From Oceanipulchritudo coccoides (GTDB lineage Bacteria; Verrucomicrobiota; Verrucomicrobiia; Opitutales; Oceanipulchritudinaceae): a DNA stretch of 64,000 bases. Made by a program: the position numbers and the translations under genes. Numbering within the stretch: the stretch's first letter is position 1; the number at the start of each line of letters is the position of its first letter. Under the pieces are notes generated by a model. The model saw only the letters and a list, made by a program, of their open reading frames with translations, did no database searches and was not told the origin of the DNA. This document shows, piece by piece, positions 1 to 64,000 of the stretch. The DNA lies in contig NZ_JAAGNX010000001.1 in NCBI RefSeq assembly GCF_010500615.1, positions 496,001 to 560,000 on the forward strand, written 5' to 3'.

Positions 1-1815
1 TCCCGTGTTTCCGGGTGTGGAAGCGTGCAGGTTCTCAATCGTCTGGTAGAGAATGACCAACCGTCCCTTCCACGGGATATCCTGTGGGTAAAGCAGTTCC
101 GCGATCTTGGTGGAGATATCCTCAGGGGAAAAGGAAGCGTAGATTTCCTTCACCCGGTTTACCTGTTCCTCCTTCGGTTTCTTCAACTCCTCGAGACAGG
201 CCTGGTAGACTTCTTCAATGCGCTTACCGGCCCCCCGGTCTTTCAAAAGGGCAATTGCGGCTTGGAAGGCGATGAATTTACCCAGCTCGCTCATGTCGAT
301 CCCGTAACAATCGGGATAACGGATCTGGGGAGCAGTGGAAGCGACAATGATTGCTTTGGGATTTGTCCGGGAAAGAATCTTGATAATGGACTGGCGCAGG
401 GTTGTCCCGCGAACGATAGAATCATCCAGAACGACCAGGTTGTCCTTGGGCTCCACAACATCATAGGTGATATCGTAAACGTGTGAGACCATCTTGCTCC
501 GGCCCTTTTCCTGCGAGATAAAGGTCCGCAATTTAATATCCTTATGAGCGATTTTTTCCGCCCTCGGCCAATTATTGAGGATTAAATCGTCAAGCATGGA
601 CTCGTCCAGGGAACCATCGGCGTGAGCCTCGAGGATTTTTTCCTTCACGGTTGTGCGGCGATACATGCGCAGGGCATGAAGCAGGCCATAACTTGCCGTT
701 TCCGCCGTATTCGGGATATAGGAGAATACCGCGTCCTCAAGATTGTAATCAATCTCCTCCAGAATCTGTGGACAGAGGGCGCCGCCAAGGCGTTTCCGTT
801 CAGTGTAGATATCAGGGTCATTTCCGCGGGAAAAATAGATCCGTTCGAAAGTGCATGAGCTCCGTGGTGCGGGATTAGCGAAGGAATCGACGCGTACCTC
901 CCCATCATTCTTCATGGAAACAACGTGGCCCGGCGGGACTTCCTGGATGGCATCCTTTTCCTTGTCAAAGGCAGTCATGAGTGGCACGCGCTCAGAGGCG
1001 AATGCGATCACCTCGTCATCCTCAAAATAATGGACCGGGCGAATCCCGTGTGGATCCCGCATGACAAAGGCATCTCCGTTGCCAACCAGGCCAGCCAGCG
1101 CGTATCCGCCATCCCAGACGCTGGCGCTTTTGCGGAGAATCCGAACAAGGTCCAGCTCATCGGAAATGACCTCCGGGATCTTTGAACCCGGCAAATTCGA
1201 GTTATCCCGCATCTTGTGGTAGATGGCATCGTGGGCCTCATCGAGATGGAACCCGATTTCCTCGAGGATGGTTTGCGTATCCGTGTCGAAAATCGGATGC
1301 TGGCCGCGATTGATGAGAATCCGGTTGAGCTCGGCCGTATTGGTCATGTTGAAGTTCCCGCAGACCATCAGGTTACGGGTGGGCCAATTGCTGCGCCGGA
1401 AATACGGGTGACAGGAGCTCTCCGTGAAATTCCCGGAAGTCCCGTACCGCAAGTGCCCGACCAGCACTTCGCCGCCGAAGTCAAAATGCGCCTTCACCGA
1501 ATCGGTATATTCCGGGAGAATAATTCCTTTCCGGACCAGTTTGTCATACTTTTTGAGCGGTTTTTTAAAGAGCCTCCCGAGTGAGTTTTCCTTCAGGACC
1601 CGTTCACGGTGCATGTAGCTTTGCCCGTGGGGCATGTTGAGCTTCACGCAGCCGATTCCTGCCCCGTCCTGGCCACGGTTATGTTGTTTCTCCATGAGGA
1701 GGAACAGCTTGCTGAATCCGTACAGGGGTGATCCGTACTTTTCCTGGTAATAGCCTAGAGGCTTTTTAAGCCGTATCAGGGCGATTCCACATTCGTGTTT
1801 TATCAGTTCACTCAT
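1..1815 (-). CDS. purF: Amidophosphoribosyltransferase PurF, C-terminus cut by window edge
   Basis: First committed step of de novo purine synthesis: glutamine plus PRPP to 5-phosphoribosylamine, in the cytoplasm. The minus strand is open from the ATG at 1815 to base 1 (605 codons, no stop), so the gene continues off the left edge. The N-terminus reads MSELIKHECGIALIRL, with the Ntn-glutaminase nucleophile expected at Cys9 and the QHNRGQDGAG motif following. The phosphoribosyltransferase part carries the PRPP-binding motif VVLDDSIVRGTTL near residues 457-470. Retaining about eight residues before the Cys and having more than 600 residues match the longer Bacteroidota-type PurF rather than the roughly 500-residue E. 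coli enzyme. It diverges from purL across 119 bases, where a shared promoter region is likely but no clear -35/-10 pair could be assigned. Confidence 0.93.
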   Translation of the reverse strand, partial: MSELIKHECGIALIRLKKPLGYYQEKYGSPLYGFSKLFLLMEKQHNRGQDGAGIGCVKLNMPHGQSYMHRERVLKENSLGRLFKKPLKKYDKLVRKGIILPEYTDSVKAHFDFGGEVLVGHLRYGTSGNFTESSCHPYFRRSNWPTRNLMVCGNFNMTNTAELNRILINRGQHPIFDTDTQTILEEIGFHLDEAHDAIYHKMRDNSNLPGSKIPEVISDELDLVRILRKSASVWDGGYALAGLVGNGDAFVMRDPHGIRPVHYFEDDEVIAFASERVPLMTAFDKEKDAIQEVPPGHVVSMKNDGEVRVDSFANPAPRSSCTFERIYFSRGNDPDIYTERKRLGGALCPQILEEIDYNLEDAVFSYIPNTAETASYGLLHALRMYRRTTVKEKILEAHADGSLDESMLDDLILNNWPRAEKIAHKDIKLRTFISQEKGRSKMVSHVYDITYDVVEPKDNLVVLDDSIVRGTTLRQSIIKILSRTNPKAIIVASTAPQIRYPDCYGIDMSELGKFIAFQAAIALLKDRGAGKRIEEVYQACLEELKKPKEEQVNRVKEIYASFSPEDISTKIAELLYPQDIPWKGRLVILYQTIENLHASTPGNTG

Positions 1816-1934
1816 CGGGTGCCGGAAAATCGACTGCACGGTGTAGGACTCATTCTCATAGGGCAAATCTTTTGTCGGCTTTTAGTCGGGATTGAGGGTT
1901 GCAGTTCACCGAATGCTGGGTCATCTCAAATTGC

Positions 1935-4900
1935 ATGATCAGGCGAGTTTACGTGGAAAAGCGGGAGGAATTCCGTCAAGAAGCCAGGGCCCTGCGCGAC
2001 GACATCTGTCGCGACCTGAGAATAGAGGGGCTCGGCGCGGTCAGGCATCTCCTTCGCTACGATGTCGAGGGGATTTCTGAAGAGGTGTGGGAGACCAGCA
2101 AGCAATCGCTCTTCTCAGAGCCGGCAATCGAGGTCATTTTCGAAAAGGCTCCCTGGGAACCCGATTCGACGGTCTTCGCCGTGGAATACCTGCCGGGCCA
2201 ATTTGACCAGCGCGCTGATTCCGCCCAGCAATGCCTGAAAATTCTGGCAGATTGCGATCCGGTGGTGCGCTGCGCCGAGGTATATATTCTCGAAGGCCAG
2301 CTCCCGGATGAGGAGGTTGCCCGCATCAAGGCCTACCGGATCAATCCGGTCGATTCCCGGGAGGCGGCGCTTGAGCGTCCGGAAACCTTGCGTCATCCTG
2401 TTCCTGAGCCGGAATCGGTGGCGACATTGGAGGGCTTCCGTTCGGGTGACAGCTTTTTCCTCAATGCCCTGCACAAGGAGCTCGGGCTGGCCATGTCACT
2501 GGAGGATCTGGCCTTCTGCCAGCAGTGGTTCAAGGAAGAGGCGGGGCGCGATCCCAGCCTGACCGAAATCAAGCTCCTCGACACCTACTGGTCGGATCAT
2601 TGCCGCCACACAACTTTTCTCACGGAGATTACCTCAGTGGAAATCGAGTCCGGTCCCCTGAGCGGAGGCATTGAGTCGGCATGGGCAAGTTACAAGGCCG
2701 CCCGCGAGGACGTGTATGGGAAGGATCCTTCAGGTCGACCTGTCTGCCTGATGGATATCGCCCTGATGGGGATGAAATCACTCCGTAAGGCAGGAAAGCT
2801 GCCGGAGCTGGAAGTCTCGGAAGAAGTCAACGCAGCCAGTATTGTTGTTCCTGTTGAGCGCGATGGCGCGACGGAGGAATGGCTGGTCATGTTCAAGAAC
2901 GAGACACACAACCACCCGACTGAGATCGAGCCTTTCGGTGGTGCGGCGACCTGCCTTGGCGGGGCCATCCGCGATCCCCTGTCGGGCCGGAGTTATGTTT
3001 ACCAGGCAATGCGGGTGACCGGCTGTGCCGATCCACGTCAGGAAGTCTCTCAGACCCTGCCCGGGAAACTGCCGCAAAAGAAAATTACTTTGGAAGCGGC
3101 GCATGGCTATAGCAGCTACGGTAACCAGATCGGTCTGGCAACCGGGATGGTGAATGAAGTGTATCATCCGGGTTACGTGGCCAAGCGAATGGAAATCGGG
3201 GCGGTCATCGCAGCCGCCCCGCGCTCGCAGGTGGTCCGCGGGACCCCTGAGCCGGGAGATGTCATTGTCCTGGTGGGGGGCAGCACGGGCCGGGACGGCA
3301 TTGGCGGGGCAACGGGATCCTCAAAGGAGCACACCGATACCGCCCTTGAGAATGCGGCGGAAGTCCAGAAGGGCGATCCGCCCATGGAGCGCAAGTTGCA
3401 GCGGCTCTTTCGTGATCCGGAGGTCAGCGGTATGATCAAGCGCTGCAATGACTTTGGCGCGGGAGGCGTTTCCGTCGCCATTGGCGAGCTGGCCGATGGG
3501 CTTGAAATTGATCTGGATGCTGTCCCGTTGAAATACGACGGGCTCGATGGAACAGAAATCGCCCTTTCCGAATCACAGGAGCGCATGGCCGTGGTGCTCG
3601 ATCCGAAGGATCTTCAAGCATTTCTGGATCATTCCGCTGCTGAAAACCTGCAAGCGGTCAAGGTGGCTGATGTGACGGAAGAAGCCAGACTGAAGATGAC
3701 CTGGCGGGGGCAGACTATCGTCGACATCTCGCGTAAGTTCCTAGATACCAACGGAGTGCGTCAGCAGGCGGCGGTTAAGGTCACCCATCCAACGGGCCAA
3801 AATCCCTTGCTCCTTGAGGAAGAAACGATCCCGCTGAAGACGCAGTGGGAGGAAAGGCTTTCCGAACTGAATGTCTGTTCGCAAAAGGGCCTCGTCGAGC
3901 GCTTTGACAGCACAATCGGGGCGGGCTCGGTCCTTCACCCGTTTGGCGGGGCTGAACGCATCACTCCGACTGAGGCCATGGCGGCCAAAATTCCTCTCCT
4001 TGAAGGTGACACACGGATGGGCACTCTTATGAGTTTCGGCTTCCATCCGGAAGTTGCTGCCTGGAGTCCCTTCCACGGGGCGCTTTATGCGGTTATCGAG
4101 TCGGTTTCGCGCCTGGTTGCAACAGGAGGTCGTCTTGAGGACACCTACCTGACCTTTCAGGAATACTTCGAAAAGCTTCGCAATGATCCAGCGCGCTGGG
4201 GCAAGCCGTTTGCCGCACTGCTTGGGGCATGGCTCGTCCAGAAGGAGCTGGGGATTGCCGCCATCGGCGGAAAGGATTCCATGTCCGGTTCATTCAAGGA
4301 CATGGACGTGCCGCCAACGCTGGTCTCCTTTGCTGTCTGCCCGGTTGAAGTCTCCCGGGTCATATCGCCGGAGTTCAAGGGTGCGGACCATCCTGTTGCC
4401 CGGGTGAGTATCCCGAACGACGGTTCCGGGATGCCCGATTGGGATGTACTGAAACGTAACTACGAATCAATAACGAATGCCATTGCCCGCGGGGATGTCC
4501 TCTCGGCTTCGGTTGTCCGTGAAGGCGGCATGGCCGCGGCGGTGAGCAAGATGTCATTCGGCAACAAGATCGGGATGAATTTTGAAGGGGAAGTGAGCCG
4601 CTCCGAGCTCTTCGGGCGCGACTTTGGAGCAATCCTGCTTGAGCTGAAGCCTGGCGTGGAAGCCTCCTCCCTGAACGGGGAATATGTCGGAAGGACTTGT
4701 AGTGAACCTTTCATTACAGTGAATGGCGAATCACTTTCGCTTGATCGACTCCGCAAGGTCTGGGAAGCGCCCCTCGAGAGCGTTTTCCCGACACATGTGG
4801 AGGTGGAGAAGAAATCCGTCAATCTGCAGATGTTTGAGCCGCACAGTATCCGTGGCTCCAAATCCAGGGCCGCCCGGCCACGCGTCCTGATCCCGGTTTT

Positions 4901-5675
4901 CCCAGGGACAAACTGTGAATATGATTCTGCGCGGGCCTTCGAGGCCGCCGGGGCCGAGGCGGAAATCCTTGTTATCCGCAACCGGACGCATTCTGAGATC
5001 GAGGAAAGCCTGCAAGCCCTCGAAAAGAAGATCGACCAGGCCCAGATTCTCATGCTTTCCGGAGGGTTCAGTGCGGGCGACGAGCCCGGCGGGTCGGGCA
5101 AGTTCATTGCCTCGGTTTTCCGCAATGAGCGCGTCGCGGAGGCGACACGCCGCCTTTACAAGGAGCGGGACGGGCTGATTCTCGGAATTTGCAATGGATT
5201 TCAGGCGCTGGTGAAACTCGGGCTTTTGCCGTACGGCAAAATCCAACCCATGGCGGCGGACCATCCGAGCCTCACGGTGAACCATCTCGGGCGCCACGTT
5301 TCCTGCTACGTTCGCACAAAGGTCGTTTCGCGGCTATCGCCTTGGCTCTCGGAATGTCCGCTTGGTCAGGAGACCTTGACACCGGTTTCGCACGGCGAGG
5401 GGCGCTTTGTCGGCTCCTCGGAAGTCCTGGCCTCACTCTTCCGCAATGACCAGGTGGCGACACAGTATGTCGATGCAAATGGCAAACCGACCCTGCAGCT
5501 ACCGGATAATCCAAACGGCTCCATGGAAGCCATTGAAGGCATCACCAGTCCCTGCGGCCGGATTTTTGGCAAGATGGGACACAGCGAGCGGGTGGGCTCT
5601 TACGTCGGGATCAACATTCCGGGAAACAAGGTGCAACCGATATTTGCCTCCGGGGTGAAGTACTTCAGCGGCTGA
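1935..5675 (+). CDS. purL: Phosphoribosylformylglycinamidine synthase PurL, large single-chain form
   Basis: Fourth step of purine synthesis: FGAR, ATP and glutamine to FGAM. About 1246 residues, so this is the fused single-polypeptide type and not the PurLQS complex. The ATG at 1935 (MIRRVYVEKREEF) is preferred over a TTG 36 bases upstream because family members begin at this motif. The linker and synthase domains include LLDTYWSDHCRHTTF and FKNETHNHPTEIEPFGGAAT. The C-terminal class I glutaminase domain has FPGTNCEYDSARAF and the catalytic Cys1086 in GICNGFQ. The protein ends QPIFASGVKYFSG. It converges on psuG with only six bases between the stop codons. A degraded copy of its last codons lies about 1 kb downstream. 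Confidence 0.97.
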   Translation: MIRRVYVEKREEFRQEARALRDDICRDLRIEGLGAVRHLLRYDVEGISEEVWETSKQSLFSEPAIEVIFEKAPWEPDSTVFAVEYLPGQFDQRADSAQQCLKILADCDPVVRCAEVYILEGQLPDEEVARIKAYRINPVDSREAALERPETLRHPVPEPESVATLEGFRSGDSFFLNALHKELGLAMSLEDLAFCQQWFKEEAGRDPSLTEIKLLDTYWSDHCRHTTFLTEITSVEIESGPLSGGIESAWASYKAAREDVYGKDPSGRPVCLMDIALMGMKSLRKAGKLPELEVSEEVNAASIVVPVERDGATEEWLVMFKNETHNHPTEIEPFGGAATCLGGAIRDPLSGRSYVYQAMRVTGCADPRQEVSQTLPGKLPQKKITLEAAHGYSSYGNQIGLATGMVNEVYHPGYVAKRMEIGAVIAAAPRSQVVRGTPEPGDVIVLVGGSTGRDGIGGATGSSKEHTDTALENAAEVQKGDPPMERKLQRLFRDPEVSGMIKRCNDFGAGGVSVAIGELADGLEIDLDAVPLKYDGLDGTEIALSESQERMAVVLDPKDLQAFLDHSAAENLQAVKVADVTEEARLKMTWRGQTIVDISRKFLDTNGVRQQAAVKVTHPTGQNPLLLEEETIPLKTQWEERLSELNVCSQKGLVERFDSTIGAGSVLHPFGGAERITPTEAMAAKIPLLEGDTRMGTLMSFGFHPEVAAWSPFHGALYAVIESVSRLVATGGRLEDTYLTFQEYFEKLRNDPARWGKPFAALLGAWLVQKELGIAAIGGKDSMSGSFKDMDVPPTLVSFAVCPVEVSRVISPEFKGADHPVARVSIPNDGSGMPDWDVLKRNYESITNAIARGDVLSASVVREGGMAAAVSKMSFGNKIGMNFEGEVSRSELFGRDFGAILLELKPGVEASSLNGEYVGRTCSEPFITVNGESLSLDRLRKVWEAPLESVFPTHVEVEKKSVNLQMFEPHSIRGSKSRAARPRVLIPVFPGTNCEYDSARAFEAAGAEAEILVIRNRTHSEIEESLQALEKKIDQAQILMLSGGFSAGDEPGGSGKFIASVFRNERVAEATRRLYKERDGLILGICNGFQALVKLGLLPYGKIQPMAADHPSLTVNHLGRHVSCYVRTKVVSRLSPWLSECPLGQETLTPVSHGEGRFVGSSEVLASLFRNDQVATQYVDANGKPTLQLPDNPNGSMEAIEGITSPCGRIFGKMGHSERVGSYVGINIPGNKVQPIFASGVKYFSG

Positions 5676-5681
5676 TCGTGC

Positions 5682-6584
5682 CTAAAGCTGCACCGCGATC
5701 CGGCCCGCTTCCGAGGCATTGTTGATCAGCAGGGCGAGATTCGCATCGCGGGATTTTCCCTCGGTCAGCTCCGAGATGCGGGCCAGCATAAAGGGCGTGA
5801 TGTCCTTCCCGCGGATGCCCTTGGCCTCGGCTTCAGCAAGCGCTAGTTCGATGGCTTCCTCACATTGTTCACGCGGCAATTCCGCAGCAGCGGGGACAGG
5901 CACCGTGACGAGCATTCCCCCTCCTGTTTCAAATTCCAGCGACGCCTTGATGATGCGAGCAGCCTCTTGCGCGTCGGCGACACAATGATCGACGCCCAAT
6001 CCACTGTCGGAATAATAAAAAGCCGGAAAGGCCTCCGTCCCCAATCCGATGACAGGGACACCCTTGGTCTCAAGGTATTCAATGGTCAGGGGAAGATCCA
6101 GAATGGCCTTTGCCCCGGAGCAGACCACGGCAACCGGTGTCCGCCCCAGCTCCTCGAGGTCAGCCGACACATCGTAAGGATGACCCCGATGGACGCCGCC
6201 GATCCCACCGGTTGCGAATACGCGGATCCCTGCCCGGTATGCGACGAGCATGGTGCCCGCAACGGTCGTCCCGGCATGCTCCTTGGCCGCTATGGCAATC
6301 GCAAAATCCCGCCGGCTGCACTTGCGCACGGTCCCGGGAGCTTGTTTTGCCAGGAGCTCAATTTCCTCCCCGGTTAACCCGACCGTGACCCGGCCGTCCA
6401 CGATCCCGATGGTTGCTGGCAGGGCCCCGGATTCACGCACTGCGGATTCCATGGCCATGGCTGTTTCAAGGTTGTCAGGATAGGGCAGCCCGTGAGTGAT
6501 GACAGTCGACTCTAGAGCAACGACGGCCCGACCTTCACGGAGGGCTTCCTTGATGTCTGGCCGGATATGTAAGGATGAGGTCAT
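5682..6584 (-). CDS. psuG: Pseudouridine-5'-phosphate glycosidase
   Basis: Cleaves pseudouridine 5'-phosphate to uracil and ribose 5-phosphate (run reversibly in vitro), the second step of pseudouridine salvage. Family signatures visible are VALESTVITHGLPYP at the N-terminus, FATGGIGGVHRG in the middle and the C-terminal TPFMLARISELT segment. Length is about 300 residues, normal for the family. The ATG at 6584 (MTSSLHIRPDIKEAL) is preferred; a GTG 39 bases upstream would add an unconvincing hydrophobic extension. The kinase partner PsuK is not adjacent, so pseudouridine phosphate must be made elsewhere or the operon has been split. The gene sits between purL and a second, degraded purL 3' end, which suggests it arrived by insertion. 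Confidence 0.93.
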   Translation of the reverse strand: MTSSLHIRPDIKEALREGRAVVALESTVITHGLPYPDNLETAMAMESAVRESGALPATIGIVDGRVTVGLTGEEIELLAKQAPGTVRKCSRRDFAIAIAAKEHAGTTVAGTMLVAYRAGIRVFATGGIGGVHRGHPYDVSADLEELGRTPVAVVCSGAKAILDLPLTIEYLETKGVPVIGLGTEAFPAFYYSDSGLGVDHCVADAQEAARIIKASLEFETGGGMLVTVPVPAAAELPREQCEEAIELALAEAEAKGIRGKDITPFMLARISELTEGKSRDANLALLINNASEAGRIAVQL

Positions 6585-6692
6585 AGGCATTGGCCACGAC
6601 CACAGCAGATTCAGCAAGGACACTCAAGTTCAGGTTGCCCGAGCTTACCCGTGGGAACCCTGCCCGGCAGATAGCCATGGTGAAAAAGACGG

Positions 6693-6734
6693 CAGCCAAT
6701 ATTTGCCTCCAGAGTGAAGTATTTCGCCGAATAA
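6693..6734 (+). pseudogene. Degenerate duplicate of the purL 3' end
   Basis: Bases 6693-6740 match the true purL terminus at 5634-5681 at 38 of 48 positions with no gap. In frame the remnant reads QPIFASRVKYFAE followed by TAA; the real purL ends QPIFASGVKYFSG followed by TGA. Conservation of reading frame and stop position argues against chance. An in-frame stop (TGA) lies a few codons upstream, so it is not a functional gene. The simplest reading is that a segment containing psuG came to lie between purL and typA, leaving two copies of the purL end. The remaining bases between psuG and typA show no gene. Confidence 0.75.
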
Positions 6735-6779
6735 TCGTGCAATGCAGGGGAAAACCCGATTCTGTGTCCGGTTTTTCCA

Positions 6780-8594
6780 ATGAACCCGAAGAACATCCGT
6801 AATATCGCGATTATCGCGCACGTCGACCACGGCAAGACCACCCTTGTCGATGAAATGCTCAAGGCTGGTGGGCTTTTCCGTGAGAATCAGGTGGTCGCCG
6901 ACCGCATGATGGACTCCATGGACCTCGAACGGGAGAAGGGGATCACCATCAAGGCGAAGAACACCTCCGTCCACTGGAAGGACGATTTGATCAACATCGT
7001 TGACACCCCCGGACACGCCGATTTTGGCGCTGAAGTGGAGCGTGTAATGAAAATGGTCGATGGCGTGTTGCTGCTGGTGGACGCACACGACGGCCCGCAG
7101 GCGCAAACCCGCTTTGTCCTGATGAAGGCCCTCAAGCACAACCTGAAACCGATCGTCGTGATCAACAAGGTGGACCGTGAGCATGCCAACCCGGTTGCGG
7201 TGCATGATAAGGTCCTCGAGCTGTTTCTTGACCTTGAGGCAACGGATGAGCAATTCAATGCCCCGTTTGTTTATGCCAGCGCAAAGAATGGCTGGGCAGA
7301 TTTTGATCTGGATGGTCCGCGCAAGGACATGTCCGCGCTCTTCGAGACCATCATGAAGCACATTGATCCACCCGTGGTAGAGGAGGGTGACTTCCGGATG
7401 CTCGTCAGCAACATCGACTGGAATGACTATGTGGGTCGTGTTGCGATCGGGCGTATCCTGAGTGGGGAAGTCAAGGATGGTGACCGGATGCAGATCATTC
7501 ACAAGGACGGCAAACGCGAGACGGCCAAGATTACCAAGCTCTTTGAATATTCCGGAATGCAGACCTCAGATTCCCATCTGGGCGTTGCCGGTAACATCAT
7601 CGGCGTCGCCGGGTTTGAGGAATTGGATATCGGGGAGACGATTGTTGCCAAATCCGAACAGGAACCCCTGACCTTCATGGAGATCGACCCGCCGACAATC
7701 CAGATGGAATTTGCCGTCAACGACGGTCCCTTCGCTGGTAAGGATGGCAAGAAGGTCACTTCCCGGCAGATCCGCGAGCGCCTTGTCCGCGAGATGAAAT
7801 CCAACATTTCCATCCAGATGGATGAGGCCGCTGATGGTGCCCGGTTCATGGTTTCCGCACGCGGAGCGATGCAGATTGCAGTTCTTGTCGAGACCATGCG
7901 CCGCGAGGGATTCGAGGTACTCGTTTCCCGTCCGCAGGTGATCACTCAGGAAGTGGATGGCAAGCGTTGCGAACCCTTTGAGAATGTCTGGATTGACGTG
8001 CCGGAAGACGCCGTCGGTGGCATCATGAAGAACCTTGCCGGGCGCAAGGGGAAGATGACTGGCATGCACGCCCACATGGGACGGACGACCATTGAAGCCA
8101 ATATCCCTACCCGAGGCCTCATCGGCTTTGAGTCCGACCTCGTCAACATGACCAGCGGTCATGGGGTGATGAGCCATATTTTTGATGCCTACAAGCCCTG
8201 GGCGGGCGAGATTGTCAGTCGCCAGACCGGTACGCTTGTTTCCATGGAGCAGGGTGCCGCAACCGGTTATACGCTGATGGCCCTTGAGGAACGCGGTAAG
8301 CTCTTCGTGGCACCGGGTGACGAAGTCTATGTCGGTATGATTGTCGGCGAATCCCCGAAACGGATCGACCTCCCGGTCAACCCGACCAAGGGCAAGCAGC
8401 TGACGAATGTCCGCGCCTCAGGTAGCGACAAGAACATCCAGCTGGCTCCGCCGATCAAGCATTCCCTCGAGCGGGCGCTTGAATACATTGAATCCGACGA
8501 GTATGTCGAGGCGACCCCGAAGGTCCTCCGCATGCGCAAGCGGATCCTTGATCCAAACTTGCGCAAGCGGGCGGAAAAGGCCGGGAAGGCTTAA
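6780..8594 (+). CDS. typA: Ribosome-associated translational GTPase TypA/BipA
   Basis: A translation-factor GTPase related to EF-G and LepA that binds the 70S ribosome and helps 50S assembly and stress or low-temperature growth. At 604 residues it is of normal length. The G1 P-loop AHVDHGKTT spans residues 13-21, the switch region reads DSMDLEREKGITI, G3 is DTPGHADFG and G4 is NKVD. The C-terminal half has the EF-G domain III/V-like parts and the BipA-specific region (RTTIEANIPTRGLIGFESD, TNVRASGSDKN). The start follows directly from the MNPKNIRNIAIIAHVDHG alignment. Transcribed alone as far as can be seen. Confidence 0.97.
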   Translation: MNPKNIRNIAIIAHVDHGKTTLVDEMLKAGGLFRENQVVADRMMDSMDLEREKGITIKAKNTSVHWKDDLINIVDTPGHADFGAEVERVMKMVDGVLLLVDAHDGPQAQTRFVLMKALKHNLKPIVVINKVDREHANPVAVHDKVLELFLDLEATDEQFNAPFVYASAKNGWADFDLDGPRKDMSALFETIMKHIDPPVVEEGDFRMLVSNIDWNDYVGRVAIGRILSGEVKDGDRMQIIHKDGKRETAKITKLFEYSGMQTSDSHLGVAGNIIGVAGFEELDIGETIVAKSEQEPLTFMEIDPPTIQMEFAVNDGPFAGKDGKKVTSRQIRERLVREMKSNISIQMDEAADGARFMVSARGAMQIAVLVETMRREGFEVLVSRPQVITQEVDGKRCEPFENVWIDVPEDAVGGIMKNLAGRKGKMTGMHAHMGRTTIEANIPTRGLIGFESDLVNMTSGHGVMSHIFDAYKPWAGEIVSRQTGTLVSMEQGAATGYTLMALEERGKLFVAPGDEVYVGMIVGESPKRIDLPVNPTKGKQLTNVRASGSDKNIQLAPPIKHSLERALEYIESDEYVEATPKVLRMRKRILDPNLRKRAEKAGKA

Positions 8595-8597
8595 AGA

Positions 8598-8689
8598 CTG
8601 CCTGAATTTGACTGGTTTTCCTTGTTCCCGGATTCAGGAACTGACTGCACGCTTGCGGTATGAATCCTCCATCATCTATATTCAGGCAG
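8598..8689 (+). promoter_or_regulatory. Leader with 10-bp inverted repeat ahead of hicBA
   Basis: CTGCCTGAAT at 8598-8607 is the exact reverse complement of ATTCAGGCAG at 8680-8689. The second arm abuts the hicB ATG at 8690. A third, direct partial copy (ATTCAGG) lies at 8632-8638. The arrangement could be an autoregulatory operator for the toxin-antitoxin pair or an RNA structure occluding the hicB start. Operator use is an inference. Confidence 0.4.
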
Positions 8690-8917
8690 ATGAAAGCAAA
8701 GTTCACTGCCATCGTCCGTCGGGAAGAGGACCAGTATGTTGCCTTTTCCCCGGAACTGGACATCGCCAGTCAAGGCTCTTCCCAAAAGGAAGCCGTGGAA
8801 AATCTGCGCGAGGCGGTGACCCTTTTTCTTGAAACTGCTTCCCCTCAGGAGGTTCAGGGTCGGCTCTCCGAGGAATCCTGGATCACCCAGTTTGAGGCAG
8901 ATTACGCCCCCGCGTAG
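8690..8917 (+). CDS. hicB: HicB-family antitoxin, short form
   Basis: Likely antitoxin that binds and neutralises HicA. The 75-residue protein starts MKAKFTAIVRREEDQYVAF and has the HicB pattern FSPELDIASQGSSQKEAVENLREAV, a partly degenerate RNase H-like fold. It is short and lacks the C-terminal ribbon-helix-helix or HTH DNA-binding part of longer HicB proteins, so autorepression would need another mechanism. The ATG at 8690 is preferred over one at 8660 because the family begins with this beta strand. It precedes and overlaps the toxin gene, the reverse of the more common hicA-hicB order. Confidence 0.8.
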   Translation: MKAKFTAIVRREEDQYVAFSPELDIASQGSSQKEAVENLREAVTLFLETASPQEVQGRLSEESWITQFEADYAPA

Positions 8918-9161
8918 GCGATTCTCCGGGGCACAAATTTGTAGACTTTTAGAACTGCACGGATTCATCCCCGTCCGGCAGAAAGGCAGTCACAGGATTA
9001 TGCGCAAAACCACTCCAGATGGCTCACGGACAATCCCTATCCCATTGCACAAGGATTTAAAGCCCGGTACGTTGGCATCGATCATTCGCCAGAGCGGCCG
9101 AGGCCGCTTTCTGGCAAGCGGGCAGAGAAAGCCGGGAAGGCCTGAGGGTGGTGAAGCCTAG
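8892..9161 (+). CDS. hicA: HicA-family mRNA interferase toxin
   Basis: Small double-stranded-RNA-binding-fold toxin that cleaves mRNA. The recognisable core is GAQICRLLELHGFIPVRQ, then KGSHRIMRK with the presumed catalytic His, and the C-terminal LKPGTLASIIRQ helix. No ATG precedes the core. The TTG at 8892 overlaps hicB by 26 bases and gives a normal HicA N-terminus, but an ATT or a more upstream TTG at 8829 cannot be excluded, so the start is uncertain. About 25 basic residues extend past the usual end. The TAG stop shares a CTAG tetranucleotide with the stop of the convergent GH16 gene. Confidence 0.75.
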   Translation: MRQITPPRRRFSGAQICRLLELHGFIPVRQKGSHRIMRKTTPDGSRTIPIPLHKDLKPGTLASIIRQSGRGRFLASGQRKPGRPEGGEA

Positions 9162-12100
9162 GGCCTCGGTTCCACCTTCAGGCGCATGAATTTTGTCGTC
9201 CCGGGGACCATTGGATCCGTGGAGCGGACGATGGCTGATTCACTGACTCCGGAATCAAATTCGTTAACAAGCTCCAGCTCTGGAATATCCGAGTTCCATG
9301 TGGTCAAATCGTCGCTCACCTCCACAGTGTAAATGAAATCCGATGAGGTGAAGGTTCCATTGCTGTCACCGATAACTGTAATATTCTGGCGCGTGTAGCT
9401 GATGGTCATGTATTTCTGGCCGTCTTCATCATAAGTGCCCACAGCAGGTAATGCGATCGGGTCCGGGCTGAACATATTCAGGACAAAAGCCCGTTCTAAA
9501 ATGTTCAGGATACCATCGCCATCGAAGTCGCCGTTGGGGTCCTCGGTAAGGGGAACTGAGGGCAAAGGCTGCTCCATTGTTCCCACGTTGGAACCATAGC
9601 CGATTGCGGTCAGGCCTGCGACTGCGCCCGCCTGAATGTCACTTTCAGTAAGACTGTAGGTCCCCTCGAAGGTAGTTGTATCCACTTCCCCGACATCAAG
9701 CGTTGTCGGGCCACCGGTGAGTGATATCATGACAATCTCGAAGTCGTTCAGGGTTACGTTCCCTGTGTTCTCCACGGTGAAAGGATAGCTGACAGTTTCT
9801 CCCACTTCTGCAAATCCATCCCCACTTTCGTCGTTGAAGACCGGAGTGGTTGAGATTGTGAACTGGAAATTCTGGGGAAGCAGGGTGACTTCAACGTCAT
9901 CATCAGACACGCCCTCATCACTGCTTGCGGTGGCAGTGTTGGTGACCCCCCCTGCATCAATATCGGCCTGGGTGATGGTGTAGGTTCCGGTGTATGTCGT
10001 GCTGTCTGTTGCACCAACAAGCAGATCAACCTGACCGCCGCCGGCGGCTACGTCAGTGGCCACAATGTCATCGAAGTACATTGGCCCAGGATTACCCGGT
10101 TGGTTGACATTCAGAGCGACGAACCTGACCGATACCGTACCAGCTGGAGCAACCGCCTGGGTCTCAGTAGGGATCCAGTCCCCAATAGCTGAAACGCTGT
10201 TCAGGAAAGGAGTCGATTCAGCTCCGAAGAACGGGGCGTCGGCGCTTCCACCAATCGAAACAGAGGCTGGATCGAGAGCCTCACCAAGGGCATTTGTGAA
10301 TTCTATCTTAAGCAGGCCGAATGACGTCCCGGGAATGCTGCCTGCGGGCGCTAACATATAACCTTGGAGATTGAATTCCTGTCCGGGGCTTGCTGGAAAG
10401 GTCTGGGACAAATTCGGGGACGCCCAATCACCTGCACCAGTACTGTCAATGACCAGGGAATTCGCACCGGTTCTTACGTAAGCAGAGGAATTTCCGGCTG
10501 ATCCGCCGCTCAGGTTCTGAGTCCATTCAGCACCAATGGCCGTATTAAAACTTCCGTTTGTCAGGAGGTTGGTCGGGCCAGTCGGGGTACCGAGAACAGT
10601 CACCAATGGATCGGTGACGACGATGTTGGTCAGGGGCACGCTGCCGGTATTCTCGATACTGAAGGCATAACTGATGGTCTCGCCAGGATCGGCAAAACCG
10701 TCGCCACTCTCGTCATTGAAGGTACCGGTCTTGGTGAGGGTGAGTTCCTGCAATGGTGGCACAGTGGGCAAGATCGTTGTCTCGGTGTCATCGTCGGATG
10801 CGCCTTCCGCACTGTTGGCGGTGGCTGTATTGACAAACTGGCCAGCGTCGATGTCGGCCTGAGTGATCGTGTAGGTCGCCGTGTAGGTGCTGCTGTCCGT
10901 TGCGCCTACTGGAAGGGTAGGCCCTGTTCCAGCAGTCACGTCTGTGGCCTTGATGTCATCGAAATACATGAGTTGGGTCGCTCCGGGCTCATTCACATTC
11001 AGCAGGTAAAAGCCGACCGTGGCGGTTCCTGGAGGGGCCACAGCCTGGACTTCGGTCAAGATCCATGTTGCGGCGGGGGAGGCATTGTTGAGGAAGACAT
11101 TCGATTCTGCGCCAAAGAAGGGGCTGGCAGCCGCTGATCCAATGGAAACTCCGCTGACTCCGGGATCGAGAAGATCACCCAGGCTATTCCTGAATTCGAT
11201 CTTGAGAAGGCCGAAGGATGCGCCTGAAACGCCGGTGTGTGAATACATGTAGCCCTTGAAATTAAACTCCTCGCCGGCGGTTGCTGTGAAGGATTGGGAA
11301 GCATTCGGGGAGGCCCAGTCGCCCGCACCAGTGCTGTCAATCAGGAGAGACTTGAGGCCGGTGTTCGGGTAGGCATAGGCATCCGTAACGACAACATTTC
11401 CGCCACTTGGAACCATATCCCAAAGGTTCAGACCTGAGCCGGCTTGAGTAACTTCGAAGCCTGGATTGAGCAGCAGGTTTGGCGAAGGGGCGGTTCCTCC
11501 AGAGACCGTCACCAGCGGGTCGGTAACCGTCACATTGGTCAACTCCACATCACCTGTATTTTCAATCGTGAAAGTATAGTCGATGGTCTCGCCCGGATCG
11601 GCGAAGCCGTCGCCGCTCTCGTCATTGAAGGTGCCGGTCTTGGTCAAGACCAACTGTGGATTGGTGACCGTCTGTTCGTATACCCGGACATAATCGACGA
11701 GCATCTGGGTCGGAAAATTAATGTTGTTCGCATCAATTGCTCCTCCGAAATTGCCACCGATGGCCATATTCAGAATCATGAAGAATCCATCGGTCGCCTG
11801 GGGCGGGTTAGACTCATTGAAGACCCAATCGTTCGGTGCCACATCAGCAGGATTGGCGGTGTGATAGAGAACCCCATCAAAATACCAGCGAATCTCGTCG
11901 GGTTCCCACTCAACAGCGAAAATGTGATAGTCGTTCACTACCGCTTCACCGATGTTAACGATTTGCCCATAGGCCGATCCACCCGAGTAGCCGGGGCCGT
12001 GGATTGTTCCAAAAATTTCATTCGGTTGGCGGCTGACGTATTCCATGATGTCAATCTCCCCGCAAAATGGCCAAGCGGTGTTAGGAAAGTCCGCCCCGAG

Positions 12101-12529
12101 CATCCAGAAAGCTGGCCAAAGACCATCTCCCCCCTCTGGAACCTTTATTCGCGCCTCAAATTTCCCATACAGCTGGTCAAACTTACCTTTGGTCAGCAAG
12201 CGGGCCGAAGTATAGTCATTGCCGAAGTAATCATCCGGGTTGCCATTGGTGCCGGTATCATCACGCATTTCGATGACCAGCTGGTTATTCTCGATTCGGG
12301 CATTATCTGTGCTGTCGGTATAGTATTGCTCTTCCCCGTTTCCCCAGCCCCAGCCGCCGATGTCGTATCCCCACTTGGAGGGGTCAGGTGGACTCCCGTT
12401 AGCTTGCGTGAACTCATCTTGCCAGACGAGGGTCCAGCCGGCCGAGACCATCAGGGGCGATTGGGCGATAAGGAACAGTCCCAGACCAGCGAGTAGCCTG
12501 AAGAAGAGGGAGGGGGGGGGTGCCTTCAT
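9158..12529 (-). CDS. Secreted multidomain GH16 beta-glucanase with nested repeats
   Basis: Secreted glycoside hydrolase family 16 enzyme, probably cutting beta-1,3-glucan (laminarin). The 1123-residue protein starts at the ATG at 12529 with a signal peptide of about 30 residues. GH16 covers residues 30-290, with catalytic motif GEIDIMEYV (nucleophile Glu158, acid/base Glu163). Three DUF11-like repeats follow at about 291-592, 595-886 and 888-985, each opening with FNDESGDGFA. The first two are interrupted by a roughly 180-residue carbohydrate-binding-like beta sandwich (start NLLLNPGFE or NLLTNGSFN, core IDSTGAGDWASPN); the third is not. A DFDGDGILNILERA motif and a Verrucomicrobia-type C-terminal domain end the protein. 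It is the last gene of a minus-strand run and meets hicA stop-to-stop. Substrate is inferred, not shown. Confidence 0.9.
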   Translation of the reverse strand: MKAPPPSLFFRLLAGLGLFLIAQSPLMVSAGWTLVWQDEFTQANGSPPDPSKWGYDIGGWGWGNGEEQYYTDSTDNARIENNQLVIEMRDDTGTNGNPDDYFGNDYTSARLLTKGKFDQLYGKFEARIKVPEGGDGLWPAFWMLGADFPNTAWPFCGEIDIMEYVSRQPNEIFGTIHGPGYSGGSAYGQIVNIGEAVVNDYHIFAVEWEPDEIRWYFDGVLYHTANPADVAPNDWVFNESNPPQATDGFFMILNMAIGGNFGGAIDANNINFPTQMLVDYVRVYEQTVTNPQLVLTKTGTFNDESGDGFADPGETIDYTFTIENTGDVELTNVTVTDPLVTVSGGTAPSPNLLLNPGFEVTQAGSGLNLWDMVPSGGNVVVTDAYAYPNTGLKSLLIDSTGAGDWASPNASQSFTATAGEEFNFKGYMYSHTGVSGASFGLLKIEFRNSLGDLLDPGVSGVSIGSAAASPFFGAESNVFLNNASPAATWILTEVQAVAPPGTATVGFYLLNVNEPGATQLMYFDDIKATDVTAGTGPTLPVGATDSSTYTATYTITQADIDAGQFVNTATANSAEGASDDDTETTILPTVPPLQELTLTKTGTFNDESGDGFADPGETISYAFSIENTGSVPLTNIVVTDPLVTVLGTPTGPTNLLTNGSFNTAIGAEWTQNLSGGSAGNSSAYVRTGANSLVIDSTGAGDWASPNLSQTFPASPGQEFNLQGYMLAPAGSIPGTSFGLLKIEFTNALGEALDPASVSIGGSADAPFFGAESTPFLNSVSAIGDWIPTETQAVAPAGTVSVRFVALNVNQPGNPGPMYFDDIVATDVAAGGGQVDLLVGATDSTTYTGTYTITQADIDAGGVTNTATASSDEGVSDDDVEVTLLPQNFQFTISTTPVFNDESGDGFAEVGETVSYPFTVENTGNVTLNDFEIVMISLTGGPTTLDVGEVDTTTFEGTYSLTESDIQAGAVAGLTAIGYGSNVGTMEQPLPSVPLTEDPNGDFDGDGILNILERAFVLNMFSPDPIALPAVGTYDEDGQKYMTISYTRQNITVIGDSNGTFTSSDFIYTVEVSDDLTTWNSDIPELELVNEFDSGVSESAIVRSTDPMVPGTTKFMRLKVEPRP
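9575..9868 (-). repeat. DUF11-like repeat C without insert
   Basis: Encodes residues 888-985 of the large GH16 protein. It carries FNDESGDGFA, the PFTVENTGN strand and the TESDIQAG strand of the other two repeats but goes directly from one half to the other, so it shows the uninterrupted form of the domain. Confidence 0.75.
9872..10747 (-). repeat. DUF11-like repeat B with nested beta sandwich
   Basis: Encodes residues 595-886 of the large GH16 protein. It is a tandem duplicate of the neighbouring repeat at 10754-11659: both begin LTKTGTFNDESGDGFADPGE, contain IDSTGAGDWASPN and FGLLKIEF, and end ITQADIDAG followed by NTAT. DNA similarity is also evident around the FNDESGDGFA segment, so the duplication is fairly recent. 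Confidence 0.85.
10754..11659 (-). repeat. DUF11-like repeat A with nested beta sandwich
   Basis: Encodes residues 291-592, directly after the GH16 domain. It has the same architecture as repeat B: first half of a DUF11-type domain, an inserted carbohydrate-binding-like sandwich of about 180 residues, then the second half with TYTITQADIDAG. Confidence 0.85.
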
Positions 12530-12533
12530 ATGG

Positions 12534-12556
12534 AATTGCACCAAATTGCACAATTC
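12534..12556 (-). promoter_or_regulatory. Conserved pre-start element of GH16 genes, copy 1
   Basis: Read on the minus strand, this sequence ends GTGCAATTTGGTGCAATT four bases before the ATG at 12529. It holds two GTGCAATT half-sites at a 10-base period and a third AATTG arm. The same element, with two or three changes, precedes the GH16 gene starting at 15037. The position fits an operator for the GH16 genes or a translation-level element; there is no ordinary Shine-Dalgarno sequence here. Confidence 0.5.
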
Positions 12557-12587
12557 GCCCCTCTGCAAGAAAAAAGGGATTAGCCAG

Positions 12588-14021
12588 CTATTTGGGCAGA
12601 TAGATCCATCCCCCGGGACTGGTGGAAGGGGCTGCGTAGATGTAGGAATCGAGATCCTCGACGTAAGTCCACGGGTAGTTTTCGAGATTGACCCAGCCCA
12701 TGAAGGCGCCGGTGTCGACCCAGCCATTGACCCAGTCAAAGCCGTTGAACATGCCATAGTCGGTGGAGATGTTGACCAATTGGACATCCATCCAATTGAT
12801 GTTCATGGCATCAATGCCGGGTCCGGGAGACTCTACGGTCATACGGAGGGTGACGAGGCCAGCTGGAAGGTCAATTTCTCCGACAGCGAGGGTGGACCAG
12901 GCCTGCCAGCCGCCGGTATTGGTGATATCGGGAGAGGAGACTGAATCGCTCTCCGTGGAGAAGATGAGTCGGCCCGTGACATCTGTCCCACTGGCGACCC
13001 GGGCCTCGAGGGAGTAAGTGCCGGCGACGGGCGAGTTGAGCAGGTATTCAAGGTAATCGCCATCGGCGAGGAAGCCGGCGTTGAGGCCGCCCCCTGAGTC
13101 GGTTGTGGTTTCAAACCGGGCCCCGGACTGGTTTGAGTAATCCTCAGCCTGGACAACTCCCGGAATATCCACGGTCGGGAGGGCGATTTCATCATTCTGG
13201 TAAACACGGACATAATCAACCAGCATCCTTTGAGGAAAGGTGATGTTGCGGGCTATTCCTCCGCCAAAAGTCCCCCCAATGGCCACATTGAGGATGATGA
13301 AGTGGTTGTGATCGAAGACCCACTGGTTCGGGGCGATATCAGCCGGGCTGGCGATGTGGTATAGAATGTCGTCCACATACCAGCGGATCTGGTTGGGCTC
13401 CCATTCAACAGCATAGGTGTGGTAATCGTTTGCGACGGGTTGACCAAAGTAGTAAATGTTTCCGTAGGCTGCTCCCCCCGAATAGCCGGGACCATGAATT
13501 GTCCCGAAAATTTCATCCGGTAAACGGCTGACATACTCCATGATGTCGATTTCGCCGCATTGGGGCCAGCCAACGGCATCGATATCATTGCCGAGCATCC
13601 AGAAAGCGGGCCAGAGGCCAGCTCCACCATCAGGAACTTTGATCCGCGCTTCAATGCGCCCATATCTCCAGTCGTGCTTATCCTTTGTCAGCAGCCGCGC
13701 GGACGTATAGTCATTATTCGGATACAGATCCGGAGCCCCGTTGAGGCCGGTATCATCGCGCAGTTCGATGACCAGCTCCCCGTTCTCGATCCGGGCATTG
13801 TCGGTACTGGTCGTGTAGTATTGCGATTCCTGGTTTCCCCAGCCCCAGCCACCGATGTCGTAGTTCCAGTTGGCCGGGTCGGGTGCGCTGCCGTCAGGCA
13901 GATTGAATTCATCGCTCCATACGAGGAGGTATTCAGCCGGGGCGGCAAGGGGTGCCTGAACAAGGGCAAGCAGTGACAGCAGGCGCAGGAGCACCCGATA
14001 GGGGGAAGAGGACTTTTTCAT
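12588..14021 (-). CDS. Secreted GH16 beta-glucanase with CBM6 and aromatic tail
   Basis: Secreted laminarinase-like enzyme of 477 residues. The signal peptide is MKKSSSPYRVLLRLLSLLAL followed by VQAPLAAPA. GH16 spans about residues 30-275 with GEIDIMEYV (Glu157, Asp159, Glu162). A family 6 carbohydrate-binding module follows at about 285-416 (VVQAEDYSNQSGARFE, FLADGDYLEYL). Residues 421-477 form a Trp/Tyr-rich tail ending GGWIYLPK that is shared with two other proteins in this window. The ATG at 14021 fits the signal peptide; a GTG at 14045 overlaps the upstream stop in a GTGA and would give translational coupling with a longer N-terminus, so the start is not settled. The GH16 domain is very close to those of both neighbours, pointing to tandem duplication. 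Confidence 0.92.
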   Translation of the reverse strand: MKKSSSPYRVLLRLLSLLALVQAPLAAPAEYLLVWSDEFNLPDGSAPDPANWNYDIGGWGWGNQESQYYTTSTDNARIENGELVIELRDDTGLNGAPDLYPNNDYTSARLLTKDKHDWRYGRIEARIKVPDGGAGLWPAFWMLGNDIDAVGWPQCGEIDIMEYVSRLPDEIFGTIHGPGYSGGAAYGNIYYFGQPVANDYHTYAVEWEPNQIRWYVDDILYHIASPADIAPNQWVFDHNHFIILNVAIGGTFGGGIARNITFPQRMLVDYVRVYQNDEIALPTVDIPGVVQAEDYSNQSGARFETTTDSGGGLNAGFLADGDYLEYLLNSPVAGTYSLEARVASGTDVTGRLIFSTESDSVSSPDITNTGGWQAWSTLAVGEIDLPAGLVTLRMTVESPGPGIDAMNINWMDVQLVNISTDYGMFNGFDWVNGWVDTGAFMGWVNLENYPWTYVEDLDSYIYAAPSTSPGGWIYLPK

Positions 14022-14041
14022 GAGGAGGGCTTCGGAAGTGA

Positions 14042-15037
14042 TCACTTAGGTAGATAGGCCCAACCGCTATTCGAGTCAGAAGGGGCGGCGTAAATGTAGT
14101 CCCCGAGGGAATCCACGTAGACCCACGGGTATGCGGCAATATTTACCAAGCCCATGAAGGCTCCGGTGTTGATCCAGTCACCGTCCTGCGGGTACCCATT
14201 GAAGATTCCGTAATCAAATTCGTAGACCCGTACATAATCGACCTGCATCTCAAGGGGAAATTCCAGCGTGGGATCGAGTTCACCGCCGAATGTCCCACCA
14301 ATGGCGACATTCAGGATGAGGAAATGCGGTTTATCGAAGACCCATTCCTTTGGCCCGCCCCGTGTTGAACCGATCGTGTCTGGCGTGGCTGTGTGATAGA
14401 GAATTCCGTCAACATACCAGCGAATCAGGTTGGGCTGCCAGTCCACCGTGAAGGTGTGGTAATTATCCGATACAAGTTCATCGAAGGTATAGATATCCCC
14501 TATAGATGCCCCGGCATTGTAGAGTGGGCCATGAATGGTCCCGAAAATCTCGTTGGGCTCCCGGCTGACATATTCCATGATGTCGATTTCCCCGCATTGT
14601 GGCCATCCGACGGTATCAATGTCGGCTCCGAGAGTCCAGAATGCCGGCCAAAATCCTGCCGGGCCCGCTGGCACTTTAATGCGGGCTTCAATACGCCCGT
14701 AGAGGAACTCCTGCTTTCCCTTGGTGAGAAGGCGGGCTGAGGTGTAGTCCCGCCATTCGAAGGCTTCCTCCTTGGCCTCAATAACCAATTCGCCATTCTC
14801 AATCCGGGAATTATCCCTGCGGTCGGTGTACCATTGAAGCTCTGAGTTACCCCATCCGCCACCACCGATGTCGTAGCCCCAATTGGCCGGGTCGGGTGCG
14901 CTACCGTCTGGCTGGTCAAACTCATCTGACCAGACAAGGGAGTATTGTGCGAATGCAGAGAGAGGAATCAGGGTTAACAGGCTCAGCAAGGCGGGAAGCT
15001 TCTTTACTGAAAGGAGGGCAGAGGGGATCTGTTTCAT
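14042..15037 (-). CDS. Secreted GH16 beta-glucanase with aromatic tail
   Basis: Minimal version of the GH16 enzymes in this cluster, 331 residues, start ATG at 15037. The signal peptide runs to about residue 30 (LLTLIPLSAFA). GH16 spans about 31-273 with GEIDIMEYV (Glu150, Asp152, Glu155) and GTIHGPLYNAG. Residues 275-331 are the aromatic tail (INTGAFMGLVNI, ending GWAYLPK). It has no carbohydrate-binding module. Preceded by the conserved AATTG-GTGCAATT element and followed by the CBM6-bearing paralogue with overlapping stop and start, so it is probably the promoter-proximal gene of a GH16 operon. The beta-1,3-glucanase assignment follows from the EIDIME motif and the GTIHGP signature; specificity is inferred. 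Confidence 0.92.
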   Translation of the reverse strand: MKQIPSALLSVKKLPALLSLLTLIPLSAFAQYSLVWSDEFDQPDGSAPDPANWGYDIGGGGWGNSELQWYTDRRDNSRIENGELVIEAKEEAFEWRDYTSARLLTKGKQEFLYGRIEARIKVPAGPAGFWPAFWTLGADIDTVGWPQCGEIDIMEYVSREPNEIFGTIHGPLYNAGASIGDIYTFDELVSDNYHTFTVDWQPNLIRWYVDGILYHTATPDTIGSTRGGPKEWVFDKPHFLILNVAIGGTFGGELDPTLEFPLEMQVDYVRVYEFDYGIFNGYPQDGDWINTGAFMGLVNIAAYPWVYVDSLGDYIYAAPSDSNSGWAYLPK

Positions 15038-15042
15038 AATAT

Positions 15043-15067
15043 AATTGCACCATATTTCACCAATTGC
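15043..15067 (-). promoter_or_regulatory. Conserved pre-start element of GH16 genes, copy 2
   Basis: Minus-strand sequence CAATTGGTGAAATATGGTGC followed by AATT, five bases from the ATG at 15037. Plus-strand comparison with 12534-12556 shows about 21 matching positions and one single-base gap. It has the same spacing to the start codon as the other copy. Confidence 0.5.
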
Positions 15068-15110
15068 CTTCCGCAACCCAAAATCAAAAATATCTGGGAC
15101 CCTGGACGGA

Positions 15111-16400
15111 TCAATAGAGGTGATAGGCCCGCGACTGGGCAGCGAATTGGCGGCAGTAGTTCTCCCAATCGGCGAGGAGGGTGCGGACGGGAAGAGCGCT
15201 ACCTTTTTCGATGAGGAAATTGAGGACCCGTTCATCGCCGACATGTTTGTTAAAGAGGCCCTGTCTTGAAGAGGAGGCGGTTGCGAAGGGGTTTTGGGAG
15301 CTCCACTCGCAGGCAAGGGCCATCATGTGAAGGCTGAGCTCAGTCGGCCGGAGGGCGTTCCAGTTGGTGACCTGGGCGTAGGTGGCGCGGCGCAGCTTGC
15401 CCTTGACCTCGAAGGGAATGACGGGGAATGAGAGGCCGCGGATTCCACGGGAGGTGAGGGCTTTTGAAATCGTCTCGGGCGGAGTACCGGTGAATTGAAT
15501 GAGTCGGAACGGGAGATGTGTGCCGTAGCCGTGCGAGAAACTGCCAAGTTGTGCGCCAAGTCCGGTCATGGGGTAACCGAGGACGGCGGACAGATCCGGA
15601 ATGGCGGGTGATGTGGGAATCCACTTGAGCCCGGTCTGCGTCCACATCATGGAGCGCCTCCATCCCTGCATGGAAATGATCTTGAGGCGGCCCCGGCGAC
15701 GCACGGCATCCGGGATTTTGAGCACACCTGGTTTTTTAAGGGCCATATTGGCAAGCTCCCCGATTGTGAGACCGTGAACGTAGGGGACCTGGAACGCCCC
15801 GACATAGCTCATCCACTTTTCCTCCAGAGGGGGCCCATCCACTTTCAGCCCGCCGAGCGGGTTGGGGCGGTCGAGCACAATCACTTCCTTGCCGGCCTTG
15901 AAGCATTCCTCAATGACATACCGCATGCAACTGACATAAGTGTAGCTGCGTGACCCGATGTCCTGGAGGTCGATGACCATCGTGTCGATGCGGGCCAGCA
16001 TTTCGGGAGTCGGGCGTCGGAATTTGCCGTAGAGGGAAAATACCGGGAGGCCGGTTCGGGCATCAATTTTGTCATCAACCGGAACATTGGCCTTTTCATC
16101 ACCGTAGATACCATGCTCCGGACCAAAGAGCGCGACAAGACGCACTTCGGGTGCCTGCTTGAGTACATGGATCGTGGATTGTCCTGCCCGGTTGACGCCG
16201 GCCGGGTGCGTGAGCAGCCCGATCCGTTTGCCACGCAGCTCGCGGAAACCGCCCCGCGCGAGCACATCGATTCCGAGAAGGAACTGGCTGGGTTGGGCGG
16301 CTTCGACTGCGGAGTTCCCAAGAAAGGCCCAACTGGTCGTGGCCATTGTGAGGCGTGAGAGGAAGCGGCGACGATTGATTAATGCGGGAAGGCTTTCCAT
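15111..16400 (-). CDS. NamZ-like exo-beta-N-acetylmuramidase (DUF1343, GH171)
   Basis: DUF1343 family; characterised members (NamZ) remove terminal MurNAc from peptidoglycan fragments. The 429-residue protein opens MESLPALINRRRFLSRLTMA, a twin-arginine-like export signal ending near NSAVEAA. Family motifs are GKRIGLLTHPAGVNR, LFGPEHGIYGDE, DLQDIGSRSYTY and LDRPNPLGG. Its ATG overlaps the TGA of the DUF2062 gene (TGATG), so the two are likely translationally coupled. Placement next to a membrane protein and glycerate kinase suggests cell-wall amino-sugar recycling, which is an inference. It ends 73 bases before the first GH16 gene. Confidence 0.88.
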   Translation of the reverse strand: MESLPALINRRRFLSRLTMATTSWAFLGNSAVEAAQPSQFLLGIDVLARGGFRELRGKRIGLLTHPAGVNRAGQSTIHVLKQAPEVRLVALFGPEHGIYGDEKANVPVDDKIDARTGLPVFSLYGKFRRPTPEMLARIDTMVIDLQDIGSRSYTYVSCMRYVIEECFKAGKEVIVLDRPNPLGGLKVDGPPLEEKWMSYVGAFQVPYVHGLTIGELANMALKKPGVLKIPDAVRRRGRLKIISMQGWRRSMMWTQTGLKWIPTSPAIPDLSAVLGYPMTGLGAQLGSFSHGYGTHLPFRLIQFTGTPPETISKALTSRGIRGLSFPVIPFEVKGKLRRATYAQVTNWNALRPTELSLHMMALACEWSSQNPFATASSSRQGLFNKHVGDERVLNFLIEKGSALPVRTLLADWENYCRQFAAQSRAYHLY

Positions 16401-17074
16401 CAGGGAGTTTCTGCTTGTTTGGGATTGGGAGACTGTTCAGGAGGTTGTGCAACCTGCTCCTGACGCTTTTTCTGCAATTCCTTGAGGCGCTTGACGGAGA
16501 CCATCACCTCGTAGGCTGCGAGCTTGTAAATGCCTGCGGCAATGGTCGCGAGGGATGTTCCAAGAATTATTCCGCCGAGTGCGGTCACCCACCAGATGTT
16601 GGCCAGATAAAGCAGGTTCATGGCCCAGTTGCCACTTTGCAGGGCGTCAATGAGCAACTTCATTTCCGCCATGTTGATCTGGGGAGTGTCGACGCCAAAG
16701 ATATTCAGGAGAACGCGCCCAATTTGAAAACAGGCGAAGTAAGCGGGCAGGATTGTGAACGGATTGGTGATGAAGATCGTGCTGGTGAGAATGGGCAGGT
16801 TGGCGCGGAGCAGGAAGGCGAGGCCAACGGCAATCGGCAGCTGTATCCCGTAAAGTGGGAGAAGGGCGAGAATGCAACCCGCGTAGAGGGCCGGGATCGC
16901 ATTCTTGACTCGAAAACACCACAGGTAAGACCGCTTCCGGGTAGCGGAGGCAAACCACCTCAGGACGGGATAGCGGTGCACATTGGCACGCCGTGGCATC
17001 CAGCGCAGGACACGCTTCACTCGGGCAATCCGCTCAAGGCGGCGCCTGTTGAGGCGATGCTCTTCTTGCGTCAT
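16400..17074 (-). CDS. DUF2062 integral membrane protein
   Basis: A 224-residue protein with a basic N-terminus (RRRLERIARVKRVLRWMPRR), then hydrophobic segments at about 62-90, 95-120 and 150-185. The typical DUF2062 stretch is PLYGIQLPIAVGLAFLLRAN followed by LPILTSTIFITNPFT. The C-terminus is charged and Gln/Pro-rich. Function in this family is not established. The start overlaps the glycerate kinase stop by four bases (ATGA) and the stop overlaps the NamZ-like start, so these three genes form a tight operon. Confidence 0.8.
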   Translation of the reverse strand: MTQEEHRLNRRRLERIARVKRVLRWMPRRANVHRYPVLRWFASATRKRSYLWCFRVKNAIPALYAGCILALLPLYGIQLPIAVGLAFLLRANLPILTSTIFITNPFTILPAYFACFQIGRVLLNIFGVDTPQINMAEMKLLIDALQSGNWAMNLLYLANIWWVTALGGIILGTSLATIAAGIYKLAAYEVMVSVKRLKELQKKRQEQVAQPPEQSPNPKQAETP

Positions 17075-18273
17075 CCGGGAAGGGCCACCTTTTCCAAAGC
17101 GTTGCGCAGGGATGCGGGTGTTTCGGATAGGGCCTTTTCAATGGGCCAATCCGGATCCGACAAGACGAGGGTCTCAAGATTTGGATGCGCGGAAGCGAGC
17201 TGCTTCACTGTAGTGGCATCGGCACTACCGACTAGCAGGACAACCTTTTGCGCCGGCCCTGCGAGCCTCAGAAGGGCTACAGGTCCTTTTCCCGCGAGGG
17301 AGCTTTGATCCAGCCGGCCCTCACCTGAGATAATCAATCCGGATTCCTTCACCTTGTGGGGCAGGTCCAGAAGGTCGGCAACAAGTGGAAATCCTTCCAC
17401 AAACTCGCTGTCTGGCAAGGCATGCCTGAGGGCAAAACCGATTCCTCCCGCGGCACCAGATCCCGGTTCGGTCATCAGCTTGTCCCAATCCGTCGGATGC
17501 TTGCCAAACAGGCCAAGAACCCGACGGCCCATTTTCTGGATAGTCCGCTCCATGCGGTCGGCATCCTCGGGCAGGAGCCCCTTTTGCGGGCCGAATACCC
17601 GCGTCGCGCCATTCTCCCCGAGAAGTGGATTCGTGACATCGCAGGCAATCCTGACCGGAGGAAACTTGTCCAGTAAATGGGATGTGGAGCCCAACGTGTT
17701 AATCTGGCGAAAGGTGCCCGGGACGACTTTGGTAACGGGTTGCAATTCCCGGTCGTAGTAGCAAACCCCGAGGGCTTCAAGCGCGCCTGCCCCGCAGTCG
17801 TTGGTGGCGCTGCCGCCGATTCCCAGAATCAAAGCCTCCGCACCAGCCCGGATAGCTTCCTTCATCAGGAGACCGGTTCCGTAGGTCGTTGTCTGCCATG
17901 GATTGCGCTGATCATCGGACAGGCATTCAAAGCCGCTGGCTGAAGCCATCTCGACGATGCCGATTTTTCCATTAATCAATTCGTCCGGCAGGTTGAGCCG
18001 TTGCCACGCTGATTTGGGCAGGGATTCTGCCTCAACAAGGGCAAAATGGGCATCAACTGGTTCAAAGAGCGGCCCCGGAACGGCGACTGTCCGTAGCTCC
18101 CCACCGAGTGCTTCGGCAAGAATGCTGGCAAACCCTTCCCCTCCATCCGTGAGCGGAGCAGAATGGATCTTGGCCTTTGGCAATTTGACAGAGAGCGCTT
18201 CGCGAGCCAGTTCACAGGCAGACCGGGCATCAAGGGCCCCTTTGTATTTATCGAATGCTATCAGTGTGTTCAT
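17071..18273 (-). CDS. Glycerate kinase (GK2/GarK-GlxK family)
   Basis: Phosphorylates glycerate, normally to 2-phosphoglycerate in this class, feeding lower glycolysis; cytoplasmic. The 400-residue length is slightly above the usual 380. Signatures are the N-terminal AFDKYKGALDARSACELARE, PLTDGGEGF, EMASASGF, GIGGSATNDCGAGALEALG, the CDVTNPLLGENGAT stretch and ISGEGRLDQSSLAGKGP near the C-terminus. Twelve bases separate it from the PhoD-like gene upstream and four bases overlap DUF2062 downstream. It is not next to glyoxylate or glucarate genes, so the glycerate source is unclear. Confidence 0.92.
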   Translation of the reverse strand: MNTLIAFDKYKGALDARSACELAREALSVKLPKAKIHSAPLTDGGEGFASILAEALGGELRTVAVPGPLFEPVDAHFALVEAESLPKSAWQRLNLPDELINGKIGIVEMASASGFECLSDDQRNPWQTTTYGTGLLMKEAIRAGAEALILGIGGSATNDCGAGALEALGVCYYDRELQPVTKVVPGTFRQINTLGSTSHLLDKFPPVRIACDVTNPLLGENGATRVFGPQKGLLPEDADRMERTIQKMGRRVLGLFGKHPTDWDKLMTEPGSGAAGGIGFALRHALPDSEFVEGFPLVADLLDLPHKVKESGLIISGEGRLDQSSLAGKGPVALLRLAGPAQKVVLLVGSADATTVKQLASAHPNLETLVLSDPDWPIEKALSETPASLRNALEKVALPG

Positions 18274-18285
18274 GGAAATGGTGAA

Positions 18286-19758
18286 TCAGCGGCGCAAGCG
18301 CGGATCCAGGTTTGGATTATGGACTTCAATAATGCTTTCCCCGGTCGGTTCACCGGGTGCCTTGTCCGGGTCCTGGTTGATGAGCTCCCCGTTTGTATCG
18401 TAATAGCGGACAACGACTCGCCGCTCCCATAGCGGGCCCTCGAAGGTGAGGGTGGCAAAGTTCCTTTCGCCGTAGCGGTCGGCTTCCCCGGGAAAGATAT
18501 CAAGCCGGTAGGGATTGTTTTTCGCGGGCGACCCCGGCCATGGACCGGCGGTCAGTGGCGAAGAGGTGAATTCGGTCACAGTGAAATTGCTTTCCTCGAC
18601 AACCAGCCGACTTGCCTCGGAAAAGTGGACGTCTCCTGAAATGAAGATCGTGTTATGGAGCTCCTCTGCAATGAGGCGATCGATGAGGTATTGCCATTCT
18701 TCCGGATAACGCTGCAGGCCGTCTTTTGAATGAGGCGAGAAAATCTGCGAGCCGATGCCGATAATATTGAAGGTTGAGGGGTAGCTGCTGCGGGACTGCA
18801 TCCGGTTATATTTCATCGATTCAATGAGCCAATCAATCTGAGCCTTGCCGAGTTGCTGCGGAGGATATCCAAATTGCCCGAGAGCCAGTCCGGGGGTGGT
18901 CCGGTGGGTGCGGTTGTCGAGAAGATAGAAATGAACGTCTCCCCAGGCGAAGTAGGTGAAAATACCGGGAATGCCGGGAACCCCGGCGCTCGGATTGCCG
19001 TTAAACAAGCTGAAGATTTCCTTCGCCATGCCCTTGTTCCAGAATTCACGACCGGCATCATTGGGTCCATAATCGTGGTCGTCCCATGTGGCGTACTGGG
19101 GGATGGTCGCCAGCATTGGCCGGAGGTGCGGAATCGAACGGTCGTGAGTCCAGCGGTGAATCATTCCGGTCCGGGATGTCCAGTCGGGTTCACGATAATA
19201 GATGTTGTCACCCAGCCAGACGAAGGCGTCCGGATTTACTTCATAGATTGATTCAAAGATCTCGTAGCCATCCCCGTACGGTTTGGAATTCATGCGGTCG
19301 TAGCCGCCTTCACGCTCATTGATGTAGGCACAACTGCCAAATCCGATGGTGAAGTCAAAAGGAGTGTGGCCATCCTTCCGGAAGCGCCAGTTGGGCGGGG
19401 TGGAAAATGTCAGAGGGATGGTTCCCTCGCGGTATTCCTCGCGGAACCGGGGCTCAACCTTATCCCCGTCTATGTAGAGGGCATATCCATATTGAGTTCC
19501 TTCCGCGACTGTGTCGGCGATACACTTTGCAATGAATCCGTCCTGCTTCCGGGTCTGGATTGTATCCGTAAAACGGATACTATCCGGGTCATCTTCCGGC
19601 CAGTAAGCCACCTTGACCTCCGCTGCGGCATCAGTCTGCACCCAGACCAGGACCTCGGCCATTGTGGCATATCCGATCATGGGTCCACTCTGCAGCTTTG
19701 CAGCGCTGAGAAAGGGCACCTGACAACACATCGCAACGACTAGAAACAACCGTGACAT
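18286..19758 (-). CDS. PhoD-like secreted phosphatase/phosphodiesterase
   Basis: Alkaline phosphatase D family metallophosphoesterase of 490 residues with a short signal peptide (MSRLFLVVAMCCQVPFLSA). An N-terminal Fn3-like domain (WVQTDAAAEVKVAYW) precedes the catalytic domain. Metal-binding motifs are GFGSC, WLGDNIYYRE, TWDDHDYGPND and FISGDVHFSE. Members release phosphate from phosphodiesters at the cell surface; the precise substrate is unknown. It is first in the minus-strand run with glycerate kinase. No Pho box could be assigned upstream. Confidence 0.88.
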   Translation of the reverse strand: MSRLFLVVAMCCQVPFLSAAKLQSGPMIGYATMAEVLVWVQTDAAAEVKVAYWPEDDPDSIRFTDTIQTRKQDGFIAKCIADTVAEGTQYGYALYIDGDKVEPRFREEYREGTIPLTFSTPPNWRFRKDGHTPFDFTIGFGSCAYINEREGGYDRMNSKPYGDGYEIFESIYEVNPDAFVWLGDNIYYREPDWTSRTGMIHRWTHDRSIPHLRPMLATIPQYATWDDHDYGPNDAGREFWNKGMAKEIFSLFNGNPSAGVPGIPGIFTYFAWGDVHFYLLDNRTHRTTPGLALGQFGYPPQQLGKAQIDWLIESMKYNRMQSRSSYPSTFNIIGIGSQIFSPHSKDGLQRYPEEWQYLIDRLIAEELHNTIFISGDVHFSEASRLVVEESNFTVTEFTSSPLTAGPWPGSPAKNNPYRLDIFPGEADRYGERNFATLTFEGPLWERRVVVRYYDTNGELINQDPDKAPGEPTGESIIEVHNPNLDPRLRR

Positions 19759-19865
19759 AACCTTATTGAGGATGTGCCTAATTCGGATGGGGTCAATCCT
19801 TGCAGGGCGGTTGTTGCGTCAGGACGCGTTTTGGGAAGAGAGCCCGTAGCACGCACTCCTCTTGA

Positions 19866-20585
19866 TCAGCCGACGATTCCGAGCTCTCGCAATTGATGAC
19901 GGGGCCGCCCAGGCCACTCGCGATTGGCGATCGGGCTGGCGGGGCTGGGGTGCAGGAGGGTTCCAATCCGCGGACCTTTCAGGGAAAGCCGTTGCAGGCA
20001 TTTCGTCGCAAACCCGCCAACACCAACAGCGATTTCCGGCTGGAGCAATTCAATCACGGTCCGGAGGTGTTGATCGCAGGCGGCCTCAAGGGGCTTCCTT
20101 TCCGCAACCGCTATTTTGTCCGGAGTGATGTTGGCGCCACTTTCACTCAGGAAGGAGAGGGGGCAGTAATTGAGAATGAAGGCCTCCTGAAAAAACTCGT
20201 CCGCTGATTCGTACAGTTCCGCGAACAGTCCCCAGAGCCTCCTCCCGCTGACTTCGGACCGGGAACAGGCAAATCCCTCTATGGGGCGTTTGGGATGCTC
20301 ATGGGCTGGTTTGGCAATGGGCACCTCGATTCCCAGCCAGTCCCGAACCGCGGCTATCTCGCCAAAAGGAACACCGGTCTGGGCCATGCCCCAAGGGCCG
20401 GGATTCATGCCCAGGTAGACGACTCGTTTCCGGCCACCTCCGCCAAATCGTTTGATGTAGGCCTCATGCCCTGCCCAGGCATAGTCGTAGGCATTGTAGA
20501 CCATGGAGACCGGGGCCGAAAAACTGAGCCGCGAGAGGGTCGTGGAGAGCTCCCGCGCTGCATCCAAAAGGGCTTGTTGTTTCAT
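19866..20585 (-). CDS. SMUG1-type (family 3) uracil-DNA glycosylase
   Basis: Base-excision repair enzyme removing uracil and oxidised pyrimidines from DNA. The 239-residue protein carries the hallmark GMNPGPWGMAQTGVPFGE, including the catalytic-loop Asn, and the C-terminal motif HPSPASP. Both are diagnostic of SMUG1 rather than of Ung or Mug. The SMUG1 family is best known in animals and occurs in a limited set of bacteria. The gene stands alone between the PhoD-like gene (107 bases away) and the divergent rodA (98 bases away). Confidence 0.87.
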   Translation of the reverse strand: MKQQALLDAARELSTTLSRLSFSAPVSMVYNAYDYAWAGHEAYIKRFGGGGRKRVVYLGMNPGPWGMAQTGVPFGEIAAVRDWLGIEVPIAKPAHEHPKRPIEGFACSRSEVSGRRLWGLFAELYESADEFFQEAFILNYCPLSFLSESGANITPDKIAVAERKPLEAACDQHLRTVIELLQPEIAVGVGGFATKCLQRLSLKGPRIGTLLHPSPASPIANREWPGRPRHQLRELGIVG

Positions 20586-20683
20586 CGATTATGAGACTGA
20601 CCCGATTGACTCGTCTGACAAGCCCGACTTGCCCGACAAAGTGATTGCCTTGAGAGGGGCCTCGCCCACACAGTACCGGTTCA

Positions 20684-21928
20684 TTGAAGCAGCTGGACAC
20701 ACATCGAGTTTTGTACACGACCCGGCGGTTGATTTCGAATGCAGATTCGACACGAACCGACTGGATCAGCCCGGTCTGCATGTTGCTTCTCTCGATCATC
20801 GGGATATTTTTCATATACAGCGCCCAGGCCTTTGTCGGGGGAGGCTATTGGATCAGGCAGATGGTCTGGATTGTCCTTGGTAGCGGGGTCTACTTCGTTG
20901 TTTCCCGGATTGATTATAAGTTCTATCTGGAGAATGCCTTTTGGTTTTATGCCGCCGCGGTCCTGCTGTTGCTCTTGATCTATACCCCTCTCGGAGTTGA
21001 AAGGGAGGGGGCCCGGCGCTGGCTGGACTTCAAGTTCATGGCCTACCAGCCCGCCGAGGCGGCCAAGGTCTGCAGCGCCATCATGATGGCCAGCATCCTT
21101 GCCCGGTCGGAAGTCGGGACTATTCGTCAGAGCGTTTGGACATTGTCTAAAGTGTTCCTTGTCACGGCCATACCAATGATCTTGATTTTTGCTCAACCTG
21201 ATCTAGGCTCTTGCCTCATAATCCCTCCAACGATGCTCGCATTACTCTACGTTTCCAAGCTCTCACAGCGATTCTTCCTAGCCGTTTTCGGCCTGGTGCT
21301 GTGCCTTGGAACATTGATCAGCGTTGATCTGTACAAGTATTCCGGGTTTCTCGAGGAGAACAACCTGACTGCCCATGAGGCGCGTGGCGCTTACCAGAAG
21401 CAGTCTTGGGTCCCGCTGCGGGATTATCAGCGGGAACGTATAATGACTTTTATCGCACCGGAAGTGGTGGATCCCCGGGGAACGGGGTCAGCCTGGAATT
21501 CCAACCAGGCCCAGCAGGCTGTCGGTACCGGCGGCCTGACGGGCAAGGGATGGCAATCCGGCTTGCAGGCCCGCCTGGGATACCTGCCGCGTTCGGTTGC
21601 GCATAATGATTTTATCTTTGCCGTTCTGGCAGAGGAAAAAGGATTCATAGGGGGACTGCTCGTGATCGGGCTCTTCTCGCTACTACTTGCAAACGGGGTC
21701 CGCATTGCAGGAATGGCGAGGGATCGTTTTGGCATGTTGCTTTCAGTTGGTGTTACCGTGATCTTTATCATTCACGTATTCATCAATATCGGCATGACAA
21801 TCGGTCTAACACCGATCACCGGGCTTCCACTCCCATTTCTCAGTTATGGTGGCTCGTTCATTTTGAGCTGTTGCATTCTACAAGGAATCGTACAAAGCGT
21901 TTACCGTTACAGGAGGGCCTTTTCATGA
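20684..21928 (+). CDS. rodA: Peptidoglycan glycosyltransferase RodA (SEDS family)
   Basis: SEDS-family lipid II polymerase of the elongation machinery, partner of PBP2. The 414-residue protein has about ten membrane segments. Conserved motifs are GVEREGARRWLDF, FAQPDLGSCLI, the loop GTGGLTGKGWQSG, SVAHNDFIFAVLAEEKGFIG and the C-terminal GLPLPFLSYGGS. The first possible codon in this frame is TTG at 20684; the body of the protein clearly begins by TDWISPVCMLLLS, so the exact start is uncertain. It is separated from mreBCD-mrdA, which lies about 8 kb downstream on the other strand, and is followed 105 bases later by the RNase G/E gene. Confidence 0.92.
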   Translation: MKQLDTHRVLYTTRRLISNADSTRTDWISPVCMLLLSIIGIFFIYSAQAFVGGGYWIRQMVWIVLGSGVYFVVSRIDYKFYLENAFWFYAAAVLLLLLIYTPLGVEREGARRWLDFKFMAYQPAEAAKVCSAIMMASILARSEVGTIRQSVWTLSKVFLVTAIPMILIFAQPDLGSCLIIPPTMLALLYVSKLSQRFFLAVFGLVLCLGTLISVDLYKYSGFLEENNLTAHEARGAYQKQSWVPLRDYQRERIMTFIAPEVVDPRGTGSAWNSNQAQQAVGTGGLTGKGWQSGLQARLGYLPRSVAHNDFIFAVLAEEKGFIGGLLVIGLFSLLLANGVRIAGMARDRFGMLLSVGVTVIFIIHVFINIGMTIGLTPITGLPLPFLSYGGSFILSCCILQGIVQSVYRYRRAFS

Positions 21929-22033
21929 GCCCCCGAACCCGTAATCTTTGTTCAATTTGGCTAATGTATCAGTCTTGCGGACCCCTCAAGAACGAGCCCA
22001 AAACGCACCCAGCAAAGGAGTCCACAAGACAAC

Positions 22034-23776
22034 ATGAAACCATCAGACGCTATTGAAGAACAAAAATTATCAGCAGAACAAGAATCTGAATTAAAGCATC
22101 CCCCGGTGGAAGAAGCGGTTGAACCCGTTGATCCGGAAAAGCTCAAGGAAGATGTTGAGGAACGGGCCCGCCAGCGGCCAATTCTGCAGAAAATCGCCGC
22201 CAAAATCCGCAAGGAAGACGCGCCCTACCGGGAAATCATCATCAACTCCGAGTCCCTCGAAAAGCGGGTCGCGGTGATGAGTGAAGGGATTCTGGAAAAG
22301 TTCGAATTGGAACGGGCAGGCGATGATCGCCTTGTCGGGGCCATTTTCAAGGGAAAGATCCAGAATCTGGAGCCGGGCTTGAAGGCCGCCTTTGTCGACA
22401 TTGGCATGCCCAAGAACGCTTTTCTCCACTATTGGGATATCCTGCCTCAGGCAGATAGCTCGGTGGAGGTTGTGCGTGACACACGCACCGATGCGCAGAG
22501 GCAGAAAAAGGATAAAATCACGGTCAAGGACATCCCGGGACTGTTTCCGATTGGTGCCGAGATTCTCGTCCAGATCACGAAGAGTACGATCGGCTCGAAA
22601 GGGCCTCGTACCACCACGAATATCGCGCTGCCGGGACGGTTCCTCGTCTTGATGCCGTTCGGGGGTCAGTGCGGAGTCTCACGCAAGATTGAATCCGACA
22701 AGGAGCGCAAACGCCTGAAGGAAATCCTTCGCAGGTTATCAATCCCGGAAGGAATGGGTGTCATCATCCGGACTGCCGGTGAAGGCAAGCGCTGGACCTA
22801 TTTCGTCCGTGACCTGTCCATCCTGCTAAACCAATGGAATGAGATTCAGGCACGCCTTGATGCGGCTAAACAGCCCACCTGCCTCTACAAGGAACCGGAC
22901 ATTCTTGAGCGGACTGTCCGCGATTTCCTGACGGAAAATGTCGACCGCGTTCTGATTGACAACAAGGACGACGGGCAGCGCATCCTTGACCTGGTCAGCC
23001 GGGTGAGTAAGCGCAGTGCGGGGAAAATTGCCGTCTTTGAAGAAAACATTCCCATCTTCGAGCGTTTCAACATTGAGAAGCAGATCGAGCAGACATTCCT
23101 GCGGAGGGTTCCCCTTTCGAGTGGAGGCGAGATCGTCATTGAGGAAACCGAAGCGCTTGTCGCAATCGATGTGAACACCGGTTCCCACAAGCAGCAGAAA
23201 GACAACAACAACAATTTTATCCTTCAGGTGAATCTGGAGGCTGCCCTGGAGGCCGCCCGTCAGATCCGGCTGCGCAATATCGGTGGCCTGATCATTCTCG
23301 ACTTCATTGACATGAAGAACCGGAAAGACCGGATGGCTGTCTACAAGAAGATGAAGACGGAGATGGAAAAGGATAAGGCGAAATGCCATGTCCTCCAGAT
23401 TTCCCAGCTCGGGATCATGCAGATGACCCGCCAGCGCCACAAGGAATCTGTCTCCAGCGGACTCTACAGTACCTGCCCATATTGCACTGGCCGTGGGACC
23501 GTCAAGAGTGCGCGGACCATGAGCGTGGAAATCCAGCGCCGCTTGACCAATGTGATCCGGCGTCTCCGGACGCATCTGGACGATGAAGGCGAGGATATCT
23601 GGTTGCGCGTCTTCTGTCATCCGCATGCCCTTGAGCGTTTGCGTCATGAGGACGAGCGCATCCTGTTGGAGATCGAGGAATCCTATAACGTGAAGCTCAG
23701 TTTCCGCGCGGATCCGGCATACCACGTTGAGAATTTCAAGATAATCGACGCCCGGACAGGCCAGGAATTGCGCTAG
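22034..23776 (+). CDS. rng: Ribonuclease G/E family endoribonuclease
   Basis: Endoribonuclease for rRNA and mRNA processing, 580 residues. A charged N-terminal extension of about 65 residues precedes the S1-like domain ([20 protein letters not shown]). The catalytic DNase I-like domain has [12 protein letters not shown] with Asp379 and LIILDFIDM with Asp423 and Asp426, the Mg-binding residues. The zinc-link motif CPYCTGRG follows. There is no long C-terminal scaffold as in E. coli RNase E, so it is of the RNase G or short RNase E type. It converges on a methyltransferase gene across palindromic repeats that may terminate both. Confidence 0.93.
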
Positions 23777-23813
23777 GAGATCCGATCCTGCTAAGGCAAT
23801 GAGTCGGGCCTTC

Positions 23814-24003
23814 CATGCCCGGTTGGTCCGAGGGTGTACCGGCGCTGAAGCGCCGACTCACTTTGGTTCGTCATGCCCGGTTGGTCCGAGGGTGTACCGG
23901 CGCTGAAGCGCCGACTCGTTTCGGTTCGTCAGGTCCGGTTGGTCCGAGGGTTGTACCGGCGCTGAAGCGCCGACTCACTTCGGTTCGTCAGGCCCCCTTG
24001 GTC
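23814..24003. repeat. Three tandem 58-bp repeats with palindromic core plus a partial fourth
   Basis: Units start at 23814, 23872, 23930 and, partially, 23989; the period is 58, 58 and 59 bases. Each full unit contains the perfect inverted repeat CGGCGCTGAAGCGCCG, followed by ACTC and a GGTTCGTCAGG-like spacer. The first unit is preceded by GAGTCGG, matching the reverse complement of the CCGACTC in each unit. The last partial copy runs into the final codons of the minus-strand methyltransferase. The array lies between two convergent genes, so the stems could act as bidirectional terminators. It looks like a REP-type element. Confidence 0.85.
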
Positions 24004-24659
24004 AGCGTCATTTTGATGTATTGGCCGTCCTTTTCGAAATGATGGTGTCCGATTTCCGGACATTCATCGAGGAGGTCGTATTGTGCGCTGTGATTCCAAA
24101 CAATCAGACGGCTTTCCTTGAGGCTGAAATTCCACTGGTAGACGCCCTCGTAGTTTTCCTCCTCCCCCTGGTTGGCCAGGTGGATTGAAATGAGGGAACT
24201 GTTGGGTCTCAAAACCTTGAAAATCTCACGGTGTGCAGCAATTGGATCGATCGTCTGGTCGAGGCAGTTACCGGCATACGCAAAATCAAATGAGGCGGCC
24301 TCAAACTGTTCACTCAGGCTTTCCGCCATGCCATAAATTGTTCTTACCGGGGGTGTGAGCCCGTTCTTGCGGAGGAGCTCGTCATATTCCGTTGCGAGGG
24401 GATCAATCGGGACGATTGTCACAGTCTTGTCATCCCAGACATTACCAAGGACTGTCAGGGGTCCGGCACCAACATCGAGAACACGGATTCGTCCGGGTTG
24501 TCCCGGGATCAGCGGTTTTGCCCACCACGGAAAGGGACGGTTGCTACTCAGGCGCAAGGCACGATCCTCGGCATCCCCGGTTTCCCCGGAAAGCCAGTCG
24601 CCCCAGATTTCCAATTCCTTTGGAAGCCCCTTTTGCCAGTTGTCCTTGATGCTCGTCAT
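23988..24659 (-). CDS. SAM-dependent class I methyltransferase
   Basis: A 223-residue protein with a Rossmann-fold SAM motif I (IRVLDVGAGPLTVLG), an acidic motif II (VPIDPLATEYD) and a post-II segment (FDFAYAGNCLDQTIDP). This architecture matches methyltransferase type 11 proteins. The N-terminal WGDWLSGETG pattern recurs in small-molecule or sugar methyltransferases, but the substrate cannot be named. The last codons (TLTKGA) are encoded by DNA belonging to the partial fourth 58-bp repeat. A small membrane-protein gene ends three bases upstream, so the two are probably co-transcribed. Confidence 0.85.
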   Translation of the reverse strand: MTSIKDNWQKGLPKELEIWGDWLSGETGDAEDRALRLSSNRPFPWWAKPLIPGQPGRIRVLDVGAGPLTVLGNVWDDKTVTIVPIDPLATEYDELLRKNGLTPPVRTIYGMAESLSEQFEAASFDFAYAGNCLDQTIDPIAAHREIFKVLRPNSSLISIHLANQGEEENYEGVYQWNFSLKESRLIVWNHSAQYDLLDECPEIGHHHFEKDGQYIKMTLTKGA

Positions 24660-24662
24660 CCT

Positions 24663-24905
24663 TTACCCGACCAGCTTGTCAATCTGCCGGTAGGTAAGGA
24701 AAATGGCAATAAAAAGAAAGATCCAACCCAAAAGAATGGACAAGCGCTTGAAATTGGGCCGCCCGATGTAGACACGCCTTTTGACGACCGAGCGCCATTC
24801 GTCTCGCCGCGCCTCGTGTGCAAAGAGCAGCCGGAAGGCGAAGAAAATCGAAAGGACAAGGAGGGCTGCATCGAAAATGGATTTAGCGACGCCGAAAGGA
24901 CTCAT
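24663..24905 (-). CDS. Small two-helix membrane protein, unknown function
   Basis: An 80-residue protein not recognised as a named family. It has two hydrophobic helices, at about residues 10-29 (DAALLVLSIFFAFRLLFA) and 54-72 (RLSILLGWIFLFIAIFLTY), separated by a basic loop (HEARRDEWRSVVKRR). It sits three bases ahead of the methyltransferase in the same direction, which supports it being real. No function can be proposed. Confidence 0.6.
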   Translation of the reverse strand: MSPFGVAKSIFDAALLVLSIFFAFRLLFAHEARRDEWRSVVKRRVYIGRPNFKRLSILLGWIFLFIAIFLTYRQIDKLVG

Positions 24906-25068
24906 GAAGAATAATCAGGTTGTTAGGTTGTAGGGTTGTTTCAGCCAGAATCCAGCTGAGCCAATGAAGTAGACCTCTGGATTCAGTTTAATCAAGACTA
25001 ATTCCCGTGGAAGATTACGCCTCCGCTTTTTGATTGTGGGGAAACAGCTCCTTGCGTAGCTTTCGAAC

Positions 25069-26664
25069 ATGGAGCGTTCATTTGACGTGATCATCGTGGG
25101 GAGTGGCATTGCCGGATTAAGCTTTGCACGGAAAGTCGCGGACCTTGGCAGCCGTGTCTGTATCCTGACCAAGAAGGAGCGCGCTGAGAGCAATACCAAC
25201 TATGCCCAGGGGGGGATTGCCGCTGTAACCTCCGACAGCGATGATTTTGAGCTGCACATCCAGGACACCCTGACGGCGGGGGATGGCCTGTGCGACGAGC
25301 AAGTCGTGCGGACGATTGTCCGAGAAGCGCCGGAGCGAATACAGGAACTGGTCGATCTCGGGGTCAAATTCTCCCAACTGGAGGATGGCCGGGTCTCCCT
25401 GCATCGCGAGGGTGGGCATTCCAAGCGCCGCATTCTTCACGTCAAGGACCTGACGGGAAAGGCGATTGAGGATGCGCTATTGCACGCTGTTGAGACACAT
25501 GAACGCATCACATTGCTGGAGCATGTCCATGCGATCGACTTGATCACGAGGCAGAAACTGGCTCAACCGGACCATCCTGTGGATGCCAAGGAGAACCGGG
25601 TCCTCGGGCTGTATGGATACGATACCCGTCAGGGGAAGGTGGCAACCTATTCGGCCCCGGTGGTGATGCTTTGCACGGGCGGTGTGGGGCAGGTCTATTT
25701 ATACACGACAAACCCGGGAATTGCCACGGGTGACGGGATTGCCATGGCGTACCGGGCCGGTGCGGAAATCCGCAACATGGAATGTATTCAGTTTCATCCG
25801 ACAGCTTTCTATGCCAAAGCAGATGACCGCTTTCTTATCAGTGAGGCGGTTCGTGGGGAAGGTGGCATCCTGCGCAATCTTCGTGGGGAAGAATTCATGC
25901 CGCGTTATGATGAGCGGCGCGAACTGGCTCCGAGGGATATTGTCGCCCGGGCCATCGACAGTGAAATGAAAAAGTCGGGAGCGCGTCATGTCTGGCTGGA
26001 TATCAGCCATCAATCCGAAGACTTCCTCAAGGAACGCTTTCCGCACATTCATGCCCATTGCCTTGAATACGGGATCGATATGGCCCGGGAAGCCATCCCC
26101 GTCGTGCCTGCCATGCACTATCTTTGTGGGGGAGTGAAAACAAACCTCCATGCTGAAACAGGCGTGACCGGACTCTATGCCTGTGGCGAGGTGGCTTGCA
26201 CGGGCCTGCACGGGGCAAACCGCCTTGCCAGTAACAGCCTGCTGGAGGCGGTTGTCATGGCCCATCGCGGTGCATTGGCTGTGCATGAGTTTATCGCTAC
26301 ACAGAAGTATCCTGATTTGCGACTGCCGGACTGGCTTGACGGTGACCTTCAGGATAGTGACGAGCGCGTGATCCTCAGCCACAATCTTGATGAGTTGAAG
26401 CGCACACTCTGGGACTATGTTGGCATTGTCCGTACGACCAAGCGCCTTGAACGCGCCCGTACACGCATCCAGAATCTCAAGCGGGAAATCCACGATTACT
26501 ATTGGAACTTCAAGGTGGAGCCGGGCTTGCTGGAGCTCCGCAATCTTGTTGAAGTGGCCGAGATGATTATCCAGTGCGCCCTCCAGCGCCAGGAGAGCCG
26601 TGGCCTTCATTTCACCCTCGATTTCCCGGACAAAAATCCTACGGCCACCGAGACGCGGGTCTAG
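25069..26664 (+). CDS. nadB: L-aspartate oxidase
   Basis: First step of de novo NAD synthesis: L-aspartate to iminoaspartate using FAD. The 531 residues match the family length. The FAD-binding motif VIIVGSGIAGLSFA is near the N-terminus, followed by NTNYAQGGIAAV. Active-site segments include EGGHSKRRILH, QFHPTAFY, GEGGILRN and the PAMHYLCGGVKT stretch, then GLHGANRLASNSLLEA. The NAD pathway partners nadA and nadC are not in the window. Start ATG at 25069 gives MERSFDVIIVG. It appears to be a single gene. Confidence 0.96.
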   Translation: MERSFDVIIVGSGIAGLSFARKVADLGSRVCILTKKERAESNTNYAQGGIAAVTSDSDDFELHIQDTLTAGDGLCDEQVVRTIVREAPERIQELVDLGVKFSQLEDGRVSLHREGGHSKRRILHVKDLTGKAIEDALLHAVETHERITLLEHVHAIDLITRQKLAQPDHPVDAKENRVLGLYGYDTRQGKVATYSAPVVMLCTGGVGQVYLYTTNPGIATGDGIAMAYRAGAEIRNMECIQFHPTAFYAKADDRFLISEAVRGEGGILRNLRGEEFMPRYDERRELAPRDIVARAIDSEMKKSGARHVWLDISHQSEDFLKERFPHIHAHCLEYGIDMAREAIPVVPAMHYLCGGVKTNLHAETGVTGLYACGEVACTGLHGANRLASNSLLEAVVMAHRGALAVHEFIATQKYPDLRLPDWLDGDLQDSDERVILSHNLDELKRTLWDYVGIVRTTKRLERARTRIQNLKREIHDYYWNFKVEPGLLELRNLVEVAEMIIQCALQRQESRGLHFTLDFPDKNPTATETRV

Positions 26665-26738
26665 GTCCTGTTTTCCGTTTTCTCCAAGCTTACCAGTTGC
26701 TATTAAGGTGAACATGCGTTCACATTAATGAGCCAATA

Positions 26739-29700
26739 ATGATAAGCCTGGGAAATTTCAGCGCCTACAGCTTTTACGGGGCCGCATGGACAGTGGAAAC
26801 GCTGGTTGAGCGGATCCGGGCTTCCGGCTACACCGGCGCGGGGCTGGCCGATATGAGCGGTTTCCACGGGGCAGTTGAATTTTCGCAGGCCTGTGACCGC
26901 GCGGGCTTGCGGATGATTCTTGGTTGTCGATTGCGGATTCGCGATTTTGTTCCCGGCTGGTTGCAGGTGACGGTGCGGGACCAGACGGGTTATGCGGCAA
27001 CGTGCCGTTTGTTGAGCGAAAACCACGCGGGAGAGACGGATTGGGAAGCCTTGGAGCGCCTGCAGGCGGAAGCCTCCGGGCATATTTGGATTTCCTGTCC
27101 AATCCGGGTGGAGCATGTCTACCGGACCCGTATCGGGGATTACCCGCGCTGGCGGAGCGCGTGGGAATCCCTCGCTGAATATGGCTGGGACAACCTCTGG
27201 CTGGAGCTGGGCTGGCAAAGTGCGGCCGGGCGGCTGTTGCAGAGACGGGTCTTCAGTGAGTGGAGCCGGCTCGGCTGGGATCGCTGGGTCCTCGTTTCCG
27301 GGGCGCGGCATGATGGAAGCCCCGTGGGTAGTGAGTTGCTTGAATTGATGCAATCGATGGGGACCCTGACGCGGATCGGGCAGGCTCATCCAGACAAGCT
27401 GGTCCGGGCTGAGTACGGGCTTCTTCCGGCTGGAGAGATTCGCCGGCGCTTTGCCAAAGTCCCTCAGGTCCTGCGGCAAACACAGGTATTTGCGGATGCC
27501 TGTACCTTTGATTTTCGTTTTGGTCGCATGCATCTGCCAAACCCGTTGATCCGTACCGGGGCGGATGCGACGGAGGTTTCCTCGGGCCGGACCCGGCAGG
27601 ATCGCGTGTTGGCCTGGCGCTGCCTCCGGGGAATCGTGCAGCGCTACGGGTCGGCTTATCCCTGGCGGGACAAACCGGGAAGGCCGGAGCTTCTGGAGCG
27701 TTTGCGACGGGAACTTGGCGTGGTCTCGGAAACCGGTTATGCGGGTTATTTCCTTATTTTTGCAGAAGTGGTGGACGAGTGCGGCCGCCGGGGAATTCCA
27801 TTGCTGGCGCGGGGAAGTGCCGCCGGGAGCCTGATCTGCTATGCCCTTGGTGTGGCCAATGTCTGTCCTTTCCGTTTTGGGCTTTGCTTCGAACGCTTCC
27901 TCAATCGCGAACGGATGCGGCACAGCAAGTTGCCGGATATCGACCTTGACCTGCCATGGGACCGACGGGAGGAGATCATGACTTGGTTGTATGAGCGGCA
28001 TGGGGTCGAGAAAGTAGCCATGATCGGCGGCTTTGCTCATTTCAAGGGCCGCGCCTCGGTCGCGGAAGTGGCCAAGGCGATGGGCGTACCGGCGCATGAT
28101 GCCCACGCGTGGAGCAAGCGCCTGCCCCACGGATCCCTGCGCAAGTTTCTTGATGATCGGGAGGGCTACGTGGAGGCCAAGGGGGCGTGGGCGGACCAGC
28201 GCTTTCAGGAGGCGGTGGCTCGCGCGGTTGATCTGCATGACTTACCGCGCCATCCCATGATGCATCCCTGTGGAATGGTGATCGCTGATCGTCCATTGAC
28301 GGATTTCACCCCGGTTGGAGGCAGTGCCAAGGGCTTTTCCATGACCCAGATGTCGATGGACCCGATTGAAGACCTGGGCCTTCTGAAGATGGACCTCCTC
28401 GGGCAGGCGGGCTTGAGTGTGATCCGGGATTGCCTGGAGAACACCGGGGAGACGATCGATATCTTTGAGAGGATTGATTACGCGGATGAGCGAATCTATG
28501 AAATGATACGCGACGGGGAGGCGAGGGGGGTCTTCCATATTGAGTCACCGGCGATGACAAGTCTCCTGAAACTGTGCCGGTGTGCGGATATTGATTGCCT
28601 TGTGGCCACGGTCTCAGTCATCCGGCCCGGAGCGGCCAATGAAGACAAGAAGTCAAAGTTTGCCCGGCGCTATCTTGGAATGGAGGAGCCGGTCTACGCG
28701 CACCCGGTGCTTGAAGAGGTGCTTGGCGACAGCTACGGGCTCATGATCTACGAGGAGCACATTCTCCTCGTGGCCAACCGCTTCGCCGGGATGGACCTTG
28801 GAACAGCGGATTTGCTCAGGCGTATCCTGATCAAGAAGTCGGACAGCAAGTCGATGGAAGAGCTGGAATCCGTTTTCAGGAGCTCCGCCCTGCACAAGGG
28901 GCGTAGCGAGAACGAGATCACCACAGTCTGGAAGGAACTGCGGGACTTTTCCGGATTCATGTTCAACAAGGCGCACGGTGCAGCTTATGCGGTGGAGGCT
29001 TTTCAGGGATGTTGGCTCAAGCTCAGTTATCCGGTTCATTTCCTCTCGGCAGTCCTGAATAACCAGCGCGGGTTTTATCGTCCCCTCGTGTATGTCATGG
29101 AAATCCTGCGACACAAGGGCCGCTTCCGCTTGCCCGATGTGCAGGATCCGGGGAATGCCTATTGTGTAGTGGATGAATGGGTACAAATACCGCTCTGGCA
29201 GATAAAGGGATTGGGTGAGCGGTTTCTGGATAAATGGACCAGGGAACGCAAAAAGGGCCCTTTTGCGGATTGGGAAGATTTCGCAAGGCGTATCCAGCCT
29301 GAGCCGGCTGACGCCGGGTTGCTTGCGCGGACAGGAGCCCTGCGCGGTTTTTTCAAGAACCGCCATGAAGCCTTCTGGAAGGCGGGCCAAATCCGGAGGC
29401 AGAGCCACCGCGGCCGGGCAGTGCCGGCAGGTGATGACCTCTTTACGGTTGTTCCGGAGGTATCGACGGAGGCGCTTGAGGAAATGAGCCGGCGGGACCG
29501 GGCAATCGCCGAGGTCGAACTGCTGGGGTATCCGGTCAGTATGGATCCGTTTGAGTTCTGGATGGAGGATCTGGAGAGAAACGGGACAATCCCGATTTGC
29601 GAGTTGGAGAATTATGTTGGCCGGGAGATGGAAATCGCAGGTATTCAGGTTTGTCACCGTCTGCACCGGACGCTCAAGGGCGAGCTGATGAAGTTTGTCT

Positions 29701-29879
29701 CCCTTGCGGATGAGAGCGGCATTGCGGAAACGGTTCTCTTTCCCGATGTCTACCGGGAATTCGGCTGGCCATTATCGCATTCCCACGCAGCTCGCCTGCG
29801 TGTGAATATCGAACGGGATGAGACCGGCAGTGGCTTGAGCCTGACCGTCACGGAAGCGCTTACTGGCCCTCGTGAATGA
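26739..29879 (+). CDS. DnaE-type DNA polymerase III alpha subunit, DnaE2-like
   Basis: C-family DNA polymerase of 1046 residues, the length of the error-prone DnaE2 group and shorter than replicative DnaE. Catalytic aspartates are in LPDIDLDLPWDRREE (Asp400, Asp402). Other signatures are ARGSAAGSLICYALG, PRHPMMHPCGMVIADRPL, GLLKMDLLGQAGLS, FMFNKAHGAAYAVEAFQ and VLNNQRGFY, the last resembling the DnaE2 NSQPMGFY segment. A C-terminal OB fold (REMEIAGIQVCHR) is present. The N-terminal PHP domain is recognisable by alignment, but its metal-binding His and Asp residues are replaced (NFSAYSFYGA, GLADMSGFHGA), so it should be inactive. The usual imuA/imuB partners are not adjacent. Its 3' end overlaps the convergent mrdA gene by 20 bases. 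Confidence 0.85.
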   Translation: MISLGNFSAYSFYGAAWTVETLVERIRASGYTGAGLADMSGFHGAVEFSQACDRAGLRMILGCRLRIRDFVPGWLQVTVRDQTGYAATCRLLSENHAGETDWEALERLQAEASGHIWISCPIRVEHVYRTRIGDYPRWRSAWESLAEYGWDNLWLELGWQSAAGRLLQRRVFSEWSRLGWDRWVLVSGARHDGSPVGSELLELMQSMGTLTRIGQAHPDKLVRAEYGLLPAGEIRRRFAKVPQVLRQTQVFADACTFDFRFGRMHLPNPLIRTGADATEVSSGRTRQDRVLAWRCLRGIVQRYGSAYPWRDKPGRPELLERLRRELGVVSETGYAGYFLIFAEVVDECGRRGIPLLARGSAAGSLICYALGVANVCPFRFGLCFERFLNRERMRHSKLPDIDLDLPWDRREEIMTWLYERHGVEKVAMIGGFAHFKGRASVAEVAKAMGVPAHDAHAWSKRLPHGSLRKFLDDREGYVEAKGAWADQRFQEAVARAVDLHDLPRHPMMHPCGMVIADRPLTDFTPVGGSAKGFSMTQMSMDPIEDLGLLKMDLLGQAGLSVIRDCLENTGETIDIFERIDYADERIYEMIRDGEARGVFHIESPAMTSLLKLCRCADIDCLVATVSVIRPGAANEDKKSKFARRYLGMEEPVYAHPVLEEVLGDSYGLMIYEEHILLVANRFAGMDLGTADLLRRILIKKSDSKSMEELESVFRSSALHKGRSENEITTVWKELRDFSGFMFNKAHGAAYAVEAFQGCWLKLSYPVHFLSAVLNNQRGFYRPLVYVMEILRHKGRFRLPDVQDPGNAYCVVDEWVQIPLWQIKGLGERFLDKWTRERKKGPFADWEDFARRIQPEPADAGLLARTGALRGFFKNRHEAFWKAGQIRRQSHRGRAVPAGDDLFTVVPEVSTEALEEMSRRDRAIAEVELLGYPVSMDPFEFWMEDLERNGTIPICELENYVGREMEIAGIQVCHRLHRTLKGELMKFVSLADESGIAETVLFPDVYREFGWPLSHSHAARLRVNIERDETGSGLSLTVTEALTGPRE

Positions 29880-31746
29880 ACTGTTGGAAAACTTCCTTGG
29901 CAATAGGGGCGGCGGTTGAGCCTCCGCCGTATTCCGTCTCCTGGTTGGGAACACCCTCGACGAGGACAGCCACAGCGATGCGCGGATTCTGGACGGGCGC
30001 ATACCCGACGAACCATGCCAAGGTGGTCGGCTTTCCATCCTTGCGAACCTGGGCTGTGCCGGTCTTGCCTGCGACGGGAAGCATGGGATTTCCAGCGAGG
30101 CGGGCGGTCCCGCGTTCCCCGGCCTGACGCATGCCTTCCTTGATCAGTGCCAAGCGGTCGGCGGGAAGGCCAATGGGGCCATCAGTGATGGCCTCCCGCT
30201 TTGCATGGAGAAGGGTCGGGTGCAGGAAAGTGGTCTCCCGGGCGAGGGATGCGGCGAAAGTTGCCATCTGCATGGGGGTGAGGAGCAGGAATCCCTGTCC
30301 GATAGAGACATTGGCGGTATCACCTTCAAACCAACCTTCGCCATAAAAACGGGCCGCTTTCCATTCCGGGTCAGGGACCAGCATGCGACCGGTCTCGCCG
30401 GGCAGCTCAATCCCGGTTCGCTGATCGAGATGAAACCGCCTTGCCTCGTTGGCAATGCCCCAGATGCCTGTTTCAGTCCCGCGATTGTAGAAGAAGACAT
30501 TGCAGCTGTCACGGATTGCCTCGACAAGGCTTTCCTCGCCATGACCGGATCGCCGGTGGCAATGGAAAATCCGTCTCCCGACCATGTGGAATCCCTGGCA
30601 GTCAATAACCGTTTCGGGGTTGATGGTACCGGTCCGCAATCCAGCTATCGCAGTGATCAACTTGAAAGTTGAACCGGGCGGGTAGAGGCCCTGAGTGGCC
30701 CGGTTCAGCCATGCGCCTTTCTCACGGATTTCCTTGTCGACTTTAAAGCTGATGAAGGGAGAGAGATCGTTCAGGTCGTAGGCCGGCTTGCTCACAATGG
30801 CAAGAACCTCGCCCGTCTCGATTTCAATGGCGACAACGGCCCCGGTCTTGTCGCCAAGCGCCGCTTCCGCAGCCAGTTGGACATCTATATCGAGGGAAGT
30901 CGTCAAGTCCGTGCCCTTGCGGGGCTGTTCATGCACGACGCGCTCGTATTGAAACCCGCTTGGATCGACCGTCCAGATTTCCCCGCCGGTGAGTCCCTGC
31001 AATTCGCTATTAAATTGTTTTTCCAGGCCACTGCGCCCGATTTGACCCTCATTTCGGAATGTCAGAAGCGTGTCGCCCGGGAGTGTTCCCTCGGGGAACT
31101 CGGTACTGTCAGAAACAAAACCGAGCGAATGGGCGGCCGCCTCGCCATATGGATACCAACGTGCGGTGCCGGAAATAATCTGGATGGGTGAATCGATGGA
31201 GATCTGCTCGATCAGCTTCGCATAAGCCTCTGAGGGCAGATCCTTGATCAGGGGAAAGGGGAGAAGCAACGATTGGGAGAAGTGTCTTTCGATATCCTTG
31301 GAGTCCACATCCTTGTCGGTCCCGATGAGAGAATTGATCCGGCTCATGTAGCGCTGGACAACGCGCCTGCGCGCTTCCGTATTGAGCTGGAAGCGGTCGG
31401 GATTGAGTCCGCGTTCACGGTTCCAGCGAACAAGATTGTAATATTCCGCACGGAATTCGCGCCGGAGCTCATTCAGGTAAACAACTGCAGAAAAGAGCGG
31501 CCGGTTGCCGACGAGGACACGACCATGACGGTCGTAGATGATCCCCCGTGGACCGGGCATCAAGATCCGGCGGTAATTCTGCCGTTCAGCGGCGGCAGAA
31601 AAAGCCTCCTCCTGCACGAGCTGTCGATACCCGAGGCCGCCCATGAGCATGAGCATGCAAATCACGATTACGAGATACAGCAGGTAGAGGCGGGGATTGA
31701 CCTGCGGATTGGGAGCCTCGGATGTTTTCCGGATCGATGGGCGCAT
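29860..31746 (-). CDS. mrdA: Penicillin-binding protein 2 (elongation transpeptidase)
   Basis: Class B penicillin-binding protein that cross-links peptidoglycan during cell elongation together with RodA. The 628 residues start with a cytoplasmic tail and one membrane anchor at about 19-41 (LYLLYLVIVICMLMLMGGLG). A pedestal domain (PGPRGIIYDRHGRVLVGN) precedes the transpeptidase domain. Its active-site motifs are STFK (Ser359), SCN in RDSCNVFFYNRG, and KTGT in VAGKTGTAQV. It is the last gene of mreB-mreC-mreD-mrdA, 12 bases after mreD, and overlaps the 3' end of the polymerase gene. Confidence 0.95.
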   Translation of the reverse strand: MRPSIRKTSEAPNPQVNPRLYLLYLVIVICMLMLMGGLGYRQLVQEEAFSAAAERQNYRRILMPGPRGIIYDRHGRVLVGNRPLFSAVVYLNELRREFRAEYYNLVRWNRERGLNPDRFQLNTEARRRVVQRYMSRINSLIGTDKDVDSKDIERHFSQSLLLPFPLIKDLPSEAYAKLIEQISIDSPIQIISGTARWYPYGEAAAHSLGFVSDSTEFPEGTLPGDTLLTFRNEGQIGRSGLEKQFNSELQGLTGGEIWTVDPSGFQYERVVHEQPRKGTDLTTSLDIDVQLAAEAALGDKTGAVVAIEIETGEVLAIVSKPAYDLNDLSPFISFKVDKEIREKGAWLNRATQGLYPPGSTFKLITAIAGLRTGTINPETVIDCQGFHMVGRRIFHCHRRSGHGEESLVEAIRDSCNVFFYNRGTETGIWGIANEARRFHLDQRTGIELPGETGRMLVPDPEWKAARFYGEGWFEGDTANVSIGQGFLLLTPMQMATFAASLARETTFLHPTLLHAKREAITDGPIGLPADRLALIKEGMRQAGERGTARLAGNPMLPVAGKTGTAQVRKDGKPTTLAWFVGYAPVQNPRIAVAVLVEGVPNQETEYGGGSTAAPIAKEVFQQFIHEGQ

Positions 31747-31758
31747 AATCCTGTGGGT

Positions 31759-32286
31759 CTACCGGTGCGAAATCTGGGCTTCAAGATCCCAGCCAAGTGA
31801 ATATAGAAGACTGTTTTGAGTGCGGCACCAAGGCCAGACGACCAGGTACAGGCAAACACAACTCACCAGCACATCGCTGAGGATGCGTTGCCAATAGGGC
31901 CACTCACTGAGGGCGCCTTTCCCGAGGAAAAGACCGAGAAAGATAATCCAGCTCAATTGTGCGACCACGGCGACAGTCCTGACATGGATTTTGTTCTGCC
32001 GTCTGATCCGGCGCTGGCACCAGACGAAGAAAAGCCAGATTGCGAGATAGCCGACAAGGAAAGTGCCTGTTGGCACGGGATTCGCCGCATCGGCCAGCAA
32101 TCCAAGCAGCGCGGCGAGGAAGAGCCCGGAAAGCCTTGTCAGGTAGAGGCCTGAAAAGATCAGCAGGAGAACATCCAAATGCAGGTGGATGGAGAATCCA
32201 CTCGCCATGTTGTTGATCATCCCGATGAAAAAGTAGAGGAGGATATTGATGAGAAAGAGCAGGCTGATGCGGCCGTTGTCACTCAT
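31759..32286 (-). CDS. mreD: Rod shape-determining protein MreD
   Basis: Small integral membrane protein of the elongation complex, 175 residues with about five hydrophobic segments (for example LLFLINILLYFFIGMI and LYLTRLSGLFLAALLGLLAD). Sequence similarity in MreD is always weak; the call rests on membrane topology, size and position between mreC and mrdA. Its ATG overlaps the mreC stop by four bases. Confidence 0.88.
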   Translation of the reverse strand: MSDNGRISLLFLINILLYFFIGMINNMASGFSIHLHLDVLLLIFSGLYLTRLSGLFLAALLGLLADAANPVPTGTFLVGYLAIWLFFVWCQRRIRRQNKIHVRTVAVVAQLSWIIFLGLFLGKGALSEWPYWQRILSDVLVSCVCLYLVVWPWCRTQNSLLYSLGWDLEAQISHR

Positions 32287-33128
32287 TGCTCTTCCTCCTC
32301 TCGTGCACGTAAAGGAATCATCACGGCTACTTCACGGAGCGTTTGCAGGCGCGGATCCAATCGGACCACACCGCTTTGGAACAGCCCGTCAGGAGAGGGG
32401 TCCAGGCGGTATACCCAACCCAGTGTGAGCCCGTCGGGAAAGACTCCCCCCAGTCGCGAGGAGGTCAGCCGGAGAGGGTTTTTCAAAGTGGCGACCATGT
32501 CCGCCGGGACAGTGGCTACGCTGCCTGAGGCAGCCATCAGGCCGGGGTTTATGCCTCCCCGGAATTCCACCGGGCGATCATCCCCCTCGATGTGCGCGGC
32601 CGAGCGAAAGCGCGGACTGCTGATCAATTCGACGGTGGCCGTATAGGCGCTGACGGAGGATACGCGGCCAACAACCCCGCCGGAGAAAACGACCGCCTGA
32701 CCCGGTTCAATGTCGTAGTTCAGGCCTTTTCGGATGACAAGGTTCTGCCACCAACCGGTCAAGTCGCGCTTGACGACGCGGGCCACTTCGTAGCGATAAT
32801 CTGTATACGAAGGCAAATTGAAGAAAGACTCCATACGGCGGACCTCTCGCTCAAATGTATCGGCTCGCTGGTTACGCAGAGCATAGGCGGCGTTAAGCCG
32901 GGAGAGGTCGACACCCGCTTCAATCAGCTCGCTTTTGCTGCGTGAGCGTGCCGCCCAGTAGGATTGAAGATCACCCAGATAGCTCAAGGCTGTCCAGGCG
33001 GGGGCTTGAAATTCCTGAAAGATAACACCCGTCCAGCGCTTGAAAAGTGCGGGCGTAAACCACCATAGCAGGAGGACCAGGAGGGCCAGCAGGAGGGATT
33101 TTGCCTGATAAGTGAGGTTACGCGGCAT
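32283..33128 (-). CDS. mreC: Rod shape-determining protein MreC
   Basis: Periplasmic scaffold linking MreB to PBP2, 281 residues. A membrane anchor spans about residues 10-28 (SLLLALLVLLLWWFTPALF), followed by a helical segment and beta-barrel domains. Recognisable parts are GQAVVFSGGVVGRVSSVSA and the terminal SRLGGVFPDGLTLGWV. It starts four bases after the mreB stop, confirming operon membership. Confidence 0.92.
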   Translation of the reverse strand: MPRNLTYQAKSLLLALLVLLLWWFTPALFKRWTGVIFQEFQAPAWTALSYLGDLQSYWAARSRSKSELIEAGVDLSRLNAAYALRNQRADTFEREVRRMESFFNLPSYTDYRYEVARVVKRDLTGWWQNLVIRKGLNYDIEPGQAVVFSGGVVGRVSSVSAYTATVELISSPRFRSAAHIEGDDRPVEFRGGINPGLMAASGSVATVPADMVATLKNPLRLTSSRLGGVFPDGLTLGWVYRLDPSPDGLFQSGVVRLDPRLQTLREVAVMIPLRAREEEEQ

Positions 33129-33132
33129 TCCC

Positions 33133-34152
33133 TTAGGCGCGAGTCTTCATGAGCCAATGCAGGTTCTGGAGGACAACACCGGTTCCGTTGGCTACGGCGG
33201 AAAGGGGATCATCGGCGACAAAAACCGGCAGGCCGGTGGCATCGCTCAATAGCCGGTCTAGATCGCGGATCATCGCACCGCCGCCGGCGAGGATGAAGCC
33301 CCGGTCGACGAGATCAGCTGAAAGCTCGGGCGGGCAGCGCTCCAAGGCGTTGCGGACTAGCTCAGTAATGGAATTAACGGTATCCGCGAGGGCTTCGCGA
33401 ATTTCCTGGGAGGAAATATGTAGTGTTTTCGGAAGTCCGGCCACCGAGTCACGGCCCTTGACCTCCATGGTCAACTCTTCATCAAGCGGCGCTGCCGACC
33501 CGATCCGCACCTTGATCTCTTCAGCGGTTCTCTCACCGATCATGAGGTTGTAGGCCCGTTTCATGTAATTGACTATGGCGGCGTCGAGCTCATCCCCACC
33601 GACGCGGATGGATTTGGAAAAGACGACTCCTGAAAGGGAAATAATGGCGACTTCCGTGGTTCCGCCACCGATATCGACAATCATATTCGAAGTGGGCTCG
33701 TCAATTGGGAGGCCCACGCCAATAGCCGCAGCCACCGGTTCCTGGAGAAGCCGCACCTCGCGGGCACCAGCATGGATGGCGCTTTCCTTGACGGCGCGTC
33801 GCTCCACCTCAGTGATACCCGAGGGAACGGCGACAACGACCCGCGGCGGGACAAAGCGCATTGAGTTATTCACCTTTTGAATGAAGTAGCGAAGCATGGC
33901 CTCGGTAATTTCAAAATCGGCGATAACCCCATCCTTCATTGGCCGTAAGGCGTTGATATTCATTGGGGTACGGCCAAGCATACGCTTGGCTTCCGAACCC
34001 ACAGCAACCACTTCGCGGGTCTCATTATTGATGGCCACGACGGAGGGTTCCTGGAGAACCACCCCCTTGTCCCGGACATACACCAAGGTATTGGCGGTCC
34101 CGAGGTCGATACCGATATCATTTGAAAAAATTCCTAGTGCCTTGCCAAACAT
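33133..34152 (-). CDS. mreB: Rod shape-determining actin homologue MreB
   Basis: Actin-like cytoskeletal ATPase directing lateral wall synthesis; membrane-associated filaments. The 339 residues begin MFGKALGIFSNDIGIDLGTA with phosphate-1 motif IDLGTANTLVY. Phosphate-2 is IVDIGGGTTEVAII and the adenosine motif is FILAGGGAMIRDL. First gene of the mreBCD-mrdA operon. The 172-base interval to the divergent antiporter gene is AT-rich upstream of mreB and probably contains its promoter. Confidence 0.97.
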   Translation of the reverse strand: MFGKALGIFSNDIGIDLGTANTLVYVRDKGVVLQEPSVVAINNETREVVAVGSEAKRMLGRTPMNINALRPMKDGVIADFEITEAMLRYFIQKVNNSMRFVPPRVVVAVPSGITEVERRAVKESAIHAGAREVRLLQEPVAAAIGVGLPIDEPTSNMIVDIGGGTTEVAIISLSGVVFSKSIRVGGDELDAAIVNYMKRAYNLMIGERTAEEIKVRIGSAAPLDEELTMEVKGRDSVAGLPKTLHISSQEIREALADTVNSITELVRNALERCPPELSADLVDRGFILAGGGAMIRDLDRLLSDATGLPVFVADDPLSAVANGTGVVLQNLHWLMKTRA

Positions 34153-34324
34153 GTAAGCGCTTTCTTTTTGGGCGTGATCTAATCACTCGTAATTTTGTGA
34201 TAATTAAGGAGATGTCAAAACGGAAAAGGGCTAGCTGACGGGAATTGGAGGATTACTTTATGCATTTGGGCCAACTTCAGGGCGATCCTTGACCCGGGAG
34301 TGATATTGAGTAGGAAATTTGTAG

Positions 34325-36715
34325 ATGGGGTGGATGCAGTCAGTCTTTGGTCAGATCGATCTTCATGCTTTGGCGGCAGCCGGGCATGGAGAAGCTGGAT
34401 GGATTGATGATTTCGGGATCGTCCTTGCTGCCGCCGGGGTGGCTGTGGCTATTTTTTACCGCTTACGGCTTCCTGTCATTTTCGGGTATATTCTGGCCGG
34501 AGTGCTGATCGGCCCGAACCTTTTCAAGTCTCCCTTGGTTCAGGATGCCGCCGCCATCCAGCAAATCAGTGAGCTGGGCGTGATTTTTCTGCTCTTCTTC
34601 ATTGGAATGGAGTTTGATTTGAAGCGCTTGCAACGCGTTCTGGGCCCGGCCTTTGTGGCGCTTCTGTTGCAGACCGTCTTCATGCTTTATCTGGCCCAGA
34701 TGCTGGCCTCGTTCCTTGGATGGAATCCTACCAGCACGGTCTTCTTTGGCAGTTTGCTGGCGATCAGCTCGTCCATGGTCACGGTACGCGTTCTCAGGAC
34801 CTCCAACCGCTTGCAGGATGCCAGTGCCCAGTTTACTGTCGGGATCCTGATTCTTGAGGATGTCCTGGCGGTCATCCTCCTCGTCATCCTGACTGGTGTG
34901 GCCCTGACACAGTCATTTGACTGGGATGCTGCCTGGCTGGTGACATTCCTGATGGGGATTTTTGTCGTGATGGTCTTCGTCATCGGGCGCGCCCTTGTAC
35001 CACGATTCCTGTTGGCCGTTTCGGGGGATGATTCCGACCCGGAAGTGATCACGCTGGTCAGTGTCGGCTTGGTCATGGGTGTCAGTATGCTCGCCTTGAA
35101 ACTGAATTTCTCACCCGCTCTGGGAGCTTTCATTGCCGGGACTTTGCTGTCACAGACTCAGGTGGCCCGCAAGGTCGAGCATATCAACCGGAGTCTTCAC
35201 GATGTCTTTTCCGCCGTTTTCTTTGTCTCAGTGGGACTGCAGATGGATCCAATCCTTCTGTTGGAAAACCTTCCGTGGATCGCCCTTATCTCCGTTTTGG
35301 TCATCCTCGGGAAAGTTTCTGCCTGTTGGCTTGGACTCTGCCTGTCCGGGCAGAGTGGGAAGACCTCCTTTGATGCGGCTGTCCCGAAGGCGCAGATCGG
35401 GGAATTCAGTTTTATTATCGCGGGCCTTGGGAGCAGCCTTGGTGTCATGGATCCACAACTGACAGGCATCGCCTTCGGGGTTGCCTTGGTGACCATTCTC
35501 CTGACGCCCCTCGGGACCGCCTCCTCGGGCGGTGTCTACAAGGTCTTTCTGCGATTGATCCCGGAAAGTGTGCAAACATTCTTCGATACCTACCAGAAAT
35601 TCATGGAAGGCCTGAGTCATGGTATGGGCCGCAGCATCATTTTAAAACTGGTCCGCCGTCCGGTCATCCAGATCACGACGTACTTTTTTGTCATCAACGG
35701 TATTTTTATATCCGCCTCCTTCGGCTCAAGGTACTTCTTTGAGCTCTCCATGAACTGGCCGATTGAATGGGCCTGGAAGTTCATTTACTGGGTTGTCGTG
35801 GCGCTCCTTGTGTCGCCATTCCTGATTGCGGTTATCCGCAATCTCAACGCAATGGCTTTTATCCTGTCCGATGCGCTTTTCAACGGGCGGTCGAGCCGTC
35901 CAATTTACCAGAACCGTATCCGGCAAATGATGAGTGCGGCCATCCTCGGCCTGTTCCTGTTTTTTGTGGGTTTGGTCTTCCTGATTGTCGCGGCGCCTTA
36001 CTTGCCGAACACAGCTGTTGCCGGGGTTGCCTTCCTGATTGTCACGGCAGTCGTGGTCATTCTGCGGAGTCGGCTTATCCTTGTGAATTCACAAATGGAG
36101 GTTCTCTTCATCGAGTCATTCAAGGCTGAGGTGGAGAGCAAGGAAGAGCAACGCCGCGAGGAAATCCTGAGTATGATCAAAAACCAGGCGCCGTGGCCGG
36201 TCGAAATTGTCGACCTGACCTTGCCGCAGCATGCAGCCTGGGCTGGCAAGCGGATCAAGGATCTTGCCCTGAGACCGACTTACGGGGTGAATGTGCTCGC
36301 TCTCGGGCGTGGCTACTCGGTTGTTTATGATCCGGCTCCGGAGGCCGCTGTTTTTTCCGGGGATCGCCTTGTCCTGACAGGGTCGCGTGACAACCTTGAA
36401 CGGGTTCGCGTGGAGATGCAGGCCCAAGTCAAGCCGGAGGACCGGCCCGCACCCGGACCATCGCAGTTTCGCCTGCAGCAGGTCTATGTGGCTCCGAATA
36501 CCGAGCTGGACGGAGAGACCCTTGCCGGGGCCCGAGTACGGCAACGCTTCGGCGTCACGGTGATTGGAATTCAGCGGGAAGACGAACGCATCACTAATCC
36601 GCCACCGGACTTTCTCCTGGACGCGGGTGATGTTCTCATGATTGCCGGGCTACCCGATAAGATCGAAGCGTTTGCCGAGAGTTGCTGTGAAAAACCATTG
36701 CCAGAAGCGGACTGA
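34325..36715 (+). CDS. CPA2-family cation/proton antiporter with two TrkA-C domains
   Basis: Membrane monovalent cation/H+ antiporter of the KefB/YbaL type, 796 residues. The exchanger domain covers about residues 25-400 with LPVIFGYILAGVLIGPN, ISELGVIFLLFFIGMEFDL and the core ILILEDVLAVILL. A second membrane block at about 440-590 follows. Two regulatory TrkA-C (RCK-C) domains close the protein, at about 620-700 and 715-790. No NAD-binding TrkA-N domain is seen between them, unlike KefB or KefC. The ion (K+ or Na+) cannot be decided from sequence. A GPP34-family gene follows 17 bases downstream and is likely co-transcribed. Confidence 0.88.
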   Translation: MGWMQSVFGQIDLHALAAAGHGEAGWIDDFGIVLAAAGVAVAIFYRLRLPVIFGYILAGVLIGPNLFKSPLVQDAAAIQQISELGVIFLLFFIGMEFDLKRLQRVLGPAFVALLLQTVFMLYLAQMLASFLGWNPTSTVFFGSLLAISSSMVTVRVLRTSNRLQDASAQFTVGILILEDVLAVILLVILTGVALTQSFDWDAAWLVTFLMGIFVVMVFVIGRALVPRFLLAVSGDDSDPEVITLVSVGLVMGVSMLALKLNFSPALGAFIAGTLLSQTQVARKVEHINRSLHDVFSAVFFVSVGLQMDPILLLENLPWIALISVLVILGKVSACWLGLCLSGQSGKTSFDAAVPKAQIGEFSFIIAGLGSSLGVMDPQLTGIAFGVALVTILLTPLGTASSGGVYKVFLRLIPESVQTFFDTYQKFMEGLSHGMGRSIILKLVRRPVIQITTYFFVINGIFISASFGSRYFFELSMNWPIEWAWKFIYWVVVALLVSPFLIAVIRNLNAMAFILSDALFNGRSSRPIYQNRIRQMMSAAILGLFLFFVGLVFLIVAAPYLPNTAVAGVAFLIVTAVVVILRSRLILVNSQMEVLFIESFKAEVESKEEQRREEILSMIKNQAPWPVEIVDLTLPQHAAWAGKRIKDLALRPTYGVNVLALGRGYSVVYDPAPEAAVFSGDRLVLTGSRDNLERVRVEMQAQVKPEDRPAPGPSQFRLQQVYVAPNTELDGETLAGARVRQRFGVTVIGIQREDERITNPPPDFLLDAGDVLMIAGLPDKIEAFAESCCEKPLPEAD

Positions 36716-36732
36716 GCGCTCATAATACAGGC

Positions 36733-37392
36733 ATGGTACCATTAACCTTAGCAGAACAGTTATTACTACTCGCACTCGATGATGAAACGGGAAAGCTGCT
36801 CCCGCTTCCTGACCGGGCGTTGGATTACGCTCTTGCAGGCGCAGTACTCGCTGACTTGACACGTGTCGGCCGGGTCAGCGTCTCCCGCGACAATATTGAG
36901 ATTTCCGATACGACTCCCGTGGAATCCAAACCGGAAGATTTCGGTTTGCTCGACTTGATCCAGGCGGACGTATCCAACCTTCGGGGCGCTCTGACCCATC
37001 TTGCAGGGGATGCCCACGGATTGCGAATGCGGCTGACAGAGCAATTGGTAGAAAAAGGCGTGCTCCGCGAAGAAAACAAGGAGTTCCTCTGGGTCTTCCA
37101 TTTGAGCCGTTATCCGTTGGCTGATCCAACGTCTGAAAACGCGGTCAAGCAACGCCTTCGGAATCGTATCCGGATGAAGGACATTCCGATGAATGAGAAG
37201 GATCATGTCCTCATATCTCTTGTTCATGTCTGCCAGCTCGAGTTTCTTCTCTTTTCCGAGGATGAGCGGAAGACGTATGCTGACCGGATTCAGGACATCT
37301 CAAAGCATGACCGGATCGGACACGCCGTGATGGAATGCCTCGAGGAAATCCAGAAAGCCATTCTTGAGATCCGGACCTACTCGGGAATGTAG
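36733..37392 (+). CDS. GPP34/GOLPH3-family protein
   Basis: A 219-residue protein with the GPP34 (Golgi phosphoprotein 3) fold pattern: N-terminal LTLAEQLLLLALDDETGKLL, then DYALAGAVLADLTRVGRVSV, and a helical second half (LTEQLVEKGVLREENKEFL). In eukaryotes this family binds phosphatidylinositol 4-phosphate at the Golgi; the bacterial members have no established role. It follows the antiporter by 17 bases and converges with the phospholipase D gene. A membrane-lipid-linked function is possible given those neighbours, but this is conjecture. Confidence 0.8.
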   Translation: MVPLTLAEQLLLLALDDETGKLLPLPDRALDYALAGAVLADLTRVGRVSVSRDNIEISDTTPVESKPEDFGLLDLIQADVSNLRGALTHLAGDAHGLRMRLTEQLVEKGVLREENKEFLWVFHLSRYPLADPTSENAVKQRLRNRIRMKDIPMNEKDHVLISLVHVCQLEFLLFSEDERKTYADRIQDISKHDRIGHAVMECLEEIQKAILEIRTYSGM

Positions 37393-37409
37393 AAAGTATT
37401 GGGAAACCA

Positions 37410-39224
37410 CTACATCAGTGGAGTTGTAATCCCACCAAAGGCCTTGATCAATTGAACTTTGACTCCGGTCAGTTCGAGGTCGATGCCGGGGAATATGCCT
37501 GCGCTGACGTGGTTCTCGTGAAAGTCGGGATGGTAAGGGGAAAGTGGCCGGCAACCTTCCCTTAATTTGTATGCTGCGACATTTTCCAGTGGCCAGACAT
37601 CGAAAACAGGCAGTTTTGAGGAGATGCCGGAAATGAGCGTATTGACCTCCTTCACGCCCAAGGGAAGCCTGCGTTTGGCAAGTACCCAACTGTTGCGCGG
37701 GTGCATGGAACGCTCGATCAGGGAGGCAAGATGCACGGAGAAGGCCTCATCCTCGATGAGCAAGCCGCATTCGGTGTTGAGGTTGAAGGATCGCGGATCA
37801 AAATTGTGGGAGCCAATGAAGGCCACCCTCCTGTCGACAACGAGGCTCTTTGCATGGACGCAAAAGCGTGGACCTTCAAGATCCAGATGGATCACATCGG
37901 AATCCTTTTCCCAATTCGGGCCGGAGTAGGTCTCAGGCTGTTCAAGGAGCAAGTTATAGCGAGGAACCATCTCATAAATGTCCGCTGGCACAGGGCGGGC
38001 AATATGTATTTCAAGTTTGAGTTCCTGGATTTGCATTCGGCGTTGCTTAAAGGCGATGCCACTGACCGCCGCATGGTCTGCGGATCCCAGGCTATTGGTG
38101 GAAACCCGTATGCGCACGTTGGGGTTTTTCTTCTTGATATCCTTGGCCAGACGGGCACTTCGTTTTCCTAGAATGGGGTAGGGGGTCTCTATCAGTAATT
38201 CTGACTGTGTTTCATGAAGGAGTTCCATGAGCGGGGCAAACGGACTTTGGCTCCAGTGGTGGCTTGTCCTTTTGACTTGTCCGGGACCATCCGAAAAAAA
38301 CCTGATATTTCGGATAAACCAGCTCTTCAGTACGGGCCTTGCTGAAGACAGTTCTGTTAGGTCAGCCAGTTTATCCAGTTCTTCGAAAATCTGAGAAACG
38401 GGATTCGCTAAATAATCAGGCATTGATGCGTTCCCGGACAGGATCGCAGATTTCAAGTCATCCATCCGGCTCGCTTCAATTGATTCCGGATCATCCCAGA
38501 AATCTTTGAAATAGGATTGAATCTCTCCTGTGACCGGTCCGGAAACCAGAATATCCCGATCGCGAAAGCACAGCTCAGGATCCCGATCGTAGTAGGCATT
38601 CTGGTAATTGCGCCCACCGACAATGGCAGCGGTTCCATCAACGAGAAAGACCTTGTTGTGCATTCGTCGATTCAATGTCGTGAACCGGGAGAAGGTGTTC
38701 TGGGTGACTATCCATGGAGAGTTGATGGCCTTGTTTGCAAGGGGTCGAAAAAGTCTTACCTCAAAATTGCTGTGTGCCGTAACAATGGCGGCATACTCGG
38801 CTGCATCTATTTTGGGTGAGACAAACTGGTCAATCAACAGGCGGACTTTGACCCCTCTACGGGCCGCTTCAAGAAGCTCCTTGAACACCCAGAGACCCGT
38901 GTCATCAAAGACATAGATGAAGGTCTGGATATCGATGGATTTTCTTGCCGCACGGATCAGGTGTATCCTCGCAAGAAGAGCGTCATCTCCGCGTTCAAGG
39001 AGGATCGCCTCGTGGGTGGGGGAAGCTGCCGCACGGGAGAGGAAACCTGATTCGATCGGCTTATTGCCCGAGAGGCTCTCATCACGCAAGACTGATGGAC
39101 CCGGACCCGGTTCGTAGCTTTGTACGATATCGGGAGGGAGAAAGCACCCGCTAATAACGAGTAAAGTGAGTACTCCTGCTGAACACAGGAGCATCGGACT
39201 ATAAAATCGAAACTTCTTGTTCAC
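37410..39224 (-). CDS. Phospholipase D-family cardiolipin synthase C-like lipoprotein
   Basis: A 604-residue protein with two HKD motifs, HNKVFLVDGTAAIVGGRN and HAKSLVVDRRVAFIGSHN, the pair needed for phosphatidyl transfer. Sequence and layout match ClsC-type cardiolipin synthases rather than nucleases. The N-terminus has a lipoprotein signal with lipobox VISGC, so the mature protein should be a lipid-anchored envelope protein. Start is GTG at 39224, one base after the stop of the small DUF6868 protein, implying translational coupling. E. coli ClsC works with YmdB; no such gene is adjacent here. Confidence 0.88.
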   Translation of the reverse strand: MNKKFRFYSPMLLCSAGVLTLLVISGCFLPPDIVQSYEPGPGPSVLRDESLSGNKPIESGFLSRAAASPTHEAILLERGDDALLARIHLIRAARKSIDIQTFIYVFDDTGLWVFKELLEAARRGVKVRLLIDQFVSPKIDAAEYAAIVTAHSNFEVRLFRPLANKAINSPWIVTQNTFSRFTTLNRRMHNKVFLVDGTAAIVGGRNYQNAYYDRDPELCFRDRDILVSGPVTGEIQSYFKDFWDDPESIEASRMDDLKSAILSGNASMPDYLANPVSQIFEELDKLADLTELSSARPVLKSWFIRNIRFFSDGPGQVKRTSHHWSQSPFAPLMELLHETQSELLIETPYPILGKRSARLAKDIKKKNPNVRIRVSTNSLGSADHAAVSGIAFKQRRMQIQELKLEIHIARPVPADIYEMVPRYNLLLEQPETYSGPNWEKDSDVIHLDLEGPRFCVHAKSLVVDRRVAFIGSHNFDPRSFNLNTECGLLIEDEAFSVHLASLIERSMHPRNSWVLAKRRLPLGVKEVNTLISGISSKLPVFDVWPLENVAAYKLREGCRPLSPYHPDFHENHVSAGIFPGIDLELTGVKVQLIKAFGGITTPLM

Positions 39225-39225
39225 G

Positions 39226-39471
39226 TTAACCCACTATGCGCAGGGCGAGGTAGGGGACGAGATTGAATGTTAGCAGAAACAGTTTGAATAACGCCATTCC
39301 CGCATAATGTATCGCATCAAACTGGCCGACCGAGAGCTTGAACAGCTTTGAATGAATGCGGAAAATCCAGTCGTGTGCCAGAAGGAAACCGAGTCCCCAT
39401 GCCAGCAGAACGGCAAAGTTGATCAAAGTGCACCAACCCAGTGCGTCCCGGATAATTTCTAGTGTCATCAT
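39226..39471 (-). CDS. Small DUF6868-like membrane protein
   Basis: An 81-residue protein with two predicted membrane helices (LINFAVLLAWGLGFLLAHDW and YAGMALFKLFLLTFNLVPYL). The pattern LGWCTLIN, then HDWIFRIH and FDAIHYAGMALFK resembles the DUF6868 family seen widely in gamma-proteobacteria and Verrucomicrobiota; the family name is from memory. It begins 41 bases after the oxidoreductase stop and ends one base before the cardiolipin-synthase-like gene. No function is known. Confidence 0.75.
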   Translation of the reverse strand: MMTLEIIRDALGWCTLINFAVLLAWGLGFLLAHDWIFRIHSKLFKLSVGQFDAIHYAGMALFKLFLLTFNLVPYLALRIVG

Positions 39472-39512
39472 TTTTTTTCCTGATTCTTGAGGTTAATACT
39501 TAGCCAATTAAA

Positions 39513-40553
39513 TTATTGTTCGTCTTCCTTGTAAGCCACTCCGACTTGGCGGCGCCACTCTTCGAGGACAGCCAGATTGCCCATCGAGTCGGCCCACGTC
39601 ATGGCGGGCGGGTCTGGTTCTTGCCTTGATGATGTGATGGCTCTAGCGACTCCGTCTGCTTCAAGGGTGAAGCTGGTTGAGGAAGCGGGAATCTCGTAAA
39701 TGATTTCACTGTCGTGAGTTTTCACGACAATCTTACCAGTGTCGGAACGGGTTCGATTGTATGCAAAGGGATTTGGCAGGGAAATTTTTCCGCGGGAACC
39801 CTGGACTTCCAGCAAATCGCCCAATCCAACCCGGCTTGCTGCCGAGACCTGTGCCGTGATACCCGAGTGGAACTGGAGAATGGCGGCTGCCCATTCGTCG
39901 ACACCGGTCTCCCCGACATGTCCGGAACCAACAATGCTTGCAGGGTTATCAAACGGTTTCCCGATAGCTGCCCCGGCAACCAGGCGGACTGCGGAAACGG
40001 CGTAGCAACCAACATCCATAATGCTGCCCCCTCCGAGCTCCTTGTTGAACAGCCGGTTTTGAGGATTGAATCCGTCTCCCACGTTAAACCCAAAATGTGC
40101 CTGGATCATGCGAATTTCGCCGATGACTTCATCCCGGATTAATTCAACCAGTTTGGCGATTTGTGGATGGAACCGGTACATGAATGCCTCTGAGAGATAG
40201 ACATGGTTTGCCCGGGCGGCTTCGATCATTGTACTTCCTTGTCCTGTTGTCATGGCAAGTGGCTTTTCACACAGGACATGCTTGCCCGCTAGTGCCGCCT
40301 TGATTGCCCATTCAGCATGAAAGGGATGTGGGTTGGCAATGTAGACTATCTCGACGGATTTGTCCGCCAGCAGGTCCTCATAGCTTCCATGGCAGGCATC
40401 CACTCCGCGTGGTTTGGCAAATTTCTGCGCACTTTCCATGGTGCGTGAACCGACAGCGACCAGCTTGCCTGTTTCGGATGCTTCCAATCCAAAGGCAAAG
40501 GCTTCTGCAATTGCCCCGGTGCCAAGGATTCCCCATCGGAGTTGTTTCATCAT
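39513..40553 (-). CDS. Gfo/Idh/MocA-family NAD(P)-dependent oxidoreductase
   Basis: A 346-residue sugar or polyol dehydrogenase-type protein. The N-terminal Rossmann fold has WGILGTGAIAEAFA and the catalytic-region signature GKHVLCEKPLAMT. The C-terminal beta-sheet domain includes GGGSIMDVGCYAVSAVRL. Similar proteins act on glucose-fructose, myo-inositol, trans-1,2-dihydrobenzenediol-type or 1,5-anhydro sugars, so the substrate is open. Two adjacent ATGs (40553 and 40550) are possible. It diverges from the permease gene over about 137 bases that contain paired repeats. Confidence 0.88.
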   Translation of the reverse strand: MMKQLRWGILGTGAIAEAFAFGLEASETGKLVAVGSRTMESAQKFAKPRGVDACHGSYEDLLADKSVEIVYIANPHPFHAEWAIKAALAGKHVLCEKPLAMTTGQGSTMIEAARANHVYLSEAFMYRFHPQIAKLVELIRDEVIGEIRMIQAHFGFNVGDGFNPQNRLFNKELGGGSIMDVGCYAVSAVRLVAGAAIGKPFDNPASIVGSGHVGETGVDEWAAAILQFHSGITAQVSAASRVGLGDLLEVQGSRGKISLPNPFAYNRTRSDTGKIVVKTHDSEIIYEIPASSTSFTLEADGVARAITSSRQEPDPPAMTWADSMGNLAVLEEWRRQVGVAYKEDEQ

Positions 40554-40612
40554 CGGCTATTTAATTGTTAATGATCTGAATAAGCCAGTCATTTGAATTA
40601 GAAGTAGAGTTG

Positions 40613-40694
40613 ATGCGATCTCTATGCAGAGATTATGCATTTTTTAATCTCGCTGTCGAAAAGCCTGCCGCCTAATTTAATGCGATCTTATGCA
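40613..40694. promoter_or_regulatory. Direct repeats and palindrome upstream of the permease
   Basis: ATGCGATCTCTATGCA at 40613-40628 recurs as ATGCGATCTTATGCA at 40680-40694, one base shorter, with the second copy covering the permease start codon at 40690. The first copy also overlaps a perfect 6-base inverted repeat (ATCTCT at 40618-40623, AGAGAT at 40628-40633, loop ATGC). This looks like a paired operator able to block initiation; the binding protein is unknown. Confidence 0.4.
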
Positions 40695-43134
40695 ATCACT
40701 TCTTGACGATTTTCTCTTTGGTATCCGCTTAATCCGGCGTCGACCCTACGTGGCAGCCGTGGCCATTTTCTGCCTATCAGCCGGGATCGGGCTGAGCACG
40801 GCGATGTTCAGCCTGACCTATTCGATCATTGGGCGCGGCCTCCCGTTTGAAGATCAGGAACGGATCATCCATGTGATGAGACGGGACATCACGCAGCAAT
40901 CTTCCCCTACCACACCGATTTACCTCGATGACTTCCGGTATCTAAGAGAACACCAGACCAGTTTTGAAAACCTCACTGCCATCGCCCCGGACGGCATAAC
41001 TGTGGGCTTGGCCGGACACCCCCGTTTTCGCAGCGCCGCCTATGTCACACCTAACTTTTTTGAAGTGCTGCCAACGCAGGCTGCCATGGGCCGCCTTTTT
41101 TCCCCAGAGGACGGAATGCCCTCAGCTGAGTCCGTCCTTATCTTGAGTGACCGGGTCTGGCGGGACCAGTTTGCCGCCGCGCCAGATATCATTGGCAAGG
41201 CGTGCGTTTGCGAAGGCCAGCCCTACACAATTGTCGGGGTCCTTCCGCCGGAATATGATTATCCGTTTGGAGGCACGGAAGTCTGGATGCCTCTCATTCC
41301 CGAAACCCTGGTTGCCCAGACTGGATGGATCAATACCGTGACGCTGATCGGGCGCTTGAATGAAGATCGTTCACTCGAGGATGCCCGGTCGGAGGCGGAT
41401 GTGCTCTTTCTCCAAATTGACGAAATGAAGGGAGAGACAGACCAGGCTCATGTTGTCCCGAATTTGCGCCCGATGAACGAGTTATTTATAGGGAAGGAAG
41501 TGAAGATCCTGATGTGGACGATGTTCGGTGCGACTTTTCTTGTCCTTTTGATCGCCTGTTCGAATGTTTCCAGTCTTCTCCAGGCAAGGCTTGTGGCGCG
41601 GACCAATGAACTGGCGATCCGCAGCGCACTTGGAGCGAACCGCAAGCGGATCATTTCACAAGTTCTCGGGGAGACCTTCGTCTGGGCCTTGATAGGCACG
41701 TGTATCGGTCTTGTTTGTTCGTTCTTTGCCCTCCGGTTTCTCTGGAACTTTGTTTCCCAACAGGTTTTTTCCCCGCCATCCTTCATGGAGTTCCGCATGG
41801 ACCCGGTTTCCGTACTTGTCGCTGTCGGGCTCATGATAGTCGCTGTTTTCTTTGCTGGTTTCTTTCCGGCCCTGCGGGCTTCACGACCGAACATTGGGGT
41901 GCTGCTTAATGACAGTACCCGCACCGGATCCAGTCTACGCCTGAGCCGCTTCAGTTCATTGAGCACGATCACACAACTGGCCATGTCGCTGGCCCTCCTG
42001 GTGGCGGCCGGTCGCCTGATTGTGGCCATCATTGAAGCGGGTACCATCGAGTATCCGTTTGATGGCAAGAACCTGCTTGTCGGAAGCCTTTCAGTCGACA
42101 GCCAGACGTATCCCGAGGACGAAGACCAGGTGAAGTTCTGGGAAGAATTGCACCGGAACCTAAAAACGATTCCGGGGGCCAGCAGCGTCAGTATCGGCTT
42201 CAACATGCCTGCTGTTTTTGGGATGACCGATCCGATTCGCATTGAAGGGGAATCCTATGCCAGTGAGGACGATTACCCATTTGTCCGTTTTAATGTAGTG
42301 ACTCCTGGATACTTTGAGACACTCGGTGTATCCCTGCTTCAAGGACGGGATTTCGAAGAAGCTGACAAGCGTGGCAATGAACCCGTCGCCATCGTCAATA
42401 CGGTCATGGCGGAGAAATTCTGGCCGGATGAAAGCCCGCTTGGAAAGATCTTCTATGTGCAGGGAAGTTCAATTCTGGATGAAGCAAACCGGGCGCATCG
42501 CGTCATCGGGGTTGCCCCGGATCTGAAGATGGATGGACTTTTCAACGAAGAGGATGACGGCGCGGGCTTCTACCGGTCGCAAGGTCAGTCCCTCTGGGGC
42601 GACCAAAAGATCTTTGTCCGCAGTGAGATGGAACCCGGCTCCTTGATTCCTCAAATCCAGCGTGCCATCAACACGCTTGACCCGAATATCGCGCTGACTC
42701 AGGCCAAGACCTTTGAGAACCATGTCCATGACACTTTCTTCTATTTTCGATTTTTCATCGGGCTGTTTTCCACCTTTGGCGCGATGGCACTGGTCCTGTG
42801 TTCCGCAGGCATTTACGGGATCATCCAGTTCTCCGTGAACCAGCGTGTGACCGAAATTGGAATCCGCATGGCCATTGGGGCAAAACCATCCGACATCAAG
42901 TGGATGATTATCCGAAAGGGCATGGTCAATGCCGTCATCGGGTTGTTTGTCGGGACAATTCTCTCGTTTTTCCTGACAAAGGGGCTTATGATTGCCTTCC
43001 AGGGACTCGAAGTCGAGTACCTCAGCCTCGGGGCGGCGATTTTCATCCTTCTGATGGTTGCCCTTGTGGCCAACAGCATTCCCGCCCGCCGGGCAGCGCG
43101 CCTTGATGCCATGTCAGCACTCAGGACTCAGTGA
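40690..43134 (+). CDS. ABC transporter permease, MacB/FtsX type
   Basis: An 814-residue permease with two MacB periplasmic-core plus FtsX units: an N-terminal helix (YVAAVAIFCLSAGIGLSTAM), an extracytoplasmic domain, a three-helix FtsX block with LAIRSALGANRKRII, then a second core and a final FtsX block with TEIGIRMAIGAKPSDIK. This duplicated form is common in Acidobacteria and Verrucomicrobiota. No ATPase domain and no adjacent ATP-binding gene is present, so the partner must be encoded elsewhere. Substrate unknown (macrolide or lipoprotein export are family roles). It converges on mtnA with 11 bases between stops. Confidence 0.87.
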   Translation: MQSLLDDFLFGIRLIRRRPYVAAVAIFCLSAGIGLSTAMFSLTYSIIGRGLPFEDQERIIHVMRRDITQQSSPTTPIYLDDFRYLREHQTSFENLTAIAPDGITVGLAGHPRFRSAAYVTPNFFEVLPTQAAMGRLFSPEDGMPSAESVLILSDRVWRDQFAAAPDIIGKACVCEGQPYTIVGVLPPEYDYPFGGTEVWMPLIPETLVAQTGWINTVTLIGRLNEDRSLEDARSEADVLFLQIDEMKGETDQAHVVPNLRPMNELFIGKEVKILMWTMFGATFLVLLIACSNVSSLLQARLVARTNELAIRSALGANRKRIISQVLGETFVWALIGTCIGLVCSFFALRFLWNFVSQQVFSPPSFMEFRMDPVSVLVAVGLMIVAVFFAGFFPALRASRPNIGVLLNDSTRTGSSLRLSRFSSLSTITQLAMSLALLVAAGRLIVAIIEAGTIEYPFDGKNLLVGSLSVDSQTYPEDEDQVKFWEELHRNLKTIPGASSVSIGFNMPAVFGMTDPIRIEGESYASEDDYPFVRFNVVTPGYFETLGVSLLQGRDFEEADKRGNEPVAIVNTVMAEKFWPDESPLGKIFYVQGSSILDEANRAHRVIGVAPDLKMDGLFNEEDDGAGFYRSQGQSLWGDQKIFVRSEMEPGSLIPQIQRAINTLDPNIALTQAKTFENHVHDTFFYFRFFIGLFSTFGAMALVLCSAGIYGIIQFSVNQRVTEIGIRMAIGAKPSDIKWMIIRKGMVNAVIGLFVGTILSFFLTKGLMIAFQGLEVEYLSLGAAIFILLMVALVANSIPARRAARLDAMSALRTQ

Positions 43135-43145
43135 CCCGATGAGTC

Positions 43146-44261
43146 TTAAGTTTTGTGCCTGCCCTCAGGGAACAGTTGGAGGATCGACTCACGATCAGCC
43201 CGGCAGATTCCACGTTCGGTGATCAAGCCGGTCACCAACCGGGCAGGAGTGACATCAAATGCGTAGTTGGCGGCAGGTGAACCAGTGGGGGAAATGCGGA
43301 CAGATTTGATTTTGCCATCACACAATCCCTCCACGTGGGTAATCTCCTCGGGATTTCTTTGCTCGATAGGAATTTCAGATAGGCCGTTCTTCATTTTCCA
43401 ATCGAAAGTGGAAGAGGGCAGGGCGACATAAAACGGGATAGTGTTATCCTTTGCGGCGAGTGCCTTGAGATAGGTGCCGATTTTGTTGGCGACATCGCCT
43501 GTGACGGTTGTCCTGTCGGTTCCTGTAATGACTAAATCAATCATACCATGCTGCATGAGGTGGCCCCCGGCGTTATCTACAATGAGCGTGTGCGGGACAC
43601 CGTGCTGACCAAGCTCCCATGCGGTGAGGGCGGCCCCTTGATTGCGCGGGCGCGTTTCATCGACGTAGACATGTACCATAATCCCCGCATCATGCGCTGC
43701 ATAGATTGGAGCGGTTGCGGAACCATAATCGACAAAGGCCAGCCATCCCGCATTGCAGTGAGTGAGGATGTTGACCGTATCCCCGTTCTTGGCGGTGCTG
43801 ATTTCACGAATGATTGATAATCCATGTTGGCCAATGCGCCGGCAGAAGTCCGCATCCTCGTCGGCGATGGCGCAAGCGGTATTCATCGCAATCCGGATCT
43901 TTTCATCTGCTTCTCGACCCTTGGAAATTGCCTGTAATTGCCGGTCGAGTGCCCATGCGAGGTTGACTGCCGTCGGGCGGGTTGACTCGAGCAAGGCATA
44001 ACAGGAATCCAGATGCGAATCAAAGTCTGTGGCGGCTTTGGCCTCCAGGGCGGCAAGGTACATTCCGTAACCGGCGGCCGCTCCAATCAACCCGGCTCCC
44101 CGAACATGCATATCACGGATGGCGATAGCCATCGATTCAACTGTGCCGATGTCTTCCACGATATACTGGTGGGGCAGCCAACGCTGATCGATTATCTGAA
44201 CGATTTCCGGACATTCCGAATGAATCCAGATTGTTCGTGTTGGTTTGCCGTTTACTTTCAT
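43146..44261 (-). CDS. mtnA: S-methyl-5-thioribose-1-phosphate isomerase
   Basis: Methionine salvage: converts methylthioribose 1-phosphate to methylthioribulose 1-phosphate. The 371-residue protein belongs to the eIF2B-alpha-like family and keeps the two catalytic residues, Cys169 in ILTHCNAG and Asp249 in VITGTDR. Other family segments are RGAGLIGAAAGYGM and DETRPRNQGAALTAWEL. The ATG at 44261 (MKVNGKPTRTIW) is chosen; an in-frame upstream codon at 44366 would overlap the divergent PH-domain gene. Other methionine salvage genes are not nearby. Confidence 0.92.
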   Translation of the reverse strand: MKVNGKPTRTIWIHSECPEIVQIIDQRWLPHQYIVEDIGTVESMAIAIRDMHVRGAGLIGAAAGYGMYLAALEAKAATDFDSHLDSCYALLESTRPTAVNLAWALDRQLQAISKGREADEKIRIAMNTACAIADEDADFCRRIGQHGLSIIREISTAKNGDTVNILTHCNAGWLAFVDYGSATAPIYAAHDAGIMVHVYVDETRPRNQGAALTAWELGQHGVPHTLIVDNAGGHLMQHGMIDLVITGTDRTTVTGDVANKIGTYLKALAAKDNTIPFYVALPSSTFDWKMKNGLSEIPIEQRNPEEITHVEGLCDGKIKSVRISPTGSPAANYAFDVTPARLVTGLITERGICRADRESILQLFPEGRHKT

Positions 44262-44313
44262 CGTGGTCGCGCTTTGTGTTGAAAACGTGGTGTGATTCGG
44301 TTTAAGGTATTTT

Positions 44314-44853
44314 ATGAGTTCTGAAAATATTATTCGTAGGGCTACTTTCAATCCCAAGGTCTGCACTTATTGGATTTTGAGTTTCACAATTGTTCTGACC
44401 GTGATTGTTGTCGGGATTCCATTTCTCCTTCTCTGGATACCCCTCAGTTTATACTTCACAAAGCGGTATCTTGACCGGATGGAGTGCATCCTGACAGAGC
44501 GCGATCTCAAGGTGAACAAGGGCCTCTTTGTTCGCGTCGAGAAGACCATTCCTTTGGAAAAAATCACTGACATGGGGATGGTTCAAGGGCCTCTCATGCG
44601 GTATTTTGGTATTCACCGGCTGAGTGTCGAAACTGCCGGGCAATCATTGGAGGGTTCATTGGTTTCACTAACTGGGATTGTTGATGTCGAGGACTTCCGG
44701 GAGGCAGTCCTGAATCAGCGTGACCGGATTCGCGATAAGCCAGGGCCATCCGTCTCCCCTCCTGAGCAGTCCGTACAGGGTGATTCAGGGCTTCTCCGGG
44801 ATATCAGTGCGACACTGGTCCGGATTGAAAAACTGCTCGAAAAGCAGGATTGA
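44314..44853 (+). CDS. Bacterial PH-domain (YdbS/bPH2-like) membrane protein
   Basis: A 179-residue protein. Two membrane helices lie at about 20-48 (WILSFTIVLTVIVVGIPFLL, then IPLSLYFTKRY). A bacterial pleckstrin-homology bPH2 domain follows (LTERDLKVNKGLFVRVEKTI, PLEKITDMGMVQGPLMRYFG). The C-terminus is a polar linker plus a short predicted coiled coil. No function is established for this type. It diverges from mtnA, starting 52 bases away. Confidence 0.78.
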   Translation: MSSENIIRRATFNPKVCTYWILSFTIVLTVIVVGIPFLLLWIPLSLYFTKRYLDRMECILTERDLKVNKGLFVRVEKTIPLEKITDMGMVQGPLMRYFGIHRLSVETAGQSLEGSLVSLTGIVDVEDFREAVLNQRDRIRDKPGPSVSPPEQSVQGDSGLLRDISATLVRIEKLLEKQD

Positions 44854-44869
44854 CCAGCAATCTGCCAGC

Positions 44870-44888
44870 GTAGCGATAACACCGCTAC
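44870..44888 (+). terminator. Possible hairpin terminator after the PH-domain gene
   Basis: GTAGCG at 44870-44875 pairs with CGCTAC at 44883-44888 around a 7-base loop. It is followed by A-rich sequence and then TCCTTTTT about 10-17 bases later, so the U tract is not ideally placed. It lies between two convergent genes. Confidence 0.3.
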
Positions 44889-44939
44889 AGCAAAAATCCT
44901 TTTTGGAGGCTCGGAAGAATCATTAAGTCCCGAGCGGCC

Positions 44940-46301
44940 TTACAGCTTGAACCTGTATTTTTCCAATTCGGCTTTTTGGATTTCCGATGCTTTCTTGATG
45001 TAGGCCTCTGCCTCCAATCCACTGACTTCCTCGATGACTTCCTTGATCAGTTCCTTGCCGGAGGACTTCTTTTTAGCCGTTGCCAATTTTGCCTGCAAGG
45101 CGTCAAAGAAGGTGTCCGTGTAGCGCCGGTAGGCGTCCAGAAGGATAAAACGGGCCCCCTGAGGGTTGTCGAAATTCACATTGACGCCATCCTGATGTTT
45201 CGGGTCATAGGGAACCGAACGATCTTCATCCTCATTCCAGTTGAGGAGGTCGAGCCCGTATCCGAGCATATTCCTGTTTACGGGGACCTTTCTCAACATT
45301 TCCCATTGATAGATTTCATCGACTCCCTGAACCTTGATGATCGCGACGTCGAAGAGAAAACGCATGATCACGGGCTCAAACCAGTCGGTGTCGACCACTG
45401 GAAACCGCACCAACTTCACCTGCCGCCGGAATCGCGGCATGAAGACGGTCTCGGCCCGGAACCGCTGGTTACGCCGCCATGCCCAACTGAACGGATCGTA
45501 GATGTGGGTGAGGTTTTCGAGAAATTTTTCCTTGAGCTCCTGAACTTGTTCCTGCGCGGGCTGTTTTGAACTGATAAAGATGGGATAGGTCAGTCTGACG
45601 TGCTCAAAGTCGCCCGGAAGAACGTGTTGGGTCAGTCCACGGTTGATGAAGTGGTATCCCTTGTTTGTCTCCAGGTTGAGGCCTTGTTCCTTGAGAATAT
45701 CGATGTATTGACGCCACCCGTCCTTGTGCGGTATCGAAAAGTCAACCTTCCAACTGGTCGTCACGCGACGTTCCCATCTGCCGGACTCCTCGTTGTAGCG
45801 GATATCCCTTCCGTATTTTGATTTGGGCCGCCTCTTGGTGCGTTCGAGACGATCCAGATCCCATACGACGAGTGCATCAATCCGGAAAAACGGATCGTCA
45901 ATAAGCCTTCGCAAAATCTGTCTCTCGATATTCAGAAAGCGATCCCGGTAAATGCCGATTGTCCCAATTCCGAAGGCCTGCGCGAGCGTGTTCAGTTCCT
46001 GGACAAACTCCGTTCCGAATTTGGCCTGAACCAGCATATAGGAATATTCTTCCTTCAAGATTCTGCGATGGTATCCCAGAAGGATATCATTAAATTCCTC
46101 GCGGAATCCATCTACGACCGGATTGCTTTCGTGGTATGGCTTACCGGTAAATCCATCCACGACATCAATAATCCCGGAATACACGACAAAGGGTTGCAGC
46201 TCGATGATGTTTGGATCAATCGCGGATGAATCCTTCCCTGAAGCACTGATGGGTAGGATTACCGCCATTCCAATGAGGAACTGGTGATAAAAAGATCGCA
46301 T
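44940..46301 (-). CDS. Secreted protein of unknown function
   Basis: A 453-residue protein that I do not recognise. It has a signal peptide (MRSFYHQFLIGMAVILPISA, then SG). The mature N-terminus reads IIELQPFVVYSGIIDVVDGF, reminiscent of the start of Verrucomicrobia TonB-dependent receptor-type proteins (ELSPFVV), but no barrel follows. The remainder is charged with many Arg, Lys and Trp, no membrane helix, and a Lys-rich helical C-terminus (KKKSSGKELIKEVIEEVSGL). It lies 13 bases after the two-headed sulfatase's stop side, in the same orientation (downstream of it), so it could be the distal gene of that transcript. Confidence 0.65.
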   Translation of the reverse strand: MRSFYHQFLIGMAVILPISASGKDSSAIDPNIIELQPFVVYSGIIDVVDGFTGKPYHESNPVVDGFREEFNDILLGYHRRILKEEYSYMLVQAKFGTEFVQELNTLAQAFGIGTIGIYRDRFLNIERQILRRLIDDPFFRIDALVVWDLDRLERTKRRPKSKYGRDIRYNEESGRWERRVTTSWKVDFSIPHKDGWRQYIDILKEQGLNLETNKGYHFINRGLTQHVLPGDFEHVRLTYPIFISSKQPAQEQVQELKEKFLENLTHIYDPFSWAWRRNQRFRAETVFMPRFRRQVKLVRFPVVDTDWFEPVIMRFLFDVAIIKVQGVDEIYQWEMLRKVPVNRNMLGYGLDLLNWNEDEDRSVPYDPKHQDGVNVNFDNPQGARFILLDAYRRYTDTFFDALQAKLATAKKKSSGKELIKEVIEEVSGLEAEAYIKKASEIQKAELEKYRFKL

Positions 46302-46314
46302 GGTGGTTTACCTG

Positions 46315-49221
46315 TCAGGATCCTTTGTGCTGGATGGAGTCGAGAATTGCCATCATTTCAGCAACCTTCTCCGGATACTTGCCGGCCAGGTTGTCTCGCT
46401 GGCCAATGTCCTGATTTAAATTGTACAACTGTGGCTGTTTGGAATTTCCGGTCTCGATATCCTTGTCATAAAAGAGCCGTGGGCCTTCGTACGGCGGGAT
46501 TAAAACCCAATCGCCCGAGCGGAGGACCATCCTGGCTCCAAAGCCTTCAGCGACGAGCTGATCGCGTCCCGAGCGGGTTGCTCCGAGAAGAGCTGCCGTC
46601 ATGTCCACGCTGTCTGCCATTTCCGCCTCGGGGATGCAGACCCCGGCAATTTTGGCGAAGCTGGCGAGGAAGTCGGCGTGACTTAACAGTGCGTCGCTGA
46701 CACCCGGGGTGGCCCGACCGGGTGCGCGCAAGATCATCGGGACACGTGAACCGCCATCAAACTGGCTGTATTTTCCGCCGCGAAGCGGCCCGGCCGGCTT
46801 GTGATTGCCGATTCGTTCGGGGGATTCATCAAGATACCCGTCATCAAGGATGGGTCCATTATCGCTGGAAAAGACAACAATGGTATCTTCGTCGATTCCT
46901 TCCTTTTTGAGATGGTCCATGAACTCACCCACGCACCAATCAAGCTCGACAATGACGTCCCCCCGTGGGCCGTGGTCCGTGGCTCCGGCGAAGCGCGGGC
47001 TTGGCAGACGCGGTACATGTGGCTGGTGCAATGCGTAGTAGAGGAAAAACGGCTCATCCTTGTTTTCTGAAATGAAGGCTTTCGCTTTATTGAGAAAGTT
47101 CTCGGCCATGGTTTCATCATCCCATTCGGCATTTTTGCCGCCTTTAGAGAATCCGATGCGTCCCACGCCATCGACGATGGTATCCCAGTGTTGCGTGTCG
47201 CTGTGTGTCATTCTCAGGAGCTCCGGATGCTCCTTTCCTGTGGGGATTTCCGGGAAGGGATTGTCTCCACCATACACAACTGTGATCGGGTCATCGGGAT
47301 CCAGATTCTCCACGCGGCGGCCATCCACATAAACGCAGGGAACGCGGTCATTGGTGGCGGCCATGATATAGGAGTGGTCAAAACCGACATCCAAAGGGGT
47401 GGGGCGGATCTCGCCGTTCCAGTCAACCTTCCCGTTTCCAAGACCAATGTGCCATTTGCCGACAACGCCGGTCGTGTATCCGGCTTCCTTCAAGGTGGAT
47501 GGGACGGTTCGCTCATCCTCCCCGATAATCATCCCGGCATTCCCTGAAAGGATTTTGGCATCCTTGTTGCGCCACGGATAGGAACCAGTGAGCAGGCTGT
47601 AGCGGGAAGGTGTACACGTTGCCGCAGTGGCATAGGCTGAAGTGAAGCGGATGCCCTCGGCAGCCATCTGGTCGAGATTCGGGGTGAGTATGCCCGTGGC
47701 TCCATAGCTGTTGAGGTCCCCGTATCCAAGGTCGTCCGCATAAATGATGATGAAGTTCGGCTTCTTTGCTTTTGGGGCCTTCGGGATCGGGAGCTTGGCA
47801 CCCATGCGGTTGAGCCATCCCTCCTGGGCCGCGACCATTTCTTCAAACTTTTCCGGATTACATTCTGACAAGTCGCTCGACTCGCCCAAGTCCTCAGCAA
47901 GATTGTACAACTCGCGGGTTCCGGTTTCGTAATGCTGGATCAATTTCCAGTCGCCTGACCGGATGGCCGAGCCGGGAGCCCAGGTGGATCCATGATAATG
48001 CGGGTAGTGCCAGACGAGTGTGCGGGGAGTGGATTGTGCCGGTTCTGAAATTGCCGGGGCCAGGGAAATACCGTCCAAATGCAGATCGGGGCGGGCCGGG
48101 AGATCGAGAAGATCGAGAACCGTAGGCATCAAATCCATGCTAATGGCGGCCTGACTTGAGACCGAGCCCGGTTTGGTCTTGTCTGGGGCGCGGACAATGA
48201 GAGGGACGCGAATTCCACCTTCGTAGCACCAACCCTTGCCGGAACGCAGGGGAAGGTTGGCAGTCGGGGCGAGGCCGCCTCCCTGGGTTGACAGGCCGCC
48301 GTTGTCAGAAGTGAAAACGATTACGGTCTCCTCTTCCAAGCCAAGCGCATCGAGCTCATCGAGCAAGCGCCCGACATTTTCGTCCACAGAACGGACCATG
48401 GCTGCGTATTTTGGATTCGATTGATGGAGGCGCGTTTTGGCCTTACCCTCAACCGCGAATGCGTCCGGGTCCTCAAGATCAAGAGCGTCCCGTTTGGCCT
48501 TGTAGTGGTCATCCCAGTCTTTGGCCCCTTGGATGGGCGTGTGTACTGAGTAATAAGCCAGATACACCATGAACGGGTCGTCCTTATTTTCCCGCACGTA
48601 GGCAATGGCTTCATCGGTGAGGCGGTCGGTCAGGTATTCAGCCTCCGGCCCGTCATCAAGTCGGGGATTTTTATAGGGACTGTAATAGCCGCCGGGAGGG
48701 GAGCCTTTGCTGAAGCCACCTTTATTGACATCAAAGCCTTGGTTTTCCGGCCAGAATTCCGGGGTTTCCCCGAGGTGCCATTTACCGAAGTAACCGGTGG
48801 AGTAACCATGCTCCTTGAGCACCTCAGCGAGGGTGACCTCCTCCAGGGGAAGATTATCCCGGTCCTCAGGTGTCTGGAGCAGGGGATTTTTTTGTTCATA
48901 TCCGCGAATCCAGTCAGTGATATCGACCCGGACGGGATGGCGCCCGGTCATTAGGGCGGCTCGCGTCGGCGAGCAAACCGGAGAGGCGGCATAGGCGTTA
49001 TCAAAGCGAATTCCTTCCAAGGCCATCGCATCCAAAGCTGGGGTGTCGTAAAAATTGCTTCCATAGCAGCCCAGGTCAGCCCATCCGAGGTCGTCCACGA
49101 CAATGACAATCAAGTTTGGCGGTTTCTTGTCATGCGTTTGGGCGTCTACCAAATGAAAGATCCCAATTAGGAGGCACGCTATTGAGAAAAGTTTTCTGCT
49201 GATTTGAGGCAATCGATTCAT
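46315..49221 (-). CDS. Two-headed sulfatase: two complete sulfatase domains in one chain
   Basis: Secreted formylglycine sulfatase of 968 residues with two full catalytic domains. The start ATG at 49221 gives MNRLPQISRKLFSIACLLIG, a signal peptide. Domain 1 covers about 34-475: metal motif IVVDDLGWADL, formylglycine site CSPTR at Cys83, TGYFGKWHLGE, FTSDNGG. Domain 2 covers about 487-968: IYADDLGYGDL, CTPSR at Cys536, TGVVGKWHIGLG, FSSDNGP. The junction is a short Lys/Pro linker (PIPKAPKAKKPN) with no second signal peptide. Both domains keep the residues needed for activity, so one protein may remove two kinds of sulfate group. The domains differ too much for recent duplication. It diverges from the hybrid regulator over 249 bases. 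Confidence 0.92.
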   Translation of the reverse strand: MNRLPQISRKLFSIACLLIGIFHLVDAQTHDKKPPNLIVIVVDDLGWADLGCYGSNFYDTPALDAMALEGIRFDNAYAASPVCSPTRAALMTGRHPVRVDITDWIRGYEQKNPLLQTPEDRDNLPLEEVTLAEVLKEHGYSTGYFGKWHLGETPEFWPENQGFDVNKGGFSKGSPPGGYYSPYKNPRLDDGPEAEYLTDRLTDEAIAYVRENKDDPFMVYLAYYSVHTPIQGAKDWDDHYKAKRDALDLEDPDAFAVEGKAKTRLHQSNPKYAAMVRSVDENVGRLLDELDALGLEEETVIVFTSDNGGLSTQGGGLAPTANLPLRSGKGWCYEGGIRVPLIVRAPDKTKPGSVSSQAAISMDLMPTVLDLLDLPARPDLHLDGISLAPAISEPAQSTPRTLVWHYPHYHGSTWAPGSAIRSGDWKLIQHYETGTRELYNLAEDLGESSDLSECNPEKFEEMVAAQEGWLNRMGAKLPIPKAPKAKKPNFIIIYADDLGYGDLNSYGATGILTPNLDQMAAEGIRFTSAYATAATCTPSRYSLLTGSYPWRNKDAKILSGNAGMIIGEDERTVPSTLKEAGYTTGVVGKWHIGLGNGKVDWNGEIRPTPLDVGFDHSYIMAATNDRVPCVYVDGRRVENLDPDDPITVVYGGDNPFPEIPTGKEHPELLRMTHSDTQHWDTIVDGVGRIGFSKGGKNAEWDDETMAENFLNKAKAFISENKDEPFFLYYALHQPHVPRLPSPRFAGATDHGPRGDVIVELDWCVGEFMDHLKKEGIDEDTIVVFSSDNGPILDDGYLDESPERIGNHKPAGPLRGGKYSQFDGGSRVPMILRAPGRATPGVSDALLSHADFLASFAKIAGVCIPEAEMADSVDMTAALLGATRSGRDQLVAEGFGARMVLRSGDWVLIPPYEGPRLFYDKDIETGNSKQPQLYNLNQDIGQRDNLAGKYPEKVAEMMAILDSIQHKGS

Positions 49222-49470
49222 GGATTGTGGGGTAGGGCTGTTTCCAGCTGGTGGCGAAGAGCTACTATATTCTAACATACAGTTGATGCGGACATCGCGA
49301 TCAATCCTAATCCAGCCATTGAGATGTTTTGCACAGGACTTTGGGACGTTTCTCCCATACAGGACCTTTTCATTGATACAAAAAGGGGGTCTGGCCCGCT
49401 TCTTTCTTCGCAGGAGCGTTATCCATGAATAATATTTGCGCTGGTCATTCCGCATCGTAGTTTGGCTTTA

Positions 49471-52400
49471 ATGAGACTTTATCCCTGTCTTCTTGTTTTC
49501 ATCCTTGGTGGTCTTTGCCTGCAATCTGAAGCATCCTTTCCGTACCAGCCTGAGCGCCCGTCGCCCCTGTCCGAGAGTTGGCGCTGGCACGCCCAGGAGG
49601 CCCTTGAGGGTCTGACGCTCCTCGGCTGTTTCGAGGGGGACGACGGCTCGGTCTGGTTTGTTTCCGACACCGGTTTGATCAATTACGACGGGGCCGAGAT
49701 TCGCCGGTATCCGGCACCAAAGGATCTTTCCCTGATGCCGTATCGTGCTGGAGTATTCACAAGGCAGGGGATTATTTACATGCTTCTTCCGGGGCAAATC
49801 GTGGAATTCAAAAATGGCAATTACCGTGATGTTTTTACCTACGAGGGTCGATACGACATGCTCTTTGGAAGTGCAGTACTGACTCAGGATGACACTGCAC
49901 TGTTCGGTACACCCGAGGGAATTGTTTCAATCAAGGATGGCGAGGCCCGAATTGTTTCACAGCGCAATCGGCGAGCTTCTTTCCTCCTCATTGATAGTCG
50001 CGGGGACCTTTGGACGAACCAGGTGAACACCGGGGTTGTCCTGCGGTATCAAGGGCTTTCCACTGATGGTCCGCTCGATGACACAACTTGGGAATCCTTT
50101 CGCATCATGCCGGATGTTGGCGCGCATTTGACGTTGGCCGAGCTTCCTGACGGGACGATTTGGTGTGCCAATGATAATCCGACAATTGGCATCTACGCGT
50201 TTGATGCAGGCTCAAACGAATGGTATCCCACACTCATTGATTCCGGGGCCGAGGAACTGGTCCACAAGCGAATCCTTGTTTCCCCGGATGGGACTTCTGT
50301 TATCTTTGGAGACAAACGGATCCTTCTCAACAAGAACGGGAAGACCGAACAACTGACCATCGAGAATTTCCGGTTCCCCCTGAGTTCACCCTTCGCAGCC
50401 ACCCTGAGTTCGGGATCAATGATCATTGGGGGCATGCGCGAGACTATCTACCTTGTCGATTGCTCCACGAACTGGTGGCAAAGTTTCAGGGGATTGAATT
50501 ATTTTTGCACGGACAAGGAAGACCGGCAATGGTTCATTACCTACGATGGTGCGGTTGTATCACGCAATACGGGGACCGACGAATGGACAATTCATGATAG
50601 TTACGAAGGTGTCATCAATACGCCATTGACGCTCATCAGCACACGGGACGGGAAGGTCTGGGCGGCTGGACGGCATGATAATGATGCGGCCATCAGTATT
50701 TTCAGCAATGGCGAGTGGACCCTCCGCGTGCACCCGGAGCTGGGAAGGCGGATCAGCCATCAATCAGTCCTTGAAACTCGTGACGGGGCTGTCCTTTTCG
50801 GCAGTGGTGATACGGATCCGGAGATGACGCCCGGACAGGGGGGCATATTGAAATACGAGGTCAATGGGGACCAGTTTACGGTCACGCACTACGCTCCGCC
50901 GAGGGTGCCCTTTCGCGTTGTCGGGATTGAGGAAGGGCCGGACGGGACCATCTGGACGGGTGGAATGCGCCTGAGCCGTCTGGATGACTTCAAGGCAATC
51001 CCGCTGGATTCCCTCGGGGAATTCGGCAACAGTTGGGTGGACGATTTCATCGTGTCCGAAACGGGCGATTTGTGGATTGCCCAGTGGGGAGTAGGCCTGC
51101 TCATCAATGAGGGCGACAACTGGTTTTACTCAGGGGAATTCAACCCGTCCCTGACTAGGGGCCTCGTTGCCTTACACGAGGATCGCTATTTTCCGGGCCA
51201 GATGTGGGCCGCTACTTCCGAGGGACTTTTCAATCTCGACACCCACAATTGGGTGAACGAACCCCTCAATGCTGACCTGAAGATTCTCCGTGAGGGAGGG
51301 ACGCTTTTCCAATCCGCCGATGGGGCTATCTGGCTCAATGCATCCAGTCGCAACTGGCATTTCAGGGATACCGGCATCATGCCGGGAAGCGAGCGCTTCG
51401 AGGCATCCTTCAAGACAACATCCTTCAAGCGCTATGATATTGTTCCTGATACCCGGATCGTTGAATTTGAGGCGAGGGTCTACGAGCCGGGCCTGAGTCA
51501 CTTCGAGTGGACGGGTAGCACGCACTGGTCACTTGCCCAGACAAATGATTTGTATTACTCCTACCGGATTGACGACGGTGAGTGGACGCCCTTTTCCAAG
51601 CGCACTGAAGTGGTTTTGGAGACTCAGTCCAATGGAGCGCACACTTTTGAGGTACGCGCCCGGACTCCCTACGGATTGATTGATCCGACTCCGGCGCGTA
51701 TTGAATTTGAGGTTATTCCTGTTCTCTGGAAACAGCCGTGGTTCATTCTAACCATGCTTCTTGTTGTGTGCGTTCTGGTCATCCTTGTTGTGATCATTGT
51801 CCGCCAGCGCATCCATCACCTCCTGGCCCTTGAAGAATACAAAATGCAGTTCTTCACCAATATTTCGCATGAGCTGCGGACGCCACTGATGGTGATTCTC
51901 GGACCACTTGAAAGCCTCTTCAAGCATGTCGACGAAAAAGGGAAAAAGCATCTTCTCATTGCACAGCGCAACGCGCGCAAACTAGTCGGTCTTCTTGACC
52001 GTCTCCTGGACTTTCGGAAGGCCGAGCTGGGCAAGATCATGTCCAATCCGCAGACCTTGGATCTTGTGGTATTTGTCCGGCAGGAAATGGATACGTTGCA
52101 ACCCCTGGCTGATCAAAAAGGGCAACAGTTGGGCTTCCACCCATCAAGCGATCACTTGTCCGTGGCATTTGATCCAAAGCACGTGGAGATTGTCCTGGAT
52201 AACCTACTGACAAACGCCATCAAATACACGCCACGTGGCGGAAAAATCGGCGTTCACCTGGATCTTGTCCGTGAGGAAGAGGGGCAGGCCACTGTGAAAA
52301 TACAGGTTGTCGACACGGGTCCTGGAATTCCGCGAAAGGAATTGGACAAGGTCTTCGATCCTTTCTACCAGATTGGTGGTGAAGATTACCAGAAGACCCA

Positions 52401-53439
52401 CAGCACGGGGATTGGCCTTGCCCATACAAAGAGCCTTATTGAAGCAATCGGTGGGCGTATTTATGCCGAGAGCCCTGTCAATCCGGCTTCTGTGGATAGT
52501 CCCGGGACGCGCTTTGTTGTTGAGTTGAAACTTGCCTTGCAGGCGGAATCGACACCGGTTTCGAAAGCGCAACCTCCGCTCGCAGACGAAGAAGACACGG
52601 ATTCGGACGAAGCGACCTATTCGACCGAGAAGAAACCGCTCATGCTCATCGTCGAGGATAATGATGACATACGTGAGTTTCTGGAAAGCGAGTTGAGCGA
52701 GACATACAATGTCATCCTTGCGCCAAACGGGAAGGAGGGCCTCGAAATTGCCCGGGAGCGTATCCCGGACCTGATTGTCTCGGATGTCCTCATGCCGATT
52801 ATGAACGGGCGCGACCTCTGCCGGAATTTGAAGGCGGATCCCCTTACTTCGCATATTCCGGTAATTCTGCTCACGGCTCAGAAATCCGAGGTCAACGAGC
52901 TGGCGGGTCTGGAAACCGGTGCTGATGATTATATCACCAAGCCGGTCAATCTGGCCCTCATGGGCAGGCGCTTGGAAAACATCCTCCTGAACCGCCGCAA
53001 GGTCCGGGAATTTATCAGTAGCCACACCCGATCCATCGCGATCAATAAGGATGAATTGCCGGTCAACAAGATTGACCAGGAGTTCATGGTCAAATTCATG
53101 GAGACGATCGAGGAAAACCTGACCAGCGAAACCTTTGATGTGGAGGGTCTCGCCAAACTGATGTTCATGAGCCGGATGACCCTGTACCGGAAGGTGAAGG
53201 CTCTCACCGGGGAGTCCCCGGGTAACATCATCCGGACCGTCCGCTTGAAGAAGGCCGCGCAGTATCTGGAGACTGGATCCTGGATGGTAAGCCAGGTCAT
53301 TGAAAAGGTTGGCTTTCTCGACATGAGCCATTTTTCAAGATCCTTCAAAAAGGAATATGGTTGTACCCCCACGCAGTATATTGAGCGCTACAGTGCAGGT
53401 TCTGTGACAACCGAGGAGAAAATAACCTCTGAGGAGTGA
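49471..53439 (+). CDS. Hybrid two-component system regulator (one-chain sensor, kinase, receiver, AraC)
   Basis: A 1322-residue HTCS-type regulator. The ATG at 49471 begins a signal peptide (MRLYPCLLVFILGGLCLQSE). A periplasmic beta-propeller-like sensor follows, with repeated segments (DGSVWFVSDTG, RGDLWTNQ, DGTIWTGG, TGDLWIAQ), then a Y_Y_Y domain. One membrane helix is at about 753-776. The kinase has H-box SHELRTPL with His800, N-box DNLLTNAIKYTP and G-box TGIGLAHTKSL. The receiver phospho-acceptor is Asp1105 in LIVSDVLMP, with TAQKS and ITKPVN. The C-terminal AraC HTH covers about 1205-1310. This regulator class is best known from Bacteroides polysaccharide loci, where the sensor binds an oligosaccharide. 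Its position between sulfatases and galactanase-like genes indicates it controls this locus. Confidence 0.94.
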   Translation: MRLYPCLLVFILGGLCLQSEASFPYQPERPSPLSESWRWHAQEALEGLTLLGCFEGDDGSVWFVSDTGLINYDGAEIRRYPAPKDLSLMPYRAGVFTRQGIIYMLLPGQIVEFKNGNYRDVFTYEGRYDMLFGSAVLTQDDTALFGTPEGIVSIKDGEARIVSQRNRRASFLLIDSRGDLWTNQVNTGVVLRYQGLSTDGPLDDTTWESFRIMPDVGAHLTLAELPDGTIWCANDNPTIGIYAFDAGSNEWYPTLIDSGAEELVHKRILVSPDGTSVIFGDKRILLNKNGKTEQLTIENFRFPLSSPFAATLSSGSMIIGGMRETIYLVDCSTNWWQSFRGLNYFCTDKEDRQWFITYDGAVVSRNTGTDEWTIHDSYEGVINTPLTLISTRDGKVWAAGRHDNDAAISIFSNGEWTLRVHPELGRRISHQSVLETRDGAVLFGSGDTDPEMTPGQGGILKYEVNGDQFTVTHYAPPRVPFRVVGIEEGPDGTIWTGGMRLSRLDDFKAIPLDSLGEFGNSWVDDFIVSETGDLWIAQWGVGLLINEGDNWFYSGEFNPSLTRGLVALHEDRYFPGQMWAATSEGLFNLDTHNWVNEPLNADLKILREGGTLFQSADGAIWLNASSRNWHFRDTGIMPGSERFEASFKTTSFKRYDIVPDTRIVEFEARVYEPGLSHFEWTGSTHWSLAQTNDLYYSYRIDDGEWTPFSKRTEVVLETQSNGAHTFEVRARTPYGLIDPTPARIEFEVIPVLWKQPWFILTMLLVVCVLVILVVIIVRQRIHHLLALEEYKMQFFTNISHELRTPLMVILGPLESLFKHVDEKGKKHLLIAQRNARKLVGLLDRLLDFRKAELGKIMSNPQTLDLVVFVRQEMDTLQPLADQKGQQLGFHPSSDHLSVAFDPKHVEIVLDNLLTNAIKYTPRGGKIGVHLDLVREEEGQATVKIQVVDTGPGIPRKELDKVFDPFYQIGGEDYQKTHSTGIGLAHTKSLIEAIGGRIYAESPVNPASVDSPGTRFVVELKLALQAESTPVSKAQPPLADEEDTDSDEATYSTEKKPLMLIVEDNDDIREFLESELSETYNVILAPNGKEGLEIARERIPDLIVSDVLMPIMNGRDLCRNLKADPLTSHIPVILLTAQKSEVNELAGLETGADDYITKPVNLALMGRRLENILLNRRKVREFISSHTRSIAINKDELPVNKIDQEFMVKFMETIEENLTSETFDVEGLAKLMFMSRMTLYRKVKALTGESPGNIIRTVRLKKAAQYLETGSWMVSQVIEKVGFLDMSHFSRSFKKEYGCTPTQYIERYSAGSVTTEEKITSEE

Positions 53440-53541
53440 ATTCCCTTACAGATCGTGCTATTGTTACCATTCTGCCATGGAATTGGGATTCCTTGACTAC
53501 CTGCATGGAAGCATTTCCGCTATTCTTGTTTTTTCAATCTA

Positions 53542-54603
53542 ATGCAATCCTCCATTGTAAAAGTTCTCCTCTTGAAAAGCCTTTGTCTGCTTTTTTCACT
53601 TGTTCCCAGCGTTGGTGCGCAGATAAACACCGGCCTGGCCTGGGACCCTTCGGCTCCCGGTTGGAATATCCACTGGAATAGTACGCCCGGTCTTTATTAC
53701 GCTGTTGAAAAGACGCATGATCTTCAGGCGTGGACGCTTCTGGAAAGCGGAATCCTGGCGGAAAGTGCTTCTCTTGAAAGGTCACTTCCTGAGGAATCCT
53801 CCTTTCCTGTCTTTTACCGGGTCCTTGAGGATGCCTTTGTCGATCCGGCCACACCGGCCGATGCCCAGCCAGTCCTGAATGTTCCGACGGGCGATGATTG
53901 GGTTCTCGAGTTCAGTGATGAATTCAACTTCCTGGATCCCTCCAAGTGGAATGTGACGGTCAGTACGAAAACGCGCAGCCCCCGATGGGACAAAGGGATC
54001 CAAAGGTGGTTCTGGAAGGAGGAGAACGTCTCCGTTGAGAACGGCGAGCTCGTCTTCAAGGTGACCAAGCCAAATAGCACAACCATGTATTGCGGATCCG
54101 TCGATTCGCGGGGAATTTATGAGCCGCTGTATGGATTCATGGAGGCGCGTATCCAGATCGCGCCCGTGGTCAACGCCATCCATACCGCGTTTTGGACGCA
54201 GGGCCAAAATATGAATAATGTGGATAACAGCGGGGCTGACGGGGCAGAAGTCGACATTGTGGAAACGCCCTGGGCGGATGAACGCGGGCAGACGGTCATT
54301 CACTGGGACGGCTATGGAGCGAACAAGAAATCAAAGACCAACCGCTGGTCAGCGCCCGGGCTCCATACTGGATATCACACTTTTTCGATGCATTGGACGG
54401 AGTCGTTCATCGATATTTTTTACGATGGCGTATTCAAGTGGCGTTATGAAGGGGTGGGGATCCCTCAGGTCCGTGAATGGCTTTGGCTATCCGTGGGAGC
54501 CAGTTTCGGGGATGGGGATTTCCAGAATGGCACTTACCCGTCCTATGCCTATGTCGATTATGTGCGGGTCTGGCGGAGTGAAACGGCCGGAACCAGCCAA
54601 TAA
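53542..54603 (+). CDS. Secreted GH16 enzyme, galactanase-like (agarase/porphyranase group)
   Basis: A 353-residue secreted GH16 hydrolase. The signal peptide ends near VPSVGA. Residues about 26-95 form a small Verrucomicrobia-type domain (LYYAVEKTHDLQAWTLLESG) found attached to secreted enzymes. The catalytic domain spans about 110-347 with AEVDIVETPW: nucleophile Glu236, Asp238 and acid/base Glu241. The catalytic motif and flanking HWDGYGANKKS differ clearly from the GEIDIME enzymes at 9-15 kb, so the substrate should differ. The GH50 and sulfatase genes downstream point to agar or porphyran, but this is inference. First structural gene after the regulator, 102 bases away. Confidence 0.85.
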   Translation: MQSSIVKVLLLKSLCLLFSLVPSVGAQINTGLAWDPSAPGWNIHWNSTPGLYYAVEKTHDLQAWTLLESGILAESASLERSLPEESSFPVFYRVLEDAFVDPATPADAQPVLNVPTGDDWVLEFSDEFNFLDPSKWNVTVSTKTRSPRWDKGIQRWFWKEENVSVENGELVFKVTKPNSTTMYCGSVDSRGIYEPLYGFMEARIQIAPVVNAIHTAFWTQGQNMNNVDNSGADGAEVDIVETPWADERGQTVIHWDGYGANKKSKTNRWSAPGLHTGYHTFSMHWTESFIDIFYDGVFKWRYEGVGIPQVREWLWLSVGASFGDGDFQNGTYPSYAYVDYVRVWRSETAGTSQ

Positions 54604-54757
54604 CATGAAGTTAGGGGTTTTGATCAAATTAGCACACGGGTTGGTTACATGTGTTCTAACAGTATTTCCTGATTTATTCTAAATTCTTCTCTTTTAAAGC
54701 GGACGTATTTCGCATAGTCTACTTATTCTAACCTCTAATTAAAATAAAGTTATCCCC
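54604..54757 (+). promoter_or_regulatory. AT-rich intergenic region with repeated TTCTAA motifs
   Basis: Three TTCTAA-type words occur: GTTCTAAC at 54653-54660, TATTCTAAA at 54675-54683 and TATTCTAAC at 54724-54732. A fourth TATTCTAAC occurs at 49268-49276, in the region between the two-headed sulfatase and the regulator. This region probably holds the promoter of the secreted-protein gene at 54758; the words could be sites for the hybrid regulator. Confidence 0.3.
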
Positions 54758-55642
54758 ATGAAAAAATTATTGTTTATTGTACCCCTTCTCGGCCTTGTTG
54801 CCACTGCGACTGCACAAACGACCCACTGGGCAGCCAACTGGGCGACCGTCCAAGGTGTCGCGGACTTTAACACGGACTACTATTTCGAAGCCACCGCGAA
54901 TACCCCGGCAGATGTCGCTGGCGGCACCGATGCGTGGTATAATTCCAATGGCGCTGTAAACCCGAATATCGCCTCTTCAGGCAAAGGTGGGATTTTCCAG
55001 GAACAGACAAATGGCGCCTCACGAGGAACAAGCTATGTTCTGGATAGCTCGTTCTTTTCCGGAGCTGGAACCTACACCTTCAATTATGAGATCTGGGCCA
55101 TTTATACACCCACAGACTTGTCAGTGAGCATTTGGGAAGCAACTGGTGGCGCCGAAGTGGAAAACAGCTATAACATCAATAATGCAGGGCCCGCCTACAC
55201 GGATTTATCGGTCACTTCAAATGGGACATCAACCATTGCATTAAAAGGCCGCAAAATTCACAAAAGGGATCTTGAAGGAGGCGATGTCGTTAACAAGCAA
55301 TGGGATGCCTTCTCCTTTACCTTTGAGTATTCGGGCTCTGGCGATGTCGTCATTCACATTTGGGGCCGCAAAAGGGATTCCGCCGGTGAATTTGCCCAAG
55401 TTGGTTTCACAATTGGTGGCGACATGAGCATAACTTCAGAAGGTGGTTCATCACCGACCTGGGCTGGATACGATATTGCCGAAGGGGGCCTTGTTGACAC
55501 GGGAGACTTCCTTGGCTGGCTCAATGTTGGTGAAGGCACTTTCGGAGACTGGGTCTTTTCATACGACCTGGATAGTTTCCTGTTTCTCCCCGAGGAGATT
55601 GTTGATCCCCAGGTGGGCTCATGGGCATACGTACCGCGCTAA
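54758..55642 (+). CDS. Secreted beta-rich protein with shared aromatic tail, unknown function
   Basis: A 294-residue protein not recognised as a known family. It has a clear signal peptide (MKKLLFIVPLLGLVATATAQ). Residues about 21-230 are beta-rich and low in charge, with aromatic and Gly/Ser/Thr residues (GTYTFNYEIWAIY, DVVIHIWGRKRDS), as in jelly-roll or carbohydrate-binding domains. Residues 235-294 form the tail also seen on two GH16 enzymes (LVDTGDFLGWLNV, ending GSWAYVPR). Placement inside the galactan locus suggests a surface glycan-binding role. A strong promoter is plausible because the 154-base upstream region is AT-rich. Confidence 0.75.
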   Translation: MKKLLFIVPLLGLVATATAQTTHWAANWATVQGVADFNTDYYFEATANTPADVAGGTDAWYNSNGAVNPNIASSGKGGIFQEQTNGASRGTSYVLDSSFFSGAGTYTFNYEIWAIYTPTDLSVSIWEATGGAEVENSYNINNAGPAYTDLSVTSNGTSTIALKGRKIHKRDLEGGDVVNKQWDAFSFTFEYSGSGDVVIHIWGRKRDSAGEFAQVGFTIGGDMSITSEGGSSPTWAGYDIAEGGLVDTGDFLGWLNVGEGTFGDWVFSYDLDSFLFLPEEIVDPQVGSWAYVPR

Positions 55643-55711
55643 CCCCTCTCCCCTCAGTTTAAACCTCAATTAACCTGCCGGTACACTCTGGCTACCCAGG
55701 AATCCTATATC

Positions 55712-56176
55712 ATGAAACTTATACGAACGATATCCCTCTTTTTGCTGACTTTGGCTTTGCTCAACCCATCCTCTGCCTTCGCGGGTGAAACTTCGATGAC
55801 AGAGAAGTTGAATGAGATGGTTGGGCGCAAGCTCTACGTAGACCCTGCTGATATTCCAGGCAAGATACACACGTGGAAGGACGTGAAAAAGTGGTATCCT
55901 GCCCGTGGGAAGGATCCCCTGAGAATGTCTTACCCGGAGAGCTTGAAAGGAACCGGGATCAGCGAGATGGTAACTGTCAGGCTGATTATTACCCCTGAAG
56001 GGAATGCGATTAATCCGAAGATTGAAGACCTCCAAAACAAGGAATTGGCAATCCCAGCGATTCTGCACGTTGCCGGTCTCCGTTTCCAGGTTCCGAAAAT
56101 CAACGGGGAACCCGTTTACTTGAGCCAGAAGATCAAGCTGAAGTGTTCAGAAGATCCTGACTTTGGAAAAAAGTAG
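55712..56176 (+). CDS. Secreted protein with a TonB C-terminal-type domain
   Basis: A 154-residue protein with a signal peptide (IRTISLFLLTLALLNPSSAF, then AG). The second half fits the TonB C-terminal fold: YPESLKGTGISEMVTVRLII, then TPEGNAINPKIED and a final strand before QKIKLKCSEDP. It lacks the Pro-rich spanning region of an energy transducer, and its only hydrophobic segment looks cleavable. It could be a soluble periplasmic protein using this fold for binding. It lies 18 bases before the sulfatase gene, so the two are likely co-transcribed. Confidence 0.68.
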   Translation: MKLIRTISLFLLTLALLNPSSAFAGETSMTEKLNEMVGRKLYVDPADIPGKIHTWKDVKKWYPARGKDPLRMSYPESLKGTGISEMVTVRLIITPEGNAINPKIEDLQNKELAIPAILHVAGLRFQVPKINGEPVYLSQKIKLKCSEDPDFGKK

Positions 56177-56194
56177 ACGCTGGGGGATCGCATC

Positions 56195-57580
56195 ATGTCA
56201 CAATTGAAACTGCTTCTATCCGTTGGGCTGGGCCTTGCGGCGCTGGCACTCCATGCAGAAAAGCCTAATGTCATCGTCATCATGGCGGATGATCTCGGGT
56301 ATGCGGATGTCGGATTCAACGGATGCAAGGACATCCCGACTCCGAACATCGACACACTTGCGCAGGAAGGGGCTAATTTCACCAACGCCTACGTGACCTA
56401 TCCCGTTTGCGGTCCAAGCCGGGCGGGTTTTATAACTGGGCGCTACCAGCAGCGATTCGGCTTTGAGCGCAACCCGCAGTACAAGTCGGGAGATCCGAAC
56501 ATGGGCCTTCCGCGCAGCGAGGAGACTATTGCGACAATCCTCGGCAAAGCAGGTTATACGTCGGGCATTATCGGCAAGTGGCATTTGGGTGCGCATGAGA
56601 CGCTGCATCCGCTTGAGCGCGGCTTTGATTACTTTTATGGGCACTTGGGTGGTGGTCATAATTATTTTCAGGAATTGCTGCCCATTCGCGAGGATGCGAA
56701 GGACGAAGGGGAAAGCTACAAGACCTGGATTTTGCGCAACCACGAACCGGTCAAGATCGATAAGTACCTCACCGATGTGTTTTCCGACGAGGCGGTTACT
56801 TTCATTGAACGGCACAAGGATGATCCATTTTTCCTCTTCCTTTCGTATAATGCGCCCCATACACCCATGCAGGCCCCGGAGGAGGAAATTGCCCGCTTTG
56901 TGGAGATCAAGGATCCAAAACGCCGGACTTATGCAGCGATGGTCAGCATCGTCGACAGGGGCGTTGGACAAGTCATGGACAAGCTGAAGGAGCTGGATCT
57001 GGACAAGGAAACACTTGTCTTCTTCCTTTCTGACAATGGCGGCCCGATTTACGCCAACGGATCCAATAACAAGCCTTTACGCGGAGCCAAGAGCGACGTC
57101 TGGGAAGGCGGATGGCGGGTACCGTTTGTCCTGCGCTGGACCGGTGAAGTTGAGCCGGGCTCAGAGTTTGATGAGCCAGTCTCCTCGATGGATATCCTTG
57201 GCACGATGGCTGGCCTGACCGGTGTTCCCATAGCTGAGGAACGCCCGCTTGACGGGGTTAACCTCATCCCATTCCTGAAGGGTGAGCAGTCTGGCAGTCC
57301 GCACGAGGTTATTTACCTGAGGAAGTTTGACCAGAAGCGCTATGCGGTGCGCAAAGGTGATTTCAAACTGGTGATTCCCGATCCGGAAATTCCGACCCGC
57401 TTGTTTAACCTGAGCAAGGACATTGGTGAAAAGAAGAACATTGCCGACTGGAACGCCAGGAAACTTGAGGAGCTTGATCAGTTGCGCCTGCAATGGGATG
57501 CCGAATTGATGGAGCCCCAATTCCTTGGACTTATCCACAGTGAATGGTGGAAGAAGCAGATGGAAAAGAAGAAGAACTGA
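56195..57580 (+). CDS. Secreted formylglycine-dependent sulfatase
   Basis: A 461-residue arylsulfatase-type enzyme. The signal peptide (KLLLSVGLGLAALALHA) is followed by VIMADDLGYADVG with metal-binding Asp residues. The formylglycine precursor is Cys72 in CGPSR, followed by GFITGRYQQRFG. Other motifs are TSGIIGKWHLG and FLSDNGG. It needs an anaerobic or FGE-type maturase, neither of which is in this window. The neighbours (GH50, GH16) suggest removal of sulfate from a galactan such as porphyran or agaro-type chains. Forty bases separate it from the GH50 gene. Confidence 0.92.
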   Translation: MSQLKLLLSVGLGLAALALHAEKPNVIVIMADDLGYADVGFNGCKDIPTPNIDTLAQEGANFTNAYVTYPVCGPSRAGFITGRYQQRFGFERNPQYKSGDPNMGLPRSEETIATILGKAGYTSGIIGKWHLGAHETLHPLERGFDYFYGHLGGGHNYFQELLPIREDAKDEGESYKTWILRNHEPVKIDKYLTDVFSDEAVTFIERHKDDPFFLFLSYNAPHTPMQAPEEEIARFVEIKDPKRRTYAAMVSIVDRGVGQVMDKLKELDLDKETLVFFLSDNGGPIYANGSNNKPLRGAKSDVWEGGWRVPFVLRWTGEVEPGSEFDEPVSSMDILGTMAGLTGVPIAEERPLDGVNLIPFLKGEQSGSPHEVIYLRKFDQKRYAVRKGDFKLVIPDPEIPTRLFNLSKDIGEKKNIADWNARKLEELDQLRLQWDAELMEPQFLGLIHSEWWKKQMEKKKN

Positions 57581-57620
57581 TGCTGAATGGGTCTTTCGCA
57601 TCATCTTATAACCGCAAAAA

Positions 57621-59687
57621 ATGCCTGTTAGAATGAAATACAAAATCCTCGTGACTCTTCTCATCCTCGGTCAATTCCTGACAGTGCGAGGTAATGAAAA
57701 AATGGAGACAATCACATCACCGAACGACGGTGTGTTCCCATACAAAGTCGGGACTGTCTCCGGAACTTCGCTTGAAGCCAGCAACTTTGGTCACGCTGGA
57801 ATGGGCACTGGAAATTTCCGTGTCAAGCTCCTGCCGGCGTCCGGAGACCTGTGGAACATGGAAAGCGTCAGGACGCTTGGAGTCGAGTTCAAGAACACCG
57901 GACCGTCCGAGCTGGTACTCGACCTGATGTTGTGCAACCGGAATGCCACGGCTTGGTCCAATTCCTTTGTCGGACGGACAATTGTCCAACCGGGTGAGAC
58001 AATCCCGCTCGCTGTCGGTTTGCCCAGGAAGGGGGACCGGACTGTCACGCATCCGGATTACAGCCGTATGTCCGGTCGTCCGGATGGAACGTTCCGCCAC
58101 TGGCATCATATCCAGCCCGACCGAGTCAGCCACCTCGAAATCCAGGGATCTGCCGTGGGCGAACACGCCTTTGAGTTGGGAGCACTCTACCCGCTGCAAA
58201 AGCTCATGCCGGAGCGGATGGGAAAATTTCCCTTCATCGATGAATTCGGACAGTACATTTTCAATGACTGGCCCGGGAAAGTTCATTCGATCGAGGATCT
58301 GCAGGCCGGTATTCAATTGGAAACAGACTTGATCAGCGAACTTGGCACTCCCCCTGAGTGGGGACGCTACGGTGGCTGGAAAGCAGGACCCCAGCTTGAT
58401 GGAACGGGTCATTTCCGTGTCACGCAACACAAGGGACGCTGGTGGTTTGTCGATCCGGATGGCTACTTGTTCTGGTCATTCGGGGTGACCTGTGTCGGGT
58501 TTGAGTATGCAGGGCAGGTTTCCACCGAACGCAATCCAGCGGTCTTCAGGAATCTGCCGGTGGCGGATGATCCGGAGTTTGGCCAGTTCCACACCAAGAT
58601 CGATGTTGAGGACAATTATGTCCTGCGCGAGGACGCCCCACACTACGATTTTACCCGGGCAAACTTGTACCTGAAATATGGTGATGAGTGGAGGGAAAAG
58701 GCCCTTGAGCAGGAACTGGAGCGTTTGCATTATGTTGGTCTCAATACTGTGGGGGCCTGGTCGGATAATGAAGTCGTTCTCAATACCGACATCCCGTACA
58801 CGGTGATGCTTCATTACGAATACGAGTTTGCGGCAAAGAAGCTGCCGGACCCGTTCAACCCAGAGACCCGCGAGGGGGTCCGGAAAGCTTTGGAAGCATA
58901 CCCGGTGCCCTTTCAGGATGATCCCCGCTGTCTGGGCGCATTCGTGAATAATGAGCTCCACTGGAAAAATGATGCCCGCCGCCTTGTGGCCGCCGTTTTT
59001 AGTTATGGAAAGAAGTCCACCTCGGCCAAGGAGGTCTTCAAGAATTGGCTGCAGGACCGGTATGATTCCGTGGATAGCTTCAATACAGCCTGGGGAATGA
59101 ATCTCACGAACTGGTCGGATTTGTTGGACGGTGTGCCAGAGGATTCTTTTAAGAAGGCTGATGAGGCGGATTGCTCGGCACTCGCAACACTCTTGGCCGA
59201 CGCTTTCTACCGAATGGTGGATGAGGAACTGGAGCGTTTCGCCCCGGGAGTGCTGTTTCTTGGCTCACGCTGCAATTCCGGCGGGAAGGAAGTCGTCGAC
59301 GCGATTGCCCGCCATGCCGATGTCATCAGCGCGAACATCTACCAGTTCACGGCCTCGCCATTAAACTATGGTGGTCGTGACAAGCCTGTGCTGATCAGCG
59401 AATTCCACTTCGGGAACCTTTCCGGCAACAACCTCGGAAGCGGCTTAAGAAGCGCGCAGGATCGGACGCAACAGGCACGCCTCTTGAAATCCTATCTTGG
59501 GGAGGCCGTGAATCATCCGGAAATAATCGGTGTCCACTGGTTCCAATGGCGCGACCAGAATATCGGCGGGCGGTACGATGGTGAAAATTATGATGTAGGC
59601 TTTTTTGATGTGACAGATTTGCCCAAAGCAGATTTGATCCGGGCAGCTGCCGGGTTTGCTCGTGAAATGTACGACAAGGCGGATTAA
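57621..59687 (+). CDS. Secreted GH50 beta-agarase-like enzyme
   Basis: A 688-residue glycoside hydrolase of the GH50 type, whose characterised members are beta-agarases. An N-terminal beta domain (about 30-240) leads to the TIM barrel with GRWWFVDPDGYLFWSFGV. Putative acid/base Glu445 is in NNELHW and nucleophile Glu594 in ISEFHFG, the expected clan-A pair. DEFGQYIFNDWPGKVHS is also typical. Two starts are possible: ATG at 57621 or ATG at 57633, the latter giving a neat signal peptide (MKYKILVTLLILGQFLTVRG). It lies 11 bases before the symporter gene. Agar or porphyran oligosaccharide as substrate is an inference from family and context. Confidence 0.87.
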   Translation: MPVRMKYKILVTLLILGQFLTVRGNEKMETITSPNDGVFPYKVGTVSGTSLEASNFGHAGMGTGNFRVKLLPASGDLWNMESVRTLGVEFKNTGPSELVLDLMLCNRNATAWSNSFVGRTIVQPGETIPLAVGLPRKGDRTVTHPDYSRMSGRPDGTFRHWHHIQPDRVSHLEIQGSAVGEHAFELGALYPLQKLMPERMGKFPFIDEFGQYIFNDWPGKVHSIEDLQAGIQLETDLISELGTPPEWGRYGGWKAGPQLDGTGHFRVTQHKGRWWFVDPDGYLFWSFGVTCVGFEYAGQVSTERNPAVFRNLPVADDPEFGQFHTKIDVEDNYVLREDAPHYDFTRANLYLKYGDEWREKALEQELERLHYVGLNTVGAWSDNEVVLNTDIPYTVMLHYEYEFAAKKLPDPFNPETREGVRKALEAYPVPFQDDPRCLGAFVNNELHWKNDARRLVAAVFSYGKKSTSAKEVFKNWLQDRYDSVDSFNTAWGMNLTNWSDLLDGVPEDSFKKADEADCSALATLLADAFYRMVDEELERFAPGVLFLGSRCNSGGKEVVDAIARHADVISANIYQFTASPLNYGGRDKPVLISEFHFGNLSGNNLGSGLRSAQDRTQQARLLKSYLGEAVNHPEIIGVHWFQWRDQNIGGRYDGENYDVGFFDVTDLPKADLIRAAAGFAREMYDKAD

Positions 59688-59698
59688 CAGGGAACACT

Positions 59699-61234
59699 AT
59701 GGACGCAGAGAGCGAGAACAAGGGGACAACGGAGACATCAACACCACGGCATGACCGCCTTCCGCTCGCTGAGAAGCTGGGCGTCGGTACAGGCGGCCTG
59801 ACAGTTTCGCTTGGCAACCAGAGCGTGCGAACCACGGGCATGGGCGTTTTGAACATGATCCTTGGGATCAATGCCAAATGGGTCGGTCTGGTGCTCGCAA
59901 TTCCACTTTTATGGGATGCCATCACGGACCCCATCATGGGGCACATTTCCGACAATTTTCGTTCCAAGTACGGCCGCCGCCGGCCCTTCATCTTTGGCGG
60001 GGCGATCTTGATGGGGCTGACCTTCGCCAGCATTTGGATGATCCCGCTCGGATGGAGCGATGGCGGAAAGCTGGCATGGTTTCTCATCACCAGTCTCTGC
60101 TTTTATACGTCCTACACAATCTTCTCGGTTCCGTTCATCGGACTGACTTATGAGATGACGCCGGATTATGACGAGCGCACGGCTGTGCAGGGCTATGTCA
60201 CTTTCTGGAACAGGCTGGGTGAGATGTCCTACATGGGGCTTATCCCGCTTTCCCTTGTCTTTATTGCATGGAAATATGGATACGAAACAACCACTGACTT
60301 GACGATTGCCGAGAAGATGGAAGGGATCCGTATTTCTGCCGCGGTGTACGGCGGCATTGGCATGACGCTCTTCGGAATGGTGCCCGCCCTGATCGGCAAG
60401 GAGCGCAATTATCAATTAAATCTCAAGGAGGCGAAGGGCCCCCGCCCGCGCTTCTGGCAGACGGCTAAGTCCGCCCTTCAGAACAAGGCTTGCCGCCTGC
60501 TTTGCATCCTCTCCGTTTGTACCATCGTCGCGGGTGTCTTCGCCAGCAACATGGATTGGTATCTGCTCATTTATTACCTGTCTGACGGTGACATCGCCCT
60601 CGGGACGCAATGGAAACTGATTGTGACCATCGGGTATGCCACCACAGGCATCATTGGGATACCGCTTATTGTCTGGCTGACAGGCAAGATGAGCAAGATC
60701 CAGGGGCTTCGGTTCATTTATGGGATGATGATGCTCAACGCAGTGTTGCGTTGGATTGTCTACCGGCCTGGACGCTTTGATGATCCTCTCCAGTGGACAG
60801 GTTTAGCTGAAATCATGGGCTCCCTCGGAGCGGTCTTCCAGTCGCTGATCTGGCTCGACCCGATGACCGGGGGCCTGTTCTGGATTGGGGTCGGCGTCCT
60901 CATGCAGTCAATGATTGCTGATGTGTGCGATGATGATGAACTGAAAAACGGCAGCCGCCGTGAGGCCATCTTCGGGGCCATCTTCGGTTGGGCCACGAAA
61001 GCTTCCTTTGCGGTGAGCTTTGTCATGGTTGGTTTCTTCCTGAGTTTTATTGGATTTGATCCGAGCCTCCCTGCCCAAACCGAAAGCACCTATTTCAACA
61101 TGCGGGTTGCCATGTGCCTTGGAGCAGCAACTCCGGCACTTCTCTGCTTTGTCCTTCTCGCGCTTTATCCCCTGACCAAGGAGAAGTCCGAGGAAAACCG
61201 AAGACGCCTCATTTCCCTGCGGGGAGAGGTGTGA
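59699..61234 (+). CDS. GPH-family (MFS_2) sugar:cation symporter
   Basis: A 511-residue inner-membrane protein with about 12 helices, of the glycoside-pentoside-hexuronide:cation symporter family. Signatures are WDAITDPIMGHISDNFRSKY followed by GRRRPFIFGG, and PFIGLTYEMTPDYDERTAVQ. The C-terminal half has DVCDDDELKNGSRREAIFGA. It is expected to import the di- or oligosaccharides released by the secreted enzymes with Na+ or H+. It is the last gene of the plus-strand galactan cluster, 11 bases after GH50, and no SusC/SusD-type importer is present. Confidence 0.93.
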   Translation: MDAESENKGTTETSTPRHDRLPLAEKLGVGTGGLTVSLGNQSVRTTGMGVLNMILGINAKWVGLVLAIPLLWDAITDPIMGHISDNFRSKYGRRRPFIFGGAILMGLTFASIWMIPLGWSDGGKLAWFLITSLCFYTSYTIFSVPFIGLTYEMTPDYDERTAVQGYVTFWNRLGEMSYMGLIPLSLVFIAWKYGYETTTDLTIAEKMEGIRISAAVYGGIGMTLFGMVPALIGKERNYQLNLKEAKGPRPRFWQTAKSALQNKACRLLCILSVCTIVAGVFASNMDWYLLIYYLSDGDIALGTQWKLIVTIGYATTGIIGIPLIVWLTGKMSKIQGLRFIYGMMMLNAVLRWIVYRPGRFDDPLQWTGLAEIMGSLGAVFQSLIWLDPMTGGLFWIGVGVLMQSMIADVCDDDELKNGSRREAIFGAIFGWATKASFAVSFVMVGFFLSFIGFDPSLPAQTESTYFNMRVAMCLGAATPALLCFVLLALYPLTKEKSEENRRRLISLRGEV

Positions 61235-61331
61235 GCGTCCGCAGGAAGTTTACTTCATTTAATACTCCGACCGGAAAAAGCGCTTGGATGAAGGAACCGG
61301 TACTTCCATCGGGCTAAAGGCATCCTCGATT

Positions 61332-63092
61332 TCACCTCGACAATGCACCTGACGAATCCCGCTCTCCGCGCACGTGGTAAAGGACCGGATCACTAACCGG
61401 ATCCGGGTCCCTGAGAACCACCTTCTCACCGTTTGGATCGCGAACCGTGGTGGGCAGCTGGACCCAGCCATCCGAAGTTTCAAGATTATAGCGCCAGAGG
61501 TTGAGAATAAGCCCTGTGACATTCTGGCTGGAGACCGCGAAAAAGGCGCCAGGGAGCAGGGTGGGATCAACTGCTTCGAGAAGGCTGGAACCGGGTGCAA
61601 CGACGGCCTGTTCGGCAACGGTGCGACCAATTATGGCATTCCGGTCCTCCGCGCCATCCACGAGGTCCTGTAAGTCCGCCTTGAGGCTGTCACTGCCGAC
61701 GTCCTGAAGGTAGACCCGCAGGTTGATGATTTCATCCACAAGTTCCTGTGAAACCAGGACGTCTTCCGTCTCCCCGGTCAAGATAGCCACAGCAGGTTCG
61801 GCCAGCAGCTGGAACACTGTCTCAAGTTGCGCCTGTGTACTTGAATTTCCACTACGAGTTTGAACCGGGAAACCGCCCGATTTTTCCACAATGCCTTTCG
61901 CGCTCGAGAAGCTGTCCGAAGCCAAAGTGAGGGAAAGGATTTCGGCGATGTGCCTTTCGTAGAGAGCGAGGTAAGGTGCCCATTCCGGATACCGAAGCGC
62001 TGCCAGCTCCATAGCGGAGATCAGGCCCGAATCTGAATCCGAACCCGGGTAGGCAACGTCCACCACACGCACTTCAATTTCCGCCGAATCTGTATTTCCT
62101 GCGCCGTCCTCGATAGTGTATGTCAGGTTGTCGGTTCCGAGAAATTCAGCCGGAGGGGTGTAGAGAACAACTTGTCCATTGGTGGAAACGGCTGATCCAA
62201 CGTTTGAGTCACTTACCCCCGTGATCGTTACCGACTCCAGTGCAGAGGCGAGGCTCCGGTCATTTACCTTAGCGTGAATTTCATAAGCCTCGGTGTTCTT
62301 CTGGATCGTCGCGGTGTCGTTGTTTGCCACCAGTTCGGGTCCTCCTGAGCCAGTCCCTTCAACGGAGAAGCTTTCAAAATAGATGCTCCCAGCAGACACG
62401 GATTTGGCATCGGCATACCCCCAAAGGGTGAGGTCGAAGGTATCTGCGGCTCCCAGGCCCCAGTTGCTGTTGCCCTCATTGCCTCCGCTGCCACTGACAC
62501 CGAATGTCGCCAGTTCGATCCAGCCCGGCTCGCCATTGGGCCAGAATTCGGCCGTGATGATTCGCGTCGCAGAATCGTAGATCAGACGCAGCTGGCCCTC
62601 ACTTACCGGAATCTGGTTTCCGCTATCCGCCCCGTAGTAGCCATCCGGATCACTGGCTTTGACCAGTTGGGTGTTGTATCCCCAGACCGCATCCCCGCCT
62701 GCAGTCCAGCTGGAGTAGAGCTCGATCCAGACTTCCCGGACCTGATCACCGGCGGGGAATACAGCAATCCCCAGCGAGGCTATTTGCGGATTGAAGGCGG
62801 TCACGACAAAATTCGCCACCTCCACCGTGACAATCCAGCCACTGTCCACGGGCAGAGCCAATTGGGAGGGTCGGCTGACCTCAACCTCTCCAATGAAATC
62901 AGAATTAGTGAATTCCAGCCGTCCATTGGTTTCGGTCAATTGGGCGGATCCGCTCCCTTCGTCAGTTCCCCACAGGGCCGGGTCCTTCAGGTTATCCTCA
63001 AAATCATCGACGGTCAGTTGGGCCCAGAGCCCGGTGCTTGCCAATCCGCCAATTGCAACACACGCGAAAAGATTACGGAGTAGAGCGCTCAT
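61332..63092 (-). CDS. Large secreted protein with Ig-like/cadherin-like domain
   Basis: A 586-residue secreted protein of unknown function. The ATG at 63092 starts a signal peptide (MSALLRNLFACVAIGGLAST). Residues about 27-245 form a beta sandwich (LTVDDFEDNLKDPALWGTDE) resembling LamG-like domains. An Ig-like or Big_9-type domain follows (VANNDTATIQKN, NDRSLASALESVTITG, LTYTIEDGAGNTDSAEIEV). The rest is helical, then ends in a Trp-containing stretch (LNLWRYNLETSDGWVQL) and a small Verrucomicrobia-type C-terminal domain. It may be a cell-surface or extracellular matrix protein. It converges on the symporter with 97 bases between stops. Confidence 0.75.
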   Translation of the reverse strand: MSALLRNLFACVAIGGLASTGLWAQLTVDDFEDNLKDPALWGTDEGSGSAQLTETNGRLEFTNSDFIGEVEVSRPSQLALPVDSGWIVTVEVANFVVTAFNPQIASLGIAVFPAGDQVREVWIELYSSWTAGGDAVWGYNTQLVKASDPDGYYGADSGNQIPVSEGQLRLIYDSATRIITAEFWPNGEPGWIELATFGVSGSGGNEGNSNWGLGAADTFDLTLWGYADAKSVSAGSIYFESFSVEGTGSGGPELVANNDTATIQKNTEAYEIHAKVNDRSLASALESVTITGVSDSNVGSAVSTNGQVVLYTPPAEFLGTDNLTYTIEDGAGNTDSAEIEVRVVDVAYPGSDSDSGLISAMELAALRYPEWAPYLALYERHIAEILSLTLASDSFSSAKGIVEKSGGFPVQTRSGNSSTQAQLETVFQLLAEPAVAILTGETEDVLVSQELVDEIINLRVYLQDVGSDSLKADLQDLVDGAEDRNAIIGRTVAEQAVVAPGSSLLEAVDPTLLPGAFFAVSSQNVTGLILNLWRYNLETSDGWVQLPTTVRDPNGEKVVLRDPDPVSDPVLYHVRGERDSSGALSR

Positions 63093-63238
63093 GCGCCAAT
63101 TATGGGATAGATTCAAGTTACCTGTCAATTCTTGCAGACGCCCGGATTTTTACAATTCCTCGCGGGGAGGGAGTTGAGGTTATATCGATAGATCATTGAC
63201 TCCTCGGACAGTAGGCAGAGATTCTGGATCTTCCCGTT

Positions 63239-64000
63239 ATGAAGAGTTTCATTACCCTGCTCCCATTTTTGCCGGTTGTTTGTTTGTTTGGGCATTCACC
63301 CTCACCGGTTGAAGTTAACCAGCCCTATCCCGGCGTTCTGGCTTATGCGCCGACCCCTATACCGGACCGGATCGTACTGACGTGGACGGGAGACCCTGCG
63401 ACCACTCAGGCCGTGACCTGGCGGAGCGCGCCAATGGAACGCAAGGCTGTTGCACAAATCCAGGAAGCGACACCAGGTCCTCTGCCTGATGTGAAGGACA
63501 GGATCCCTGCGACGACCCGGAGCCTTGAGGCGGAGACGGGAAAATCGGACTATCACACCGTTGAGTTTGCCGGACTGAGCGCGGACACCCTGTATGCTTA
63601 CCGTGTCGGCGACGGGATCAACTGGAGCGAGTGGCATCACTTCAAGACCGCCAGCTCCGAAGCGAAGCCTTTTTCATTCATATACGTCGGGGATGCGCAG
63701 AACAATATCCGGAAACATTGGTCCCGCCTGATCCGTGAGGCCATTCGCGAAGCACCGCGGGCGGCCTTCACGCTGCATGCGGGTGATCTGGTCAACAACG
63801 CCAACAACGATATCCAGTGGGGGGAATGGTTTGCCGCCCCGGGATGGGTCAACGCATCCATTCCTGTTGTGGCGACGCCGGGAAATCACGAGTACAACGC
63901 AGAGACCCGGATTGATGAAGCCGGAAATAAAGTCCGCCTGTTGAGCCGCCATTGGCAACCGCAGTTTGCCTTCCCCGAAAACGGTCCAGAGGGACTTGAA
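63239..64000 (+). CDS. Purple acid phosphatase-like metallophosphoesterase, 3' end cut by window edge
   Basis: Open from ATG at 63239 to the right edge (254 codons, no stop), so partial. A signal peptide (MKSFITLLPFLPVVCLFG) precedes a fibronectin-like N-terminal domain (DRIVLTWTGDPATTQAVTWR) as in purple acid phosphatases. The catalytic part shows three metal motifs, FIYVGDAQ, LHAGDLVNN and ATPGNHEY; the remaining His motifs lie beyond the edge. It is probably a secreted phosphomonoesterase or phosphodiesterase. Its relation to the neighbouring secreted protein is not clear. Confidence 0.85.
   Translation, partial: MKSFITLLPFLPVVCLFGHSPSPVEVNQPYPGVLAYAPTPIPDRIVLTWTGDPATTQAVTWRSAPMERKAVAQIQEATPGPLPDVKDRIPATTRSLEAETGKSDYHTVEFAGLSADTLYAYRVGDGINWSEWHHFKTASSEAKPFSFIYVGDAQNNIRKHWSRLIREAIREAPRAAFTLHAGDLVNNANNDIQWGEWFAAPGWVNASIPVVATPGNHEYNAETRIDEAGNKVRLLSRHWQPQFAFPENGPEGLE

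Follow-up and report, generated by a model that had tools for sequence, protein, structure and literature searches.

The window, a 64,000-nucleotide stretch (C1:496001-560000) of the 3.52-Mb genome of the Opitutales bacterium Oceanipulchritudo coccoides, carries a locus that probably serves as the regulated satellite of a two-part system for the utilisation of a sulfated beta-D-galactan. The other part would be a sister island at C1:802-865 kb, 285 kb from the window locus. This reading was built on what the sequence shows: which genes the locus holds, their domain families and catalytic motifs, the fold of the sensor, gene sets conserved elsewhere, and a genome that encodes receptors but no SusD. 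A carrageenan-like galactan with 4S and 6S is the most likely substrate, as judged from the nearest solved relatives of the enzymes. The locus is real and coherent, but it is a variant of known systems.

Gene content and boundaries of the locus

Every gene named in an earlier sequence-only reading of this DNA was recovered at its coordinates. The minus strand encodes a two-headed sulfatase (46315..49455) with an S1_16-like N-domain and an S1_15-like C-domain. A secreted protein of 453 aa and no recognised family (44940..46301, minus strand) begins 13 bp past the sulfatase stop and is transcribed in the same direction. Divergent from this pair, the plus strand encodes an HTCS regulator (49462..53439), a secreted GH16 predicted to be endo-acting (53542..54603), a secreted beta-rich protein with a C-terminal module of ~60 aa (54758..55642), a secreted TonB_C-domain protein (55712..56176), an S1_19-like sulfatase (56195..57580), a secreted GH50 predicted to be an exo-acting beta-agarase-like galactanase (57621..59687) and an inner-membrane GPH/MFS_2 sugar:cation symporter (59699..61234). 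The genes from the TonB_C protein through the sulfatase and GH50 to the symporter are spaced by 18, 40 and 11 bp, and an AT-rich gap of 154 bp precedes the beta-rich gene.

The start codons of the divergent genes were corrected. In the two-headed sulfatase a signal peptide (MNRLPQISRKLFSIAC...) begins at M79, so that the true start of this protein probably lies at 49221 rather than 49455, and the probable ATG of the regulator is at 49471, not 49462. This leaves 249 bp between the two genes (49222..49470, no strand assigned), a region expected to hold the promoters of both. No consensus site was found within it, and a sigma-70 promoter scan was uninformative.

Three sulfatase domains of predicted galactose type

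The three sulfatase domains proposed earlier were confirmed: 46315-49455 has two PF00884 stretches, each a complete S1 domain, and 56195-57580 has a single S1 domain. Cys-type formylglycine motifs are present in both domains of the former (CSPTR and CTPSR) and in the latter (CGPSR). The best PDB match of the N-domain is 9FO1 and its nearest enzyme is AMOR_S1_16A, an exo-4-sulfatase on kappa-carrageenan (PMC11760155); the galactose-stacking Trp (W79 of 9FO1; PMC11760155) is kept as TDWI. This domain is predicted to be an S1_16 sulfatase of the 4-O-sulfo-galactose type. The C-domain matched best with the S1_15 Gal/GalNAc-6-sulfatases 7OZC, 9BAS and 7OZE, 9BAS being the lambda-carrageenan Gal-6-sulfate enzyme of S1_15 (PMC12549532), and is predicted to be an S1_15 sulfatase of the 6-O-sulfo-galactose type. 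The product of 56195-57580 aligned with the carrageenan S1_19 enzymes 9HH3 (5.5e-111) and 6PRM (7.4e-109), which points to an S1_19 sulfatase of the carrageenan Gal-4-sulfate type.

Given these nearest S1_16, S1_15 and S1_19 relatives, the predicted job of the three domains is to take 4-O- and 6-O-sulfate off D-galactose. S1_15 and S1_16 enzymes accept GalNAc sulfates too (PMC10154612), so GalNAc glycans are also possible targets. Across the whole genome there are 68 PF00884 matches in 3.5 Mb, several of them in two-domain or fused proteins; a two-headed sulfatase is therefore not unusual here.

GH16, GH50 and the symporter

The GH16 matched PF00722 at 46.9 bits and scored 35.3 bits against the kappa-carrageenase model NF041449, far below its cut-off of 350. 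Its nearest relatives are laminarinases. By sequence it appears to fall on the laminarinase/kappa-carrageenase side, and nothing marks it clearly as an agarase or a porphyranase.

The GH50 had no match of its own in the profile libraries searched, and was assigned to the family because of its homology to Aga50D (4bq2; 3e-65). The alignment spans the catalytic domain and pairs the two catalytic Glu motifs, NNE and SEFH, with DNE and GEFH of Aga50D. GH50 is otherwise a beta-agarase family; to our knowledge, GH50 is known from agar and not from carrageenan. Double-GH50 proteins were seen in Opitutales and Kiritimatiellae relatives (L039, L041, L043). The symporter matched PF13347 at 1.3e-64 and scored 135.9 bits against the NCBIfam GPH model TIGR00792, whose cut-off is 231.

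The sulfated-galactan theme of the sequence-only reading is supported. Its agar or porphyran version is weakened, since the sulfatases are nearest to D-Gal-4- and D-Gal-6-sulfate enzymes (PMC11760155, PMC12549532) and the GH16 is no clear agarase or porphyranase. The likeness of the three domains to S1_16, S1_15 and S1_19 enzymes favours a carrageenan-like 4S/6S beta-galactan over agar or porphyran.

A one-chain hybrid regulator with a predicted Bacteroides-type sensor

The regulator was proposed to be a one-chain hybrid, and its HisKA, HATPase, REC and AraC HTH domains all scored over the Pfam cut-offs. The chain runs from a signal peptide through a double beta-propeller, a Y_Y_Y-like domain, a TM helix, HisKA, HATPase and REC to the AraC HTH, with an H-box TNISHELRTP and a receiver motif VSDVLMP. 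The sensor propeller (Reg_prop) and Y_Y_Y domains fell below the Pfam cut-offs, and the sensor had no match in the PDB by sequence. The sensor was modelled with AlphaFold from an input of 11 Opitutales sequences. The model has a pLDDT of 81 and a terminal helix at 759-779, and its best 15 Foldseek matches were the Bacteroides HTCS sensors BT4663, BT4673 and BT3049. With a second aligner, the Z-scores of HTCS sensors tied with those of unrelated propellers; the HTCS-type assignment is therefore drawn from the whole-length Foldseek matches together with the kinase-receiver-AraC arrangement. We predict from this model that the sensor is a double beta-propeller of Bacteroides HTCS type. The protein has both hallmarks of an HTCS: the four-domain chain, and a periplasmic double propeller with Y_Y_Y and one TM helix.

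A second HTCS at C1:211.5-268 kb (L099-L101) heads a run of more than 50 kb of sulfatases and glycosidases, which ends near a plug-domain receptor.

Secreted proteins of the locus

The mature N-terminus of the 453-aa protein carries IIELQPFVV, resembling the ELSPFVV of the large TonB-dependent receptors of this genome. Among 860 ORFs scanned, an ELSPFVV-like motif was otherwise found only in receptor-size proteins. Its reading as a TonB-box-like motif is a lead, not a result. A 53% paralogue in another island (L107:16399-17769, minus strand) again lies beside a sulfatase, and neither protein has a recognised barrel. A search of the plasmid collection gave no close relatives of the 453-aa protein or the GH50.

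The beta-rich protein consists of a unique N-part and the C-terminal module (55435-55642). The module occurs at 24 places in the genome, on GH16s and other exported proteins, with the pattern WAGYxIxxxGxVDTGxWLGWxNV...WxYSxxLxxYxYLPE...GAWxYxP; the window copy was unmatched in Pfam. It is probably a surface-anchor or sorting module. We considered the beta-rich protein as a SusD analogue because the module recurs beside receptors (L109, L179, L180, L170), and dropped the idea because it sits at 24 places with unrelated N-parts. The fold model of the whole protein (pLDDT 53) was too poor for use. At L180 (C2:422-436 kb), a 1345-aa plug-domain receptor adjoins a protein carrying the C-terminal module and a chondroitinase-B-like protein.

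The TonB_C domain passes its cut-off of 24.6 bits only marginally, with 25.4, and its protein has a signal peptide and no further membrane anchor. From known TonB architecture, such unanchored proteins would be unable to work as an ordinary TonB. One paralogue likewise lies directly upstream of an S1_19-like sulfatase, which is 61% identical to the window sulfatase, and there are two such pairs genome-wide. A role as conserved partner was rejected, as clear paralogues exist in this genome only and in none of 176 other Opitutales genomes.

A conserved cassette and its probable split over two places

Close relatives of the GH50 (49-57% identity) precede a GPH symporter 71-74% identical to that of the window in six genomes: one of Opitutales (L039), three of Kiritimatiellae (L041, L043, L044) and two of Planctomycetota (Sedimentisphaerales; L040, L066). 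GH42 and GH112 come next after the symporter in five of the six, the contig of L039 ending in the symporter, and L043 adds an S1_19-like sulfatase as well as galK, galE and galT. A GH16 (46%), an S1_16 (43%) and a GH50 (33%) occur together in L200, which belongs to a different family of Opitutales. The sequence-only reading had asked whether the gene order recurs in Opitutia: the GH50-GPH pair does so, in L039, but nowhere else was an HTCS found next to GH50. The N-part of the beta-rich protein is, like the TonB_C protein, absent from the 176 other Opitutales genomes, and part of the window gene order occurs in this genome only.

The window itself has neither GH42 nor GH112. The sister island contains the only GH112 of the genome (C1:838.6 kb), galK/T/E at 802-806 kb and a GH42 that is 78% identical to the Kiritimatiellae cassette GH42. 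The stretch of 46.3-61.2 kb is thus not the whole system it was taken for. The island also encodes another GH50 and GPH side by side, which share 33% and 45% identity with their window counterparts. Its S1_15 sulfatase shares 73% with the C-domain of the two-headed enzyme, and its S1_19 sulfatase 66% with the S1_19-like one of the window. GH2s, further sulfatases and a protein of 1124 aa that carries the plug of a TonB-dependent receptor are present too. For an 868-aa protein encoded there, the PDB offered no convincing relative. The single GH50-symporter-GH42-GH112 cassette of other PVC genomes suggests that the pathway is here split over two places, and this split together with the sister-island paralogues is why we read window and island as parts of one system. 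Their co-regulation is inferred; a search for a shared regulatory motif between the two gave none above shuffled controls.

Passage of the outer membrane

As the sequence-only reading had noted, the locus has no SusC/SusD: the window is without a TonB-dependent receptor and the genome without SusD (PF14322). It therefore lacks the adjacent SusC/SusD pair that defines Bacteroidota PULs. The further claim that the symporter takes the place of SusC/SusD was rejected, because this carrier sits in the wrong, inner membrane and receptors exist in the genome: it encodes 22 plug-domain TonB-dependent-receptor-like proteins, one of them inside the sister island. No receptor gene lies within about 80 kb of the window locus. 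Eight large receptors that we tested had no SusC-model match, and matched only siderophore-type receptor models, mostly in the N-terminal plug region.

Of the 22 plug-domain receptors, nine have a sulfatase within 15 kb, where random placement gave a mean of 4.4 (p 0.02), an only modest proximity. Among the 11 Opitutales HTCS homologues, a receptor was found within ~10 kb in six (L170, L181, L182, L184, L187, L188), against a chance expectation of ~12% derived from 22 receptors in 3.52 Mb. At L187, the HTCS stands between a receptor and an S1_19-like sulfatase, and genes of GH2, S1_15 and S1_19-like type follow it. The remaining five, without a nearby receptor, are L183 and L185 (both on cut-off contigs), L186, the island-A HTCS and the window. 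As HTCS genes of Opitutales are often receptor-adjacent, the window locus is an exception and gives no evidence for a symporter replacing outer-membrane transport. Entry most likely proceeds via a TonB-dependent receptor encoded elsewhere, for which the 1124-aa sister-island protein would be the first candidate.

A broader proposal, which we regard as rather unlikely, is that Opitutales have a PUL architecture of their own. It would combine a Bacteroides-type HTCS with large non-SusC TonB-dependent receptors and no SusD, and would include secreted helper proteins unknown from SusCD systems. The helpers here would be the unanchored periplasmic TonB_C protein before S1_19 and the soluble 44940-46301 product with its TonB-box-like motif, and through them the delivery of sulfatase or ligand might be coupled to TonB.

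Proposed mechanism and alternatives

In the two-part reading, the double propeller of the HTCS would bind a galactan oligosaccharide in the periplasm, and the regulator would autophosphorylate and pass the phosphate from His to Asp on one chain. Its AraC head would then turn on the divergent sulfatase and the genes from GH16 to the symporter. GH16 may cut the polymer, the S1_16, S1_15 and S1_19 domains would take 4-O- and 6-O-sulfates off galactose, and GH50 would yield short oligosaccharides or disaccharides that the GPH symporter would move over the inner membrane. Breakdown would be completed in the cytoplasm by the beta-galactosidase of GH42 and the galactosyl phosphorylase of GH112, whose genes share the sister island with galK/T/E.

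The target may instead be another galacto-configured glycan with 4S and 6S, such as a sulfated mat or soda-lake exopolysaccharide or a GalNAc-containing, chondroitin- or mucin-like one; this has a small but appreciable chance of being right. The GalNAc sulfates also taken by S1_15 and S1_16 (PMC10154612) speak for it. So do the laminarinases nearest to the GH16, the galactosyl-N-acetylhexosamine for which GH112 is known, and the origin of several cassette relatives in CSSed sediment MAGs, which we take to be soda-lake samples. However, the GH50 and the S1_19 match indicate algal-type galactans, and the Pfam search gave no lyase or hexosaminidase at the locus. The self-contained agar or porphyran system of the sequence-only reading, with uptake by the symporter in place of SusC/SusD, seems to us quite unlikely. 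It can draw on the strong Aga50D match of a GH50 whose family otherwise consists of beta-agarases and on the absence of a receptor gene from the 80 kb or so around the locus, but a symporter cannot span the outer membrane, and GH42, GH112 and the Leloir genes sit in an island with a TonB-dependent plug protein of its own. Moreover, the sulfatases match D-Gal4S/Gal6S enzymes, and L-galactose recognition is ascribed to S1_11 (PMC10154612), to which no best match here belongs.

The neighbours might also not form one regulon: the HTCS could act on the divergent sulfatase alone, or on some locus far away, with constitutive expression of the genes from GH16 to the symporter. We hold this to be very unlikely. 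The intergenic regions are without a common binding-site repeat, and the gap before the beta-rich gene could carry its own promoter; against this stand the tight spacing from the TonB_C gene to the symporter and the recurrence of HTCS-enzyme neighbourhoods in Opitutales.

Relation to known systems

The locus resembles the Bacteroides HTCS PULs (BT4663, BT4673, BT3049) in its one-chain sensor-kinase-receiver-AraC regulator, predicted double-propeller sensor and sulfatase/GH neighbours, but differs in the low sequence identity of the sensor (11-15%), the missing SusC/SusD pair, a transporter located elsewhere and the Verrucomicrobiota host. SusCD-less, TonB-containing PUL-like clusters have already been published for Verrucomicrobiota (PMC8857213, PMC11980603). 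Those of Coraliomargarita/Thalassobacterium, a related group, are likewise rich in sulfatases and CAZymes and have a TonB system without SusCD (PMC11980603); a two-component regulator is not mentioned for them, whereas an HTCS is present here, and the window cluster itself is without a TonB-dependent receptor. Histidine kinases, response regulators and TonB proteins have been mentioned as neighbours in Pontiella (PMC10880615). The kappa/iota/lambda-carrageenan systems of Pseudoalteromonas (S1_19, S1_15, GH16, GH2) share the sulfatase subfamilies and the GH16/GH2 theme, but use a GH110/GH127-type pathway in contrast to the GH50, GH42, GH112 and GPH cassette found here, and the window GH16 lies far below the kappa-carrageenase model cut-off. 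Agarolytic systems of Aga50D type also have a GH50 with conserved catalytic glutamates; here it is accompanied by three galactose sulfatase domains. No paper on a Bacteroides-type HTCS in Verrucomicrobiota was found in a search that took in few of the subscription journals. Three features are new here: an HTCS of Bacteroides type next to non-SusC receptors, a cassette found across phyla, and the additional secreted protein that carries a TonB-box-like motif.

How Verrucomicrobiota that use polysaccharides bring them through the outer membrane was named as an open question by Orellana et al. (PMC8857213). The large plug-domain receptors beside HTCS genes and sulfatase islands are candidates for this route, and the locus supplies a testable regulator of predicted Bacteroides type from another phylum. 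The GH50-symporter-GH42-GH112 cassette, common to PVC lineages, predicts that the breakdown of sulfated galactan would be finished inside the cell.
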